The notes beneath the pieces were generated by a model. The model ran no database searches, was not told the DNA's origin, and saw only the letters and a list, made by a program, of their open reading frames with translations. Shown piece by piece: positions 1 through 64,000 of a DNA stretch of 64,000 nt (position 1 is the first letter of the stretch; every line of letters begins with the position of its first letter). Source of the stretch: Deferrisoma camini S3R1 (GTDB lineage: Bacteria > Desulfobacterota > Deferrisomatia > Deferrisomatales > Deferrisomataceae). Made by a program: the position numbers and the translations under genes. The stretch is taken from NCBI RefSeq assembly GCF_000526155.1, contig NZ_JAFN01000001.1:2133014-2197013 (forward strand), read 5' to 3'.

Positions 1-412
1 CCTCCTCCACCCGCGGGGCCAGGGCGTCGGAGATGCCCGACCGGATCCGGACCTGGAGCTGGGGGTAGGTTCGCTTCAGGGCGGCCAGGGCCTCGGGCAC
101 CGGCCCGGTCAGGGCCGACGGGATCACCCCGAGCACGATCGCCCCGGGCAGGCTGCCCTCGGGGTTGAGCTGGGCCCGGAGCTCGTCGTACAGGGCCAGG
201 ATCTCCTCGGCCCGCTCCAAGGCAAGGCGGCCGGCCGCGTTGAACCGCGGCCGGCCGCCGGAGCGATCGAACAGCTCGACCCCGAACTCCTCCTCCAGGG
301 CCTTCATCTGCAGGCTCACCGCGGCCTGGGTGAGCCCCACCTGGGCCGCTGCCGCGGCAAAGCTTCCTTTCCGGCCGATGGCCACCAGGGTGCGAAGGGC
401 CCTCAACGACAT
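1..412 (-). CDS. LysR-family transcriptional regulator (3' part lies off the window)
   Basis: This is the N-terminal 137 codons of a LysR-type regulator; the rest continues past base 1. The protein starts MSLRALRTLVAIGRKGSF and carries the typical winged helix-turn-helix (A-x-V-G-L-T-Q-A-A-V-S at about residues 23-33, then L-x-x-x-F-G-V-E-L-F). The start of the effector-binding domain follows at about residue 88 (GAIVLGVIPSAL). Such proteins bind DNA near target promoters and respond to a small metabolite. The ATG at 410-412 is the obvious start because the first helix begins immediately. It lies downstream of mdh on the same strand, separated by 200 bp that hold a CTAGAAA heptad array, so co-transcription is uncertain. 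The ligand cannot be told from the part visible. Confidence 0.9.
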   Translation of the reverse strand, partial: MSLRALRTLVAIGRKGSFAAAAAQVGLTQAAVSLQMKALEEEFGVELFDRSGGRPRFNAAGRLALERAEEILALYDELRAQLNPEGSLPGAIVLGVIPSALTGPVPEALAALKRTYPQLQVRIRSGISDALAPRVEE

Positions 413-434
413 GGGGTGTCGGCTCCGCTAGAGG

Positions 435-466
435 CTAGAAACTAGAGACTAGAAACTAGAAATCTC
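435..466. repeat. CTAGAAA heptanucleotide array
   Basis: About four tandem seven-base units (CTAGAAA, CTAGAGA, CTAGAAA, CTAGAAA) lie between the LysR start and the end of mdh. The array at 17528-17573 is the same family in the reverse orientation (CTAGTCT/CTAGTTT). No coding potential is seen here. Confidence 0.8.
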
Positions 467-612
467 GGGGAGCTCGGCCCATCAGCAGGGCGGACGCTCC
501 ACCAGACCCCATGCCCCCGGGCAAATGACTGTCGCCAACCCGCGGGCAGGGGTTCTGCGGCTCAGGGGCTTCCCAGCTCTTACGCCGCCCAGCGGGCCGA
601 AGGCCCAAAGCC

Positions 613-1545
<933 letters not shown>

Positions 1546-1583
1546 TCATCCTCCCGTTTCCCGTTCGTGCACAAGTTGCTCCC

Positions 1584-1606
1584 GGACCGGCGGAGAACGC
1601 CGGTCC
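1584..1606 (-). promoter_or_regulatory. Hairpin in the mdh 5' leader
   Basis: A perfect 9-bp stem (GGACCGGCG/CGCCGGTCC) with loop GAGAA lies between the predicted mdh promoter and its ribosome-binding site. It could stabilise the transcript or act in regulation; no T-run follows, so it is not a normal terminator. Confidence 0.45.
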
Positions 1607-1619
1607 ACCAAGGGCCGGC

Positions 1620-1677
1620 ATCCTAGCACCCGCCCCGTTTTTCAGCAACGCTAAAAGCGTTGGAGTATGGCTAAAGA
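1620..1677 (-). promoter_or_regulatory. mdh promoter with candidate operator
   Basis: On the minus strand TTGCTG (1643-1648) and TAGGAT (1620-1625) are separated by 17 bases, with TGC just before the -10, so this is a good sigma-70-like promoter. Overlapping and upstream are the palindrome AACGCT-AAA-AGCGTT (1647-1661) and two direct TTTAG copies 20 bases apart (to 1676). The same TTTAG...TTTAGCnTTGCTGAA arrangement is found upstream of prpE (43608-43664). A shared regulator is inference. Confidence 0.6.
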
Positions 1678-1826
1678 GGGCGGCGGTTGGCCGCTGACCG
1701 TGGGTCGTCGGTTTGGGGTCCCGCTCCGGCGGGCGGCCCCGGCCGTGCAGCCTTCTTGACGCGGCCCGCCCAGGGCCGCATTGTTTGGGCGCACCACAGG
1801 ACCGATCCGCGCGCGGAGGGGAGGTC

Positions 1827-2390
1827 ATGAGACGAATCGTGGTCGGAATCACCGGTGCAAGCGGGGTGGTGTACGGGGTGCGCCTCCTCCAGGTGCTGCG
1901 GCAGATGCCGGCCGTGGAGACCCACCTGATCCTGTCGGCCGCGGCCCGCCAGACCCTGGTGCTGGAGACCGAGTGGGCCCCCGAAACGGTGGAAGCCTTG
2001 GCCGACCGGGCGTATGATCCGGGAGACCTGGCCGCGCCGATCGCGAGCGGCTCGGTTCCCACGGCCGGCATGGTCGTGGCGCCGTGCTCCATGAAGACCC
2101 TGTCGGCCATCGCCCACTCGTACGCCGACAACCTGATCGTGCGGGCCGCCGACGTGACCCTGAAGGAGCGCCGGCCCCTGGTGCTGGTGCCCCGGGAGAC
2201 CCCCTTGCACAAGGGCCACCTGGAGCTGATGCTCCGGGCCGCCGACCTGGGCGCGGCCCTGGTGCCACCGATGGTGGCCTTCTATCATCGGCCCACCACC
2301 ATCGACGAGGTGGTGGACCACACCGTGGGCAAGGTGCTCGAACTCCTGGGGCTGGAGCACCAGCTCTACCGGCGTTGGCACGAGACCTGA
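1827..2390 (+). CDS. ubiX: Flavin prenyltransferase UbiX
   Basis: UbiX attaches dimethylallyl to FMN to make prenylated FMN, the cofactor of UbiD-type decarboxylases used in ubiquinone synthesis and aromatic metabolism. The 187-residue protein has the family's normal length. It shows the N-terminal flavin-binding GITGASGVVYGVRLL, the central APCSMKTLSAIAHSYADN segment, and VPRETPLHKGHLELM with the conserved phosphate-contacting Arg-Glu-Thr-Pro. I chose the ATG at 1827 because AGGGGAGG precedes it and the family begins MRRIVVGITG; a longer frame from 1713 has no family similarity. No ubiD partner is in the window. It is divergent from mdh. Confidence 0.95.
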   Translation: MRRIVVGITGASGVVYGVRLLQVLRQMPAVETHLILSAAARQTLVLETEWAPETVEALADRAYDPGDLAAPIASGSVPTAGMVVAPCSMKTLSAIAHSYADNLIVRAADVTLKERRPLVLVPRETPLHKGHLELMLRAADLGAALVPPMVAFYHRPTTIDEVVDHTVGKVLELLGLEHQLYRRWHET

Positions 2391-2421
2391 TGCCGAGCTG
2401 CCATCCATGGATACGCATCCT

Positions 2422-2616
2422 GGGGCGGGGCGGGGGACCTGCCGGAGGGCCGGGCGCGGCCCCTTCGTTCGCCGCGCAGCGCCTCTGACGCTCGGAGCGC
2501 GAAATGGCTGGAACTCCATCGAGCCGTCATGAAACCAGCTCTTCGATCCCGTGCCTGCGCGGCGAATCTCATGCTCGGCTTTGCGTCCGGCCGGAGGCAG
2601 GTCCCCCGCCCCGCCC
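2422..2616. repeat. Palindromic intergenic element A, copy 1
   Basis: This is one of four full copies of an element with paired outer arms (here 2423-2443 and 2596-2616, 21 bp perfectly complementary) and a constant inner stem, CGCCGCGCAG (2470-2479) with CTGCGCGGCG (2555-2564). Exactly 75 bases lie between the inner arms. It fills the gap between ubiX and the NUDIX gene. See copies at 5771-5957, 18976-19159 and 43195-43377. Confidence 0.85.
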
Positions 2617-2677
2617 TCCGAGGTGACGCGCCTAATTTGTTGCCGGGTCAATGGTATCATCCCAACGGAGCACCGTT

Positions 2678-3229
2678 ATGCCCAAGCCCTGGCCCGTGGA
2701 GGAGCGAACCCTGGAAGGGGACTTCCGGATCTTTCGGCTGGTGCGCGAGCGGGCCCGCAGCCCCCGCACCGGCGCGGCCCACGACTTCTTCGTGCTGGAG
2801 ACCGGCGACTGGGTGAACGTGATCCCGGTGACCGCCGACGGCCAGGTGGTGATGGTGCGCCAGTACCGGCACGGGGTGAAGCGGGTCACCCTGGAGATCC
2901 CGGGCGGGCTGGTGGACGACGGCGAGGATCCGGCCGCGGCCGCGGCCCGGGAGCTGGAGGAGGAGACCGGGTACCGGCCGGAGCGGGTGATCCACCTGGG
3001 CTCGGTGGACGCCCAGCCGGCCCTGCAGAACAACCGGTGCCACACCTACCTGGCCCTGGACGCCGTTCGGGTGGCCGACCCCGCGCCCGATGCGGGCGAG
3101 GACCTGCGGGTGGTGCTGGTTCCCTTGGACGAGGTGCCCCGCCGGATCGCTGAGGGCGAGATCACCCACGCCCACGTACTGGCCGCGTTCTACTGGTACG
3201 AGCTGTGGAAGCGCCGGCCCGGGACGTGA
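2678..3229 (+). CDS. NUDIX hydrolase, ADP-ribose pyrophosphatase-like
   Basis: The 183-residue protein carries a full Nudix box at about residues 77-99 (G-x5-E-x7-R-E-L-x-E-E-T-G-Y), the Mg-binding site that cleaves nucleoside diphosphates linked to another group. The layout, with an N-terminal strand region before the box and QYRHGVKRVTLEIPGG leading into it, resembles ADP-ribose and GDP-sugar pyrophosphatases; the substrate is inferred. I chose the ATG at 2678 because AACGGAG lies seven bases upstream; the in-frame ATG at 2651 has none. The stop overlaps the next gene's GTG start, so the two are probably co-translated. Confidence 0.88.
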   Translation: MPKPWPVEERTLEGDFRIFRLVRERARSPRTGAAHDFFVLETGDWVNVIPVTADGQVVMVRQYRHGVKRVTLEIPGGLVDDGEDPAAAAARELEEETGYRPERVIHLGSVDAQPALQNNRCHTYLALDAVRVADPAPDAGEDLRVVLVPLDEVPRRIAEGEITHAHVLAAFYWYELWKRRPGT

Positions 3230-3720
3230 GCTCCGGGCCGGTGCGGGTCGGCCTGTTCTGGCACTCCCGCACCGGCACCACCCGGGCCGCCGTGGAGATG
3301 CTGCAGACCGGGCTCACCGCCCGGGGCGCGCGCCCCCGGCTCGCGGAGATCCGGCCCCGGTGGGACCTGCCCTATCCCCTTTGGCTCGCACTGTCGTTCG
3401 TGCCCGGCATCCGGTTCCCCCTGCGGCCCGTGCCCTTCCCCCCCACGGCCTTCGACCGGGCGGTGCTCGCGTTCCCCAAGTGGACCTTCGCGCACCCGCC
3501 GGTGAACGCGTTCCTGGCCCGGTGGGCCCGCTCGCTCCCGCCTACCGGACTGCTGGTGACCTGCGGAGGATGGGATCAGGATCGGTACCTGGAGGGCTAC
3601 CGGAGGCGGCTGGAGCGCTCTGGGGTAGAGGTGCGGGCCACATTGGCGGTCAAGAAAAAGGACCTTCCCACCCCCGCCACCCAGGAGGCCCTGGCCCGGT
3701 TCGCCGACAGCCTGCTCTGA
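3226..3720 (+). CDS. Flavodoxin-fold protein
   Basis: The 164-residue protein opens with VRVGLFWHSRTGTTRAAVEML, matching the FMN-phosphate loop of flavodoxins (S-x-T-G-x-T). A central LAFPKWTFAHPPVNAFL and LLVTCGGWDQDRYLEGY follow, placed as in flavodoxin and NADPH-dependent FMN reductase folds. It may carry electrons or act as a small oxidoreductase; no partner is evident. The GTG start overlaps the NUDIX stop as GTGA; an ATG seven codons upstream would extend further into that gene. The 3' end converges with the L,D-transpeptidase gene, and if that gene is read without its frameshift the two overlap by 124 bp. Confidence 0.75.
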   Translation: MSSGPVRVGLFWHSRTGTTRAAVEMLQTGLTARGARPRLAEIRPRWDLPYPLWLALSFVPGIRFPLRPVPFPPTAFDRAVLAFPKWTFAHPPVNAFLARWARSLPPTGLLVTCGGWDQDRYLEGYRRRLERSGVEVRATLAVKKKDLPTPATQEALARFADSLL

Positions 3721-3775
3721 GCCTGGACCCCTCGCCGGGGGGAGCGCGACGCCCGAGCAGCGAGGGCCGCCCCCC

Positions 3776-5048
3776 TCACCGTCCGACCCACAGGGGCAGG
3801 CTCAGCTCGCGGACCCCGGAGCCGTCCGGCGGGAAGTAGCGGATCACGGCCGTGTACGAGCCCGGCGGCAGGGGCTGGCCCAGGGTGTCGCGCACCTCCC
3901 ACACGAAGTTGCGTGAGTCGCCCGGCTCCAGGTGGACCATGGCCTGGGCCACCATCTGGGGCCGGAACACCACCCGGCCGGCGTCGTCGCGCACCTCGAT
4001 GGGGTAGGGGTCGGGCAGGTCGATCGGGGCCCGGGCCTCCACCCGGAACGTGACCCTCCTGCTGGGGCCCGGGGGGGCAGTCCAGGCACTGCCACACGGC
4101 GAAAGCGTCCGCCCCCTCCTGGGAAGCCGGGTCGCTTCCGGCCTGGGGGGGCGGCAGGCCCACCCGCCGGGCCACGCCGTCTTTCTGGCGCAGAACCGTC
4201 CGGAGCGCCTCCCGGTCCACCCGATCCGTGACTCCGGCTTCCTGGAGAGCCTGCCACACCTCTTTTTCCGTGGGAAACCCCAGGCCGTACACGTCGGGGT
4301 GGGCCTCGGCCCACACCTCGCCCTCGGGGGTCACGGCCAGCTTCACCGGCAGGTAGGCGATCTCGACCCGGGTGCCCCGGGTGGCCAGACCGAACAGCTC
4401 GTCGATGTCGCCGTCGCGGGCCCGGATGCACCCGTGGCTCAGAAACTGCCCCACCGAGGTGGGGAACGGGGTGCCGTGGACCCCGTAGCCCCACACGGAC
4501 AGCTGGATCCAGTAACGGCCCAGGGGGTTGTCCGGGCCGGGGGGCACCTTCTGCCGGACCACCCGGTTCTCCCGCCGCATCTCCTCCTGGATCGACGGGG
4601 GCACCTCCCAGGTGGGGTTCTCCTCCCGGAACAGGATCCGGAACGACCCCAGCGGCGTGGGCCACGCCGGCCGACCCAGCCCCACGGGATACCGGGCCGT
4701 CACCCGACCGTCCTCGAACACGTACAGGGTGGCCTCAGGCACGTTGATCACCCACCCGTCGTCCGCGAGCGCGGGCACCACCCGCCGGGTGTCCACCCGA
4801 AGCTCCTGGCCCGGGTAGATCCGGTCCGGGTCCTGGATCCCGTTCTCCCGGGCCAGGGTCGTCCAGGGGACCCCCACCCGCGACGCGATCCCCACCAGGG
4901 TATCGCCGGGCCGGACCTCCACCGTTCGCAGCTCACCCGCCACCTGGCGAAACACCCCCAGCCGCGGGCCACCGGTGGGGAGGTCGTGGGCGTCGGCGAC
5001 GGCTGCAGCCAGCAGGAGCGGCGTGAGAAGAAGCGACCAACGAAGCAT
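3776..5048 (-). CDS. L,D-transpeptidase with LysM and C-terminal domain, frameshifted
   Basis: This is a secreted cell-wall enzyme of the YkuD family, which cross-links peptidoglycan stems or attaches proteins to them. It has a signal peptide (residues 1-20, ending VADA), a LysM domain at about 41-86 (VRPGDTLVGIASRVGVPWTTL) and a YkuD catalytic domain at about 97-230 with HGTPFP and the catalytic SHGCIR. After about residue 325 the frame is lost at a run of seven G on the plus strand (4071-4077). Removing one base joins it to 97 further codons (VTFRVEARAPIDLP...LPPGSYTAVIRYFPPDG) ending at 3776, which look like a BsuPI-type beta domain, giving 423 residues. Unshifted, it ends at 3597 in low-complexity sequence. 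It may be a sequencing error, a true mutation or slippage. Confidence 0.82.
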
Positions 5049-5126
5049 GGGAGAGCCTTTCTCGGGGGAGGCCTCCCCATTGTACCCATTCGCGGGCGCG
5101 GAGCAACCGGTGTGAGAGCCTACCTC

Positions 5127-5681
5127 TTAGGGGCGGGCGTCCTGTGGGATCGTAAACTCCCAGGCGCACCAAAACTCGTCGGGATGCTCGTCCGGCGGGC
5201 AAGCGATGCACCGGGTGCGGATCCTCGGATCGACCGTCCGGGCGAACTCGGCGTATTCCACGATACCCACGGACTTGCAGGGGAAATCCGGAAGCCCCTT
5301 CCGCTTCCGGGCCGACTGGACCCGGCAGTCCAGCATCCGGAACACGGCCCTCCGCTCGGAGACCTCGACCGTCTCCTGCAGGTTCAGCCGCGCGTAGAAC
5401 CTGTGATTCAGGCACTCCACCAACGCCGGGATCCCCCCGCCCGGCTTCATCCCCAACCGCTCCATGATCCGCCGGGCCTCGATCACGGTGAACCGCTCCC
5501 ACGCAGCCCGGTCCGCCTCGATCGCCGCCTCCATTCCGTGGGCCTTCTCCACCGCCTGGAACCACAGGCCGTCGTGGGCGAGCCAGTTCTTGGCATCGTC
5601 GATCAGCATCCGGATCAACTCCTCCTTGCTCAGGTCGTAGAGCATCCGGATGCCTTCGTTCCCCTTCTGCTTCGCCTCCAT
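5127..5681 (-). CDS. DUF6125-like conserved protein of unknown function
   Basis: The 184-residue protein starts MEAKQKGNEG and contains LSKEELIRMLIDDAKNWLAHDGLWF, AWERFTVIEARRIM, DCRVQSARKRKGLPDFPCKS and a cysteine-bearing end (TRCIACPPDEHPDEFWCAWEF). This pattern resembles a family I recall as DUF6125 from anaerobic Deltaproteobacteria. The four conserved cysteines near the C-terminus could bind a metal; no activity is known to me. The ATG at 5679-5681 has a strong AGGAGT ribosome site; the longer upstream frame is not supported. It stands alone, bounded by the transpeptidase and repeat element A copy 2. Confidence 0.72.
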   Translation of the reverse strand: MEAKQKGNEGIRMLYDLSKEELIRMLIDDAKNWLAHDGLWFQAVEKAHGMEAAIEADRAAWERFTVIEARRIMERLGMKPGGGIPALVECLNHRFYARLNLQETVEVSERRAVFRMLDCRVQSARKRKGLPDFPCKSVGIVEYAEFARTVDPRIRTRCIACPPDEHPDEFWCAWEFTIPQDARP

Positions 5682-5731
5682 GGACTCCTCCCTACACGAT
5701 TCGAAAAGAAAACGAAGGGGCGGGCTCTCAT

Positions 5732-5993
5732 ACCAAGTTGCGATCAAAGCTATCGGCCCCCTGAGCAGAGGGGGCAAGGGACCTGCCGGAGAGCCGGGTG
5801 CGGCTCCTTAGCCCGCCGCGCAGCGCCTTCGGCGTTCGAGCCACGAAATGGCTTGCATTTCCAGCAGTTGGAATGAAACAAATTCCCCCGTTCCGTGCCT
5901 GCGCGGCGGATCTCAATGCCCGGCTTCGCACCCGGCCGGAGGCAGGTCCCTTGCCCCGCCCCCCGAGGGCTCTCGGTTTAAACGCAAGTTGGT
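5732..5993. repeat. Palindromic intergenic element A, copy 2, with extended ends
   Basis: The outer arms GGGGCAAGGGACCTGCC (5771-5787) and their exact complement (5941-5957) enclose the inner stem CGCCGCGCAG (5814-5823) and CTGCGCGGCG (5899-5908), with a 75-base loop. Further out, ACCAAGTTGCGATCAAAGC (5732-5750) is matched by the complement of 5975-5993 with about four differences, so this copy may show the true element ends. It fills the whole gap between the DUF6125-like gene and the unknown 232-residue gene. Confidence 0.85.
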
Positions 5994-5994
5994 C

Positions 5995-6693
5995 TCACGC
6001 CCCCGGACAGTGGTGCTCCCATCCGAGCAGTTGGGCCGCCCCCGCGATGCCGACCCCGTACGAGATGACCCTCACCCCGGGGGGCAGGGAGCCCTCGATC
6101 CGGTCCCATACCCCCTGCACCAGCCCCCCCGCCCCCACCAGAACCGTGCGGCACCGGCGGACGGCCTCCGGGGCATCGGTCAGGGAGGACCGCTCTCCCA
6201 GGCACAAAACCGGCCGCACGGCACACAGGGCGTCGTACAGGCAGCTGTGGTGGCCAACGAGGCAGGCGCAGGGCGGCTCCCCCTCGGATCCAAACCGTTC
6301 CACGAACCGGTCCGCGCAGACAGCGGTGCCCCGGGTGGCGCACAGGCGGGGCCCCGTCTCGAGCTCCCCGGCCCATGCCAGGTACGCGTTCGCGGCCGCC
6401 AGGAGCCGGGCCCTGTCCGCCGGGCACCCGGCCGGCGATCGAACGAGATCGGCCAGCTTCCCCGCGTAGCGAGCGGCCAGGGGCGAGATGCACCACCCCT
6501 CCGCCCGCCCCACTCGGGCCCGCAGCACGAAACGAGCCGGTCCCGGCCCAAGACAGGCGATGCCGGGCCAACGGTCGGAGGCGGTCTCCACCTGGACCAC
6601 GGCCCCCTCGTGGCCGCTGCGCGCCAAGCGCTCGCCGAGCCGCCTCCGGATCGCCGCGACGATGCCGTTGGGCTCATCCATCCGGCGCTTCAT
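5995..6693 (-). CDS. Hypothetical protein, cysteine-containing
   Basis: I do not recognise this 232-residue protein. It begins MKRRMDEPNGIVAAIRRRLGERL, has nine cysteines (for example EPPCACLVGHHSCLYDALCAVRPVLCLG at about 153-180) and ends with a Rossmann-like stretch (RTVLVGAGGLVQGVWDRI, VISYGVGIAGAAQLLG). The last part is faintly like heavy-metal-chelation domains of the DUF364 type, but too weakly for a name. The ATG at 6691-6693 lies inside the 3' end of the CoA-disulfide-reductase-like gene (20-base overlap), with GGGGTGG upstream, so the two are probably one transcript and perhaps linked in redox or sulfur chemistry. Confidence 0.65.
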   Translation of the reverse strand: MKRRMDEPNGIVAAIRRRLGERLARSGHEGAVVQVETASDRWPGIACLGPGPARFVLRARVGRAEGWCISPLAARYAGKLADLVRSPAGCPADRARLLAAANAYLAWAGELETGPRLCATRGTAVCADRFVERFGSEGEPPCACLVGHHSCLYDALCAVRPVLCLGERSSLTDAPEAVRRCRTVLVGAGGLVQGVWDRIEGSLPPGVRVISYGVGIAGAAQLLGWEHHCPGA

Positions 6694-8404
6694 AGGGCCA
6701 CCCCACGACACCCCCTTCCAGGTACGAGGCGTTCTCGAACCCCAGCCCGTCCAGGATCCGCTGCCCTTCGTAGCCCCGCAGCCCGATCTTGCACAGGAGC
6801 ACCACCGGCCGGTCACGGGGCAGGTCCTCGGCGCGGCGGCGAAGCTGCCCCAGCGGGATCAAAGTGGCGTTGCCGAACGGCAGGGCCTCGTGCTCGGCCG
6901 GGCTCCGCACGTCCACCAGCAGGGGGGCCGCGCCCTCCCCCTGCCACTGCCGGAGCTCGTCGGGCCGCACCCCCCGGGCCCGGCCGTCCAGCTTGTTCCG
7001 GACGGCGTTGGCCGCCACGAGCAAGGGGTCCATCGGGGGGGAGTAGGGGGGCGCGTACACGAGGTCCAGGTTGGCCACCTGGTCCACGGTCATGCCGGCC
7101 GTCACGGCGGCCACGGCCGCGTCCACCCGCCGGGCCACGTCGCCGCGGCCCACGGCCTGCACTCCGAGCAACCGGCGGGATCCCCGGTCCGCGATCATCT
7201 TGACCAGGATGGGGGCGGCGCCGGGCATGAAGTGGGGCTTGTCCGGCCCGGCCACCAGCGCGACCACGGGGTCGAACCCGGCCTCGCGGGCCTCGGCCTC
7301 CCCTAGGCCCGTGCGGGCCGCGGTGAGCTCGAAGAACCGCATGACCAGCGACCCGGCCACCCCGGGGAACGTGTCCACGTCGCCCAGCACCGCGTTGGTG
7401 CCGGCCACCCGGCCCTCCTTGTTGGCCGTGGACCCCAAGGGGATCCAGCAGGGCCTGCCCGTAACCAGGTGACGCTTCTCGGCGCAGTCGCCTGCCGCGT
7501 AGATGCTGGGGTCCGAGGTCCGCAGGTGCTCGTCCACCCAGATCGCGCCGGTGGGACCGATCTCCAGGCCGGCGGCCCGGGCCAGGTCCACCTCGGGCCG
7601 CACCCCGGTGGCCACCAGGACCAGGTCGGCGCGGATCGTCTCGTCCGGCAACCGAAGGCCCACCGCGCGACCGTCCTCCACGACCACCTCGCGCACCCCG
7701 ACCCCGGTGAGGACCCGGATCCCCTTGGACCGGGCGTGCTTCTCCAGGTGGGCCGCGACCTCCGGGTCCGCGTTGGGCAGGACCCGGGGCAGGCGTTCCA
7801 CCACCGTGACCTCCTCGCCCCGCTCTTGCAGGGCCTCGGCGGTCTCCAAGCCGATCAGGCCCGCCCCGATCACGGCCACCCGGAGCGGCCGGGCCTTCTC
7901 GTCCCCGGCCAGGTCCCGTTCCTTCAGGAGATCGGCGATCTGGTCCAGTGCGGCGCGGAACCGTCGGGCGTCCGAGTAGGTCTTCAGCCGGAACACGTTG
8001 GGCGCGTCGAGGCCCCGGATCGGGGGCGCCGTCGCCCGGGCTCCGGTGGCCAGGATCAGCCGGTCGTAGGGCAGGGTGCGGGCCTCACCGGTGTCCAGCG
8101 AGCGAACCACCACCTCCCGGTGGTCCCGCCGAATCTCCACGGCCTCGGTGCGGGTCAGGAGCCGAACGTCCTTGACCTGCTCGAAGAACCGGGGATCGCG
8201 CACCACGCCCGAGGGGGTCTCCATGAGCTCCTCGATCCGGGCCACACCGCCGCCCACGTAGTAGGGGAAGCCGCACGCGCCGTAGCTGGCGTGGGCGTCC
8301 CGCTCCACCACCGTGATCTCGGCCGCGGGGTCCAGCCGCCGAGCCCGGGCCGCCGCCTTGGGGCCCGCGGCAACTCCACCGATCACGACGATCCGTCTTG
8401 CCAT
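6674..8404 (-). CDS. CoA-disulfide reductase-like flavoprotein with rhodanese domain
   Basis: The 576-residue protein fuses an FAD/NAD(P)H disulfide oxidoreductase (about 1-450) to a rhodanese domain (about 470-575). The N-terminal GGVAAGPKAAARARR binds FAD, SYGACGFPYYVGG carries the single active-site cysteine of CoA-disulfide reductases, IGAGLIGLETAEAL binds the nicotinamide cofactor, and YAAGDCAE is the second FAD motif. The rhodanese loop LLCKIGLRGYEG has its catalytic cysteine. Such fusions reduce CoA persulfide, polysulfide or CoA disulfide in sulfur-respiring bacteria; the exact substrate is inferred. GGGAGGAG precedes the ATG at 8402-8404. It is followed by the overlapping unknown gene and preceded by ridA 132 bases upstream. 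Confidence 0.92.
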   Translation of the reverse strand: MARRIVVIGGVAAGPKAAARARRLDPAAEITVVERDAHASYGACGFPYYVGGGVARIEELMETPSGVVRDPRFFEQVKDVRLLTRTEAVEIRRDHREVVVRSLDTGEARTLPYDRLILATGARATAPPIRGLDAPNVFRLKTYSDARRFRAALDQIADLLKERDLAGDEKARPLRVAVIGAGLIGLETAEALQERGEEVTVVERLPRVLPNADPEVAAHLEKHARSKGIRVLTGVGVREVVVEDGRAVGLRLPDETIRADLVLVATGVRPEVDLARAAGLEIGPTGAIWVDEHLRTSDPSIYAAGDCAEKRHLVTGRPCWIPLGSTANKEGRVAGTNAVLGDVDTFPGVAGSLVMRFFELTAARTGLGEAEAREAGFDPVVALVAGPDKPHFMPGAAPILVKMIADRGSRRLLGVQAVGRGDVARRVDAAVAAVTAGMTVDQVANLDLVYAPPYSPPMDPLLVAANAVRNKLDGRARGVRPDELRQWQGEGAAPLLVDVRSPAEHEALPFGNATLIPLGQLRRRAEDLPRDRPVVLLCKIGLRGYEGQRILDGLGFENASYLEGGVVGWPYEAPDG

Positions 8405-8536
8405 GGCAACTCCTCCCAAAACGAAACACGGGCATCTCTTCCAGGGCGTGGGCGCCTTTCGTATGCACCCAGCACCTGGATGAGATGCCCGCCTTCGAAA
8501 AAAGTCACAAAAAAGAGGGAAAAACAGGGTCGCGGA

Positions 8537-8953
8537 CTACCTCCCCTCGTCCACCTCCTCCAGGCCCGGGCCGTCGCCCGCCAGGGCCACGGCCTCGATC
8601 TCCACCCGGGCTCCCTTGGGAAGCGCGGCCACCTCCACCGCGGCCCGGGCCGGCGGCACATCGTCGAAGAACCCGGCGTACACCCGGTTCATGGCCGCGA
8701 AGTCGCCCATGTCGGCCAGGAACACCGTGGTCTTCACCACCCGGTCGAGCCCGCTTCCGGCCGCCTCGAGCACGGCCTTCAGGTTCTCGAGCACCTGCCG
8801 GGTCTGGGTCGCCACATCCTCCTCCACCATCTCGCCGGTGGCCGGGTCGAGGGGGATCTGGCCCGAGCAGAACACGAACCCCCCGGCCACCACGGCCTGG
8901 CTGTACGGTCCGATCGCCTGGGGCGCGTTGTCGGTCGTCACCGCTCGCTTCAT
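8537..8953 (-). CDS. ridA: RidA family reactive-intermediate deaminase
   Basis: RidA hydrolyses reactive enamine/imine intermediates made by PLP enzymes such as threonine dehydratase. The 138-residue protein keeps the family core: [29 protein letters not shown] at the start, then [51 protein letters not shown] with the substrate-contacting Arg, and a short acidic tail. The ATG at 8951-8953 follows CCGGAGG; an upstream extension lacks support. It lies just after relA/spoT on the same strand, a common arrangement (gmk-rpoZ-spoT-ridA), here with a repeat-filled gap of about 140 bases. Confidence 0.95.
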
Positions 8954-9009
8954 GGCGTCACCTCCGGTGGGGGTTAGAAGGCGGGGGAAAGCCTCAAGCA
9001 AAACCCGTT

Positions 9010-9094
9010 CGTCGCGGGTCGTTCGTCGTCGACCACCGGCCCGCGACGGAACCCGAAGACCGGCGACCGTGGACCGAAGGCCGCCGACCGAACT
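9010..9094. repeat. GGTCGTC/GACCGNN heptad-type array
   Basis: Degenerate repeats between ridA and relA/spoT (GACCGGCGACCGTGGACCGA on the plus strand). They belong to the family seen at 11481, 17359, 18874, 37081, 39198, 43031 and 55406, but in the opposite orientation relative to the gene. Confidence 0.6.
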
Positions 9095-11221
<2,127 letters not shown>

Positions 11222-11250
11222 CAGCCGGCGGGTGCCGACTCCCCCCGCGT

Positions 11251-11460
11251 CTAGGGAGCCCGGCGGGGGATCTGGCGCATGCGCACCGTGACCTTGCCCT
11301 CGGCGATCTCCCGGAGGGCCGTGACCACGATCTTGTTCTTGGTCTCCACCAGGGGCGGGGCCGACTCCAGCAGCTGCTTCACCCGCTGGGCCGCCGCCAT
11401 GGCGAGCTCGAACCGGTTGGGGACCTTTTCCAAGCAGTCTTCTACGGTAACGCGTGCCAT
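11251..11460 (-). CDS. rpoZ: RNA polymerase omega subunit
   Basis: Omega helps RNA polymerase assembly and, in Proteobacteria, forms part of a ppGpp-binding site. The 69-residue product [23 protein letters not shown] has the conserved omega core, and [10 protein letters not shown] closes it. I chose the ATG at 11458-11460 because AAGGAG lies upstream; an ATG three codons earlier is less likely. A GACCGAC-type array ends 20 bases before this start, splitting the gmk-rpoZ part of the operon. Confidence 0.94.
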
Positions 11461-11480
11461 GTGTTCCACTCCTTCGGGGT

Positions 11481-11522
11481 AACTTCGGTCGTTGGTCGTC
11501 GGTCAGGGGCCTTCGGCCCGCT
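11481..11522. repeat. Heptad array and GGGCCTTCGGCCC hairpin upstream of rpoZ
   Basis: Read on the minus strand, heptads GACCGAC and GACCAAC end in GACCGAAGTT about 20 bases before the rpoZ start. The adjoining GGGCCTTCGGCCC is a small palindrome that recurs with this array type (18913-18927, 43069 region). Confidence 0.65.
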
Positions 11523-11572
11523 AGGCGGCTTGGCTGCTAGGCCGCTAGGCGGCCGGGCCGCTTCCCCGAACC

Positions 11573-11605
11573 GCCGCCAAACGCTCGGTGGGGCATGGGG
11601 TCTGA
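11573..11605. repeat. Element A, 5'-end fragment
   Basis: CGCCAAACGCTCGG followed by GGCATGGGGTCTG matches the outer 5' end of element A copy 3 (18963-18990). No inner stem or 3' arm follows, so this is a truncated copy next to the gmk stop codon. Confidence 0.6.
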
Positions 11606-11607
11606 TT

Positions 11608-12216
11608 CTAATCCCCCCCCAGTAACGCCGCCAGAGCCGCCTGCTGACGGACCGGCCGGCACCGCTCGGCCCGCACCACAGCCTTCAGGTCCTCGAGGCA
11701 CCGGCCCATGTCGTCGTTCACCACCACGTAGTGGTACCGTGGCGCCTCGGCCACCTCCTGCCGGGCATTGGCCAGCCGTCGAGCGATCACCTCGGGGTCG
11801 TCCTGTCCCCGGGCCTTCAGACGCCGCTCCAGCTCCTCCCACGAGGGGGGCAGCACGAACACCAGCACCGCGTGGGGCAGCCTCTGGGCCACCTGGAGGG
11901 CGCCCTGCACGTCGATGTCCAGCACTAGGTCCTGCCCGGCCTCGGCCGCGGTCCGCAGCTCGGTCAGGGCCGTGCCGTAGAGGTTGCCGTGCACCTCGGC
12001 CCACTCGGCGAACTCGCCCCGGTCCCGCATGGCCTCGAAGGTGGCCCGGTCCACGAAGTGGTACTCCACCCCGTCGCGCTCTCCCGGTCGGGGCGGCCGG
12101 GTCGTGTGGGACACGCTGTAGCCCAGCTCGGGCATCGCCTCCCGGAGCCGGCGGATCAGGGTGGACTTGCCGGCGCCCGAAGGCGCGGAGATCACCAGCA
12201 CCAACCCCTGCCGCAC
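11608..12216 (-). CDS. gmk: Guanylate kinase
   Basis: Guanylate kinase phosphorylates GMP to GDP with ATP. The 202-residue protein has the P-loop SAPSGAGKSTL at residues 10-20, the GMP-binding SHTTRPPRPGERDGVEYHF and LDIDVQGA, and YVVVNDD near the end. The start is GTG at 12214-12216, three bases after the guaA stop codon, with GGGAG inside the guaA 3' end. The placement directly after guaB-guaA channels new GMP to GDP. Confidence 0.95.
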   Translation of the reverse strand: MRQGLVLVISAPSGAGKSTLIRRLREAMPELGYSVSHTTRPPRPGERDGVEYHFVDRATFEAMRDRGEFAEWAEVHGNLYGTALTELRTAAEAGQDLVLDIDVQGALQVAQRLPHAVLVFVLPPSWEELERRLKARGQDDPEVIARRLANARQEVAEAPRYHYVVVNDDMGRCLEDLKAVVRAERCRPVRQQAALAALLGGD

Positions 12217-12219
12217 GGC

Positions 12220-13767
12220 CTACTCCCACTCGATGGTGGCCGGCGGCTTGGACGAGATGTCGTAGACCACCCGGTTGACCCCGTCCACCTCGTTGATGAT
12301 CCGGTTCGAGATCCGACCGAGCAGCTCGTAGGGCAGCCGGGACCAGTCCGCGGTCATGCCGTCCACCGAGTTCACCGACCGCACCGCCACCACGTGCTCG
12401 TAGGTGCGCTCGTCGCCCATCACCCCCACGGTCTTCACCGGCAGCAGCACGCAGAACGCCTGCCACACGCTCCGGTGCACCCCTTCCCGGACGATCTCCT
12501 CGCGCACGATGGCGTCGGCCTCTCGGAGCACGTCGAGCCGCTCCCGGGTCACCTCGCCCAGGATCCGGATGGCCAGGCCCGGCCCGGGGAACGGATGGCG
12601 CTCGATGATCTCCTCGGGCAGGCCCAGCTCCCGGCCCACCTCCCGCACCTCGTCCTTGAACAACTCGCGCAGGGGCTCCACCAGCTTCAGGTTCATCCGC
12701 TCGGGCAGCCCCCCCACGTTGTGGTGGCTCTTGATCGTGGCCGAGGGCCCCTTGAACGAGACGCTCTCGATCACGTCGGGGTACAGGGTGCCCTGGGCCA
12801 GGAACTCCACGTCGCCGAGCTTGCGGGCCTCGCGCTCGAACAGGTAGATGAACTCGTTGCCGATGATCTTGCGCTTCTGCTCCGGGTCGGTCACGCCCTC
12901 GAGCTTCTCGAGGAACAGGTCCGCCGCGTCCACGTGGAGCAGGTTCAGGTGGAAGTGGTCCCGGAAGGTGCGCACCACCTTCTCGGCCTCTCCCTTCCGG
13001 AGGAGCCCGTTGTCCACGAAGATGCAGGTAAGCCGGTCGCCCAGGGCCCGGTGCAGCAGCAGGGCCACCACCGACGAGTCCACCCCCCCCGACAGGGCGC
13101 AGATGACCCGCCGGTCGCCCACGGTCTCGCGGATCTCGCGCACCGTGGCCTCGATGAACGACCCCATGGTCCAGCTGGGCTCGCACCCGCACACATCGAA
13201 CAGGAAGGCCTCGAGCATCTCCGAGCCCCGGGGGGTGTGGACCACCTCGGGGTGGAACTGCACCCCGTACCAGGGCCGGTTCTCGTGGCCCATGGCCGCC
13301 ACCGGGCTGTTCTCGGTGTGGGCCAGGGCCCGGAAGCCGGGGGGCATGGCCTCGATCCGGTCGGCGTGGCTCATCCACACCGGCAGGGTCTCGCCGGGGC
13401 GGAACCCGGTGAGCGGGCCCCGGGCCTCGTCCACCGTGATGTGGGCCAGGCCGTACTCGCGCTTGAGCCCTCGGGCCACCCGCCCGCCCAGCAGGTGGGT
13501 CATGAGCTGCATGCCGTAGCAGATGCCCAGCACCGGCACCCCCAGCTCGAACACCTCGGCCGACACCCTGGGGGCCTCGGGGTCGTACACGCTGGCCGGG
13601 CCACCCGAGAGCACGATGCCCTGGGGCGCGAGGGAGCGGATGCGGTCGATCCCCACGGTGCACGGGTGGATCTCGCAGTACACCCGGCTCTCCCGGATAC
13701 GGCGGGCGATCAGTTGGGTGTACTGGGACCCGAAATCCAGGATCAGGATCTTCTGGTCGTGATGCAC
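12220..13767 (-). CDS. guaA: GMP synthase (glutamine-hydrolysing)
   Basis: GuaA converts XMP to GMP with ATP and glutamine. The 515-residue protein has a class I glutamine amidotransferase domain ([15 protein letters not shown] at the start, nucleophile in GICYGMQL, catalytic GVQFHPEV), the ATP pyrophosphatase loop [12 protein letters not shown] at about 223-234 and a C-terminal dimerisation domain ending PPATIEWE. I chose GTG at 13765-13767 (product [15 protein letters not shown]) because AGAGGAAAG precedes it and the length fits the family; a longer frame to 13821 adds proline/arginine-rich sequence not seen in the family. It sits between guaB and gmk. Confidence 0.95.
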
Positions 13768-13834
13768 GGGCTTTCCTCTGCCTCGGGCTGGGCGGCGGGG
13801 CCGCGATGGGTCCGGGAACACCGGAAGGCGGGCC

Positions 13835-15394
<1,560 letters not shown>

Positions 15395-16138
15395 TCACAT
15401 CCCCCGCTCCGACCGGATGCGGTCGTAAGCCTCCTGGATCTCCAGGAACTTCCGGTGGGCCAGTTCCCGGAACTCGTCGCCCAGGTGGGCCACCCGGTCC
15501 GGGTGGTACTTCTTGGCCAGCTCCCGGTAGGCCCGCTTGATCTCCTCGTCCGAGGCGTCCGGGGCCACGCCCAGCACCTCGTAGGCCCGGCCGTTGCCGG
15601 CGGCGGCCGCCGTCCGCAGCCCGCTCACGTCGGCCGGGTTCACCCCCAGCCCCGCGATGGCCCGACGGAGCACCGCCTCCTCGGCCGGATGCACGTGGCC
15701 GTCGGCCCGGGCCACGTCGATCAGACACTCCACCAGCAGGAGCCGGGTGGCGTAGTCGCACCGGCGGGCCACGTCGCGGCACAGGGCGTCCAGGTCCACG
15801 CCCTTTCGGAGGAACTGCTTGATCAGGTCCCGCACGATGTCCAGGGACTCGCCCCGGTAGCCCAGCCGCTCCTCGAAGAACCGCCGGATCGTGCGGACCT
15901 CCTCCCGCTTGACCTCGCCGTCGGCGTTGAGCATGGCGGTGAGGATCCCCACCAGGCTCGCCACGAAGTACAGCTCTTCCTGCTGCTGCCGCACCCGCGG
16001 GTCGTCGGCCGGGCCCGGTCCCTCCGAGAGCGGAGCGTCCCTCACGTAGTGGCCGATCACCCCGCCGATCACGGCCCCCAGGGGGCCGCCCAGCAGCCAC
16101 CCGACTCCGGCTCCGATCAGCTTGCCTTGTAACGCCAT
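15395..16138 (-). CDS. DjlA-like co-chaperone (TerB and J domains)
   Basis: The 247-residue protein has a glycine-rich membrane segment at residues 7-27 ([22 protein letters not shown]), a TerB-like helical domain at about 55-165 ([39 protein letters not shown]) and a C-terminal J domain at about 182-247 with the essential HPD in YHPDRVAH. This is the DjlA layout: a membrane-tethered DnaK co-chaperone for envelope stress. ACGGAG precedes the ATG at 16136-16138. It lies 90 bases upstream of guaB on the same strand. Confidence 0.88.
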
Positions 16139-16182
16139 GGGAGTCTGCTCCGTGGAGAAGGCTGGAAGGCCGGGAGTCGTTC

Positions 16183-17343
16183 TCAGTCCGGCCCGAGCTC
16201 GTGGAGGGCGCTGCCGTCCGACAGGAACACCACCGTGTCGTCCAGCACCACCGGCTGGGAGTGGAGCCCCGGGCCGGGCACGTACCGGGCCTGCACGGCC
16301 CCGGTGGCCGGGTCCAGGGCCACGACGGGTCCGTCCGAGAAGCCCACGACCACGGCCCCGGAGGCCAGCACCGGCGCCGTGGCGATGCCCTCGCCCGGCC
16401 TCACCCTCCACACGACCGCCCCGTTGTCTCGCCGGAGGGCCACCACCGAGCCGTCGGCCCCGGCCAGATACAGGGTTTCCGCGCCCACGGCGATCCCCGC
16501 CGCCGCGCCCACCTCGGCCCGCCACAGCACCTCGCCGGTGGCCGCGTCCAGGGCCACCACCGGGCCGTCGAGGCTCCCGGCGTACACCCGGCCGCCGGCG
16601 AACGCCGGCCCGGCCGTGACGTCCCGGAACCCCTTGCCCGAAAGCTCGGCGCGCCAGATCACCCGCCCCACCTCCGGGTCCAGGGCCACCACGGTGCCGT
16701 CCCAGAACCCGGCGTACACCCGGCCGTCGCCCAACGCCAGGCCGTGGCCCCGCCACACCGACCGGCTCCGGGGGAACCGCCGGCCGTACTGCCACAGGGG
16801 CCGGCCGGTGGACGCCTCCAGGCAGAACACGTTGCCGTCGGCCACGGCCACGTACGCCCGCTGGCCGTCCGACAGCACCCCCGCCACCACTGGGTAGGTG
16901 GTCATGAACTCCCAGACCTTCCGCCCCTCGGGGCTCAGGGCGTACACCCAGCCGGCGTCGTCGCCGAACACGAGCACCTCGCCGGTCCAGGCCGCGGTGG
17001 AGTACACCCGGCCCCGGGTGGGGAACCGCCACAGGACCTTCCCATCGGCCAGCCGCACCGCGTCGAAGCTGCGGCCCTCGTGACCCACGAACGCGGTGCC
17101 GGCCAGCACGACCGGGCTCGCGTAGCCCTCGGGGTGGTAGCCGGGCTCGTCCGTCAGCCGCACGATCTTGCGGAGGTCCCAGCGCGGCGGAACCGCCCGG
17201 TCCGTGCGGGACGCCCGCGTCGGGCCGCCCCCCTCCTGGCCCCACTCCACCGGCGTGACCGCAACCGACCCCGCCGGCCCCCGGGGTGCGGCCGCGCACC
17301 CGGCCAGCCCCAAGGCCGTTGCCACAAGAACCCAACGGATCAC
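16183..17343 (-). CDS. PQQ-like beta-propeller lipoprotein
   Basis: The 386-residue product starts [16 protein letters not shown], a lipoprotein signal with lipobox LAGC, followed by about seven or eight repeats of the form GxVxALDxxTGxVxWR or GDGRVYAG, the PQQ/BamB-like propeller pattern. It is probably a periplasmic protein; BamB-like assembly factors and quinoprotein-like proteins share this fold, and no catalytic residues identify an enzyme. I chose GTG at 17341-17343 because AAGGAG lies seven bases upstream. A heptad array ends 15 bases before it. Confidence 0.82.
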
Positions 17344-17358
17344 GTCGCGTCTCCTTAT

Positions 17359-17400
17359 AACCTCGGTCGTTGGTCGTCGGTCGTTGGTCGCCGGTCCGGG
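17359..17400. repeat. Heptad array upstream of the PQQ-propeller gene
   Basis: On the plus strand GGTCGTT, GGTCGTC, GGTCGTT and GGTCGCC follow AACCTC. Read with the gene, the array ends GACCGAGGTT just before TATAAGGAG and the GTG start. Confidence 0.7.
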
Positions 17401-17527
17401 GACCTCGGCCCGCTTGAAGGCTGGAAAGCCAGGAGGCCAGAAGGCTTGAGAACCCCACGGATTCCCAGACGTTCCAGGAATCACACCATACCTCTTCGCC
17501 TCCACCTCACGGTCCGGCGAGCATGGT

Positions 17528-17573
17528 CTAGTCTCTAGTCTCTAGTTTCTAGTCTCTAGTCTCTAGTCTCTAG
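17528..17573. repeat. CTAGTCT heptanucleotide array
   Basis: Six to seven tandem units CTAGTCT/CTAGTTT. The array supplies the last codons and the stop of the PHP gene at 17556-17558. It is followed by CTAGCCCGCA, the first ten bases of element B's terminal repeat at 39300. Confidence 0.85.
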
Positions 17574-18236
17574 CCCGCAGGGGCCTGGTGGGGCCTCCCA
17601 TCCCGCCAGGCGGGCCATGTTCGCGCGCAGCTCCTCGTACTCGGCCGGGGTCATTCCCGCGCCCAGGGCCACGGTGCGGGCGAACGGCTCGGCGATCAGG
17701 TCGCCCGGAGCGTGGGCGTCGGTGTTCAGCACCAGCCGCGCGCCGGTGCGCCGCGCCACGGCCACCACGTGGCCGTTGGCTAGGCTGTGCCCCTTGCGGG
17801 CGCTCACCTCCAGGCTTACCCCCCTCTCGGCCGCCATCCGGGCGTCCCCGTCCGCGATCAGGCCGGGGTGGCTCAGGATGTCGGCCCCCGCCTCGATGGC
17901 CGCCCGGTTCGTTCCGGGCTCCACCGGCTCCACCGGGCTCTCGCCGTGGACCACCACGATCCGGGCCCCCAGGCGCCGGGCCTCCCCCACGTACCGGCCG
18001 ATCAAGGCCGGGGGCACGTGGGTCAGCTCGATGGCCGGGATCGCCCGGATCCGGCGGTGGCGGTTGTTCTCCTCGCACGCCCGCACGATCCGGGGCACCA
18101 CGTGGTCCAGGGTGGACATGTCGGCGTGATCCGCTAACGCCACGGCCCGCAACCCCAGGACCTCGGCCCGCCGCAGCAGCTCCGACGGTAGCAGCTCCCC
18201 GTCGGAGAAGAGAGTATGGGTGTGGAGATCGATCAT
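17556..18236 (-). CDS. PHP-domain metal-dependent phosphoesterase
   Basis: The 226-residue protein starts MIDLHTHTLFSDGEL, the first PHP metal motif, followed by LADHADMSTLD, IPAIELTH, VVHGESPVEPV, ILSHPGL and LNTDAHAP, all metal-ligand positions of the PHP fold. Such proteins are histidinol-phosphatase-like or act on small phosphoesters; the substrate is unknown. The last four codons and stop fall inside a CTAGTCT array, so the C-terminus may have been set by repeat growth. It overlaps no neighbour; the nitroreductase gene lies 73 bases upstream. Confidence 0.88.
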   Translation of the reverse strand: MIDLHTHTLFSDGELLPSELLRRAEVLGLRAVALADHADMSTLDHVVPRIVRACEENNRHRRIRAIPAIELTHVPPALIGRYVGEARRLGARIVVVHGESPVEPVEPGTNRAAIEAGADILSHPGLIADGDARMAAERGVSLEVSARKGHSLANGHVVAVARRTGARLVLNTDAHAPGDLIAEPFARTVALGAGMTPAEYEELRANMARLAGWEAPPGPCGLETRD

Positions 18237-18309
18237 GCGAACGGGGCTCCGATGACAGACCCGGGCCCACGGGGGGAGCCCGGGTCAGGGAAGAGGCGGC
18301 TCCTTCGGA

Positions 18310-18858
18310 TCAGTCGGCGGCGTACCGGTTCCAGCGCACGAACTCGTCCCGGGGCTTCCGGGGCGGCACCTTGGCCTCGGCGGCCGGGTAGCCCAGGGGC
18401 GTGAGCGCCACCACCTCGACGCCCTCGGGTGCGCCCACCGCCTTGGCGGCCGCGGCCGCGTCGAACAGCCCCACGCACACGGTTCCCAGGCCCTCGGCGT
18501 GGGCCGCCAGCATGAAGTTCTCCATGGCCAACGCCACGTCGAACATGAACCAGTCGCCTCGCGGGGTCGCGGCCTTGCCCTTGTAGAACCCGGCCCGGCC
18601 GGTCTTGGCGCAGAACGCCACGGACAGGGGCGCCTCGACCATGGCCCGGAACGCGGGGTTCGAGGGCGGCAGGGTCTTCTGGAGCGCCTCTTTCACCTGC
18701 GGGTCGGACACCACCACCACCTCGCAGCACTGGGTGTGGGCCCAGCTGGGGGCCCACTGGGCCGCCTCCAGCAGGCGGTCCAGCACCTCCTGGGGAACGG
18801 GGTCGGGCTTGTACCGCCGGATCGACCGCCGGCCTCGAATGGCTTCGTACAGTTCCAT
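18310..18858 (-). CDS. Nitroreductase family protein
   Basis: The 182-residue protein has the FMN-dependent nitroreductase signature: MELYEAIRGRRSIRRYKPDPVPQEVLDRLLEAA at the start, WAPSWAHTQCCEVVVV, MENFMLAAHAEGLGTVCVG and LGYPAAE near the end. These enzymes use NAD(P)H to reduce nitro compounds, quinones or flavins; the true substrate is unknown. AAGGAGG precedes the ATG at 18856-18858. A GACCGAAGTT-type array ends 15 bases upstream of the start. Confidence 0.88.
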   Translation of the reverse strand: MELYEAIRGRRSIRRYKPDPVPQEVLDRLLEAAQWAPSWAHTQCCEVVVVSDPQVKEALQKTLPPSNPAFRAMVEAPLSVAFCAKTGRAGFYKGKAATPRGDWFMFDVALAMENFMLAAHAEGLGTVCVGLFDAAAAAKAVGAPEGVEVVALTPLGYPAAEAKVPPRKPRDEFVRWNRYAAD

Positions 18859-18873
18859 GGCTCAGCCCTCCTT

Positions 18874-18927
18874 AACTTCGGTCGTTGGTCGTCAGTCGTT
18901 GGTCGTCGGTCGGGGGCCTTCGGCCCG
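18874..18927. repeat. Heptad array upstream of the nitroreductase
   Basis: AACTTC is followed by GGTCGTT, GGTCGTC, AGTCGTT, GGTCGTC and then the palindrome GGGCCTTCGGCCC. Read with the gene it ends GACCGAAGTTAAGGAGG, so the array touches the ribosome-binding site. Confidence 0.75.
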
Positions 18928-18975
18928 CTGGGCGGCTAGCGGCCGGGCGGCTCTCAAATCGCGCCAAAGCTCGGA

Positions 18976-19159
18976 GGCATGGGGCCTGCTGGAGCGCCGC
19001 GTGCGGCTCCTCAGCTCGCCGCGCAGCGCCTCCCACGTTCGCACCGTGAGCTCTGTTCGTGCCCCACCGAACGGTCATGAAACCACCGCCCGTGCCCCGT
19101 GCCTGCGCGGCGAATCTCAATGCCCGGCTTCGCGCGCGGCCGGAAGCAGGCCCCATGCC
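18976..19159. repeat. Palindromic intergenic element A, copy 3
   Basis: The outer arms GGCATGGGGCCTGC (18976-18989) and GCAGGCCCCATGCC (19146-19159) are perfect complements. The inner stem CGCCGCGCAG (19017-19026) and CTGCGCGGCG (19103-19112) encloses 76 bases. Together with the upstream array it accounts for most of the 457-base gap between the nitroreductase and holA; I see no gene there. Confidence 0.85.
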
Positions 19160-19315
19160 CCGCCGCCGGCTGTGCGCCCGGACCACCGAACGTTGCCTTC
19201 CCCGTTGCCCGGCCCCGCCTCTTTGGCGTGACTTCACCGTCTCGGGGGGCAGGGGGTTCAGGGGCCAGAATACGGGGACCGATGGGCAAGCCTATAGCCG
19301 GTTTGGGGGTCAGCG

Positions 19316-20281
19316 TCAAACCCGGCCGCCCCCGCACAGGGCCAGGACGAGCGCCTCCAGCACCTCGGTGCCCCCGCCGCTCTTGAGACCCAGGTCCGCC
19401 CGCAGGAACCGGGCGAACGCGTCTTGCAACGCCTCCTCGTCCCAGCCCCGGGCCTGGTCCAGGGCCTTGGCCGCCACGAACGGGTGCACGCCCAGGGCGG
19501 CCGCGGCCGCCTTTCGGTCCACCCGCCCGCCCCGATCCAGCAGGTCCCGGGCCATCCACAGGTGGCGGAAGTGGCGCACGATCATGTAGAGCAGCCGGAC
19601 CGGGGGCTCCCCGATCCCGAGCAGGCTCCGCAGCGCCGCCATCGCACCGGCCAGGTCGCGGGTGCCCAGGGCGTCGCACAGGGCGAACACCGTGGCCTCC
19701 CGGTTGTCCCCCACCAGCCGCTCCAGGTCCTCCAGGGTCACCCGGCCGTCCTCGCCGGCGAAGGCACGGAGCTTGTCGATCTCCTGGTGGAGCTGCTCCA
19801 GGTCGGGCCCCACCCGCAGGGCCAGGGCCGCGGTCAGCCGCGGGTCGAGCCGCAGCCCGGCCTCCCGGGCCATGCGCTCGGCCCACCGGGGCACCTCGGC
19901 GTCCCGGGGCTTGTCGCACCGGATCACCCGGCTCTTCGCCAGGAGGGCCTTGCCGGCCCGGGTGCGACGGTCCACCGACTGGGCCACCAGCACCAGGCAG
20001 GTGGAGGGGTTGGGCCGTTCCAGGTAGGCGAGGATCGGGTCCCAGGCCGAGGCGGGCCACCGGTGGGCGTCGCGCACCACCACCAGCCGCCGGCCGCCCA
20101 GGAACGGCAGGGTCTGGGCCGCCGACACCACGGCGCCGGGCTCGGCCTCGGGCGCGGTGAACACCTCCCGGTTGAGCCCCGGGTCGCCCCCCTCCAGGGC
20201 CTCCCGCTCCAGCTCCGCCAGAGCCTGGCGGACCAGGTAGGGCTCTTCGCCCAGCACGCACACCACCGGCTCGGCGCTCAC
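19316..20281 (-). CDS. holA: DNA polymerase III delta subunit
   Basis: Delta is the clamp-loader wrench that opens the beta clamp during replication. The 321-residue protein begins [24 protein letters not shown], has LPFLGGRRLVVVRDAH, and the helical middle and C-terminal collar region (LRVGPDLEQLHQEIDKLRAF, LLYMIVRHFRHLW) typical of HolA. The GTG start overlaps the lptE stop as GTGA. The leuS-lptE-holA order is common in Gram-negative bacteria and supports both names. Confidence 0.93.
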   Translation of the reverse strand: MSAEPVVCVLGEEPYLVRQALAELEREALEGGDPGLNREVFTAPEAEPGAVVSAAQTLPFLGGRRLVVVRDAHRWPASAWDPILAYLERPNPSTCLVLVAQSVDRRTRAGKALLAKSRVIRCDKPRDAEVPRWAERMAREAGLRLDPRLTAALALRVGPDLEQLHQEIDKLRAFAGEDGRVTLEDLERLVGDNREATVFALCDALGTRDLAGAMAALRSLLGIGEPPVRLLYMIVRHFRHLWMARDLLDRGGRVDRKAAAAALGVHPFVAAKALDQARGWDEEALQDAFARFLRADLGLKSGGGTEVLEALVLALCGGGRV

Positions 20282-20784
20282 GACCCCTCCCCCAGGGCGG
20301 CGATCGAGGCCCGGCGCAATACCGCCCGGGCCAGGTCCGAGGCCAGGGCCTCCAGGGCTTGGTCCTTGGCCCGCTCGGTGGCGTTCACGTCGGCCCCGGC
20401 CGGGAACTCCCGGTCCTCCTCCAGCGTTCCACGCCACTGCACCCGGCCCGCCCGGTCCGCGACCGTGGCCGTGACCCGGGCCCGGACCCGGTACTCCACC
20501 AGCCCGCCGGCCCCGTAGGCCGCCCCGGACTCGGTCACCTCGTCCACCCGGACCCGCACCACCAGGTCCGCGGCCGGGCCCCGGCCGAGCCGCAGGTCCC
20601 CCCGGTCCACGACCTCGCGGGCCATGGCCCGGGCCAGGAGCGGCCCGAACAGCGGCTCGGCCGCCCGGTCGTCCACCGGCTCGATCCGCACGGTGGCCAC
20701 GGCGTCGCCCGGCCGGCCGGCCAGGCGGTACCCGCACCCGGCCGCCAGGACCACGAGGGCCACCAGGCCGGCCCAGCGCCTCAC
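20278..20784 (-). CDS. lptE: LPS-assembly lipoprotein LptE
   Basis: LptE plugs the LptD barrel that inserts lipopolysaccharide in the outer membrane. The 168-residue product starts [23 protein letters not shown] with lipobox LAAGC and the CGYRL that typifies LptE. [11 protein letters not shown] and a C-terminal [16 protein letters not shown] follow. Identity rests on the lipobox context, length and position between leuS and holA. Its GTG start overlaps the leuS stop as GTGA. It is evidence for an LPS-bearing outer membrane. Confidence 0.85.
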
Positions 20785-23348
20785 CGCACGACCAGGTTCA
20801 CCAGTCGCCCGGGCACCCATACGGTCTTGACCAGGGTCTTGCCCTCGACGTGGTTGCGCACGTTCTCCTCGGCCAGGGCCGCCTCGCGCACCGCGGCCTC
20901 GTCGGCGTCCGGCGGCACCTGGATCCGGGCCCGGAGCTTGCCGTTCACCTGCACCACCACGGTGATCGCATCGCGCACCAGGGCCTCGGGGTCCACCTGG
21001 GGCCATCGGGCCTCGCTCAGCGGCCGGTCGTGGCCGAGCCCCTCCCACAGCTCCTCGGCCATGTGGGGCACCATGGGCGAGAGCATGAGGAGCACGAGGT
21101 CCACGGCCTCGCGCAGCACCTGCCGATCGGTGTCGGAGGCCGGGGAGAAGCCGGCCATCTCGTTCACCAGCTCCATGGTGGCCGCGATGGCGGTGTTGAA
21201 GTGGAACCGCTCCTCGATGTCCGACGTGACCTTCTGCAGGGTCTCGTGGGCCTTGCGCCGCAGGGCCCGGGCCGGCCCGGTGAGCTCGCCCCCCGCGAAC
21301 GGGGCGGTCTGACGCAACCAGTCGGCGTTGTCGGCCACCAGCCGCCACACCCGCCGCAGGAACCGGTAGGCGCCCTCCACGCCCTCCTCGCTCCACTCCA
21401 GGTCTTTCTCGGGCGGGGCCGCGAACAGGCTGAACAGCCGGGCCGTGTCCGCGCCGTAGCGCTCGATCAGGTGCTCGGGGTCCACCACGTTCTTCTTGGA
21501 CTTGCTCATCTTCTCGACCCGACCCCGGATCACCTCGGCCCCGCACCGGGCGCACCGGCCGTCCTGGGACTCCTCGGGCAGAAGCCATCCGTGCTCGGGG
21601 CACCGGTGGGTCTCCATGCACACCATGCCCTGGGTCAGCAGGTTGGTGAACGGCTCGTCCACGTCCACCAGGCCCAGGTCCCGCAGCACCTTGGTGTAGA
21701 ACCGGGCGTAGAGAAGGTGGAGCACGGCGTGCTCGATGCCGCCGATGTACTGGTCCACCGGCATCCAGTACCCCACCCGCTTCCGGTCGAGCATGCCGCC
21801 GTCGTGGTCCGCGCACGAGAACCGGGCGAAGTACCACGAGCTCTCCACGAAGGTGTCCATGGTGTCGGTCTCGCGGCGGGCGGGCCGGCCGCACCGGGGG
21901 CAGGTGGTCTCGTAGAACGAGGGGATCTCGGCCAGGGGGAGCACCCGGCCCTGGGGGAACTCCACGTCCTCGGGCAGGACCACCGGCAGGTCCTCCTCGG
22001 GCACCGGCACCACCCCGCAGTCCCCACAGTGGATCACCGGGATCGGCGCCCCCCAGTACCGCTGGCGCGAGATGCCCCAGTCGCGCAGCCGGTAGTTCAC
22101 GGTGCCCCGGCCGATGCCCTTCTCCTCCAGGTACCGGATCACGGCCCGGATGCCCTCCCGGTTCGGCAGGCCGTCGAACGGGCCCGAGCGCACCATGCGG
22201 CCCTCGCCCTCGTGGGCCTCGGTCATGGTGTCGGGGTCCAGGGTCCGGCCTTCGGGCTCGATCACCACGCGGATCGGCAGCCCGTACTTGCGGGCGAACT
22301 CGAAGTCGCGTTGGTCGTGGGCCGGCACGGCCATGACCGCGCCCGTGCCGTACTCCATCAGCACGAAGTTGGCCACGTAGATCGGCACCCGCTCGCCAGT
22401 GAGGGGGTTCACGCAGTACGCACCGGTGAACACCCCCTCCTTCTCCGCGTCCTCGCTGGTGCGACGGATCTTGTCCTGGCGCCGCACCCGCTCCACGAAC
22501 GCCCGCACCTCGGCCTCCTGCCCGGTGCCGGCCGACAGCTCCGCCACCAGGGGGTGCTCGGCGGCCAGGCTCATGAACGTGACCCCGTAGAGGGTGTCGG
22601 GCCGGGTGGTGAACACGGTGATCGACCCCTCCCGGTCGGCCAAGGGGAACGTGACCTCGGCCCCGTGGCTCTTGCCGATCCAGTTGCGCTGCATGGTCAG
22701 CACCTGGGGCGGCCACCCCGGGAGCTTGTCGGTCCACTCCAGCAGCTCGTCCGCGTACCGGGTGATCCGGAAGAACCAGCCGGGCAGCTCCTTCTCGGCC
22801 ACCTCGTCCCCGCACCGCCAGCACCGGCCCTGCTCCACCTGCTCGTTGGCGAGCACCGTGGCGCAGGTCTCGCACCAGTTCACGGTGGTGGTCTTGCGGT
22901 AGACCAGGTCGTTCTCGAGCATCTTGAGGAACAGCCACTGCTCCCACCGGTAGTAGCTGGGGTCACAGGTGGCCAGCTCCCGGTCCCAGTCGTAGGAGAA
23001 CCCCATCCGCTGGAGCTGGCGCTTCATGTAGGCGATGTTCTCCCGGGTCCACTTGGCCGGATGCACCCCGCTGGCGATCGCGGCGTTCTCGGCCGGCATG
23101 CCGAAGGCGTCCCAGCCCATGGGATGGAGCACGTTGAACCCGCGCATGCGCTTGTAGCGGGCCACCACGTCGCCGATGGTGTAGTTGCGCACGTGGCCCA
23201 TGTGGATCCGGCCCGAGGGGTACGGGAACATCTCCAGCACGTAGTACTTGGGCCGGTCGGGATCCTCGGTGACCCGGAAGGTCTTGTCCTCGAGCCACCG
23301 GCGCTGCCACTTGGTCTCGATCTGCTCCGGATGGTATCGGGAATCCAT
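20781..23348 (-). CDS. leuS: Leucyl-tRNA synthetase
   Basis: LeuS charges tRNA-Leu. The 855-residue protein has the class I HIGH motif as HMGH in [14 protein letters not shown] (about 43-56), the editing CP1 domain, KMSKSKKN near residue 620, and Zn-like cysteine pairs ([21 protein letters not shown] and [11 protein letters not shown]). The ATG at 23346-23348 follows TTAGGAG; the frame open to 23498 carries unrelated sequence. It begins the leuS-lptE-holA operon. Confidence 0.97.
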
Positions 23349-23480
23349 GGGAACCACTCCTAAAGCGGGCGAACGGTGGGGGGGGAAACCGGGCGGAATC
23401 GCCCGAAAAACCGCCGATCGGCGGCCAAGCGCCAGACCGTAGCACACGCACTGGTCCGATTCAACGGCCCTCAAACGGCC

Positions 23481-23514
23481 GCGCGGGGCGGCCCCCAAGG
23501 GAACCGCCCCGCGC
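23481..23514 (-). terminator. Strong hairpin, possible terminator of the flavodoxin gene
   Basis: An 11-bp perfect stem (23481-23491 with 23504-23514) lies 33 bases beyond the flavodoxin stop codon. No good T-run follows, so termination is only likely, not certain. Confidence 0.4.
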
Positions 23515-23546
23515 CGCGTGTGGCCGTATCAGGAGCCAAACGGCCC

Positions 23547-23990
23547 CTACCCTCCGGCCCTCTCCCCGAACGAGCGGCCGAACTGCTGGCAGGCGCGCAT
23601 GCCCTCGTCGGTGTCCACCACCCGCTCCTCCATCTTGAAGGGACCCAGGTCCAGCATGTTCATCTTGAACACGTGCTCCATGGTCTCGTGGAGCACCGTG
23701 GGCGCCTCGCCCGAGTGGGTGTGCGAGCCGAACGCCCCGCCGAACTTGCCCTCCAGACCCACCCGGGCCGCCTTGAACAGCCAGTTCTTGAACACCGGCA
23801 GCATGTCCTTGTGGTAGGTGGGTGACCCCAGGAGCACGCCGTCGTACCCCGCCAAGGCCTCGATGTCCTTGAACTTGGGCAGAGGCATCGCCTCGGCCTC
23901 GTGGCCCGCGAACCGCAGCCCCTCGGCGATCCACTCGGCCATCTTCCTCGTCTTGCCCGTTCGGCTCACGTACAGCACCAGGAACTTCAT
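23547..23990 (-). CDS. Flavodoxin family protein
   Basis: The 147-residue protein begins MKFLVLYVSRTGKTRKMAEWIAEGL, with S-R-T-G-K-T as the FMN-phosphate loop, then YDGVLLGSPTYHKDMLPVFKNWL, GKFGGAFGSHTHSGEAPTV and a C-terminal helix, all in flavodoxin order. It should carry electrons with FMN in the cytoplasm. GGAGG lies before the ATG at 23988-23990. It is a single gene; leuS begins about 200 bases away on the same strand. Confidence 0.87.
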   Translation of the reverse strand: MKFLVLYVSRTGKTRKMAEWIAEGLRFAGHEAEAMPLPKFKDIEALAGYDGVLLGSPTYHKDMLPVFKNWLFKAARVGLEGKFGGAFGSHTHSGEAPTVLHETMEHVFKMNMLDLGPFKMEERVVDTDEGMRACQQFGRSFGERAGG

Positions 23991-24163
23991 GACGACAACC
24001 TCCGCTTCGGAACTCCGGGAACAGGAACGCCTCGCAGTGTTCCACCCGGTCCCGGAGGCGTCAAGGTTGACCCACAAACAAACCGACAAAATCTTCTTTC
24101 ACCAGGCCGGCAGGGTCCCAGGCGCGCTCACTCTCCCGCTTGGTGTCAAGGGGCCCGCACAGG

Positions 24164-24940
24164 CTACTTCCCCCCCTTGACCACGAAGCTGGTCACGCCC
24201 ACGCCAAAGTTGTTGGCGGATGGGTCTGCCGCCGTCACGAGCACCTTGTAGCTGCCGGGCCCCTCGGGGCGGTACGTGGTCTTGAACCGGCTGGTGGCGC
24301 CCGCATAGGCGAGGTCCAGCTTGGCCACCTGCTTGCCGTCCTTCTGGACCAGGGCTTTCACCGCGTACTTGTCGGCGTCCCACAGCCCGCCGGGCTTGAT
24401 GGGGCACCCGCACATCATGGCCACATGGGCCTCGATGGTCACCTCGTCCCCCATCCGGAAGAACTGGTGGGGGGCCGGAGACACCGGGTACACCAGGAAG
24501 CCCTGAAGCTCCAGGAGGACGCCGTCTCCGGCGAGGTCCTGTCCCGGCAGCACCCACAGGGTGCGGGAGGCCGTCTGCACGTTGCTGCCGGCGGCGAGGG
24601 GGCCCCGCGCGACCACCTCGATGCGGGTGGGCTCGTCGATGTCCAGGGTGGCCACGTACGCGGCCGCCGAACCGTCGGACAGGCGCTGGCCCCGGGTGAT
24701 CGGGGTCTTCATCAGGGTTTTGGTGTTGCCCGTGCCCCCTTCGATGCGGCCGGAGGCGAGCAACCGGCCGGTGTCGGCGTTGCGCACGACCACCTGGACC
24801 CCACCCACGCCGGTCCCGATGAACTTTGCGTCGTGGGCCCTCACCCGGACCGTCACCCGGGTCTCCACGGCCCGGGCGGCCGGGGTGGCGAGAAACATCG
24901 GCAGGGACAGGGCGGCCAGCAAGAGAGCGACCCGTTTCAT
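24164..24940 (-). CDS. Secreted protein of unknown function with MMCGCP motif
   Basis: The 258-residue product has a clear signal peptide (MKRVALLLAALSLPMFL, cleavage near ARA-VE). The mature part looks like beta-sandwich sequence: VTVRVRAHDAKFIGTGVGG, VVRNADTGRLLASGRI, then ELQGFLVYPVSP, VTIEAHVAMMCGCPIKPGG and GSYKVLVTAADPSANNFGVG. The two cysteines in Met-Met-Cys-Gly-Cys-Pro at about residue 178 are a possible metal or redox site. I know no named family. AAAGGAGG precedes the ATG at 24938-24940. It is divergent from the giant lipoprotein gene, with 528 bases between them. Confidence 0.72.
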   Translation of the reverse strand: MKRVALLLAALSLPMFLATPAARAVETRVTVRVRAHDAKFIGTGVGGVQVVVRNADTGRLLASGRIEGGTGNTKTLMKTPITRGQRLSDGSAAAYVATLDIDEPTRIEVVARGPLAAGSNVQTASRTLWVLPGQDLAGDGVLLELQGFLVYPVSPAPHQFFRMGDEVTIEAHVAMMCGCPIKPGGLWDADKYAVKALVQKDGKQVAKLDLAYAGATSRFKTTYRPEGPGSYKVLVTAADPSANNFGVGVTSFVVKGGK

Positions 24941-24973
24941 GACAACCTCCTTTCGGTAGGAAGGATGCGAGGT

Positions 24974-25002
24974 CCCTCCGTGGTCCTGCGCCCCACGGAG
25001 GG
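24974..25002 (-). promoter_or_regulatory. Leader hairpin of the MMCGCP-protein gene
   Basis: CCCTCCGTGG (24974-24983) and its exact complement (24993-25002) form a 10-bp stem with a 9-base loop, ending 33 bases before the start codon. It may be a regulatory leader; I see no known riboswitch pattern. Confidence 0.45.
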
Positions 25003-25164
25003 AAGGCGGCCCCACATTTCCCCATTTTTGATGACAATTCCTTCGAGAGGTTACCCCCGATGGCGCCGTGAGCAAGAAACGGCCTTTCTTCGCGCCCAGG
25101 AGCCAAGCAGCCCCTTCTCCGAGGCGCACCCCGATGGACCGCCTCCGGGCTCGAGCCGCTCACG

Positions 25165-25200
25165 CCGCCTCTCCCGTTCCCGCGGGCTCGAGAGAGGCGG
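25165..25200. promoter_or_regulatory. Hairpin in the divergent intergenic region
   Basis: CCGCCTCTC (25165-25173) pairs with GAGAGGCGG (25192-25200). The 24941-25468 gap otherwise holds only the other leader hairpin and a candidate promoter; I see no gene. Confidence 0.35.
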
Positions 25201-25264
25201 TCCGGAAAGGGCCAGGGAGGACGGAACGACCGAGAAACCGCGCACCGAGGCTGAACTTTTTCCG

Positions 25265-25292
25265 TTGACGAACGAAGCCTCCATGCTACGTT
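25265..25292 (+). promoter_or_regulatory. Candidate promoter of the giant lipoprotein gene
   Basis: TTGACG (25265-25270) and TACGTT (25287-25292) are separated by 16 bases. The -35 is good, the -10 weak. It would give a leader of about 170 bases. Confidence 0.4.
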
Positions 25293-25468
25293 GACGCGCG
25301 AGTCCTCTTCCTTGTCGGGCCCAGGATCCCCGTCCGGCGGCGTACGGAAGCGGCCGCACCGTGGCCCGTGTGGGTGCCCTGGATGCGCACCGGTCATGGA
25401 AGAACCGGAGCCCCGGCCGTTCGAAAACATCGCCAGCAGGTGCACCCGCCAGCAACAGGGGCTGGGCC

Positions 25469-28400
25469 ATGGGGCTTCTTCTCCGCATTCTGCTGCTGAC
25501 CGGTTTCGGATGGCTCCCCTTCGTGCTCGCCTCCTGCGGGGGCGGGGGAGGAGGTTCCGGCCGGTCCCCCCGCCCGCCCGAGGCCGCGTTCACGGCCGAC
25601 CCCACCGCGGGTGCCGCGCCCCTGGCCGTGTCGTTCGACGCGTCGGCCTCCTCCGACCCTGACGGGTCCATCGCCTCGTACGCATGGGACTTCGGGGACG
25701 GCGCCACGGCCGAGGGGGCGGTGGTGAGCCACACCTACCGCGTCCAGGGCACCCACACCGTGCGGCTCACGGTGACGGACGACGAGGGGGCCCAGGCCTT
25801 CCGGACCCTCATGGTCACCGTGGTGGGCCTGCCGGTGCTCCAGCCGCTCCCTCGGGTGACCACCCAGCCCACCGTCACGGTCCAAGGGCTCGCCCTCCCA
25901 GACGCAGTGGTCGCGCTGGAGAACCGGACCACGGGCAAGACCGTGGAGGTGGCGGCCGGGGAGGGGCCGTTCGAGGCGGCCGTGGACCTGGCCGAAGGCG
26001 CCAACGAGATCGCCGTGACGACCCGGCTGGACGGGGTGAAGGGCCCCCCGGCCGTGCTGGAGGTCGCCTACCTCGCCTCGGAGACGATCGGGCTCGACAG
26101 CATCTCCCCCTCTGCCGGGCCGGCCGGAGCCTTGGTCACCCTGACCGGATCGGGGTTCGGGACGGATCCCGAGGCGGTGGAGGTGTTCTTCCGGGCTGCC
26201 CCGTTCGAGGGCGGGGAGGATCTGGACCTGCCGGCCGCGGTCCTGGAGGTCACCGACACCGAGATCCGGGCCGCGGTGCCCTTCGGGTTCCTGAACGGCG
26301 CCCAGGCTCAGGTTTTCGTGATAAAGGGAGGGGACGTATCCGGGGCTCTTCCCTTCACGATTGAGGCTGCAAAGGATCCCACCCCGGACACCGCCGGAAA
26401 CGAGGCGGACCAGGCCCTGGAGCTGGTGGCCGACCAGATCCGGGCGCTCCGGGGCACGCTGGAGCAGCTCGCCGGGGAGAACCTACCCCAGGAGACCCGG
26501 GACGCGCTGCTGGGCAACCTGGACCGGATCGGGGCGTTCCTCCAGGAGCTGCGCGGCCGGCTCAAAGCGGTGCCGGACCCGGGGGTGCAGGCCCGGATCG
26601 ACGCGATCCTGGGCAGCCCGGTCCTGGCCGAGGCCCTGGCGGATCTCGGGGAGGCCAACGGCCAGCTGCGCCGGATCGCCCAGCGCGCGGCCCAACGGGC
26701 CGCGCGGGGGCTTCCGGACGCCGGCGCGTCGGGATGCGACGTGGCCGAGGTGGTGGAGGCGCTCCAGGCGGTCCTCCAGCCGGTTCGCATCGTGGCCGGG
26801 GTGCTCAACGCCGTGGAAGACGCCCTGTACGCGATGCTGGTGGGCTCGTCCATCGGCTGCGCGTTCGGGATCGTGCCCGCCTGTGTGGCCATCCCCATCT
26901 TTTCCGAGAGCATCGCGGTGATCTCCGCTGTCTCGTCGGTTCTGGACGCGATCCTGGGCGTCGTGGACTACGTGGTCGACGCCCTGTATGCCGTGGTGCC
27001 CACCTTCCCCAGCGAGTGGAAGATCGTGATCGACCAGCCCATCTCCGGGCTCTCCAACGACGTGCTGTACACCGGCACGACTAACACCCTGTCCCTGTAC
27101 GCCAACTTCACCAACGCGCCGTTCCGGGAGTTCCTGGCGGAGCACGAGATCGACGTGAACCTCCCCGACCCGTTCGGCGTCATCTGGCTGGTGAAGAAGA
27201 TCAGCGGGTACGACATCGAGGCCGAGTTGGAAGAGGTCCTCGGCGACCTGGTGGTTGAGCTGGTGGCGGACATCACCGGGGTGAACTTCCAGGTGACCGA
27301 GGTGGACCGGAAGGTCCCCTTCACGGTGGCGGTCGCGTCGGGGGGCGATCTTGTGAGCGCGACCGATGGCGGGTCGAGCCGGGAGGACCACACCCTGGTC
27401 GCGGGGGAGGAGACGGGCTGGGTGGAACTGGACATCCGGGCGAGCTGCGGCGCGTACTCCTACCCGGACCGCACCAAGTGCGTCCGGTTCTTCCCTGGCT
27501 CGGACTTGTGTCTGGAATGGGGCACGGACTACCCGCCGGTGCACACGGTGGAAGTGCTGGACAAGCCCCGGATCGAGTCCATCGGGGACTGGATCCCCGC
27601 GGTGTACGTGGACCAGATTCCGTACGACCGCTGTACGATCAACGGCGTCAACCTGTGCACGATGGAGGAGTACGAGGAATACATCGAGGCCCTGTGCTCC
27701 GACGACCCCACGCACCCTTCGTGCCGGCTGTTCGACACCTGCTACGATCCCGAGAGCCGTACCAACCTATGCGGCATGGACGACTACGCGTCCATGCTTG
27801 ACGCGCTGTGCGCCGACCACGGGGCCGCCTGCGACGACCTCATCCACACCACCTACGGCGTTTCCTATGACTACGGCTACCGAACCGTCACCGGCAAGGG
27901 GTTCAGCACACGGGAGCTCTCCGTGCGCTGGAACCCGGGCTCCGAGCCGTTGTCCTTCGCAACCGCCGGCAGCCGAGAGCACGAAGAGTTCCTTTTGTAC
28001 GCCAACCCGTACCTGGGCTACCTCAAGCCGGGCTGGATCCAGGTGACAATCGGCGCGGGCCTGCGCCTGAGCGACCCGGTCTTCGTGGAACCGAGCCCCA
28101 ACCTGGAACCGGAGGCCCGGGTCCTGAACCCGGGCGTGTTCCCCGGAGACCGCCTCTACGTCGAGGGGAACTACTTCACCCCGTTTCCCGACGACATCGT
28201 CCTGACAAAGGTCGGGACCTCGCAGTCCTGGCACCCGGACCCGTTCCCGGTGGCGGGAGGGTTCGCAGACGAGTGGGGGCTCGCGTGGTTCACCGGGCCC
28301 GGCGAATCGCTGCCCGAGGGATCCCACGCGTTCACCCTGGGGGTGGGGCCCGACCCGGCCTGCCCCGGGCCACGGTGCACGTCCGGGAACTTCACCGTTC

Positions 28401-31400
28401 TCCCCCACCGCAACGCGGACGACGCGCCCGATCTGCGCCTTGCCGGTCCCGGTGCCTTCATGGCCCCCCGGGCCGTGGCGGTGGGGGACCTGAACGGCGA
28501 CGGGCTCCCCGACCTGGCCGTGGGCGTGCCCACGTACACGAACTTCTACGAGGTGGGCGCCGTGTTCCTGCGGTTCGGGACCACCGAGGGGTGGGGCGAG
28601 CTCGACCTCGCGGACGAAAACGCCTGGGACGTGCGGATCCTCGGCGACGTCCGGGACGTGGACCCGGACACCCGGAACACCCGGCGCATCGGAAACGCCC
28701 TGGCCGTGGGCGACCTGGACGGCGACGGGATCGACGACCTCGTGATCGGGTCCACGGACCGGAACCCCGACACCGGGGCCCACGGCACCTTGCTGGACCC
28801 CGAGGGGGCCCACCTCCCGGGCAAGGCGTACGTGCTGTTCGGCCGGACCGCGTGGGAGCAGGGGTACGAATTTACCCTGGACCAGTACGACGCGCGGTTC
28901 GTGGGCGCGGACGACCGGGAACTCGGCGAGGCGGTGGCCGTGGCCCACGTGGGCTCCTCGGACGCCCGGGCCGACCTGGTGCTGGGCGCGCCCTCCGCTG
29001 GGGACGGCGTAGACGGATCGGACCCGGGACCCGGGCGCGTGTACGTAATCCGCGGGTGGGGCTTCACCTTGCCGGACAAGACCGTGAACCTGCCCGACCA
29101 ACTGGCGATCTTCCCCTACGCCGCCACGATCGAGGGCGCGGCCGAGCCCTTTTCCTCGGTGGTCTCCTTTGCCGGCGGAGAGGTCGCCGAGCACCGCGCG
29201 GACCGGTTCGGCGCGTCCCTGGCGGTTGCGGACGTGGACGGCGATGGGCTGGGCGACCTGGTCATCGGCGCTCCCGGGTACGCGGCGGTCACGGCCACCG
29301 ATCCTCTCACGGCGCAGGAGGGAGCCGTCTACCTCTTCCGCGGCCGTTCCTGGTTCGGGCCGCCGGGCGCCGCGCTGCGGGGAACCCTGCGCGCGGACGC
29401 CCTGGCCGGAGGCGACCAGGACGCCGCGCTGCTCGGCCCGGCCGTCACATCGGACGCCGAGCGCACGGGTTTCGGCACCGTGGTCCACGCCGGCGATCTC
29501 ACGGGGGACGGCCGGGCCGAGGTGATCCTGGGCGCCCCCGACGCCGTCCTCCGGGTGCGCGTCGGCCCCATGGACCTGGAACGGGAGCGCGCCGGCAGGG
29601 TGTACGTGATCGAGGCCGGGAACGAAGCGCTCGCTTCCGGGGCCGCGGCCAACGTGGACGAGGTCGCCGACCTCACGGTCCACGGCTCGACGGGCTTCGT
29701 GCGCCTGGGATGTGCCCTGGCCTCCGGCGACCTGAACCAGGACGGGTTCCCGGACCTGGTCGTGGGCGCGCCGGGCGATCGGGCGGACGAAGACGCGGGT
29801 CGGGTCTGGATCCTGTGGGGGAGCGCCTCGCCCCCGTGGCGCGCCGCCGGCCGCGATGCGCTGTACCTCGAGACCCGGTCGTGGCAGGCCGCCTCATCGG
29901 ATTCCCCCCATCTGTCCAACGGGGAAGACTACGCATACCTGGGCTCGGGAGACAGTTCGGCGCTGTCCCCCCGTTTCGGGGCCGCGGTGGCCGTGGTGGA
30001 CCTGCCGCCCCACGCCGGGACGGATCTCTTGGTGATCGACGCGGGTGCCGACCTGCCCGACGGGTCCGAAGCCGACGGGGTCCGCGGGGGGGCGGGGGCC
30101 GTGCTCGGGTTCTTCGGGGCAGGGGAGGAAGCGTTTCTCGCCCGGCCGGTGATCGGCGCAAAGCCCTCCGCGGTGGACCTGGGCACCTTGCTGCCGGATC
30201 AGGAGGCCAGCGTTTCGGTCCGCCTGCGCAACGACGCGCTAGCGCCCGCCCGCGACCTGGAGATCCAGGGGACCGAACTCACCGGCGACGAGGGCTTTTC
30301 GCTCGACCTCGCCCCTTCGCTCCCCCAGACGCTGGCCCCTGGCGGCGAGCAGGAACTCCGGCTCGACGTCCTGTTCGCCGGGGCGGCAGAACCCGGCGCG
30401 TACCGGGCCACCCTGGTCGTGCGGAGCGACGACCCCGTGACCCCCCGGCTGGCCATCCCCCTCACGGCCACGGTGCGCGAGGCGTTTCCCACCGTCTCGG
30501 TGGACGATGTGTACTTCTCGGCCCGGGAGTTCACGAAGGTGTTGCGCGTCGAGAACCAGGGCACGGCGGATCTGGAGTGGACCCTGGTCGAGGATTGGTA
30601 CGGGGGAGAGCCCTGGCCCGGGTGGCTCACCGCCTCGGCCACCGAGGGCACCACCGGCCCGGAGGACGCGACCGAGGTGACCCTGTCGGTGGACCGGTCC
30701 GGGTTGGAACTGGGCACCCACGTGTACAGCCTGTACGTGACCTCGAACGATCCGAACAATCCCAGCGTCCCGGTGATGGTGGTGGTATCGGTGGAGCCCC
30801 TGCCCGACGTGGCCGTGGAGCCTGCGAGCCTATCGTTCGAGATCCGGCCCGGGTGGAACGTGACGAACACCGTGCAGGTGACCAACGAGGGGGACGCGGA
30901 CCTGGCGATCACCGGGGTGACCCTTTCGGGCTTCGGCGACTTCTCCCGGTGGGACCCGGACGACGCGTGCGGCGAAACCCTGGCGCCGGGGGAAACCTGT
31001 TCGGTGGGCATCGGCTTCTCCCGGGACGACGAGGGCACGTCCACGGCCACCCTCACCATCGCCACCGACGACCCGGACGAGCCGGTGGTGGAGGTCCAGA
31101 TCACCGGCACGGCGACGATCCCCCAGGAACCCGACATCGCCGTGATCGGCGCGAACGCGACCTTCGGCGGCGTGCCGATCGGGAGCACGCGCACGTGGGA
31201 CATCACCGTGAAGAACGAGGGCGCGGTGGATCTTCACGTGACCGATGTGACCGTGTCCAGGGCGCCCGAGTTCTCCCTGGCCTCCAACGGCTGCACCGAC
31301 CCGGTGCCGCCGTTCACCGGCAGCCTGTCCCAACTGTGCACGATCACGGTCGCGTTCACGCCCACGGGCACCGAGCAGGTGACCGGCGAGATCCAGATCC

Positions 31401-33478
31401 GTTCCGACGATCCGGACGAGCCGGTGGTCACCGGGAGCCTTTCCGGAGCCGGGATCACGCCGTTTCTGTACGTGAGCCCCACCGTGATGGACTTCGGGGA
31501 CACCGCCTTTTCCGCCGGGTTCTCGCTGGAGAACCTGAGCTCGACGGAGACCCTGGACTGGTCCGTGGCCGGGGCGCTCCCCTCGTGGCTCGGGGTGTTC
31601 CCGGACGCCGGCCAACTCGCGGCCGGTGGCCGCGTGGACGTTGCCCTGACCGCGGACCGCACCGGGCTCGACCCGGGGAGCTACTCGTTCGACCTGTCCC
31701 TTACATCGAACGGAGGGGACGACGCGGTTACCGTGCAACTGACCGTTCCGGCGCCGGGCGAAGCGCTGGCCTCCTTCGCCAGGACGTACGGCGGGGCGTC
31801 GGACGACGAACTGAGCTTCCTTCGGGCCGCGCCCGACGGCGGCCTGATCGCGGCGGGCCGCACCAAGTCGTTCGGCGCGGGCAACACGGACGCCTGGCTC
31901 GTCAAGCTGGACCCCTCGGGCGACCTGGTGTGGGCCAAGACCTACGGCGGCGCGGACTACGACCGCGCTTACGCCGTCACCCCCACCTCGGACGGCGGGT
32001 ACGCCGTGGTCGGCGGCACCTGGTCCTGGCACGCCCCGGGCGACAACTGGTACGGGCTGTGGGTCTGGAAGGTGGACCGGTTCGGGTACCCCGTGTGGCA
32101 GAAGGTCCTGGGCGGCCACCCGGACGACTACGACGACAAGTGGGAGATCGCGGAGACGGCCGACGGCGGGCTCCTGCTCGCCGGGATGAACAGCGTGTCA
32201 CGGGACGACGCGTGGATCCTCAAGCTCGACGCGGACGGGACCCTCGTGTGGCAGAAGGCGTTCGGAACCGACGAGGTGGACCGCCTGTACGCCCTGGACC
32301 CGACCCCGGATCTGGGCGCGGTGGCGGCGGGCTTGACGTGCGCTTCCGCCGCCACGGGCTGCGACGTCCTGGTCGTCCGGCTCGACTCCGCGGGCGAGAT
32401 CGCCTGGCAGAAGAGCTACGGCGGAGCGGGCTACGATCACGCCTGGGCGGTGCGCGCCGTGCCGTCCGGCGGGTATGTGGTGGCCGGGCTCACCGACTCG
32501 TTCGGCCCGGGCAACGAGAACCTCTGGGTCCTGCGGCTCGACGCGGGCGGAAATGTCCTCTGGCAGAGGGCCTACGGCCTTCTGGGCGGGTTCGGTGAGG
32601 CCAACGCCGTGGCGCCGGCCGCGGACGGGGGCTTCTTGATCGGCGGGTGGCTCGCCCGGAGTGGGTCCGACCCGGGCGACCTGTGGCTCCTGCGGCTCGA
32701 CGCGAACGGCGAGGTCCTGTGGTCTCGCACCTACGGGGGAAGCGAGTATGAACGCGCCGAGGCGGTGGTGCTCTCGGCCGACGGGGCCGGGATCGCCTCG
32801 GGCTTCACGGCATCCACCGGCGCAGGCTACTGGGACGGGTGGATCCTCAAGGTGGACGGGATCGGAAACGTCGGCCCCACGTGCACTCTGGTCGGGTACG
32901 CCGACGTGGCCGCCGAGGACACCTCGGCCACCGTGGCGGACGCCGGACTGACCCCGCGCCCGATCGAGGTGACCCCGGCCGACACGTCCGCCGCGACAGC
33001 CGCGCCGAACGCCGTGGCGGGCACGGCCTGCTCCGAAACCGAGGCCGACGCCGCGCTCCACACCGATCCGCAGATCCAGGTCACCCCGGATTCGTGGGAC
33101 GCGGGATTCGTCGAGATGGGGGTCATGACCGTCCACGAGACGTTCACGGTGCGAAACACCGGGTACGCGGACCTGGATCTCCTGGGCATCGCCCTGGACC
33201 CGGCCCTGGCGGACTTCGGCGTGGTGGACGACTGCCCCGCGACGCTTCCCCCCACCCACCGGTGCTCGGTGACCGTGGGGTTCACCCCGACCCAGGAAGG
33301 GGTTCAGACCACGACCCTGGTGATCGAGTCGTCCGATCCCGACGAGCCCGTCGTCGAGGTACCGGTCTCCGGCGAAGGGTTTCAAGGCGGGGCATTCCCC
33401 GGGGAAGAACCGGGCTCGGGCGAGGGCGGTGGTACGATCGGACTCCCCACGCCCGTGACCCCGGTAGAGGAACCGTGA
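25469..33478 (+). CDS. Giant multidomain surface lipoprotein
   Basis: The 2,669-residue product has a lipoprotein signal (MGLLLRILLLTG...VLASC) and a glycine spacer. Domains in order: PKD (about 36-124, WDFGDG core); IPT/TIG (about 207-300); helical and hydrophobic stretch (about 310-510); unknown region to about 1000 with a duplicated Cys module (720-791); an integrin-like FG-GAP propeller (about 1001-1530) with five DxDxDG calcium loops such as GDLNGDGLPDLAVG; three or four choice-of-anchor/Hydin-type Ig domains (about 1565-2094); a seven-bladed YGG propeller (about 2105-2467); and another choice-of-anchor domain (about 2530-2636). No enzyme motif or sorting signal is seen. A role in adhesion or polymer or mineral binding is inference. 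The ATG at 25469 fits the lipobox; its ribosome site is weak. Confidence 0.85.
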   Translation: MGLLLRILLLTGFGWLPFVLASCGGGGGGSGRSPRPPEAAFTADPTAGAAPLAVSFDASASSDPDGSIASYAWDFGDGATAEGAVVSHTYRVQGTHTVRLTVTDDEGAQAFRTLMVTVVGLPVLQPLPRVTTQPTVTVQGLALPDAVVALENRTTGKTVEVAAGEGPFEAAVDLAEGANEIAVTTRLDGVKGPPAVLEVAYLASETIGLDSISPSAGPAGALVTLTGSGFGTDPEAVEVFFRAAPFEGGEDLDLPAAVLEVTDTEIRAAVPFGFLNGAQAQVFVIKGGDVSGALPFTIEAAKDPTPDTAGNEADQALELVADQIRALRGTLEQLAGENLPQETRDALLGNLDRIGAFLQELRGRLKAVPDPGVQARIDAILGSPVLAEALADLGEANGQLRRIAQRAAQRAARGLPDAGASGCDVAEVVEALQAVLQPVRIVAGVLNAVEDALYAMLVGSSIGCAFGIVPACVAIPIFSESIAVISAVSSVLDAILGVVDYVVDALYAVVPTFPSEWKIVIDQPISGLSNDVLYTGTTNTLSLYANFTNAPFREFLAEHEIDVNLPDPFGVIWLVKKISGYDIEAELEEVLGDLVVELVADITGVNFQVTEVDRKVPFTVAVASGGDLVSATDGGSSREDHTLVAGEETGWVELDIRASCGAYSYPDRTKCVRFFPGSDLCLEWGTDYPPVHTVEVLDKPRIESIGDWIPAVYVDQIPYDRCTINGVNLCTMEEYEEYIEALCSDDPTHPSCRLFDTCYDPESRTNLCGMDDYASMLDALCADHGAACDDLIHTTYGVSYDYGYRTVTGKGFSTRELSVRWNPGSEPLSFATAGSREHEEFLLYANPYLGYLKPGWIQVTIGAGLRLSDPVFVEPSPNLEPEARVLNPGVFPGDRLYVEGNYFTPFPDDIVLTKVGTSQSWHPDPFPVAGGFADEWGLAWFTGPGESLPEGSHAFTLGVGPDPACPGPRCTSGNFTVLPHRNADDAPDLRLAGPGAFMAPRAVAVGDLNGDGLPDLAVGVPTYTNFYEVGAVFLRFGTTEGWGELDLADENAWDVRILGDVRDVDPDTRNTRRIGNALAVGDLDGDGIDDLVIGSTDRNPDTGAHGTLLDPEGAHLPGKAYVLFGRTAWEQGYEFTLDQYDARFVGADDRELGEAVAVAHVGSSDARADLVLGAPSAGDGVDGSDPGPGRVYVIRGWGFTLPDKTVNLPDQLAIFPYAATIEGAAEPFSSVVSFAGGEVAEHRADRFGASLAVADVDGDGLGDLVIGAPGYAAVTATDPLTAQEGAVYLFRGRSWFGPPGAALRGTLRADALAGGDQDAALLGPAVTSDAERTGFGTVVHAGDLTGDGRAEVILGAPDAVLRVRVGPMDLERERAGRVYVIEAGNEALASGAAANVDEVADLTVHGSTGFVRLGCALASGDLNQDGFPDLVVGAPGDRADEDAGRVWILWGSASPPWRAAGRDALYLETRSWQAASSDSPHLSNGEDYAYLGSGDSSALSPRFGAAVAVVDLPPHAGTDLLVIDAGADLPDGSEADGVRGGAGAVLGFFGAGEEAFLARPVIGAKPSAVDLGTLLPDQEASVSVRLRNDALAPARDLEIQGTELTGDEGFSLDLAPSLPQTLAPGGEQELRLDVLFAGAAEPGAYRATLVVRSDDPVTPRLAIPLTATVREAFPTVSVDDVYFSAREFTKVLRVENQGTADLEWTLVEDWYGGEPWPGWLTASATEGTTGPEDATEVTLSVDRSGLELGTHVYSLYVTSNDPNNPSVPVMVVVSVEPLPDVAVEPASLSFEIRPGWNVTNTVQVTNEGDADLAITGVTLSGFGDFSRWDPDDACGETLAPGETCSVGIGFSRDDEGTSTATLTIATDDPDEPVVEVQITGTATIPQEPDIAVIGANATFGGVPIGSTRTWDITVKNEGAVDLHVTDVTVSRAPEFSLASNGCTDPVPPFTGSLSQLCTITVAFTPTGTEQVTGEIQIRSDDPDEPVVTGSLSGAGITPFLYVSPTVMDFGDTAFSAGFSLENLSSTETLDWSVAGALPSWLGVFPDAGQLAAGGRVDVALTADRTGLDPGSYSFDLSLTSNGGDDAVTVQLTVPAPGEALASFARTYGGASDDELSFLRAAPDGGLIAAGRTKSFGAGNTDAWLVKLDPSGDLVWAKTYGGADYDRAYAVTPTSDGGYAVVGGTWSWHAPGDNWYGLWVWKVDRFGYPVWQKVLGGHPDDYDDKWEIAETADGGLLLAGMNSVSRDDAWILKLDADGTLVWQKAFGTDEVDRLYALDPTPDLGAVAAGLTCASAATGCDVLVVRLDSAGEIAWQKSYGGAGYDHAWAVRAVPSGGYVVAGLTDSFGPGNENLWVLRLDAGGNVLWQRAYGLLGGFGEANAVAPAADGGFLIGGWLARSGSDPGDLWLLRLDANGEVLWSRTYGGSEYERAEAVVLSADGAGIASGFTASTGAGYWDGWILKVDGIGNVGPTCTLVGYADVAAEDTSATVADAGLTPRPIEVTPADTSAATAAPNAVAGTACSETEADAALHTDPQIQVTPDSWDAGFVEMGVMTVHETFTVRNTGYADLDLLGIALDPALADFGVVDDCPATLPPTHRCSVTVGFTPTQEGVQTTTLVIESSDPDEPVVEVPVSGEGFQGGAFPGEEPGSGEGGGTIGLPTPVTPVEEP

Positions 33479-33744
33479 GGGCGGCCCGGGATCCGGACGA
33501 ACCCAGGATCTCTGTGTCCGCTCAGGGAACCGTCTTCGCTGGAAAAGTCGAGGCGGGACCCACGGGACCGACCGATGTCTCGTCCGGTTCGGCGATTCCA
33601 ACTGCGCCGGGAACGGCCCACCAACCTCGCCGGACCCCCGCGGCTCCCCCTCCGCCGTTCGTCGCGGCCCGACCCACTGCGGCGTTCCGCAATCAGGTAC
33701 GAGCCCGAACCGGGCGCATCGGGGGGCTCCGACGAAACGCGGCT

Positions 33745-34545
33745 CTACCGGGGCGGGAGGGGGGGAATGCGGGTGTCGAGCGCCCGGCAGCGGTCCTGAC
33801 CCCGAGCCACCTGTTGGAGGGTGAGCTGCCGTCGCACGGCCTCGCGCCGGATCTCGGCCTCGGTGGCCCCCCGGGCCGCGGCCAGGTTGAGCCACACGTA
33901 GGCCTCCACGAGGTCCCGGTCCATCCCACGGCCGGCCTCGGCCATCAGGCCGAGCCGCAGCATGGCATCGGCCTCGCCGTTCTCGGCCGCCCGCCGGTAC
34001 CACCCCGCGGCCTCCCGGAAGTCCTGGATCACCCCCCGGCCGTTCTCGTACAGGGCCCCGAGCACGAGCTGGGATCGGGGGTTTCCCCGGCCCGCGGCCT
34101 CCTTGAGCAGGTGGACAGCCTCGGCCAGAACCGCAGGGTCGCCCTCCTCGCGGAAGGTCTGGAGCAGTTCCAGACCGAGCCGGTGCTGGGCCTCGGGGTC
34201 CCCCCGCTCGGCCGCCGCACGCAGGGCTTCGCCCGTCAGCTCCACGTCCAGGGCGGGAAGGTGCGCGGCGGCCGGCACGCTCTCGGTCGTGCCCGGGGCG
34301 GGGGTGGGCTGCCCTCCGGGTTGTCCCCCCTCGGGCCAGACCACGGCTCCCAACCACATCACGCCGACAACGGCTGCCGCCCCGGCCGCCCACCGGCGGG
34401 CCAGCGGCCAGTCGGTACCCACGAACCGCTTTCGGCACTCCCGGCACCGGAACCATGCCGGAAACGGCCGCAGAAGGGTCCGCTCGGCCTTGTACCGCCT
34501 CGATTTTCGGACGTTCGCGCTGCCGCAGTGGGGGCACTTCTGCAT
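33745..34545 (-). CDS. Zinc-ribbon, membrane-anchored Sel1-repeat protein
   Basis: The 266-residue protein starts MQKCPHCGSANVRKS and has CRECRKRF, a four-cysteine zinc ribbon at residues 4-37. One membrane segment follows at about 50-70 (WAAGAAAVVGVMWLGAVVW), then a proline/glycine linker and three or four Sel1/TPR-like repeats from about 105 (RAAAERGDPEAQHRLGLELL, LKEAAGRGNPRSQLVLGALYENGRG, WYRRAAENGEADAMLRLGLM, AYVWLNLAAARG). Such proteins are scaffolds; the partner is unknown. Its 3' end faces the giant lipoprotein gene across 266 bases in which I see nothing. Confidence 0.78.
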   Translation of the reverse strand: MQKCPHCGSANVRKSRRYKAERTLLRPFPAWFRCRECRKRFVGTDWPLARRWAAGAAAVVGVMWLGAVVWPEGGQPGGQPTPAPGTTESVPAAAHLPALDVELTGEALRAAAERGDPEAQHRLGLELLQTFREEGDPAVLAEAVHLLKEAAGRGNPRSQLVLGALYENGRGVIQDFREAAGWYRRAAENGEADAMLRLGLMAEAGRGMDRDLVEAYVWLNLAAARGATEAEIRREAVRRQLTLQQVARGQDRCRALDTRIPPLPPR

Positions 34546-34660
34546 GAGATTCCACCGCTCCGCCGCGGGGAGGGGCCCCGCCCTGATGCAAGAATCTGCC
34601 GTTCCATTTCAGCCAGAATCCCGGGGAATGTCAAATTCGGCCACCAAACTGCCCCGCTGC

Positions 34661-35746
34661 CTAGCTCCCCAGCCCCACCGCCTCCTTCGCCTGGACCAGC
34701 ACCCGGAACGTGTCGCCCATGCCCGGGCAGGGCAGGAGCAGGGGGGCCAGGGCCTGCATGGCGGCCAGCCGGTCCACCTCGGGGAGCCGCTGTTCCAAAG
34801 CGGCCACCTCCTCCTCGAGCCCCCACCGAAACAGGAACTCCCGCTGGTTCACCAGGGGCTCGGCCGTGAGCTCCAGCCGCTGCCCCACCCGCTGGAGGTG
34901 GGTGAAGTCCACGTGGGCCGTGAGATCCTGCTCCCCGGGGTCGGCCAGGAGGTCGTCCACGAGGCGGTGGGCCCGGTACGCCGCCGCCGTGCCCAGGGGC
35001 CGGTGGGGGCCGTACAGGCGCTCCGCCCGGTCGCCGTAGTCGATGGTGAGCACGTACCCCCGTCCCAGGCGGGCCGCCGCCCCTTCCAGCCACGCCTCGG
35101 CCGCGGGCCGCACCTCCACCTCCCAATCGCCCAGGGGTGGGGCGTACCGCTTCAGGAACGCCCCGGCCTCGGGGCTGGGCCGGGCCCACACCTCCCGGAA
35201 CCCGCGGCCGTCCCAGTCCACCCAGGCCTCCTCCAGGCCCGTGCCCTCCCCCCGGAGCCGGTGCACCGGCAGGGCGTCCACGAGCTCGTTGGAGAGGTAG
35301 ACCCCGGCGCAGCCCGGCGGGGCCTGCTCCAGGCACCGGTCCTGGTGGGGCCGGAGGAGCTCCTTGCGCCGGGCGCCCAGGGCGGGGCTCGCCTCGTCCG
35401 CCACGTACCGGACCCGCGGGTAGAGGTCCGGCCGACGCTCGGCCAGGGCGTCCAGCAGGTCCCGGGCCAGCCGGCCCTCGCCCGGCCCCCCCTCCACGAG
35501 GACCAGGGGGTCGGGCCCGCCCAGGGCCCGGTCGGCCGCCTCCACCCACCGGGCCAGGCACCGGGCGAACACGGCGCTGATGTGGGGGGCGGTGGTGAAG
35601 TCGCCCTGGTCGGTACCGATCCGCACCCGGCCCGAGGCGTAGAACCCCCCTTGGGGGTGGAACAGGGCCAGCTCCATGAACCGGGCGAACGGGATCGGCC
35701 CGCGCTCCCGGATCTCGGCGCGGATCGCTTCGGCCGCCGGGCTCAC
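34661..35746 (-). CDS. SAM-dependent methyltransferase, MidA/NDUFAF7 family
   Basis: The 361-residue product begins VSPAAEAIRAEIRERGPIPFARFMELALFHPQGGFY, then has GDFTTAPHISAVFARCLARW, LVEGGPGEGRLARDLL (SAM loop), VYLSNELVDALPVHR and VLTIDYGDRAERLY, the conserved order of the NDUFAF7/MidA family. The mitochondrial member methylates an arginine of a complex I subunit; the bacterial substrate is unknown. GTG at 35744-35746 overlaps the trmFO stop as GTGA, so translation is coupled. Confidence 0.87.
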   Translation of the reverse strand: MSPAAEAIRAEIRERGPIPFARFMELALFHPQGGFYASGRVRIGTDQGDFTTAPHISAVFARCLARWVEAADRALGGPDPLVLVEGGPGEGRLARDLLDALAERRPDLYPRVRYVADEASPALGARRKELLRPHQDRCLEQAPPGCAGVYLSNELVDALPVHRLRGEGTGLEEAWVDWDGRGFREVWARPSPEAGAFLKRYAPPLGDWEVEVRPAAEAWLEGAAARLGRGYVLTIDYGDRAERLYGPHRPLGTAAAYRAHRLVDDLLADPGEQDLTAHVDFTHLQRVGQRLELTAEPLVNQREFLFRWGLEEEVAALEQRLPEVDRLAAMQALAPLLLPCPGMGDTFRVLVQAKEAVGLGS

Positions 35747-37077
35747 GGCGCCCCCTCCCCGGCCCAGGCCGCCAGCCAGGCGTCCAGGGCCTCGAGGGCC
35801 CGCCGGGTCTTGGCCTCCTTGACCTTGCGCTTGTCCCGCATCCGCACCCCCAGGGGGGGCAGGAGCCCGAAGTTCATGTTCATGGGCTCGAACCGTTTGG
35901 ACGGGCTGGCCACCACGTGCTCCACCAGGGCGCCCACGGCCGTCTCGGGGGGCAGGGGATCCGGGGTGCGGCCGGCCAGCCGCAGGGCCAGGTTCAGCCC
36001 GGCCCACAGCCCCGCGGCCGTGCTCTCCAGGTACCCCTCCACCCCGGTGATCTGGCCGGCGAGCTGGATCCACGGGTACCGCCGCAGCCGGAGGTACCGG
36101 TCCAGGAGCCGGGGGCCGTCCACGTAGGTGTTGCGGTGGAGGCTGCCCAGCCGGTGGAACCGGGCCCGCTCCAGCCCGGGGATCAGCCGGAACACCCTCT
36201 CCTGCTCCGGGTAGGTGAGCTTGGTCTGGAACCCCACCAGGTTCCAGCGCTCGCCGGCCTCGTCCTCGCGCCGGAGCTGCACCACGGCGTGGGGCCGCTG
36301 CCCGGTGCGGGGGTCCACCAGCCCCACCGGCTTCATGGGGCCGAACAGGAGGGTCTTGGGGCCCTTGGCCGCCAGGGTCTCGATGGGCTGGCAGGCCTGG
36401 AACACCCGCTCCTCCTCGAACTCCCGGGTGGGCACGGTCTCGGCCGACACCAGGGCCTGGTAGAACCGCTCGAACTCCTCCCGGGTCATGGGGCAGTTGA
36501 GGTAGTCGTCCCCCCCCTTGCCATAGCGGGAGGCCGCAAACGCCACCGACCGGTCGATGGAGTCCCCCTCCACGATGGGCGCCATGGCGTCGTAGAAGTA
36601 CAGGGACTCGGCCCCGGTGAGCTCGGCCAGGTCCCGGGCTAGGGCGTCCGAGGTGAGGGGGCCGGTGGCCACGATCACGTGCCGGTCCCGGGGCACCCGC
36701 GTGGCCTCCTCGCGCACGATCTCGATGCGGGGGTCGGCCTCGAGCCGCTCGGTCACGGCCCGGGCGAACCGGTCCCGGTCCACCGCCAGGGCCTGGCCGG
36801 CCGCCACCCGGTGCTCCTTGGCCGCGGCCAGGACCACCGACCCCAGCCGGTCGAGCTCCTCCTGGAGCAGCCCCGAGGCCTGGCCCAGGCCCATGGCCTT
36901 GAGGGAGTTGGAGCACACCAGCTCGGCCAAAAGGGGGGTCCGATGCGCCGGCGTGGTGCGGCCGGGCCGCATCTCCACGAGCCGCACGCGCACCCCCCGC
37001 CGGGCCAGCTGCCAGGCGGCCTCGGAGCCTGCGAGCCCCCCCCCGATCACGATGATGGGTTCTGTATCGGAACGCAT
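35743..37077 (-). CDS. trmFO: tRNA m5U54 methyltransferase, folate/FAD dependent
   Basis: TrmFO methylates U54 of the tRNA T loop with methylenetetrahydrofolate and FAD. The 444-residue protein has IIVIGGGLAGSEAAWQLARRG at the start (FAD), RTTPAHRTPLLAELVCSNSLK with a family-conserved cysteine, YFYDAMAPIVEGDS, CPMTREEFERFY, VFQACQPIETLA and FEPMNMNFGLLPPL. These motifs and the length are specific to the family. An array of the GACCGAA type abuts the start. MidA-like follows with a 4-base overlap. Confidence 0.96.
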   Translation of the reverse strand: MRSDTEPIIVIGGGLAGSEAAWQLARRGVRVRLVEMRPGRTTPAHRTPLLAELVCSNSLKAMGLGQASGLLQEELDRLGSVVLAAAKEHRVAAGQALAVDRDRFARAVTERLEADPRIEIVREEATRVPRDRHVIVATGPLTSDALARDLAELTGAESLYFYDAMAPIVEGDSIDRSVAFAASRYGKGGDDYLNCPMTREEFERFYQALVSAETVPTREFEEERVFQACQPIETLAAKGPKTLLFGPMKPVGLVDPRTGQRPHAVVQLRREDEAGERWNLVGFQTKLTYPEQERVFRLIPGLERARFHRLGSLHRNTYVDGPRLLDRYLRLRRYPWIQLAGQITGVEGYLESTAAGLWAGLNLALRLAGRTPDPLPPETAVGALVEHVVASPSKRFEPMNMNFGLLPPLGVRMRDKRKVKEAKTRRALEALDAWLAAWAGEGAP

Positions 37078-37080
37078 GGT

Positions 37081-37110
37081 GAGTTCGGTCTCCGGTCCAC
37101 GGTCTGAGGG
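37081..37110. repeat. Degenerate heptad array upstream of trmFO
   Basis: GAGTTC is followed by GGTCTCC, GGTCCAC and GGTCTGA. Read with the gene it ends GACCGAACTC three bases before the trmFO ATG. The adjoining 37139-37168 carries CTGAATTC repeats similar to the CAGAATTC at 43095. Confidence 0.5.
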
Positions 37111-37177
37111 CAGGGCCCCCCCCGGGGCCCAACCCTGTCTTCTGAATTCCGTCCTCTGAATTCTGAGACAGGCGGCC

Positions 37178-39181
37178 CTAACGGCCGAACAGCCGCTTCA
37201 GCCCCTGTTCGATCGCCTTCCTCCCCTCCGGGTCCAGGGGAAGCTTGTCCAACACCTTCTCCTCCACGGCCTTCCGGGCCTTCTTTTCCAGCACCTTGGC
37301 CCCCATCCGGGCCAGGGCCTCGGTGTCCAGGCCGTAGGACGGATCCTCCAGGGTGCCGGACAGCCGCAGGGGCACCCTGGACCACCCCTGCTCGTCCGTG
37401 AGGGCGTCGAGCACCTCGGCCCGTCGCAGCAGGCGGCCCGCGATCCGGCGGGGCACGGCCACCGCCACCCGCAGGTCCAACCTCTGGTCCACCAGCCCCA
37501 GGGTGCCGGTGGCCGTGGCCTGGGCGTCCGGGCCCCGAAGGACCAGGCTGCGCACGGTGCCCACCCCGCCCTGGGCCCCCGCGTCGAGCTTGAGGGTGTA
37601 GAAGTTCAGGGTCCGGAGCTCCTTGACCCGGAACAGGTCCGCGAACCGATCCACCAGGGGGTGGTTCAGGATCCTGCCGTCCCTGGCCTCGGCCCGGACG
37701 TCCGCCGTTAGGGCCTCCGGATCGCCGCCCCGGCCCGACACCCGGGCCGAGAGGGACAGGGTGCCGGTGACGGTGTTGGCCAGGCCGGGGCTGACGGCCG
37801 GCAACAGCTTGCCGAGCCGGGTGCCGTCCAGGCTCACCTCGGCCTCGAACGCCGGGCCGGACGCGGCCAGGTCCACGCCCACGGCCGCCGCAAGCTCGCC
37901 TTCGTACACGCCGGCCCGCAGCGGATCGATCCGGAGCTTTCCGCCCCTCAGCTCCACGTGGGCCTGGAACGGCTCCACCGCCAGCCCCCCGGCCTCCAGG
38001 CGTCCGATCTCCACGTCGCCCTTGGCCTCCACCGGCACCTCGGGCGGCGGCCCCTCGTTCGCTCCGGCGGCCGGGGCCCCGGCCGCAGTTCCCGCCGCCT
38101 CCTCGCTCGGGGGAAGGAGAGCCAGGAACGGGTCGGCCCCCAGCTCGGGCGAGGTCAGCCGAAACTCCACCCGGAACGGCTCGGCCCCGTACCGGGCCCG
38201 GCCCGTGAGGAAGAGGCGCTGGCCGGCCGCTTCGGCATCGAGCTTCGAGAGGTCCACCTCGGCCTTCGCAGGGTCCAGGGTCATCAAAAGGTCCACGGAC
38301 AGGTCGGTTGGCTCGCCCGTCCGGCCCCCTCGGGCGAGCACCAGCCCCTTCACCCCTGCGGTGCCTTCCACCGCAAGGGCCGCACCGACCGTGCCCTTCA
38401 CCCCAAGGTCCATCGAGAACACGCCGGCCGCGAACCGCACGCCCTCGCCTCCCATCAGGGGGGCCAGGGCCGGCAGGTCGAACCCGTCCACCCGGAGCCT
38501 CGCGTCCACCTGCCGGGTGGTCGGGTGGAGGGTGCCCTCCACGGAGAACCGTCCCTGCGTCGTCAGCGGCAGCTTGGCAGAAAGTGTGAACGGCACCGGC
38601 CGGTCCAGGGAGAACCCGCTCACCCGGCTCTCGACCTCGTCGAGCACGTAGGTGCGCGGCGGGTCGGCCGACTGGTCCTCGAACGCGATCCGGCCGCCCT
38701 CGGCGGAGAACAGCGCCACCGCCACGGCCACGGGCGTCGCCTCGGCCGGTCTCGGGGGCTGGGCCGGCGTTTCGGCCGGGGCCTTCCCCTCGGCCGGCTC
38801 CAGCAGGTCGTCGATGTCCAGGGTGCCGTCGGGCCGGCGCACCACGCGGATCCGCGGCCGCACGAGCCGTACCTCCTCCACCTCGATCTCCTTCCGAAGG
38901 AGGGACCACAGGTTCCAACGCACCCGGATGCGGTCGGCCGCCACCAGGGGCTCGGCCGCACCCTCGGCGCGCACGTCCAGTCCCTCCAGCTCGATGCCGG
39001 TGAGCCCGCCCCCGGCGTCCGCGATGCTCACCCGGCGGTGGAGGCGGGCCTCCAGGGGAGGGACCACCCATCCGAGGATCCGATCCTTGGTCAGGTAGAG
39101 CTTGAGGGCCACCGTGGCGGCGCCGCCCAGGACGACGAGGACGGCTCCGGTCCAGAGGAGCACCTTTCCCATCTTGCGCAT
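37178..39181 (-). CDS. AsmA family protein
   Basis: The 667-residue protein has an N-terminal membrane anchor (VLLWTGAVLVVLGGAATVALKLYL) followed by VVPPLEARLHRRVSIADAGGGLTGIELEGLDVRAEG, the AsmA start pattern. Long beta-rich sequence follows with a proline/glutamate linker near residue 150. The C-terminal AsmA-like part includes LSLSARVSGRGGDPEALTADVRAEARDGRI, HPLVDRFADLF and LRLSGTLEDPSYGLD. AsmA-type proteins are thought to move phospholipid across the periplasm or help outer-membrane assembly. The ATG at 39179-39181 has CGGGAG upstream. It is a single gene between trmFO and tRNA-Arg. Confidence 0.82.
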   Translation of the reverse strand: MRKMGKVLLWTGAVLVVLGGAATVALKLYLTKDRILGWVVPPLEARLHRRVSIADAGGGLTGIELEGLDVRAEGAAEPLVAADRIRVRWNLWSLLRKEIEVEEVRLVRPRIRVVRRPDGTLDIDDLLEPAEGKAPAETPAQPPRPAEATPVAVAVALFSAEGGRIAFEDQSADPPRTYVLDEVESRVSGFSLDRPVPFTLSAKLPLTTQGRFSVEGTLHPTTRQVDARLRVDGFDLPALAPLMGGEGVRFAAGVFSMDLGVKGTVGAALAVEGTAGVKGLVLARGGRTGEPTDLSVDLLMTLDPAKAEVDLSKLDAEAAGQRLFLTGRARYGAEPFRVEFRLTSPELGADPFLALLPPSEEAAGTAAGAPAAGANEGPPPEVPVEAKGDVEIGRLEAGGLAVEPFQAHVELRGGKLRIDPLRAGVYEGELAAAVGVDLAASGPAFEAEVSLDGTRLGKLLPAVSPGLANTVTGTLSLSARVSGRGGDPEALTADVRAEARDGRILNHPLVDRFADLFRVKELRTLNFYTLKLDAGAQGGVGTVRSLVLRGPDAQATATGTLGLVDQRLDLRVAVAVPRRIAGRLLRRAEVLDALTDEQGWSRVPLRLSGTLEDPSYGLDTEALARMGAKVLEKKARKAVEEKVLDKLPLDPEGRKAIEQGLKRLFGR

Positions 39182-39197
39182 GATCGGACTCCCGTAT

Positions 39198-39232
39198 GAC
39201 TTCGGTCGACGGTCGTTGGTCGTTGGTCGGCC
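39198..39232. repeat. Heptad array upstream of the AsmA gene
   Basis: GACTTC, GGTCGAC, GGTCGTT, GGTCGTT and GGTCGGC. Read with the gene it ends GACCGAAGTC 16 bases before the start codon. It is followed by GGCTGGAA-type eight-base repeats to about 39286. Confidence 0.7.
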
Positions 39233-39299
39233 TTCGGCCGGCTGGAAGGCTGGGAAGCCAGGAAGCTGGGAGGCTAGAAGGCTAAAAGTCCTATCCCCC

Positions 39300-39483
39300 C
39301 TAGCCCGCATTATTCATGAAGCCTTCTGCTGCAACCGCCGATTGCACGCCATCTCGGGGCGTGCTCGCGCCTCGGGGCTCGACGTACCGTCCAGTACGCC
39401 TGCACCCCTCGGCGCTGCGCTTGCCCCGATCTGACGCACACTCGACGGTTTCGCGACGAACGCTCATGAATAATGCGGGCTAG
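39300..39483. mobile_element. Non-coding element B with perfect 20-bp terminal inverted repeats
   Basis: CTAGCCCGCATTATTCATGA (39300-39319) is the exact reverse complement of 39464-39483. The interior is an imperfect palindrome to its centre near 39391. CTAG at both ends may be a 4-bp target duplication, and TTTCT follows on the right as in the CTAGTTT heptads. It has no transposase, so it is MITE-like. Family unknown to me. Confidence 0.75.
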
Positions 39484-39525
39484 TTTCTCGTGTACCGTTT
39501 CGCAACAACATATGTGGATTACGGC

Positions 39526-39683
39526 GGTGGGGCTGGGGGCTCCAACGGAGCGCGACGGCCGAGCAGTCCGGGCCGCCCGGCGCCAGGGGAGCGGCCGCGG
39601 CGCGTGCTCTCACGCGCCGCAGCGGACCGCGCCGAGGCGGCCCCTGCGAGGCCGTTCAGCGAAGGAGGGGCCCCAGCCCCACC
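39526..39683. repeat. 158-bp palindromic element D upstream of tRNA-Arg
   Basis: GGTGGGGCTGGGG (39526-39538) pairs with CCCCAGCCCCACC (39671-39683). Near the centre GCGGCGCGTG, loop CTCT, CACGCGCCGC (39597-39620) is perfect. Between them the arms pair imperfectly. It begins 42 bases after element B. Outside B and D I see no gene in 39182-39786. Confidence 0.6.
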
Positions 39684-39786
39684 CCCTGGGAGAACCACGA
39701 GAGTTGGGAAACGCTACACTAGTCTCTGCCCCCCAAAGCTCTTGCAATCGGGCCCCAGGTGTGATTGACTATGCGCTTCCTTCGGT

Positions 39787-39863
39787 GGGCGAGTAGCTCA
39801 GCTGGATAGAGCGCAGGTCTCCGGAACCTGAGGCCGTGGGTTCGAATCCCGCCTCGCCCACCA
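39787..39863 (+). tRNA. tRNA-Arg (anticodon CCG)
   Basis: A 77-base cloverleaf: acceptor GGGCGAG/CTCGCCC, anticodon stem CAGGT/ACCTG with loop CTCCGGA, so anticodon CCG reading CGG. T arm GTGGG-TTCGAAT-CCCGC; CCA is encoded. CGG is a common arginine codon in this G+C-rich genome. It stands alone and is followed by a rho-independent terminator. Confidence 0.96.
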
Positions 39864-39873
39864 CGCATCGCCG

Positions 39874-39903
39874 CGCCGGCCCCTCTGGGGCCGGCGTTTT
39901 TTT
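39874..39903 (+). terminator. Rho-independent terminator of tRNA-Arg
   Basis: CGCCGGCCCC, loop TCT, GGGGCCGGCG, then seven T. This is a 10-bp perfect stem. Confidence 0.92.
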
Positions 39904-39913
39904 CGTGCCCCCC

Positions 39914-40801
39914 TCACCCACCCTTGCCGATCCGGCCCCGGACGGCGGCGATCACCCGGTTGCGGTCGAACACGGGCGCGAGCAGCCGATCGCCCCGGGT
40001 GTCGCCCACGATCCGGTGGACCACCGTGGTCGGCGGCAGGCTCCGTAGGAAGCGGGCGGCCCGGTCCACGTACTCCGCCTCGGCCAGCACCCGAACCTCG
40101 CCACGGCGCCACAGCGCCTCCAGCGCCGTGCCCCGCACCACCGCGAGCTGGTGGAGCTTGACCCCGTCCACGCCCAGCCCGGCCAGGAACCCTGCGGTGC
40201 GCTCCTCGTCCTCCGGCCCCTCGCCGGGAAGCCCCAGGATCACGTGGGCGCACACCTTGAGCCCCCGGGCTCGGGCCCGGGCCGCGGCGTCGGCAAAGTC
40301 GGCCGCGGTGTGGCCCCGGCGAAGCAGCGCCAGGGTCGGATCGTGGGCCGACTGCAGCCCCAGCTCCAGCCACACCTCCCACCGGTCTGCATATCCGGCC
40401 AGGAGGTCCAGCACCGGGTCGGGCACGCAGTCGGGCCGGGTGCCCACGCAGAGTGCCACCACCTCGGAGAAGGGCAAGCAGGCGTCCCAGACCCGGCGGA
40501 GTACCTCGATGGGGGCATGGGTGTTGGTGTGGGGCTGGAAGTAGGCGGCCACCCGGGTCACGCCCCGGTCCCGCAGGCGCCCGATGCCCTCGGCCAGTTG
40601 GCGGGCCACCGGCCGGGGGTCGCCCGCGCTCGGTGAGAACGAGGCGGGGTCGCAGAACAGGCACCCTCCCCTTCCCACGGTGCCGTCCCGGTTCGGGCAG
40701 GAAAGCCCGGCGTCCAGGCTCACCCTCCGCACCGGCCCGCCGAACCGGGCTCGCCAATGGCGGCCGATGCCGGGATAGGGCTCAGACGGTCTTGCGCGCA
40801 A
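39914..40801 (-). CDS. Radical SAM protein, YhcC/TIGR01212 type
   Basis: The 295-residue protein has CPNRDGTVGRGGCLFC at about residues 35-50, the CxxxDGxxGxGGCxFC iron-sulfur site that distinguishes the YhcC family. YFQPHTNTHAP, CVGTRPDCVPD, ELGLQSAHD and CAHVILGLPGE follow. The cluster binds SAM to start radical chemistry; the physiological reaction is not established to my knowledge. The TTG at 40799-40801 is the likely start (AGAGG eight bases upstream). It follows the dynamin-like gene by 45 bases and faces the tRNA-Arg terminator. Confidence 0.87.
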   Translation of the reverse strand: MRARPSEPYPGIGRHWRARFGGPVRRVSLDAGLSCPNRDGTVGRGGCLFCDPASFSPSAGDPRPVARQLAEGIGRLRDRGVTRVAAYFQPHTNTHAPIEVLRRVWDACLPFSEVVALCVGTRPDCVPDPVLDLLAGYADRWEVWLELGLQSAHDPTLALLRRGHTAADFADAAARARARGLKVCAHVILGLPGEGPEDEERTAGFLAGLGVDGVKLHQLAVVRGTALEALWRRGEVRVLAEAEYVDRAARFLRSLPPTTVVHRIVGDTRGDRLLAPVFDRNRVIAAVRGRIGKGG

Positions 40802-40846
40802 ACGGATCGCCTCTGCGGGGGTGGCGGCCCCAAACGCCGCCGGGCA

Positions 40847-42988
40847 TCAGGCGGCCAGGGGCTCGAGGGCTTCGCGGATCCCCTCGAGCCGGGGGATCAG
40901 ATCCACCTTTTCTCCCCGGCGCCGGTCCACGGCCCGCTCCAGGGTGGAGAGGTCCTGCACGGCGGCCTGGGCCAGCTCCCGGTACGCCGCGATCCAGGCG
41001 TCGGCCAGGGCGTCCAGGTTCCGGCCCACCACCTGGTACTTGACCTGCTCGTTGTAGTGGAGCAGGTTCGACCGGGCCTCCTCCAGCAGGGTCTCCCGGA
41101 CCGCCTCGGCCCAGTCGGCCAGCATTCCCTCGGCAAACCCCTTGCGCCCTCCCCGGCCCACCAGCCGCCGGGCCCAACCCGAGGCGGCCTTGCGGGTCCA
41201 CTGGGCGGCCAGGGCCAGCATGCGGTCGGCCGGGTGCTCGCCCCCGGCGTAGGTGACGGCGCTGGGCAGGGGGATCACCCGCCGGCCGATCGAGGGGTCC
41301 AGCTCGGGCGGGGAGAACGGGGTGACCGGCAGGCCCAGCCGCTCGGCCTCCCGGTTGTAGGCCTCCACGTTACGGGTTAGCAGCTCGGCCGGGCCCCGGG
41401 CCGCCTCGCGCAGGGCCCCGCTGGCCTCGGCCCACACGGCGCGGATCGCCTCCACGGCCCTCGGGTTGAGCTCCTCCACCTTGAGCGCCTGGAACGAGGC
41501 CTTCATCTCCTGGAACACCCGGGCCATCTCCCGGTGGAATCGGCGCCGGTCCCCGCTCGTCTCCACCCGGGGCGCCGGGATCGCCCGGACCTTGTCCAGG
41601 AACGACAGGGCCAGGTCCCCGCCCGACGGATGGAACACCCGGTCCACCCGGCGAAACGCCTGCTCCCGCACCTCGGCGGCCGCGGCCTGGACCGCCTTCT
41701 CGAACGCGCCCAGGGAGGCCTCCACCTCCTGCCGGGCGCGGGCCAAGGTGTCCTGCTCGGCCTTCAGCCGGTCCGTCTCCTGCCGGGCCACGGCCAGGGC
41801 CGACTCCACCCGGGCCTTGAGGGCGCCGGCCGCCGAACGCAGCGCCGAGCGCACGGTCCGCTCCACCTCACGGGAGCGGCCCTCGGCCAGGGTCCGGAAC
41901 ACCCCGTCCCGGAACGACCCAAACCCGTCCAGGGCCTTGGCAGGGGACTCCTCCCACAGGGCGAGGAGCAGTTCCTCCTTGCGCTCCAGGGCTGCGCCGC
42001 CGGCCTGCCGGGCCGACAGGAGCCCCCGCAGGGCCGACACCACGGGGACCTCCACCTCACCGGCCAGAGGCGCGAGCTCGGCCGCGACCCGGTCGCGGAT
42101 GTCGGCCAGGTCCTCGGCCGTGGGGTGCTCGCCCAGGTCGGCGTTGAGCACGAACCGGGTGGCGTCGAGGAGCCCCAGGGCCTTGATGTCGCGCACGAAC
42201 CGCAGGTCCGCCTGCCGGATCCCCACCCGGCTCGACACCACATACAGAATGGCGTGGGCCCCCATCAGGTAGGCCTGCACCTTTTCCCGGTGGCGGGGGT
42301 TGGGGGAGTCGTACCCCTGGCAGTCCCCCAGCTCGGTGCCCGGCGGCAGGCCCGCGTCCGGCAGCTCCAGGACCAGGTCGTCCACGTACACGGCCAGGGC
42401 GTCGTCGCCGGCGAATTCCCGGTGTTCGGCGAACCGGTCCGACCCCAGCTCCAGGGTCCGGGGCTCCTCGGCCAGCCACGGCCGGATGCGTTCGTACCCG
42501 TCCAAATAGGCCCGCAGCAGCGCCACGTTGCGGTCGAAGCTCCCCCCCTCGGCCAGCACCCGCTCCCCCAAATCCGCCAGGGCGGCCCGGATGCGACGCC
42601 GGTCCGCGTCGGAGCGCAGGTCCAGGGAGCGGCCGTCGTGGCCGGCCGCCAGCAGGAGGGCCGCGTCCGTGATCTCGCGGTTCACCTCGGCCCATCCCTT
42701 CAACCGCAGGAAGGCCCGGGGCTCGGGCCCGGGCCGCACCCGGGTCACCAGCGAGGTGATGATGCCCGCGCCCCGCTTGAGGATGTCCTGCCCCACCAGG
42801 GCGTTCACCAGCGTGCTCTTGCCGCTCTTCACCGTGCCGGCCACGGCCACCCGCAGAACCCCGGCCGCCTCGAGCCCCTTCAGCCGCTCGATCCATGGAT
42901 CCACGCCGGCGGCCTCGGGACCCACCAGCTCCCGGAAGGTCTCGAGCAGGAACACCATCGGTTGCAGCTCGTCCGATCCCTTCGTCAC
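40847..42988 (-). CDS. Dynamin-like GTPase
   Basis: The 713-residue protein has the P-loop AGTVKSGKSTLVNAL near residues 50-64, a switch region GAGIITSLVTRV with a conserved Thr, and the G3 motif as LGDCQGYDSPNP. The base-recognition motif is unclear: FVLNADLGEHP stands where N/T-K-x-D is expected. Long helical coiled regions follow (RQETDRLKAEQDTLARARQEVEASLGAFEKAVQAAAAEVREQ), as in bacterial dynamin-like proteins that act on membranes. No partner dynamin gene is nearby. I prefer the GTG at 42986-42988 (VTKGSDELQPM); a GTG at 43012 is possible but has no ribosome site. Confidence 0.8.
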   Translation of the reverse strand: MTKGSDELQPMVFLLETFRELVGPEAAGVDPWIERLKGLEAAGVLRVAVAGTVKSGKSTLVNALVGQDILKRGAGIITSLVTRVRPGPEPRAFLRLKGWAEVNREITDAALLLAAGHDGRSLDLRSDADRRRIRAALADLGERVLAEGGSFDRNVALLRAYLDGYERIRPWLAEEPRTLELGSDRFAEHREFAGDDALAVYVDDLVLELPDAGLPPGTELGDCQGYDSPNPRHREKVQAYLMGAHAILYVVSSRVGIRQADLRFVRDIKALGLLDATRFVLNADLGEHPTAEDLADIRDRVAAELAPLAGEVEVPVVSALRGLLSARQAGGAALERKEELLLALWEESPAKALDGFGSFRDGVFRTLAEGRSREVERTVRSALRSAAGALKARVESALAVARQETDRLKAEQDTLARARQEVEASLGAFEKAVQAAAAEVREQAFRRVDRVFHPSGGDLALSFLDKVRAIPAPRVETSGDRRRFHREMARVFQEMKASFQALKVEELNPRAVEAIRAVWAEASGALREAARGPAELLTRNVEAYNREAERLGLPVTPFSPPELDPSIGRRVIPLPSAVTYAGGEHPADRMLALAAQWTRKAASGWARRLVGRGGRKGFAEGMLADWAEAVRETLLEEARSNLLHYNEQVKYQVVGRNLDALADAWIAAYRELAQAAVQDLSTLERAVDRRRGEKVDLIPRLEGIREALEPLAA

Positions 42989-43030
42989 CTCACACCCCCG
43001 TGGCAAGGGCACGCGTTCGTTGTTTCCCAG

Positions 43031-43082
43031 GAACTTCGGTCTTCGGTCGACGGTCTACGGTCGTCGGTCTGGGGCCTTCGGC
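43031..43082. repeat. Heptad array upstream of the dynamin-like gene
   Basis: GAACTTC, GGTCTTC, GGTCGAC, GGTCTAC, GGTCGTC and GGTCTGG, then GGCCTTCGGCC. Read with the gene it ends GACCGAAGTTC. CAGAATTCAGAGGACAG follows at about 43095-43111, a further short repeat type. Confidence 0.7.
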
Positions 43083-43194
43083 CATACCAGGAGTCAGAAT
43101 TCAGAGGACAGTGGACAGGTGAACCCCCTGGGGGCCACATCCTGTCTTCTTCCAACTTCCAACAGGCTTTCGACCCGGCGGTCAGAGCCCGGGC

Positions 43195-43377
43195 GGCATG
43201 GGGTCTGCCGGAGAGCCGGGCGCGGCTCCTTGGCTCGCCGCGCAGCGCCTCTGGCGTCTGGGCCGCGAAATGGTACCCCTTGCACGCACCCGTGATGAAA
43301 CCAACTCCCGTGTCTTGTGCCTGCGCGGCGAATCTCAACGCCTGGCTTCGCGCCCGGCCGGAGGTAGACCCCATGCC
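43195..43377. repeat. Palindromic intergenic element A, copy 4
   Basis: The outer arms GGCATGGGGTCTGCC (43195-43209) and GGTAGACCCCATGCC (43363-43377) pair with one G-T wobble. The inner stem CGCCGCGCAG (43236-43245) and CTGCGCGGCG (43321-43330) encloses 75 bases. With the neighbouring repeats it occupies most of the 700-base gap upstream of prpE; I see no gene there. Confidence 0.85.
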
Positions 43378-43475
43378 CCCGCACGAAACGCTCGGACCGA
43401 GACGTACACAAAGTCTGTACCCCGCAAACAGGCTGCCTCGCGGCCTACCCGAGCTGAATTCTGGCCCGGCAGTCA

Positions 43476-43541
43476 AGGCCCGGAGGCATGGGGCTTGGTG
43501 GAGCGCCGGGCGATGCGCCCCGAAACCGCGGCGGCGCATCG
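43476..43541. repeat. Element A, internally deleted or 5'-end copy
   Basis: AAGGCCCGGAGGCATGGGGC and then GGAGCGCCG match the left end of copy 3 closely. Instead of the normal core a short hairpin follows (CGATGCGCC 43511-43519 with GGCGCATCG 43533-43541). Confidence 0.6.
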
Positions 43542-43607
43542 TACCGGCGGGCCAGGGGGGTGTCAACGCGGCCCAGGCCGCCGGGCGGGCGAACCGGGTT
43601 TCGTTTC

Positions 43608-43664
43608 CTTTAGTCTGGCTCAAGTTCTTTAGCCTTGCTGAAGGCGACCGGGAGTTGCTACCCT
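43608..43664 (+). promoter_or_regulatory. prpE promoter with candidate operator
   Basis: TTGCTG (43635-43640) and TACCCT (43659-43664) are 18 bases apart, with TGC before the -10. TTTAG occurs at 43609 and 43628, 19 bases apart, and TTTAGCCTTGCTGAA overlaps the -35. The mdh promoter (1620-1677) has the same arrangement. Confidence 0.55.
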
Positions 43665-43719
43665 GAGACGATGTTTGTCGTGGCCTCATTCACCCATCAT
43701 TCCAGCAAAGGAGGAGTCC

Positions 43720-45612
43720 ATGGGCAGGTACGAAGAACTCTACCGAAGGAGCCTCGAAGACCCTGCCGGGTTCTGGGCGGAGGCGGCCGAGCAGATCTCG
43801 TGGACCAAGAAGTGGGACCGCGTGCTCGACGACTCCAACCCGCCCTTCTACCGGTGGTTCGTGGGCGGGGAGCTCAACACCTGTTACAACGCCGTGGACC
43901 GGCACGTGGAGGCCGGCCGGGGCGACCAGGTGGCCATCATCTACGACAGCCCGGTGACGGACCAGATCCAGAAGATCACCTACCGGGAGCTCCAGGACCG
44001 GGTGGCCCGGTTCGCCGGGGTGCTGCGGGGGCTCGGCGTGGAAAAGGGCGACACCGTCATCATCTACATGCCCATGGTGCCCCAGGCGGCCGTGGCCATG
44101 CTGGCCTGCGCCCGGCTCGGGGCGATCCACTCGGTGGTGTTCGGCGGGTTCGCCCCCAACGAGCTGGCCCTGCGCATCGACGACGCCAAGCCCAAGGTGA
44201 TCGTGTCGGCCTCGTGCGGCATCGAGGTCACCCGGGTCATCGAGTACAAGCCCATGCTCGACAAGGCGATCGAGCTGGCCCAGCACAAGCCGGACAAGTG
44301 CGTGATCCTGGCACGGCCCCAGGCCAAGGCCGAGCTCACCCCGGGCCGCGACCACGACTGGGACGAGCTGATGGCCCAGGCCGAGCCAGCCGAGTGCGTG
44401 CCCGTGGCCGCCACCGACCCCTTGTACATCCTGTACACCTCGGGGACCACCGGCATGCCCAAGGGCATCGTGCGCGACAACGGCGGCCACGCCGTGGCCC
44501 TGCGGTGGAGCATGGAGTACATCTACGACACCAAGCCGGGCGAGGTGTACTGGGCCGCCTCGGACGTGGGCTGGGTGGTGGGCCACTCGTACATCGTGTA
44601 CGGGCCCCTGTTCACGGGCTGCACCACCATCCTGTACGAGGGCAAGCCCGTGGGCACCCCGGACCCGGGCGCCTTCTGGCGGGTCATCAGCCAGCACGGG
44701 GTCAAGGTGCTGTTCACGGCGCCCACGGCCTTCCGGGCCATCAAGAAGGAGGACCCCAACGGCGAGTACTTCAAGAAGTACGACCTGTCCAACTTCAAGT
44801 ACCTGTTCCTGGCCGGTGAGCGGCTCGATCCTGACACCTACCACTGGGCGTCGGACCTGCTGCAGCGCCCCGTGATCGACCACTGGTGGCAGACCGAGAC
44901 CGGCTGGCCCATCGCGGCGAACTGCGCCGGGATCGAGCTGATGCCGATCAAGCCCGGCTCGCCCACCAAGGCCGTGCCCGGCTACGACGTGCAGATCGTG
45001 GACGACGCGGGCAAGGAGCTCGGGCCCAACCAGGAGGGCATCGTGGTGGTCAAGCTGCCCCTGCCCCCGGGCACGCTGCCGACCCTCTGGCAGAACGACG
45101 AGCGGTTCCGCCAGTCCTACACCGACCCCTTCCCCGGGTACTACTTCACGGGTGACGGCGGCTACAAGGACGAGGACGGATACCTCTACATCATGGGCCG
45201 GGTGGACGACGTGATCAACGTGGCCGGCCACCGGCTGTCCACCGGGGCCATGGAGGAGGTGATCGCCACCCACCCGGCCGTGGCCGAGTGCGCCGTGATC
45301 GGGGTGGCCGACAACCTGAAGGGCCAGGTGCCCGTGGGGTTCGTGGTGCTGAAGGCCGGCGCCGAGGTGGACCCGGACCGGCTCAAGGCGGACCTGGTGC
45401 AGATGATCCGCCAGCAGATCGGACCGATCGCCTGCTACAAGGAGACCATGATCGTCAAGCGGCTGCCCAAGACCCGGTCGGGCAAGATCCTGCGGGGCAC
45501 CATGCGCAAGATCGCCGACGGCGAGAAGTACCGGGTGCCGTCCACCATCGACGATCCGGCCATCCTGGGCGAGATCGAGGAGGCCCTGAAGACCGTGGGC
45601 TACGCCAAGTAA
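43720..45612 (+). CDS. prpE: Propionate--CoA ligase / acyl-CoA synthetase, PrpE type
   Basis: This AMP-forming enzyme activates propionate (or a similar short acid) to its CoA ester. The 630-residue protein has the P-loop LYILYTSGTTGMPKGIVRDNGG; the IVRDNGGHAVAL continuation separates PrpE/ACSS3 enzymes from acetyl-CoA synthetases. Other motifs are WWQTETGWPI, YYFTGDGGYKDEDGYLYIMGRVDDVINVAGHRLS and the catalytic lysine in TRSGKILRGTMRKIA. AAAGGAGG precedes the ATG at 43720. The promoter motif is shared with mdh. A terminator lies 25 bases after the stop. Substrate preference is inferred. Confidence 0.92.
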   Translation: MGRYEELYRRSLEDPAGFWAEAAEQISWTKKWDRVLDDSNPPFYRWFVGGELNTCYNAVDRHVEAGRGDQVAIIYDSPVTDQIQKITYRELQDRVARFAGVLRGLGVEKGDTVIIYMPMVPQAAVAMLACARLGAIHSVVFGGFAPNELALRIDDAKPKVIVSASCGIEVTRVIEYKPMLDKAIELAQHKPDKCVILARPQAKAELTPGRDHDWDELMAQAEPAECVPVAATDPLYILYTSGTTGMPKGIVRDNGGHAVALRWSMEYIYDTKPGEVYWAASDVGWVVGHSYIVYGPLFTGCTTILYEGKPVGTPDPGAFWRVISQHGVKVLFTAPTAFRAIKKEDPNGEYFKKYDLSNFKYLFLAGERLDPDTYHWASDLLQRPVIDHWWQTETGWPIAANCAGIELMPIKPGSPTKAVPGYDVQIVDDAGKELGPNQEGIVVVKLPLPPGTLPTLWQNDERFRQSYTDPFPGYYFTGDGGYKDEDGYLYIMGRVDDVINVAGHRLSTGAMEEVIATHPAVAECAVIGVADNLKGQVPVGFVVLKAGAEVDPDRLKADLVQMIRQQIGPIACYKETMIVKRLPKTRSGKILRGTMRKIADGEKYRVPSTIDDPAILGEIEEALKTVGYAK

Positions 45613-45636
45613 CCCCTCGGCATCCCGCAAAAGCGA

Positions 45637-45674
45637 AGGCCGCTTCCGGCAGGAGAGCCGGAAGCGGCCTTTTT
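45637..45674 (+). terminator. Rho-independent terminator of prpE
   Basis: AGGCCGCTTCCGGC, loop AGGAGA, GCCGGAAGCGGCCT, then a run of T: a 14-bp perfect stem. It also lies after the convergent rpoC stop and could stop transcription from that side (AAAAG on the left). Confidence 0.92.
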
Positions 45675-45727
45675 GTGCGGATTCACGGGGCGCCGCCCCG
45701 TTTCCGGCAGAGCGGCCGGCCCGCAGC

Positions 45728-49924
<4,197 letters not shown>

Positions 49925-49969
49925 GGCTCAAGACCTCCTTCGAGGGTTTGGCACGGCGAGAAGCGGACG

Positions 49970-52900
49970 TCAGACGCTCTCTTCCTCTTCCAAGAGCTCC
50001 ACGTTGAGCCCGAGGGCCTGCATCTCCTTCACCAGCACGTTGAACGATTCGGGGAGCCCGGGCTCGAGCACGGGCTTGCCCTTGACGATGGCCTCGTAGA
50101 TGCGGGTCCGGCCGGCCACGTCGTCGGACTTGACCGTGAGCATCTCCTGCAGGGTGTGGGCCGCTCCGTAGGCCTCCAGCGCCCACACCTCCATCTCGCC
50201 CAGACGCTGGCCGCCGAACTGGGCCTTTCCGCCCAGGGGCTGCTGGGTGACCAGGCTGTAGGGCCCGATCGAGCGGGCGTGGATCTTGTCGTCCACCAGG
50301 TGGTGGAGCTTCAGCATGTACATGGTGCCCACGGTGATCTTCTGATCGAACGGCTCCCCGGTCTTCCCGTCGTACAGGGTGGCTTGGCCCGTTCGGGGCA
50401 GGCCCGCTTTCTCCAGCAGGGACCAGATCTCGTCCTCGGAGGCGCCGTCGAACACGGGGCTCTCCATGTACACCCCTTCGGCGGCGGCCTGCCGGGCCAT
50501 GTCCAGGATCACCTCGTCCGAGGCCCGGTCCAGCAGCTCCTGGCTCTCGGGGTCGGGGAACAGGTCCTTCAGCCGCTCCCGCAGGGCCTCGGGGGAGTAC
50601 TGCGTGTCCAGCACCCTCTGGATCTGCTCGCCCAGGCCCCGGGCGGCCCACCCCAGATGGGTCTCCAGCACCTGCCCCACGTTCATCCGCGACGGCACGC
50701 CCAGGGGGTTCAGAATGATGTCCACCGGCGTGCCGTCCTCCAGGTAGGGCATGTCCTCCACCGGCACGATGGTGGAGATGACGCCCTTGTTCCCGTGGCG
50801 GCCCGCCATCTTGTCGCCCACCGACAGCCGGCGCTTGATGGCCACGTACACCTTGACCATCTTGATCACGCCCGGGGGAAGGTCGTCGCCCTCCTCCAGC
50901 CGCGACACCCGCTCCTCGAACCGCTTGCGCACGGCCGCCACCTGCTGGTCGAGCTTCTCCATCAGGTCGTAGATCCGGTCCTCCTTCTCCGGCGCGTCCG
51001 CCAGCGGCATCTCGCCCCAGGCGTCCCGGGGCACCCGGTCCAGGAGCTCGTCGGTGATCGTCTCGCCCTCGGCGATCACCACGTTGCCCTCCAGGTCCAC
51101 GATGTCCATGGCGGCGGTCTCGCCCACCAGGAGCTCGCGGATCGCCGCGAAGGTGGCGCTGCGCAGGATGGCGATCTCGTCCTCCATGTCCTTGCGCAGC
51201 CGCTCGGCCTCACGCTCCTCCACGGTCTCCTCGCCGTCCTCGCCGCCCTTGCGGCTGAACACCTTGGCGTCCACCACGATGCCCTCGACCCCCGGGGGCA
51301 CCCGCAGGCTCGTGTCCTTCACGTCGCCCGCCTTCTCCCCGAAGATCGCCCGGAGCAGCTTCTCCTCCGGGGTGAGCTGGGTCTCGCCCTTGGGGGTCAC
51401 CTTGCCCACCAGGATGTCGCCCGGCCGCACCTCGGCGCCGATGCGCACGATGCCGGTCTCGTCGAGGTCCTTGAGCTTCCGGTCCCCCACGTTGGGGATG
51501 TCGCAGGTGATCTCTTCCTTACCCAGTTTGGTGTCCCGGGCCACGCACTCGAACTCCTCGATGTGGATCGAGGTGAACGCGTCGCGCTGGATCAACCGCT
51601 CGGACACGATGATGGAGTCCTCGAAGTTGTACCCGCCCCAGCTCATGAACGCCACGAGCACGTTCTGGCCCAGGGCCAGCTCCCCCTTGGCCGTGGCCGG
51701 GCCGTCGGCCAGGATGTCGCCGGCCCGCACCCGGTCGCCGGCCCGCACGATGGGCCTCTGGTTCAGGCAGGTGTTCTGGTTGGAGCGCTGGAACTTGGTC
51801 AGGGTGTACACGTCCACCCCGGACCGGAGCTGGCCGTCCACCTCCTCCTCGTAGCGCACCACGATCCGGGCCGCGTCCACGCTCTGGACCACCCCGTCCC
51901 GGCGGCACACCACCGTGACCCCCGAGTCCCGGGCCACCACCCGCTCCATGCCGGTGCCCACCAGGGGTGCCTGGGTGCGCAGCAGCGGCACGGCCTGGCG
52001 CTGCATGTTCGAGCCCATCAGGGCCCGGTTGGCGTCGTCGTGCTCCAGGAACGGGATCAGCGAGGCCGCCACGCTCACCAGCTGCTTGGGCGAGACGTCC
52101 ATCAGGTCCACCTCGGAGGGCGACACCAGCACGGTCTCGCCGTTGCGGCGGGCGTTGACGATCTCGTTGGTGAACCGGCCCTCCTCGTCCAGGGGCGCGT
52201 TGGCCTGGGCGATGGTGTGCTCCTCCTCGTCCAGGGCGGTCAGGTACAGGATCTCGTCGGTGACCCGGCCGTCCACCACCTTCCGGTACGGGGTCTCGAT
52301 GAACCCGAACTCGTTCACCCGGGCGTAGATCGACAGGCTCACGATCAGGCCGATGTTCGGCCCCTCCGGGGTCTCGATGGGGCAGATCCGGCCGTAGTGG
52401 GTGGGGTGCACGTCGCGCACCTCGAACCCCGCCCGCTCCCGCGTGAGCCCGCCGGGGCCCAAAGCGCTCAGGCGCCGCTTGTGGGTGGTCTCGGACAGGG
52501 GGTTGGTCTGGTCCATGAACTGGCTGAGCTGCCCCGATCCGAAAAACTCCTTGACCACCGCCGTGACCGGCTTGGAGTTCACCAGGTCGTGGGGCATGAA
52601 CGACTCCACCTCGCCCAGGGCCATCCGCTCCTTCACGGCCCGCTCCATCCGGACCAGGCCCACCCGGTAGCGGTTCTCCAGCAGCTCGCCCACCGAGCGC
52701 ACCCGCCGGTTGCCCAGGTGATCGATATCGTCGGTCTTGCCCTGGCCGTTGCGCAGGCCCACCAGGTAGCGCACCACCGCGAGGATGTCCTCCCGGGTCA
52801 GGGTCTGCTGGTCCACCGGGGCGTCGAGCCGGAGCTTGTGGTTGAGTTTGATCCGGCCCACGTCCGACAGCTCGTAGCGCTCGGGATTGAAGAACAGGTT

Positions 52901-54088
52901 CTCGAAGAACTTGGTGGCCGTGTCCAGGGTGGGCGGATCCCCCGGCCGCATGCGCCGGTAGATCTCGATGATGGCCTCCTCCGAGTCCCGCACCCGGTCG
53001 TCCATCAGGGTGTTGCGGATGTAGGGGCCCACCTTGAGGTTGTCGATGAACAGGATCGAGAACTCCCGGATGCCCCGTTCCCGGAACCGCTCCAGCAGCT
53101 CGGGGGTGATCATCTCGCCGGCCCGGGCGATCACCTCCTCGGTCTCGGGGTCGGTCACCGTCTGGCCCAGGTAGCTCTCCTCCATGGCCTCCAGGTCCAC
53201 GGGCAGGAACTCCGCCCCCAACTTCTTGAGCTTGCGCAGGGCCGCCTTGCCGATCTTGCGCTGCTTGCGCACGATCACCGCGCCCGATTCGGGGTCCACC
53301 ATGTCCTCGGTGGCGCGGCTCTCGGGCAGCAGGTCGAGCCGCAGCTCCTTCTCGGCCTTGCCCGTCTCCCAGTCCACCCGGATCCGGACCTTGTCGTAGA
53401 ACAGGTCCAGGATCTCCTCGTGGCTGTAGCCCAGGGCCTTCAGCAGGACCGTGGCGTGGAGCTTGCGCCGCCGGTCGATCCGCACGAACACCAGGTCCTT
53501 GTGGTTGAACTCGAAGTCGAGCCACGACCCCCGGTACGGGATCACCCGGGCCGAGTACAGGAACTTGCCGCTCGCGTGCTTCTTGCCCTCGTCGTGACTG
53601 AAGAACACTCCGGGCGACCGGTGGAGCTGGTTCACGATGACCCGCTCGGTCCCGTTGATGATGAACGTGCCGTTCTCGGTCATCATCGGGATCTCGCCGA
53701 AGTACACCTCCTGCTCCTTCACGTCCCGGATGCTGCGGGTGCCCGTGGCCTCGTCCACGTCCCACACCACCAGCCGCACCGTGATCTTGAGCGGCCGGGC
53801 GTAGGTCATGCCCCGCTGCAGGCACTCCTTCACCGAGTGGCCCGGCTCACCCAGCTCGTACTTCACGAACTCCAGCGACGCCGTCTCCGCGAAGTCCTTG
53901 ATGGGAAACACGCTCTGGAACACCCGCTGCAAGCCCACGTTGCGCCGCTCCTCGGGCGGCACGTCGGCCTGGAGGAACCGGGCGTAGGACTCCCTCTGGA
54001 CCTCGATCAGGTTGGGAATCCCGACCACGGTCTCGATCTTGTTGAACTTCCGGCGGAGCCTTTGGTTGTCGGCCACGGAATACGCCAT
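49970..54088 (-). CDS. rpoB: RNA polymerase beta subunit
   Basis: The 1,372-residue protein starts [31 protein letters not shown]. The rifampicin pocket reads [20 protein letters not shown] followed by LSALGPGG, with Asp516, His526 and Ser531 (E. coli numbering) all wild type, so no resistance mutation is visible. HGNKGVIS and the C-terminal [20 protein letters not shown] are present. The ATG at 54086-54088 follows AAGGAGAC; an earlier ATG at 54130 lacks support. An attenuator-like hairpin lies between rplL and this gene. Confidence 0.98.
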
Positions 54089-54186
54089 GGGGTTCCGTCT
54101 CCTTCGCACGGCAGGATGGTTCACAGGCATCGCGCCCGCTTTTGGCCCGGGGCAGGAGGTGTGGATGCGAGAACAGGGGGCAGGTC

Positions 54187-54227
54187 AAAAACGAAACGGG
54201 GCACGCGGAGGGCACACGCCCCCCGCG
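54187..54227 (-). terminator. Attenuator-like hairpin between rplL and rpoB
   Basis: Read with transcription, CGCGGGGGGC, loop GTGT, GCCCTCCGCG (one mismatch) is followed eight bases later by TTTCGTTTTT. It may reduce read-through from rplL into rpoB, as known for this junction in E. coli; here it is inferred from structure only. Confidence 0.5.
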
Positions 54228-54275
54228 CGCCCCCAATGGGGGTCCACAGGGTACGACCGTTTGCGACGCTCGCCC

Positions 54276-54662
54276 TTAGGCGATCTCGACCTTGCCCCCA
54301 ACTTCCTCGATCTTCTTCTGGATTTCCTCGGCCTCGTCCTTGCTCACGCCCTCCTTCACCACGGAGGGGGCGCTGTCCACCAGGGCCTTGGCCTCCTTCA
54401 GCCCCAGGCCCGTGATGGCCCGGATCACCTTGATCACCTGGATCTTCTGGCTGCCCGCCTCGGTCAGCTTCACGTCGAACTCGGTCTTCTCCTCGGCGGC
54501 CGGGGCGGCCTCGCCGCCGGCCATGCCCGGCATGGCGGCCACGGCCACGGGCGCGGCGGCGCTCACGCCGAACTTCTCCTCGAGCTCCTTCACGAGCTCG
54601 GAGAGCTCGAGCACGGTCATGTTCTCGATGAACTGGATCACGTCTTCCTTGGTGATGGCCAT
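54276..54662 (-). CDS. rplL: 50S ribosomal protein L7/L12
   Basis: L7/L12 forms the stalk that recruits translation GTPases. The 128-residue protein starts [24 protein letters not shown], has the Ala/Gly/Met-rich hinge ([21 protein letters not shown]) and the C-terminal domain [42 protein letters not shown], all canonical. It follows rplJ by 51 bases. Confidence 0.98.
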
Positions 54663-54713
54663 CGGGTACTTCCTCCACTTCTCGGGTTGATTGGAATGGG
54701 GTGAACCGCCGCC

Positions 54714-55235
54714 TCAGGCGGCCTCTTTCTGCTGCTGGATCTGGCTGAGCACCTGCACGAACCCGCGCGGTACGCCCGAGAGCACGCCCAGGAGCCCCCG
54801 GATCGGCCCGGCCATGACGCCCACGAGCTGGCCGAGGAGCTGCTCCCGGCTCGGCAGCTTGGACAGGGCCTCCACCTCGGCCGCGGTGATCGCCTTGCCC
54901 GGCAACCCCCCGCACCGGATGGTGAGCGCGGGGTTGTCCTTGGCGAACTCGGTCACCGCCTTGGCCAGGGCCACCGGGTCCTCGAAGGTGAAGCTCACCG
55001 CGGTGGGCCCCACGAACGCGTCCCGCAGCCCCTCGTAGGGGGTGCCCTCGACCGCCAGGCGGGCCAGGGTGTTCTTGACCACCTTGTGCTGGGCCCCTTC
55101 CTTCTCCAGGCTCCGGCGCAGGGTGTTGGCCTGGGCCACGGTGAGTCCGCGAAACTCGCTGACCACCACGCCCTGGGCCTTCTCGAACATCTCCTTGAGT
55201 TGCTGGACGGCTTCCTGCTTCTGTGTTTTGTTCAC
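54714..55235 (-). CDS. rplJ: 50S ribosomal protein L10
   Basis: L10 anchors L7/L12 to 23S rRNA and with L12 represses its own operon through the leader. The 173-residue protein has VVVSEFRGLTVAQANTLRR near the start, then VKNTLARLAV and ALSKLPSREQLLGQLVGVMAGPIRG, the family core. The start is GTG at 55233-55235. A recognisable L10 leader lies upstream (55325-55393). Confidence 0.97.
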   Translation of the reverse strand: MNKTQKQEAVQQLKEMFEKAQGVVVSEFRGLTVAQANTLRRSLEKEGAQHKVVKNTLARLAVEGTPYEGLRDAFVGPTAVSFTFEDPVALAKAVTEFAKDNPALTIRCGGLPGKAITAAEVEALSKLPSREQLLGQLVGVMAGPIRGLLGVLSGVPRGFVQVLSQIQQQKEAA

Positions 55236-55324
55236 GTTTCCCTCGACCCCCTTTCTCTCAACAGCGGTTGCGGTGGACGGTCTCCCATCTTCCGGCCGTG
55301 ATGGAGAGGGGGCCCTTCACCCCA

Positions 55325-55393
55325 TCCCTCCGAGAAGCCGACTCGGCAGGAGATTAAGCCCCCGGGGGGGGCGCCTGCGGTCTTCGTACGGCC
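55325..55393 (-). promoter_or_regulatory. L10 leader (autoregulatory mRNA element)
   Basis: On the minus strand CGAAGACCGCAGGCGCC is followed by GGGGGCTTAATCTCCTGCCG and AGTCGG. This matches the E. coli rplJ leader's AAGACCGTAGGCG...CTTAATCCCCTGCG...AGACGG in sequence and order. L10-L12 is known to bind this element and repress translation of rplJ-rplL. Confidence 0.8.
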
Positions 55394-55405
55394 TGGAAGG
55401 CGTTG

Positions 55406-55440
55406 GACTTCGGTCGCCGGTCGTCGGTCGTCGGTCGCCG
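55406..55440. repeat. Heptad array between rplA and rplJ
   Basis: GACTTC, GGTCGCC, GGTCGTC, GGTCGTC and GGTCGCC. It lies just upstream of the L10 leader as transcribed, inside the ribosomal operon. Confidence 0.75.
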
Positions 55441-55467
55441 TGGTCCACGGCTCGCGCCGACCGCCCA

Positions 55468-55495
55468 ACGATTCACGATTTACGATTTACGACCC
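55468..55495. repeat. ACGATTT heptad array
   Basis: Four seven-base units (ACGATTC, ACGATTT, ACGATTT, ACGACCC) directly after the rplA stop codon. A different heptad from the neighbouring GGTCGTC array. Confidence 0.7.
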
Positions 55496-55502
55496 ACGGC
55501 CC

Positions 55503-56198
55503 CTACGCCCGAAATTGAGCCGGGTCGATCTTCATGCCGGGGCCCATGGTGGTCGACAGGGCCACGCCCCGGATGTACGCGCCCTTGGCCGAGGCCGGCT
55601 TGGCCCGGATCAGGCTCTCGATCACCGCAGACACGTTCTCCTTGATCTTCTCCGGGTCGAACGAGCGCCGGCCCACCGGCACGTGGACGATGCCGTACTT
55701 GTCCACCCGGTACTCGACCCGGCCGGCCTTGAGCTCCTTGACCGCCTGGGCCACGTCGAAGGTGACCGTGCCGCTCTTCGGGTTGGGCATCAAACCCCGG
55801 GGGCCCAGGATCCGCCCCAGCCGGCCCACCACGCCCATCATGTCGGGCGTGGCCACGGCCTTGTCGAACTCCAGCCACCCGCCCTGGATCTTCTCGGCCA
55901 GGTCCTCGGCGCCCACGTGGTCGGCGCCGGCCTCCTCGGCCTCCTTGGCCTTGTCGCCCTTGGCGAACACGAGCACCCGCACGCTCTTGCCGGTGCCGTG
56001 GGGCAGCACCACGGTGCCCCGCACCATCTGGTCGGCGTGGGCCGGGTTCACGCCCAGCTTCACGGCCAGGTCCACGCTCTCGTCGAACTTCGCCCACGAG
56101 ACCTCGGGCAGCAGGGCCAGGGCCTCGTCCAGGGTGTAGAGCTTCAGCCGGTCCACCTTGGACCGGGCCTCCAGGTACTTCTTTCCTTTGCGAGCCAT
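55503..56198 (-). CDS. rplA: 50S ribosomal protein L1
   Basis: L1 binds 23S rRNA at the E-site stalk and can repress its own mRNA. The 231-residue protein shows [54 protein letters not shown] and [19 protein letters not shown], all canonical. It follows rplK by 20 bases and is separated from rplJ by repeats and the L10 leader. Confidence 0.98.
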
Positions 56199-56218
56199 GG
56201 GATCCTCCTCCGTCGCCG

Positions 56219-56644
56219 CTAGTCCACGACCTCGAGGCCCATGCTGCGGGCCGCACCCTCGATGGTGCGGATCGCGGCCTCGATGTCGGTGGTGTTCAGG
56301 TCGGGCATCTTCTGCTCCGCGATTTTGCGGACCTGCTCACGGGTCACCTTACCCACCTTCTTCTTGTTGGGTTCCCCGGAGCCCTTCTCGATGCCCGCCG
56401 CCATCTTCAGCAACACGGCGGCCGGAGGGGTCTTCGTGATGAACGTGAAGGACCGGTCGGCGTACACGGTGATCTCCACCGGCGTGATGATGCCGTTGCC
56501 GTCCTTCGTCTTGGCGTTGAACGCCTTGCAGAACTCCATGATGTTGACCCCGTGCTGGCCCAGCGCCGGCCCCACGGGGGGGGACGGGTTCGCCTGGCCG
56601 GCCGGGATCTGCAGCTTGATGATCGCTGCGACCTTCTTCGCCAT
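56219..56644 (-). CDS. rplK: 50S ribosomal protein L11
   Basis: L11 forms the GTPase-associated centre with 23S rRNA and is needed for stringent activation of RelA. The 141 residues include [31 protein letters not shown], the proline-rich hinge, and the C-terminal GTMRIAEQ-like helix region; length and sequence are canonical. It lies 79 bases after nusG. Confidence 0.98.
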
Positions 56645-56723
56645 GGTGTCAGCTCCTTTCCAGAGGTGTGGCGGGGCCCCGGCGGCCCCGTCCTAGCGGC
56701 CCCCCTCCCGGGGGAGGCCTCCC

Positions 56724-57254
56724 TCAGGTCTTCTCCACCTGGAAAAACTCCAGCTCCACCGGTGTGGACCGGCCGAAGATGCTCACGAGCACCCGGAGTT
56801 TCCCCTTGTCGGGATTCACGTCCTCCACCACGCCGGTGAAGTTCGAGAACGGCCCGTCGATCACCTTCACCTGCTCCCCCCGGCTGAACTCGTACTTGGG
56901 CTTCGGATGAGCCCGGCCCTCCTCCATCTGGCCGATGATCTTCTCGACCTCCTCGTCGGAGATGGGTGTGGGCTTCACCCCGCCCCCCACGAACCCGGAG
57001 ACCTTGGGGGTGTTCTTCACCAGGTACCACGCGTCCGTGTCCATCTCCATCTGGACCAGGATGTACCCCGGGAAGAACTTGCGCGAGGTCGTGCGCTTCT
57101 CGCCCTTCACCACCTCGACCACCTTCTCCGAGGGCACCAGGATCTGGCCGAACCGGTCCTCCATCCCGTGCTCGCGGATGCGCTGCTCCAGCGCCGCCTT
57201 CACACGGTTCTCGTAACCGGAGTAGGTCTGCACCACGTACCACTGCTTGGCCAT
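56724..57254 (-). CDS. nusG: Transcription termination/antitermination factor NusG
   Basis: NusG couples RNA polymerase to Rho or to the ribosome. The 176-residue protein has the NGN domain (MAKQWYVVQTYSGYENRVKAALEQRI, RKFFPGYILVQMEMD, FVGG) and a C-terminal KOW domain (GEQVKVIDGPFSNFTGVVEDVNPDKGKLRVLVSIFGRSTPVELEF). No inserted domain is present. It follows secE. Confidence 0.97.
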   Translation of the reverse strand: MAKQWYVVQTYSGYENRVKAALEQRIREHGMEDRFGQILVPSEKVVEVVKGEKRTTSRKFFPGYILVQMEMDTDAWYLVKNTPKVSGFVGGGVKPTPISDEEVEKIIGQMEEGRAHPKPKYEFSRGEQVKVIDGPFSNFTGVVEDVNPDKGKLRVLVSIFGRSTPVELEFFQVEKT

Positions 57255-57339
57255 TTTCCGCTGCCCTGCGATTCGGTGTGAGGATGAGAGGAGGGGAAGG
57301 GACGTCCGGCGCCCGGTCGGCCGGCGTCGGGGAGGGGGT

Positions 57340-57525
57340 TCAGCTCAACACGAGCCGGAACAGCTGATTCAACAGGGCGTCCACCAGCCCCAGGTAAATC
57401 CCCACCACGAACGTCACGACCAAGACCACCACGGTCGAAGCGGTGGTGACCTTCCGGTCGGGCCAGGTCACCTTTTTGATCTCGACCTTCGCCTCCCGAA
57501 GGAAGGTCCGCAGCTTCTCGATCAT
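57340..57525 (-). CDS. secE: Preprotein translocase subunit SecE
   Basis: SecE clamps the SecY channel. The 61-residue form (MIEKLRTFLREAKVEIKKVTWPDRKV, then one membrane helix TASTVVVLVVTFVVGIYLGLVDALL) is the short single-helix type found in most bacteria outside the enterics. I chose the ATG at 57523-57525; upstream codons fall in tRNA-Trp flanking sequence. The position between tRNA-Trp and nusG confirms it. Confidence 0.94.
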   Translation of the reverse strand: MIEKLRTFLREAKVEIKKVTWPDRKVTTASTVVVLVVTFVVGIYLGLVDALLNQLFRLVLS

Positions 57526-57549
57526 CCGAAACCCCAAGAAAAAAGAAAG

Positions 57550-57626
57550 TGGCAGGCCAGGAGGGATTCGAACCCCCAACCCCCGGATTTGGAGTCCGGT
57601 GCTCTACCAGTTCGAGCTACTGGCCT
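57550..57626 (-). tRNA. tRNA-Trp (anticodon CCA)
   Basis: The acceptor AGGCCAG/CTGGCCT, anticodon stem CCGGA/TCCGG with loop CTCCAAA (anticodon CCA) and an encoded 3' CCA form a full cloverleaf. It lies between rpmG and secE, a frequent position. Confidence 0.96.
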
Positions 57627-57654
57627 GCACGACGAAACGCGATGGACGACCGGG

Positions 57655-57804
57655 CTACTTGGTCTCTCGGTGGACCGTGTGCCGGTTGCAGAACCGGCAG
57701 TACTTCTTCTTCTCGAGCTTGCCGGTCGTCTTCTTCTTGTTCTTGTCGGTGTGGTAGTTGCGCTGCTTGCACTCGGTGCAAGCCAGGATCACGGCGTCTC
57801 TCAT
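57655..57804 (-). CDS. rpmG: 50S ribosomal protein L33
   Basis: A 49-residue zinc-binding L33: [22 protein letters not shown] at the start and [15 protein letters not shown] at the end, with both CxxC pairs intact (the zinc-containing C+ form). It is co-oriented with tuf (20 bases away) and tRNA-Trp, as in many bacteria. Confidence 0.95.
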
Positions 57805-57823
57805 CGGTTCGGGGCTCCGCCAA

Positions 57824-59023
<1,200 letters not shown>

Positions 59024-59115
59024 GGCGGTCTCTCCTCGTCGATGGCTCCCGAAAGTCAGACAAACAAAAACCGCCCGACCACGGCGGGGCGGGCCGGGGG
59101 ATTGGGTTCAAGAAC

Positions 59116-59191
59116 TGGAGCCCACGACCGGACTTGAACCGGTGACCTCTTCCTTACCAAGGAAGTGCTCCACCGCCTGAGCTACGTGGGC
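59116..59191 (-). tRNA. tRNA-Thr (anticodon GGT)
   Basis: The acceptor GCCCACG/CGTGGGC and anticodon stem CTTCC/GGAAG with loop TTGGTAA give anticodon GGT; CCA is encoded. It is the last tRNA before tuf. Confidence 0.96.
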
Positions 59192-59215
59192 CCGTGAACC
59201 GCAATCTATAAAGGT

Positions 59216-59292
59216 TGGAGCGGGAGACGGGTCTCGAACCCGCGACCCTCAGCTTGGAAGGCTGATGCTCTAGCCAACTGAGCTACTCCCGC
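59216..59292 (-). tRNA. tRNA-Gly (anticodon TCC)
   Basis: The acceptor GCGGGAG/CTCCCGC and anticodon stem TCAGC/GCTGA with loop CTTCCAA give anticodon TCC; CCA is encoded. Third gene in the tRNA-tuf operon. Confidence 0.96.
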
Positions 59293-59309
59293 TACCGGGC
59301 GGAAGAAAG

Positions 59310-59394
59310 TGGTGGTGGGGGGAGGATTCGAACCTCCGAAGGCGTCGCCGGCAGATTTACAGTCTGCTCCCTTTGACCACTCGGGAACCCCACC
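59310..59394 (-). tRNA. tRNA-Tyr (anticodon GTA)
   Basis: An 85-base class II tRNA with a long variable arm, acceptor GGTGGGG/CCCCACC, and anticodon stem GCAGA/TCTGC with loop CTGTAAA, so anticodon GTA; CCA is encoded. Confidence 0.96.
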
Positions 59395-59418
59395 ACGAAA
59401 TCGCCTCGATCTCTCTAC

Positions 59419-59495
59419 TGGAGCTGGCGGTGGGACTCGAACCCGCAACCTGCTGATTACAAGTCAGCCGCTCTGCCAGTTGAGCTACGCCAGCC
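59419..59495 (-). tRNA. tRNA-Thr (anticodon TGT)
   Basis: The acceptor GCTGGCG/CGCCAGC and anticodon loop CTTGTAA (anticodon TGT) with an encoded CCA form the first gene of the tRNA-tuf operon. Confidence 0.96.
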
Positions 59496-59534
59496 GGAAA
59501 CCGCAGGAGTCCACGCCCCCGCGAAGGAACGGGG

Positions 59535-59563
59535 ATGCTAGACCAACGGCCGGAACGTGTCAA
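59535..59563 (-). promoter_or_regulatory. Promoter of the tRNA-tuf operon
   Basis: On the minus strand a perfect TTGACA (59558-59563) and TAGCAT (59535-59540) are 17 bases apart, followed by a G+C-rich discriminator (CCCCG), typical of stringently controlled promoters. The -35 overlaps the cca stop codon TGA (59560-59562). Confidence 0.85.
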
Positions 59564-61059
59564 GGGGGGGTGTGCTCTTTTTCCCGCTCCTTTCTCACCA
59601 GGGCCAGGGCCTCGTTGCGGGTGGCCACCTCGCCCCGGGCCTCGGCCTCGGCCACCGCCCGGAGCAGACGCCCCACCTCCGGCCCGGGGGGGACCCCCAG
59701 CTCGACCAGATCCCTACCCCGCAGCAGCGGCGGGATCTCCCGATGATCGCGCTTGCGCCAGTACAGGTCCAGCACCTCGGCCGCGGTGCGCTCCACCGCC
59801 TCCCGGGCCGGCGGCGCGGGGCCGGTGGCCCGCTCGTCCGCCACCGACAGGAGCACCGCCTCGGGGGTCTCGGCCCGCAGATCCCGAAGGTAGCGCAGCC
59901 GGGCCCGCTCGGTGGGCGGGTGTTGCCGCGAGAGCTGGAACAGCCGCAGGTGGGCCGCCACGGCCCGCTGGGCCGCGCCCCGGGCCCGGCGCCCCACCCG
60001 CAGGCCGGCCAGGATGCCCCGGAGTAGGTGTCCGCCGCGGGTCTCGTGGCCGGTGAACCGACGGCGGTTGCCGTCCTGGGAGGCACACTCGGGCTTGGCC
60101 AGGTCGTGGAGGCAGGCGGCGAACACCAGCAGGGCCCGGCGGGTGATCCCCGCCTCCAGCTCCTCGGCCAGGTGCTCCCGCAGGCGGTCGGGCCGGGGCA
60201 TCCACTCCTCCCCCTCCGCCAGCCGCTCGGCCTCCTCGGCCGTGCGCAGGGCGTGCTCCCACAGATCGTAAGCGTGGTAGTCGCCCTGGTCGAACCCTCG
60301 CCAGTCCCCGACGAACGGGAACAGGACCTCCAGCACCCCGTGGGCGGCCATGAGACGCAGGCCCCGGCTCCCCCCGACCAGCCCCAGGCAGGCGAACAGC
60401 TCCGTGCGGATCCGCTCCGGGGCCACCCGGCCCAGCCCCGGCGCGGCCCGGGCCAGGGACTGCTCCAAGCCCGGGTCGATCTCCAGGCCCAGCCCAACGG
60501 CCAGCCGGTAGGCCCTGAGAACCCGCACCGGGTCCTCCTCCAGGGCGTCGGCACGGCACGGCCGCAGCCGGCGCTCCGCCAGGTCCCGGAGCCCCCCCAG
60601 GGGATCCACCAGGCCGCGGTCTTCGCCCAGCGTCCAGGCCACGGCGTTCACGGTGAAGTCCCGCCCCGCCAGGTCTTCGGCCAGGGTGGGGGCCCGGAGG
60701 GGAGCCAGGTCCACGGTCACCCCGCCCGGCAGGGCCACCCGCCACACTCCCCTGCCCTCGTCCAGGGGGAACGCGGTGCCCTCCCCCAGCCGCGCCACCT
60801 CGAAGGCGGCCCGGGCCGCCTCCCCCGGGAAGGCCAGGTCCAGGTCGGGCGGATCCGGCCGTCCCAGGGCCAGATCCCGCACCGTCCCGCCCACCAGCCA
60901 CGCGGTTTGCACCCCGGCCCGGGCCAGGGCCTCACGCACGGTGCGGGCCCGGGCCGAGCGCTCCCACGCCTCGAGCCGGGACAGCAGCGCCCCAACTTCT
61001 TCCCGGACGCCCCCCGGAATGGTGTATACTTCTGCGTTTTCTGGGTTGCGTTTGCCCAT
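59560..61059 (-). CDS. cca: tRNA nucleotidyltransferase (CCA-adding type) with HD domain
   Basis: This enzyme repairs or adds the 3' CCA of tRNA. The 499-residue protein has a class II nucleotidyltransferase core (WLVGGTVRDLALGRPDPPDLDLAF at about 54-77, RDFTVNAVAW, EEDPVRVLRAYRLAVGLGLEIDP, APERIRTELF) and a later HD domain (DLWEHALRTAEEAERL, ACLHDLAKPECA, HETRGG). The five tRNA genes in this window encode CCA, so it probably acts in repair; whether it adds A only or CC cannot be told. It is divergent from rne/rng with only 29 bases between starts. Confidence 0.9.
   Translation of the reverse strand: MGKRNPENAEVYTIPGGVREEVGALLSRLEAWERSARARTVREALARAGVQTAWLVGGTVRDLALGRPDPPDLDLAFPGEAARAAFEVARLGEGTAFPLDEGRGVWRVALPGGVTVDLAPLRAPTLAEDLAGRDFTVNAVAWTLGEDRGLVDPLGGLRDLAERRLRPCRADALEEDPVRVLRAYRLAVGLGLEIDPGLEQSLARAAPGLGRVAPERIRTELFACLGLVGGSRGLRLMAAHGVLEVLFPFVGDWRGFDQGDYHAYDLWEHALRTAEEAERLAEGEEWMPRPDRLREHLAEELEAGITRRALLVFAACLHDLAKPECASQDGNRRRFTGHETRGGHLLRGILAGLRVGRRARGAAQRAVAAHLRLFQLSRQHPPTERARLRYLRDLRAETPEAVLLSVADERATGPAPPAREAVERTAAEVLDLYWRKRDHREIPPLLRGRDLVELGVPPGPEVGRLLRAVAEAEARGEVATRNEALALVRKEREKEHTPP
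61018..61030 (+). promoter_or_regulatory. Candidate extended -10 promoter for rne/rng
   Basis: TGGTGTATACT within the cca 5' codons offers a good extended -10 (TATACT 61025-61030) about 60 bases before the rne/rng start. No clear -35 is seen. Confidence 0.4.
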
Positions 61060-61088
61060 GGTCCGTTCCAGGCGCCAGTGAGGAGCCC

Positions 61089-63710
61089 ATGTCGAAAGTG
61101 ATGCTGGTCAATGTGGTCAACGAGGAGGAGAGCCGGATCGCCATCGTGGCCGACGGGCTCCTCGAAGAGGTGGCGATCGAAACCGCCCAGGTGGAACGCC
61201 TGGAAGGAAACATCTACAAGGCCCGGGTCGTCAAGGTGGTGCCCAGCCTGGACGCCGTGTTCGTGGACTTCGGGGCGGAGAAGAACGGCTTCCTGCCGGT
61301 GGAGGACATCCACCCCCGCTACTTCCCGGAAGGGAAGCGGTCCACCTCGGCCGTGAAGACGGGGCAGGAGCTGCTGGTCCAGGTGCGAAAGGGCGAGATG
61401 GGCCAGAAGGGGGCCGCGCTCACCACCTACATCAGCCTGCCCGGCCGGTACTTCGTGCTCATGCCCTACGTGGCCAAACGGGGGGTGTCGAAGAAGATCG
61501 AGGACGAGGCGACCCGCAAGCAGCTCCGCGACGCACTGGACGCGGCCCAGATCCCCGAGGAGATGGGCTACATCGTCCGCACCGCCGCCGAGGGCCGCAC
61601 CAAGCAGGAGCTCACCCGCGACGCCAACTACCTGCTGCGGCTGTGGAAGCGCATCCTGCGGGACGCCGAGGACGCGCCCGCGCCCAGCCTGCTGTACCAG
61701 GACTCGGACATCGTGATCCGCACGATCCGGGACTACTTCACCCCTGGCGTGGAGGAGGTGTGGATCGACAACCCGGAGGTGTTCGAGCAGGTGCGGCGGT
61801 TCTTCCAGGCCGTGATGCCGTGGTACACCCGAAGGGTGAAGCTGCACCAGCGCCGCACCCCGATCTTCGCCCGGTACAACGTGGAGCAGCAGCTGGCCAC
61901 GATCTACGAGAAGAGCGTGCCGCTGCCCTCGGGCGGCTCCATCGTGATCGAACAGACCGAGGCGCTGGTCAGCATCGACGTGAACTCGGGCGGGTCGTTC
62001 CAAGGCAAGGACATCGAGGAGACGGCGCTGAGGGTCAACGAGGAGGCGGCCCGCGAGGCGGCCCGGCAGCTGCGGCTGCGGGACCTGGGCGGCCTGATCG
62101 TGATCGACTTCATCGACATGCGTAGCTCCGCGAACCGCAGCGCCGTGCGCCGCGCCCTTCAGAAGGCCCTGAAGGAGGACAAGGCCCGGACCCGCGTGGG
62201 GTCGATCTCCCAGTTCGGCCTCCTGGAGCTGTCGCGCCAGCGGCTCAAGCCCGGGGCGGCCGCGGCCGTGACCCGGCCCTGCCCCTCGTGCCGGGGGTCG
62301 GGGCGGGTGCGGTCGCCGGAGAGCTTCGCCCTGTCGGTGCTGCGCATGATCCAGGCCGAGCTGCCCCGCAAGGAGCTGCGCCAGGTGCGGGTCGGGGTGC
62401 CGGCCGACGTGGCCGCCCTGATCGTGAACCGCAAGCGGCGGCGCCTGGCGGACTGGGAGCGGGAGTTCGAGACCTCGGTCCAGGTGTTCTCCGAACCCCA
62501 CCTGGGCCCCAACGATTACTTCTTCGTGTTCGTGGAGAACGGCACCCCTCGGATCGAGACCAACACCACCGACGTGCCCCACGACCTGGTGGCGGCGTAC
62601 CAGGGCATCCCCGAGCCCCCCACCCGCGTCCAGCGCGCCCCCGCGTACATCTTGATGGACGAGGAGCCGGAAGAGGAGGAAGAGCCCCCGGCTCCCGAAC
62701 CCGAGGAGACCGACGCGCAGCCCCCCGCCAAGAAGAAGCGCCGCCGGCGGCGCCGCAAGAAGAAGTCCGCTCCCGCCGAGGCCGCAGCCGGGGAGCAGCC
62801 GGCCGAGGGAAGCGGCTCCACCCCCGAGGGGGACGGCCAGCCGGAGGAGAAGGACCCGGAGCAGAAGGCCGGGGAGCCCTCCTCCGACGCAGAGGCGGGC
62901 TCCGAAGAGGCCGAGCCGCAGCCCCCCGCCAAGAAGAAGCGCCGCCGCCGGCGCCGCAAGAAGAAGTCCGCTCCCGCCGAGGCCGAGGCTGCGCCCCCGG
63001 CCCAGCCTACCGAGGCGGCGGCCTCGGCAGGGGAGCCTGCGCCCGGGCCCGCTCCCGCAGGGGAGCCCCCGGCAGCCGAGACGCCCCCTCCGGCCGAGGA
63101 GCCCGAGGAGAAGCCCAAGCCGAAACGTCGGAGAGCTCGGGAAAAGCCCCAGGAAGCCTCCCAGGAGACCGCGCAGGAGCCCGCCTCGGCCGACGCGCCC
63201 CCGTCCGAGACCGGGACCCCGGCCGAGACCGAAGGAACCGAAGGCCCCAAGCCGAAGCGGCGCAGGACCCGCAAGAGGGCTCCGGCGCAGGCTCAGGAGA
63301 CCGCCCCGGCCGAGCCCGCGGCAGCCTCCGACGAGACAGAGGCCAGCGAGGGGGAGAGACCCAAACGCCGAGCCACCCGGAAGAGCCGCCCGGAGCCTGC
63401 ACAGGAGGAGGTCGCGCAGGCCGGGACGCCCCCCGCCGAGAACGCGGCACCGGATGAGGCCGGCGAGGAGAAGGAACCCAAGCCCCGGCGCAGGAGTTCC
63501 CGCAAGAAGACCGCGGAGGCCCCCCCGGCGGACGGGACCGGGCAGCCCGCCCCGAAGGAGTCGGGCGGCGAGGAACCACCCAAGCCCAAGCGCCGCAGGA
63601 CCCGCAAGAAGACCCCGGAGCCGTCAACAGGCCCAGCGGACGCCGACACCAACGCCGGCGGGGACCCGGCGGAAGGAAGCGGCGAGGGGGGATCCGGGGG
63701 CGGGGCCTGA
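61089..63710 (+). CDS. rne/rng: Ribonuclease E/G family endoribonuclease with long basic tail
   Basis: This is the main mRNA-decay and rRNA-processing endonuclease. The first 500 or so residues are the catalytic core: an S1 domain (VVPSLDAVFVDFGAEKNGFLPVEDI), the 5'-sensor and DNase-I-like regions with SIDVNSGGSF and LIVIDFIDM carrying the catalytic Asp residues, and the zinc-link CPSCRGSGR. From about 520 to 873 is a low-complexity tail rich in Pro/Glu/Ala with at least six basic patches. Two are near-identical 66-base duplicates (62718-62783 and 62919-62984, PPAKKKRRRRRRKKKSAPAEA twice). Such tails bind RNA or degradosome partners in RNase E. GAGGAG precedes the ATG. Confidence 0.93.
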   Translation: MSKVMLVNVVNEEESRIAIVADGLLEEVAIETAQVERLEGNIYKARVVKVVPSLDAVFVDFGAEKNGFLPVEDIHPRYFPEGKRSTSAVKTGQELLVQVRKGEMGQKGAALTTYISLPGRYFVLMPYVAKRGVSKKIEDEATRKQLRDALDAAQIPEEMGYIVRTAAEGRTKQELTRDANYLLRLWKRILRDAEDAPAPSLLYQDSDIVIRTIRDYFTPGVEEVWIDNPEVFEQVRRFFQAVMPWYTRRVKLHQRRTPIFARYNVEQQLATIYEKSVPLPSGGSIVIEQTEALVSIDVNSGGSFQGKDIEETALRVNEEAAREAARQLRLRDLGGLIVIDFIDMRSSANRSAVRRALQKALKEDKARTRVGSISQFGLLELSRQRLKPGAAAAVTRPCPSCRGSGRVRSPESFALSVLRMIQAELPRKELRQVRVGVPADVAALIVNRKRRRLADWEREFETSVQVFSEPHLGPNDYFFVFVENGTPRIETNTTDVPHDLVAAYQGIPEPPTRVQRAPAYILMDEEPEEEEEPPAPEPEETDAQPPAKKKRRRRRRKKKSAPAEAAAGEQPAEGSGSTPEGDGQPEEKDPEQKAGEPSSDAEAGSEEAEPQPPAKKKRRRRRRKKKSAPAEAEAAPPAQPTEAAASAGEPAPGPAPAGEPPAAETPPPAEEPEEKPKPKRRRAREKPQEASQETAQEPASADAPPSETGTPAETEGTEGPKPKRRRTRKRAPAQAQETAPAEPAAASDETEASEGERPKRRATRKSRPEPAQEEVAQAGTPPAENAAPDEAGEEKEPKPRRRSSRKKTAEAPPADGTGQPAPKESGGEEPPKPKRRRTRKKTPEPSTGPADADTNAGGDPAEGSGEGGSGGGA
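62718..62984 (+). repeat. 66-bp direct repeats inside the rne/rng tail
   Basis: The 66-base segments at 62718-62783 and 62919-62984 are almost identical, 201 bases apart (67 codons), so the duplication keeps the frame and encodes a basic patch twice. Confidence 0.85.
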
Positions 63711-63755
63711 GCCCGTGCTCACCACAGGGGCTCCACGACCGGCATCGCCCCATCC

Positions 63756-63785
63756 TTGACCCTCTAACGGTCGGTTTGCTAGCGT
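63756..63785 (+). promoter_or_regulatory. Candidate promoter of the aminotransferase gene
   Basis: TTGACC (63756-63761) and TAGCGT (63780-63785) are 18 bases apart, about 70 bases before the GTG start. The -10 is weak. Confidence 0.35.
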
Positions 63786-63852
63786 TTTCGAGTTTGTGCC
63801 GATCCGCACACCTTGGGTTCGTCGTTTCCGGCAAACGAAAGGGAGGTCCACC

Positions 63853-64000
63853 GTGTACAACTACCGCCTGCTCGCGCCCGGCCCCACCCCTGTCCCCGAC
63901 GAGGCCCGGCTGGCCATGGCCCGGCCCGCCCTCCACCATCGGGAGCCCGAGTTCAAGCCCATCTTCGCCGCGTGCCGCCAGGGGCTGCGGTACGTGTTCC
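63853..64000 (+). CDS. Class V aminotransferase, N-terminal part
   Basis: The visible 49 codons read VYNYRLLAPGPTPVPDEARLAMARPALHHREPEFKPIF, the characteristic opening of PLP-dependent serine/alanine-glyoxylate-type aminotransferases (GPTPVP, HHR, EF). It runs off the window. GTG at 63853 with AGGGAGG upstream is the start. The exact substrate cannot be told from this part. Confidence 0.85.
   Translation, partial: MYNYRLLAPGPTPVPDEARLAMARPALHHREPEFKPIFAACRQGLRYVF

Follow-up and report, generated by a model that had tools for sequence, protein, structure and literature searches.

A MITE with IS1380-type ends and a covarying hairpin core in Deferrisoma camini

Bacterial MITEs such as the Correia elements and the TIMEs are shorter than 300 bp, carry terminal inverted repeats (TIRs), occur in many copies, form a stable hairpin and are presumed to be moved in trans (PMC4133298). 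The IS1380 family of insertion sequences, which has been used as the outgroup of the eukaryotic piggyBac superfamily (PMC10813416), includes two members caught on trap plasmids, IS1247 (PMC3281130) and ISPsp9 (PMC4133298), both of which are listed with 5-bp target duplications. Here we describe an element from a stretch of 64,000 nucleotides of the Deferrisoma camini S3R1 genome (hereafter the window) that shares all of the above traits of bacterial MITEs, including a presumed movement in trans, and that has ends of the IS1380 type; unlike the duplications of IS1247 and ISPsp9, those found here are of 4 bp, with the consensus YTAR.

Boundaries, copies and target of the element

The arms at 39300-39319 and 39464-39483 of the window, 20 nt each, are 100% complementary, and the 184 bases that they delimit form a single long imperfect hairpin (DNA MFE -55.1 kcal/mol, z -7.07, with none of 200 shuffles equally good); on both points the original prediction, made from the letters alone, holds. 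It had also raised an alternative reading of the ends in which the flanking CTAGs are a 4-bp target duplication, and this is the correct one: one CTAG stands at the corresponding empty site, and each 20-bp end consists of a 16-bp TIR and the 4-bp CTAG duplicated from the target. The MITE proper is thereby confirmed as an element of 176 bp with a perfect 16-bp TIR, CCCGCATTATTCATGA (Table 1). It is short, its TIRs agree at 16 of 16 positions, it lacks a transposase gene, and an ORF check of the element found no convincing gene or ORF inside the 176 bp. The ends had further been described as A+T-rich against their surroundings; the contrast is real for the TIRs (44% GC), but the interior (69%) is close to the window as a whole (70%).

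Table 1 Features of the element, in window coordinates
Feature	Position	Strand	Basis
Left target-site duplication, CTAG	39300..39303		Single CTAG at the empty site of sister species G001
Left terminal inverted repeat, CCCGCATTATTCATGA	39304..39319	+	0-2 mismatches to IS1380-family 3' ends
MITE, long imperfect hairpin, 176 bp	39304..39479		Fold, copies, covariation with Nitrospira relatives
Left subterminal box, TTCTGCTGCAA	39324..39334	+	Conserved in Nitrospira relatives, alignment A1
Hairpin tip, GTACCGTCCAGTAC	39384..39397		GTAC-loop-GTAC tip recurring in relatives
Right subterminal box, TTTCGCGACGAA	39449..39460	+	Conserved in Nitrospira relatives, alignment A1
Right terminal inverted repeat	39464..39479	-	CCCGCATTATTCATGA when the minus strand is read
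Right target-site duplication, CTAG	39480..39483		Single CTAG at the empty site of sister species G001

The element is dispersed in many copies. The window genome (4.24 Mb, one contig) holds 16 of them at 85-100% identity over most or all of the element, together with fragments, and the genome of a sister species in the same genus (G001) holds at least 40. A search with the 20-mer allowing up to 3 mismatches gave 31 matches in the genome versus 0 for the reversed control, so the repeat lies far beyond chance. The window copy itself is absent from G001, where 43391-44594 of contig C11 correspond to window 38100-39303 and 44591-45514 to window 39480-40400; the two segments overlap by exactly CTAG, and the empty site, which reads ...CCCCCCTAGTTTCTCG..., contains one intact CTAG. 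Two further sites are also empty in G001, one with a single CTAG (L010) and one with a single TTAA (L014), where some bases just to the right differ between the species; at a fourth site (L012) the MITE is present in both genomes. Other genomic copies and empty sites with a single target, which had been named beforehand as checks, were thus both found. Within the window genome the full-length copies are on average 97.7% identical, and some copies match at 100% between the two species; the host DNA flanking the window copy, by contrast, is 92-94% identical to G001. The insertion is therefore young, in line with its earlier description as recent, and the element is a real, recent MITE of known type, ordinary in kind.

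Most copies are flanked by CTAG, with one copy bearing TTAA on both sides and another flanked by two directly repeated TTAGs; a further directly duplicated, non-palindromic target among the copies is CTAA/CTAA. In a set of 123 elements, comprising those of the window genome and of two same-genus genomes plus 64 from other genomes, the flanking tetramers were identical in 69, and all 69 conform to YTAR (54 CTAG, 11 CTAA/TTAG and 4 TTAA). Non-palindromic left flanks in this set were repeated directly in 11 cases and inverted in 3. As non-palindromic tetramers are duplicated directly, the outer four bases belong to a YTAR target that lies outside the inverted repeat. A general preference for palindromic targets was considered and rejected: relative to the local background, CTAG is preferred and TTAA is not.

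The MITE lies slightly more than 100 bp upstream of a minus-strand DUF748/AsmA-like gene and about 300 bp before a tRNA gene (39787-39860), and it explains the perfect 20-bp palindrome close to a tRNA gene in this genome. From its composition the window should contain 174 CTAGs but has 33, a deficit of about five-fold, and 12 of the 33 fall within two arrays of 7-bp units, at 428-459 and 17528-17573; targets for insertion are thus scarce and clustered. The right flank of the MITE, CTAGTTTCTCG, which is also present at the empty site in G001, resembles a single CTAGTTT-like heptad unit and leads into a second repeat family at 39491-39718. The idea that the MITE had inserted into a heptad array therefore survives in part, in that one CTAGTTT-like unit is found at the edge of another repeat, but there is no array. 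This abutting family is about 230 bp long. Its left end is TGTACCGTTTCGC and its right end, in the inward direction, TGTAGCGTTTCCC; it is usually flanked by CTAG, and its copies number at least 40 in the window genome, with many others in G001. The MITE borders directly on such a repeat in 3 of 16 cases. To the left of the MITE, window 39200-39285 is a degenerate tract (GGTCGTTGGTCG..., GGAAGGCTGGGAAGCCAGG...) that recurs many times in G001 and in G002.

An IS1380-family transposase as the probable mover

One pair among the 31 end matches lies 1.7 kb apart, at 3805519 and 3807208 of the window genome, and between the two is a gene for a 459-aa transposase (P0001), the only IS1380 gene in this genome. 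P0001 passes the IS1380 family model NF033539 (410 bits, against a cut-off of 180) and matches PF13701 at 1.1e-156. The ends of this resident IS, CCCGGATGATTCATGA and CCCGGATAATTCACGA, are both bordered by CTAG and differ from the MITE end by 2 and 3 mismatches; with 14/16 and 13/16 positions in agreement, the resident IS may be what moves the MITE at present, or else just a cousin of the actual mover. Comparable arrangements were found in other genomes, in a search for transposase genes linked to MITE-type ends that covered IS1380: an IS1380 gene lies inside such ends, at 1 and 4 mismatches and with CTAA on both sides, in L085, and within ends at 0 (the 3' end) and 4 mismatches in a Nitrospira locus (L220). 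An IS1380 gene in G001 (L075) has a 5' end 2 mismatches from that of the MITE, and IS1380 genes also go with such ends in three Jannaschia loci (L113, L142 and L147) and a viral contig, L200 (3' end, 1 mismatch). Compared with the MITE end, the 3' ends of the ISs thus show 2, 1, 0 and 1 mismatches and the 5' ends 3, 4 and 4 where both ends could be read, with 2 in L075. The MITE resembles an IS1380 element in its ends (0-2 mismatches to IS 3' ends) and in its YTAR target, and a transposase-bearing element with MITE-like ends, suggested earlier as something to look for, turned up in the IS1380 family, with a matching type of end and of target.

The resident IS1380 (L058 4203-4662; G000:C1 ~3807202-3807661) occupies a CTAG that borders a CRISPR-like array, which consists of 7 repeats of GGAACCACTGACCTGATTCAGAAGGGATTGCGAC with a spacing of 68-72. 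Since the most distant repeat is degenerate, the IS may lie between the leader and the array.

Since ends of the same type, together with the same targets, border IS1380 genes both here and in other genomes, we consider it very probable, from sequence comparison, that a DDE transposase of the IS1380 family moves the MITE in trans. Such an enzyme would recognise the 16-bp end on both sides of the MITE, mobilise the element and place it at a YTAR target, mostly CTAG, whose 4 bp are thereby duplicated. To judge from its termini, the MITE looks like two IS 3' ends placed face to face around a hairpin core unrelated to the IS. Derivation from an IS by loss of its middle, a common though not obligatory origin of MITEs, was also considered and rejected: in the elements compared there is no subterminal similarity past 16 bp, and with nothing evident shared beyond that point a simple internal deletion of an IS does not account for the MITE. 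No IS with exactly both of the MITE ends was found in the window genome.

The 5-bp duplications of IS1247 and ISPsp9 count against an IS1380 mover, and one may postulate that a transposase of some other YTAR-targeting family is responsible, for example one of the IS5 group, which uses YTAR, and that the likeness to IS1380 ends is coincidental. The resident IS1380 ends are indeed not identical to those of the MITE, and the second repeat family is likewise flanked by CTAG, so that the genome may have, or may once have had, two or more enzymes that target CTAG. Such a coincidence nevertheless seems improbable to us given that several assemblies unrelated to one another have the 16-bp end with its YTAR next to IS1380 genes, in one case with no mismatch. 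The search for linked transposases, which covered the IS1380 family, showed no other family beside this end.

The hairpin core and its relatives in other phyla

A GTDB scan for YTARCCCGCATNATTCATGA returned at least 119 stretches; the listed matches come from Nitrospira, Acidobacteriota, Planctomycetota, Myxococcota, Alphaproteobacteria and other taxa, and many of them form pairs of ends separated by 120-370 bp and set in YTAR. One genome in the collection (G107, locus L151) shares its contig and its transposase match with G001 and hence does not count as an independent genome. In IMG/VR, a scan for MITE end pairs gave none and a single-end scan gave two contigs, and in the literature we found no paper carrying a CCCGCATTATTCATGA-type end. 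The elements from Nitrospira can be aligned to the window copy throughout their length, with strong conservation of the two subterminal boxes and a GTAC-loop-GTAC tip; the GTAC...GTAC tip is also kept in 44 of the 49 full-length copies in two genomes. GTAC-tipped imperfect hairpins similar to the core of the MITE were also seen without IS1380-type ends, at L062 and L068 (G029) and at L063, L071 and L074 (G039), which suggests that such a core may be carried between ends of more than one type.

Stem covariation in an alignment of 24 sequences (A1) was 0.236, compared with 0.110 (sd 0.008) after shuffling and at most 0.063 when slid. In 8 divergent sequences (A2), compensatory double changes occur in 27 of 65 stem pairs, which exceeds every control (10.4, sd 2.1, when shuffled; 1-7 when slid); the controls for both alignments overstate certainty, as the sequences share ancestry and themselves supplied the structure, but the margin is still wide. 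These results show that the pairing of the hairpin core has been kept through compensatory changes between distant relatives.

How the pairing came to be kept admits more than one answer. One that is compatible with a MITE and concerns the hairpin only, and which we rate as a substantial possibility not quite reaching an even chance, is that the covariation is a mutational by-product, in which template switching, a known mutational process of quasi-palindromes, would copy one arm to the other without selection. No function is required for this; the boxes TTCTGCTGCAA and TTCGTCGCGAAA (both read inward), however, stay unlike across phyla, so the arms are not freely homogenised, which argues against unrestrained correction. 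Selection is the other candidate. It is possible, and we put it forward tentatively, that the elements form a superfamily spanning phyla (the window lineage and Nitrospira at least) in which the core, the GTAC tip and the unlike boxes are selected and the folded form, be it single-stranded DNA, a cruciform or RNA, aids movement or survival. The hairpin core might help transposition as folded single-stranded DNA or as a cruciform, or it might act as an RNA stem-loop in transcripts; folded DNA ends aiding transposition are slightly more likely than an RNA role, and the function is inferred at best.

The maintenance of the hairpin by compensatory changes would also suit a conserved regulatory or RNA hairpin gene that is not mobile and has perfect ends by chance, and the reverse strand gives the better RNA fold in 23 of 24 relatives, by a mean of 13 kcal/mol, a difference that persists when G-U pairs are forbidden. 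We nonetheless regard such a gene as highly improbable in view of the direct target duplications, the scattered copies and the empty sites, the last of which already contradict it. An Rfam search of 39200-39900 yielded the neighbouring tRNA as the sole credible match and no family matching the hairpin, and promoter- or terminator-like sites were absent from 39100-39900. There is no significant excess of G-T over A-C pairs when they are counted without strand bias: a strand-neutral alignment gives 2 G-T to 8 A-C pairs for the window copy (p 0.11) and 235 to 280 for all sequences together. As these counts carry no clear signal either way, RNA-level selection on one strand was set aside as a possibility.

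Comparison with known systems

The MITE with IS1380-type ends belongs to a widespread group, unnamed in the papers that we searched, that these comparisons now tie to probable IS1380 transposases and to a YTAR target. Maintenance of the hairpin, which is usually just assumed from the folding of single sequences, is shown here by alignment, and if the structure is needed then MITEs of this kind would be more than two ends plus filler. The unusual trait is a hairpin kept across distant bacteria, and the maintained hairpin and the spread over phyla are the points that deserve specialist attention.

The IS1380-family ISs seen in this analysis (NF033539) have 16-bp ends starting with CCCG and YTAR flanks, as does the MITE, and encode a DDE transposase (PF13701/NF033539); the MITE differs from them in having no transposase, two ends of the IS 3' type and an unrelated interior. 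The TIMEs have Tn3-type ends of 38 bp and duplications of 5-6 bp, in contrast to the 16-bp IS1380-type ends and 4-bp YTAR duplication of the window MITE. PiggyBac elements, likened here by duplication and ends alone, have a 4-bp duplication of the TTAA type and ends that often start with CCC, and some copies of the MITE lie in TTAA, although its main target is CTAG. The window MITE also resembles the same-ended MITEs of Nitrospira and other phyla (L129, L099, L120 and others), for which our literature search found no naming paper: all share the TIR and YTAR flanks with the window MITE, and those of Nitrospira, which are mostly 187-209 bp long with an extra segment in one arm, as against 176 bp in the window, also share its subterminal boxes and GTAC-tipped hairpin.
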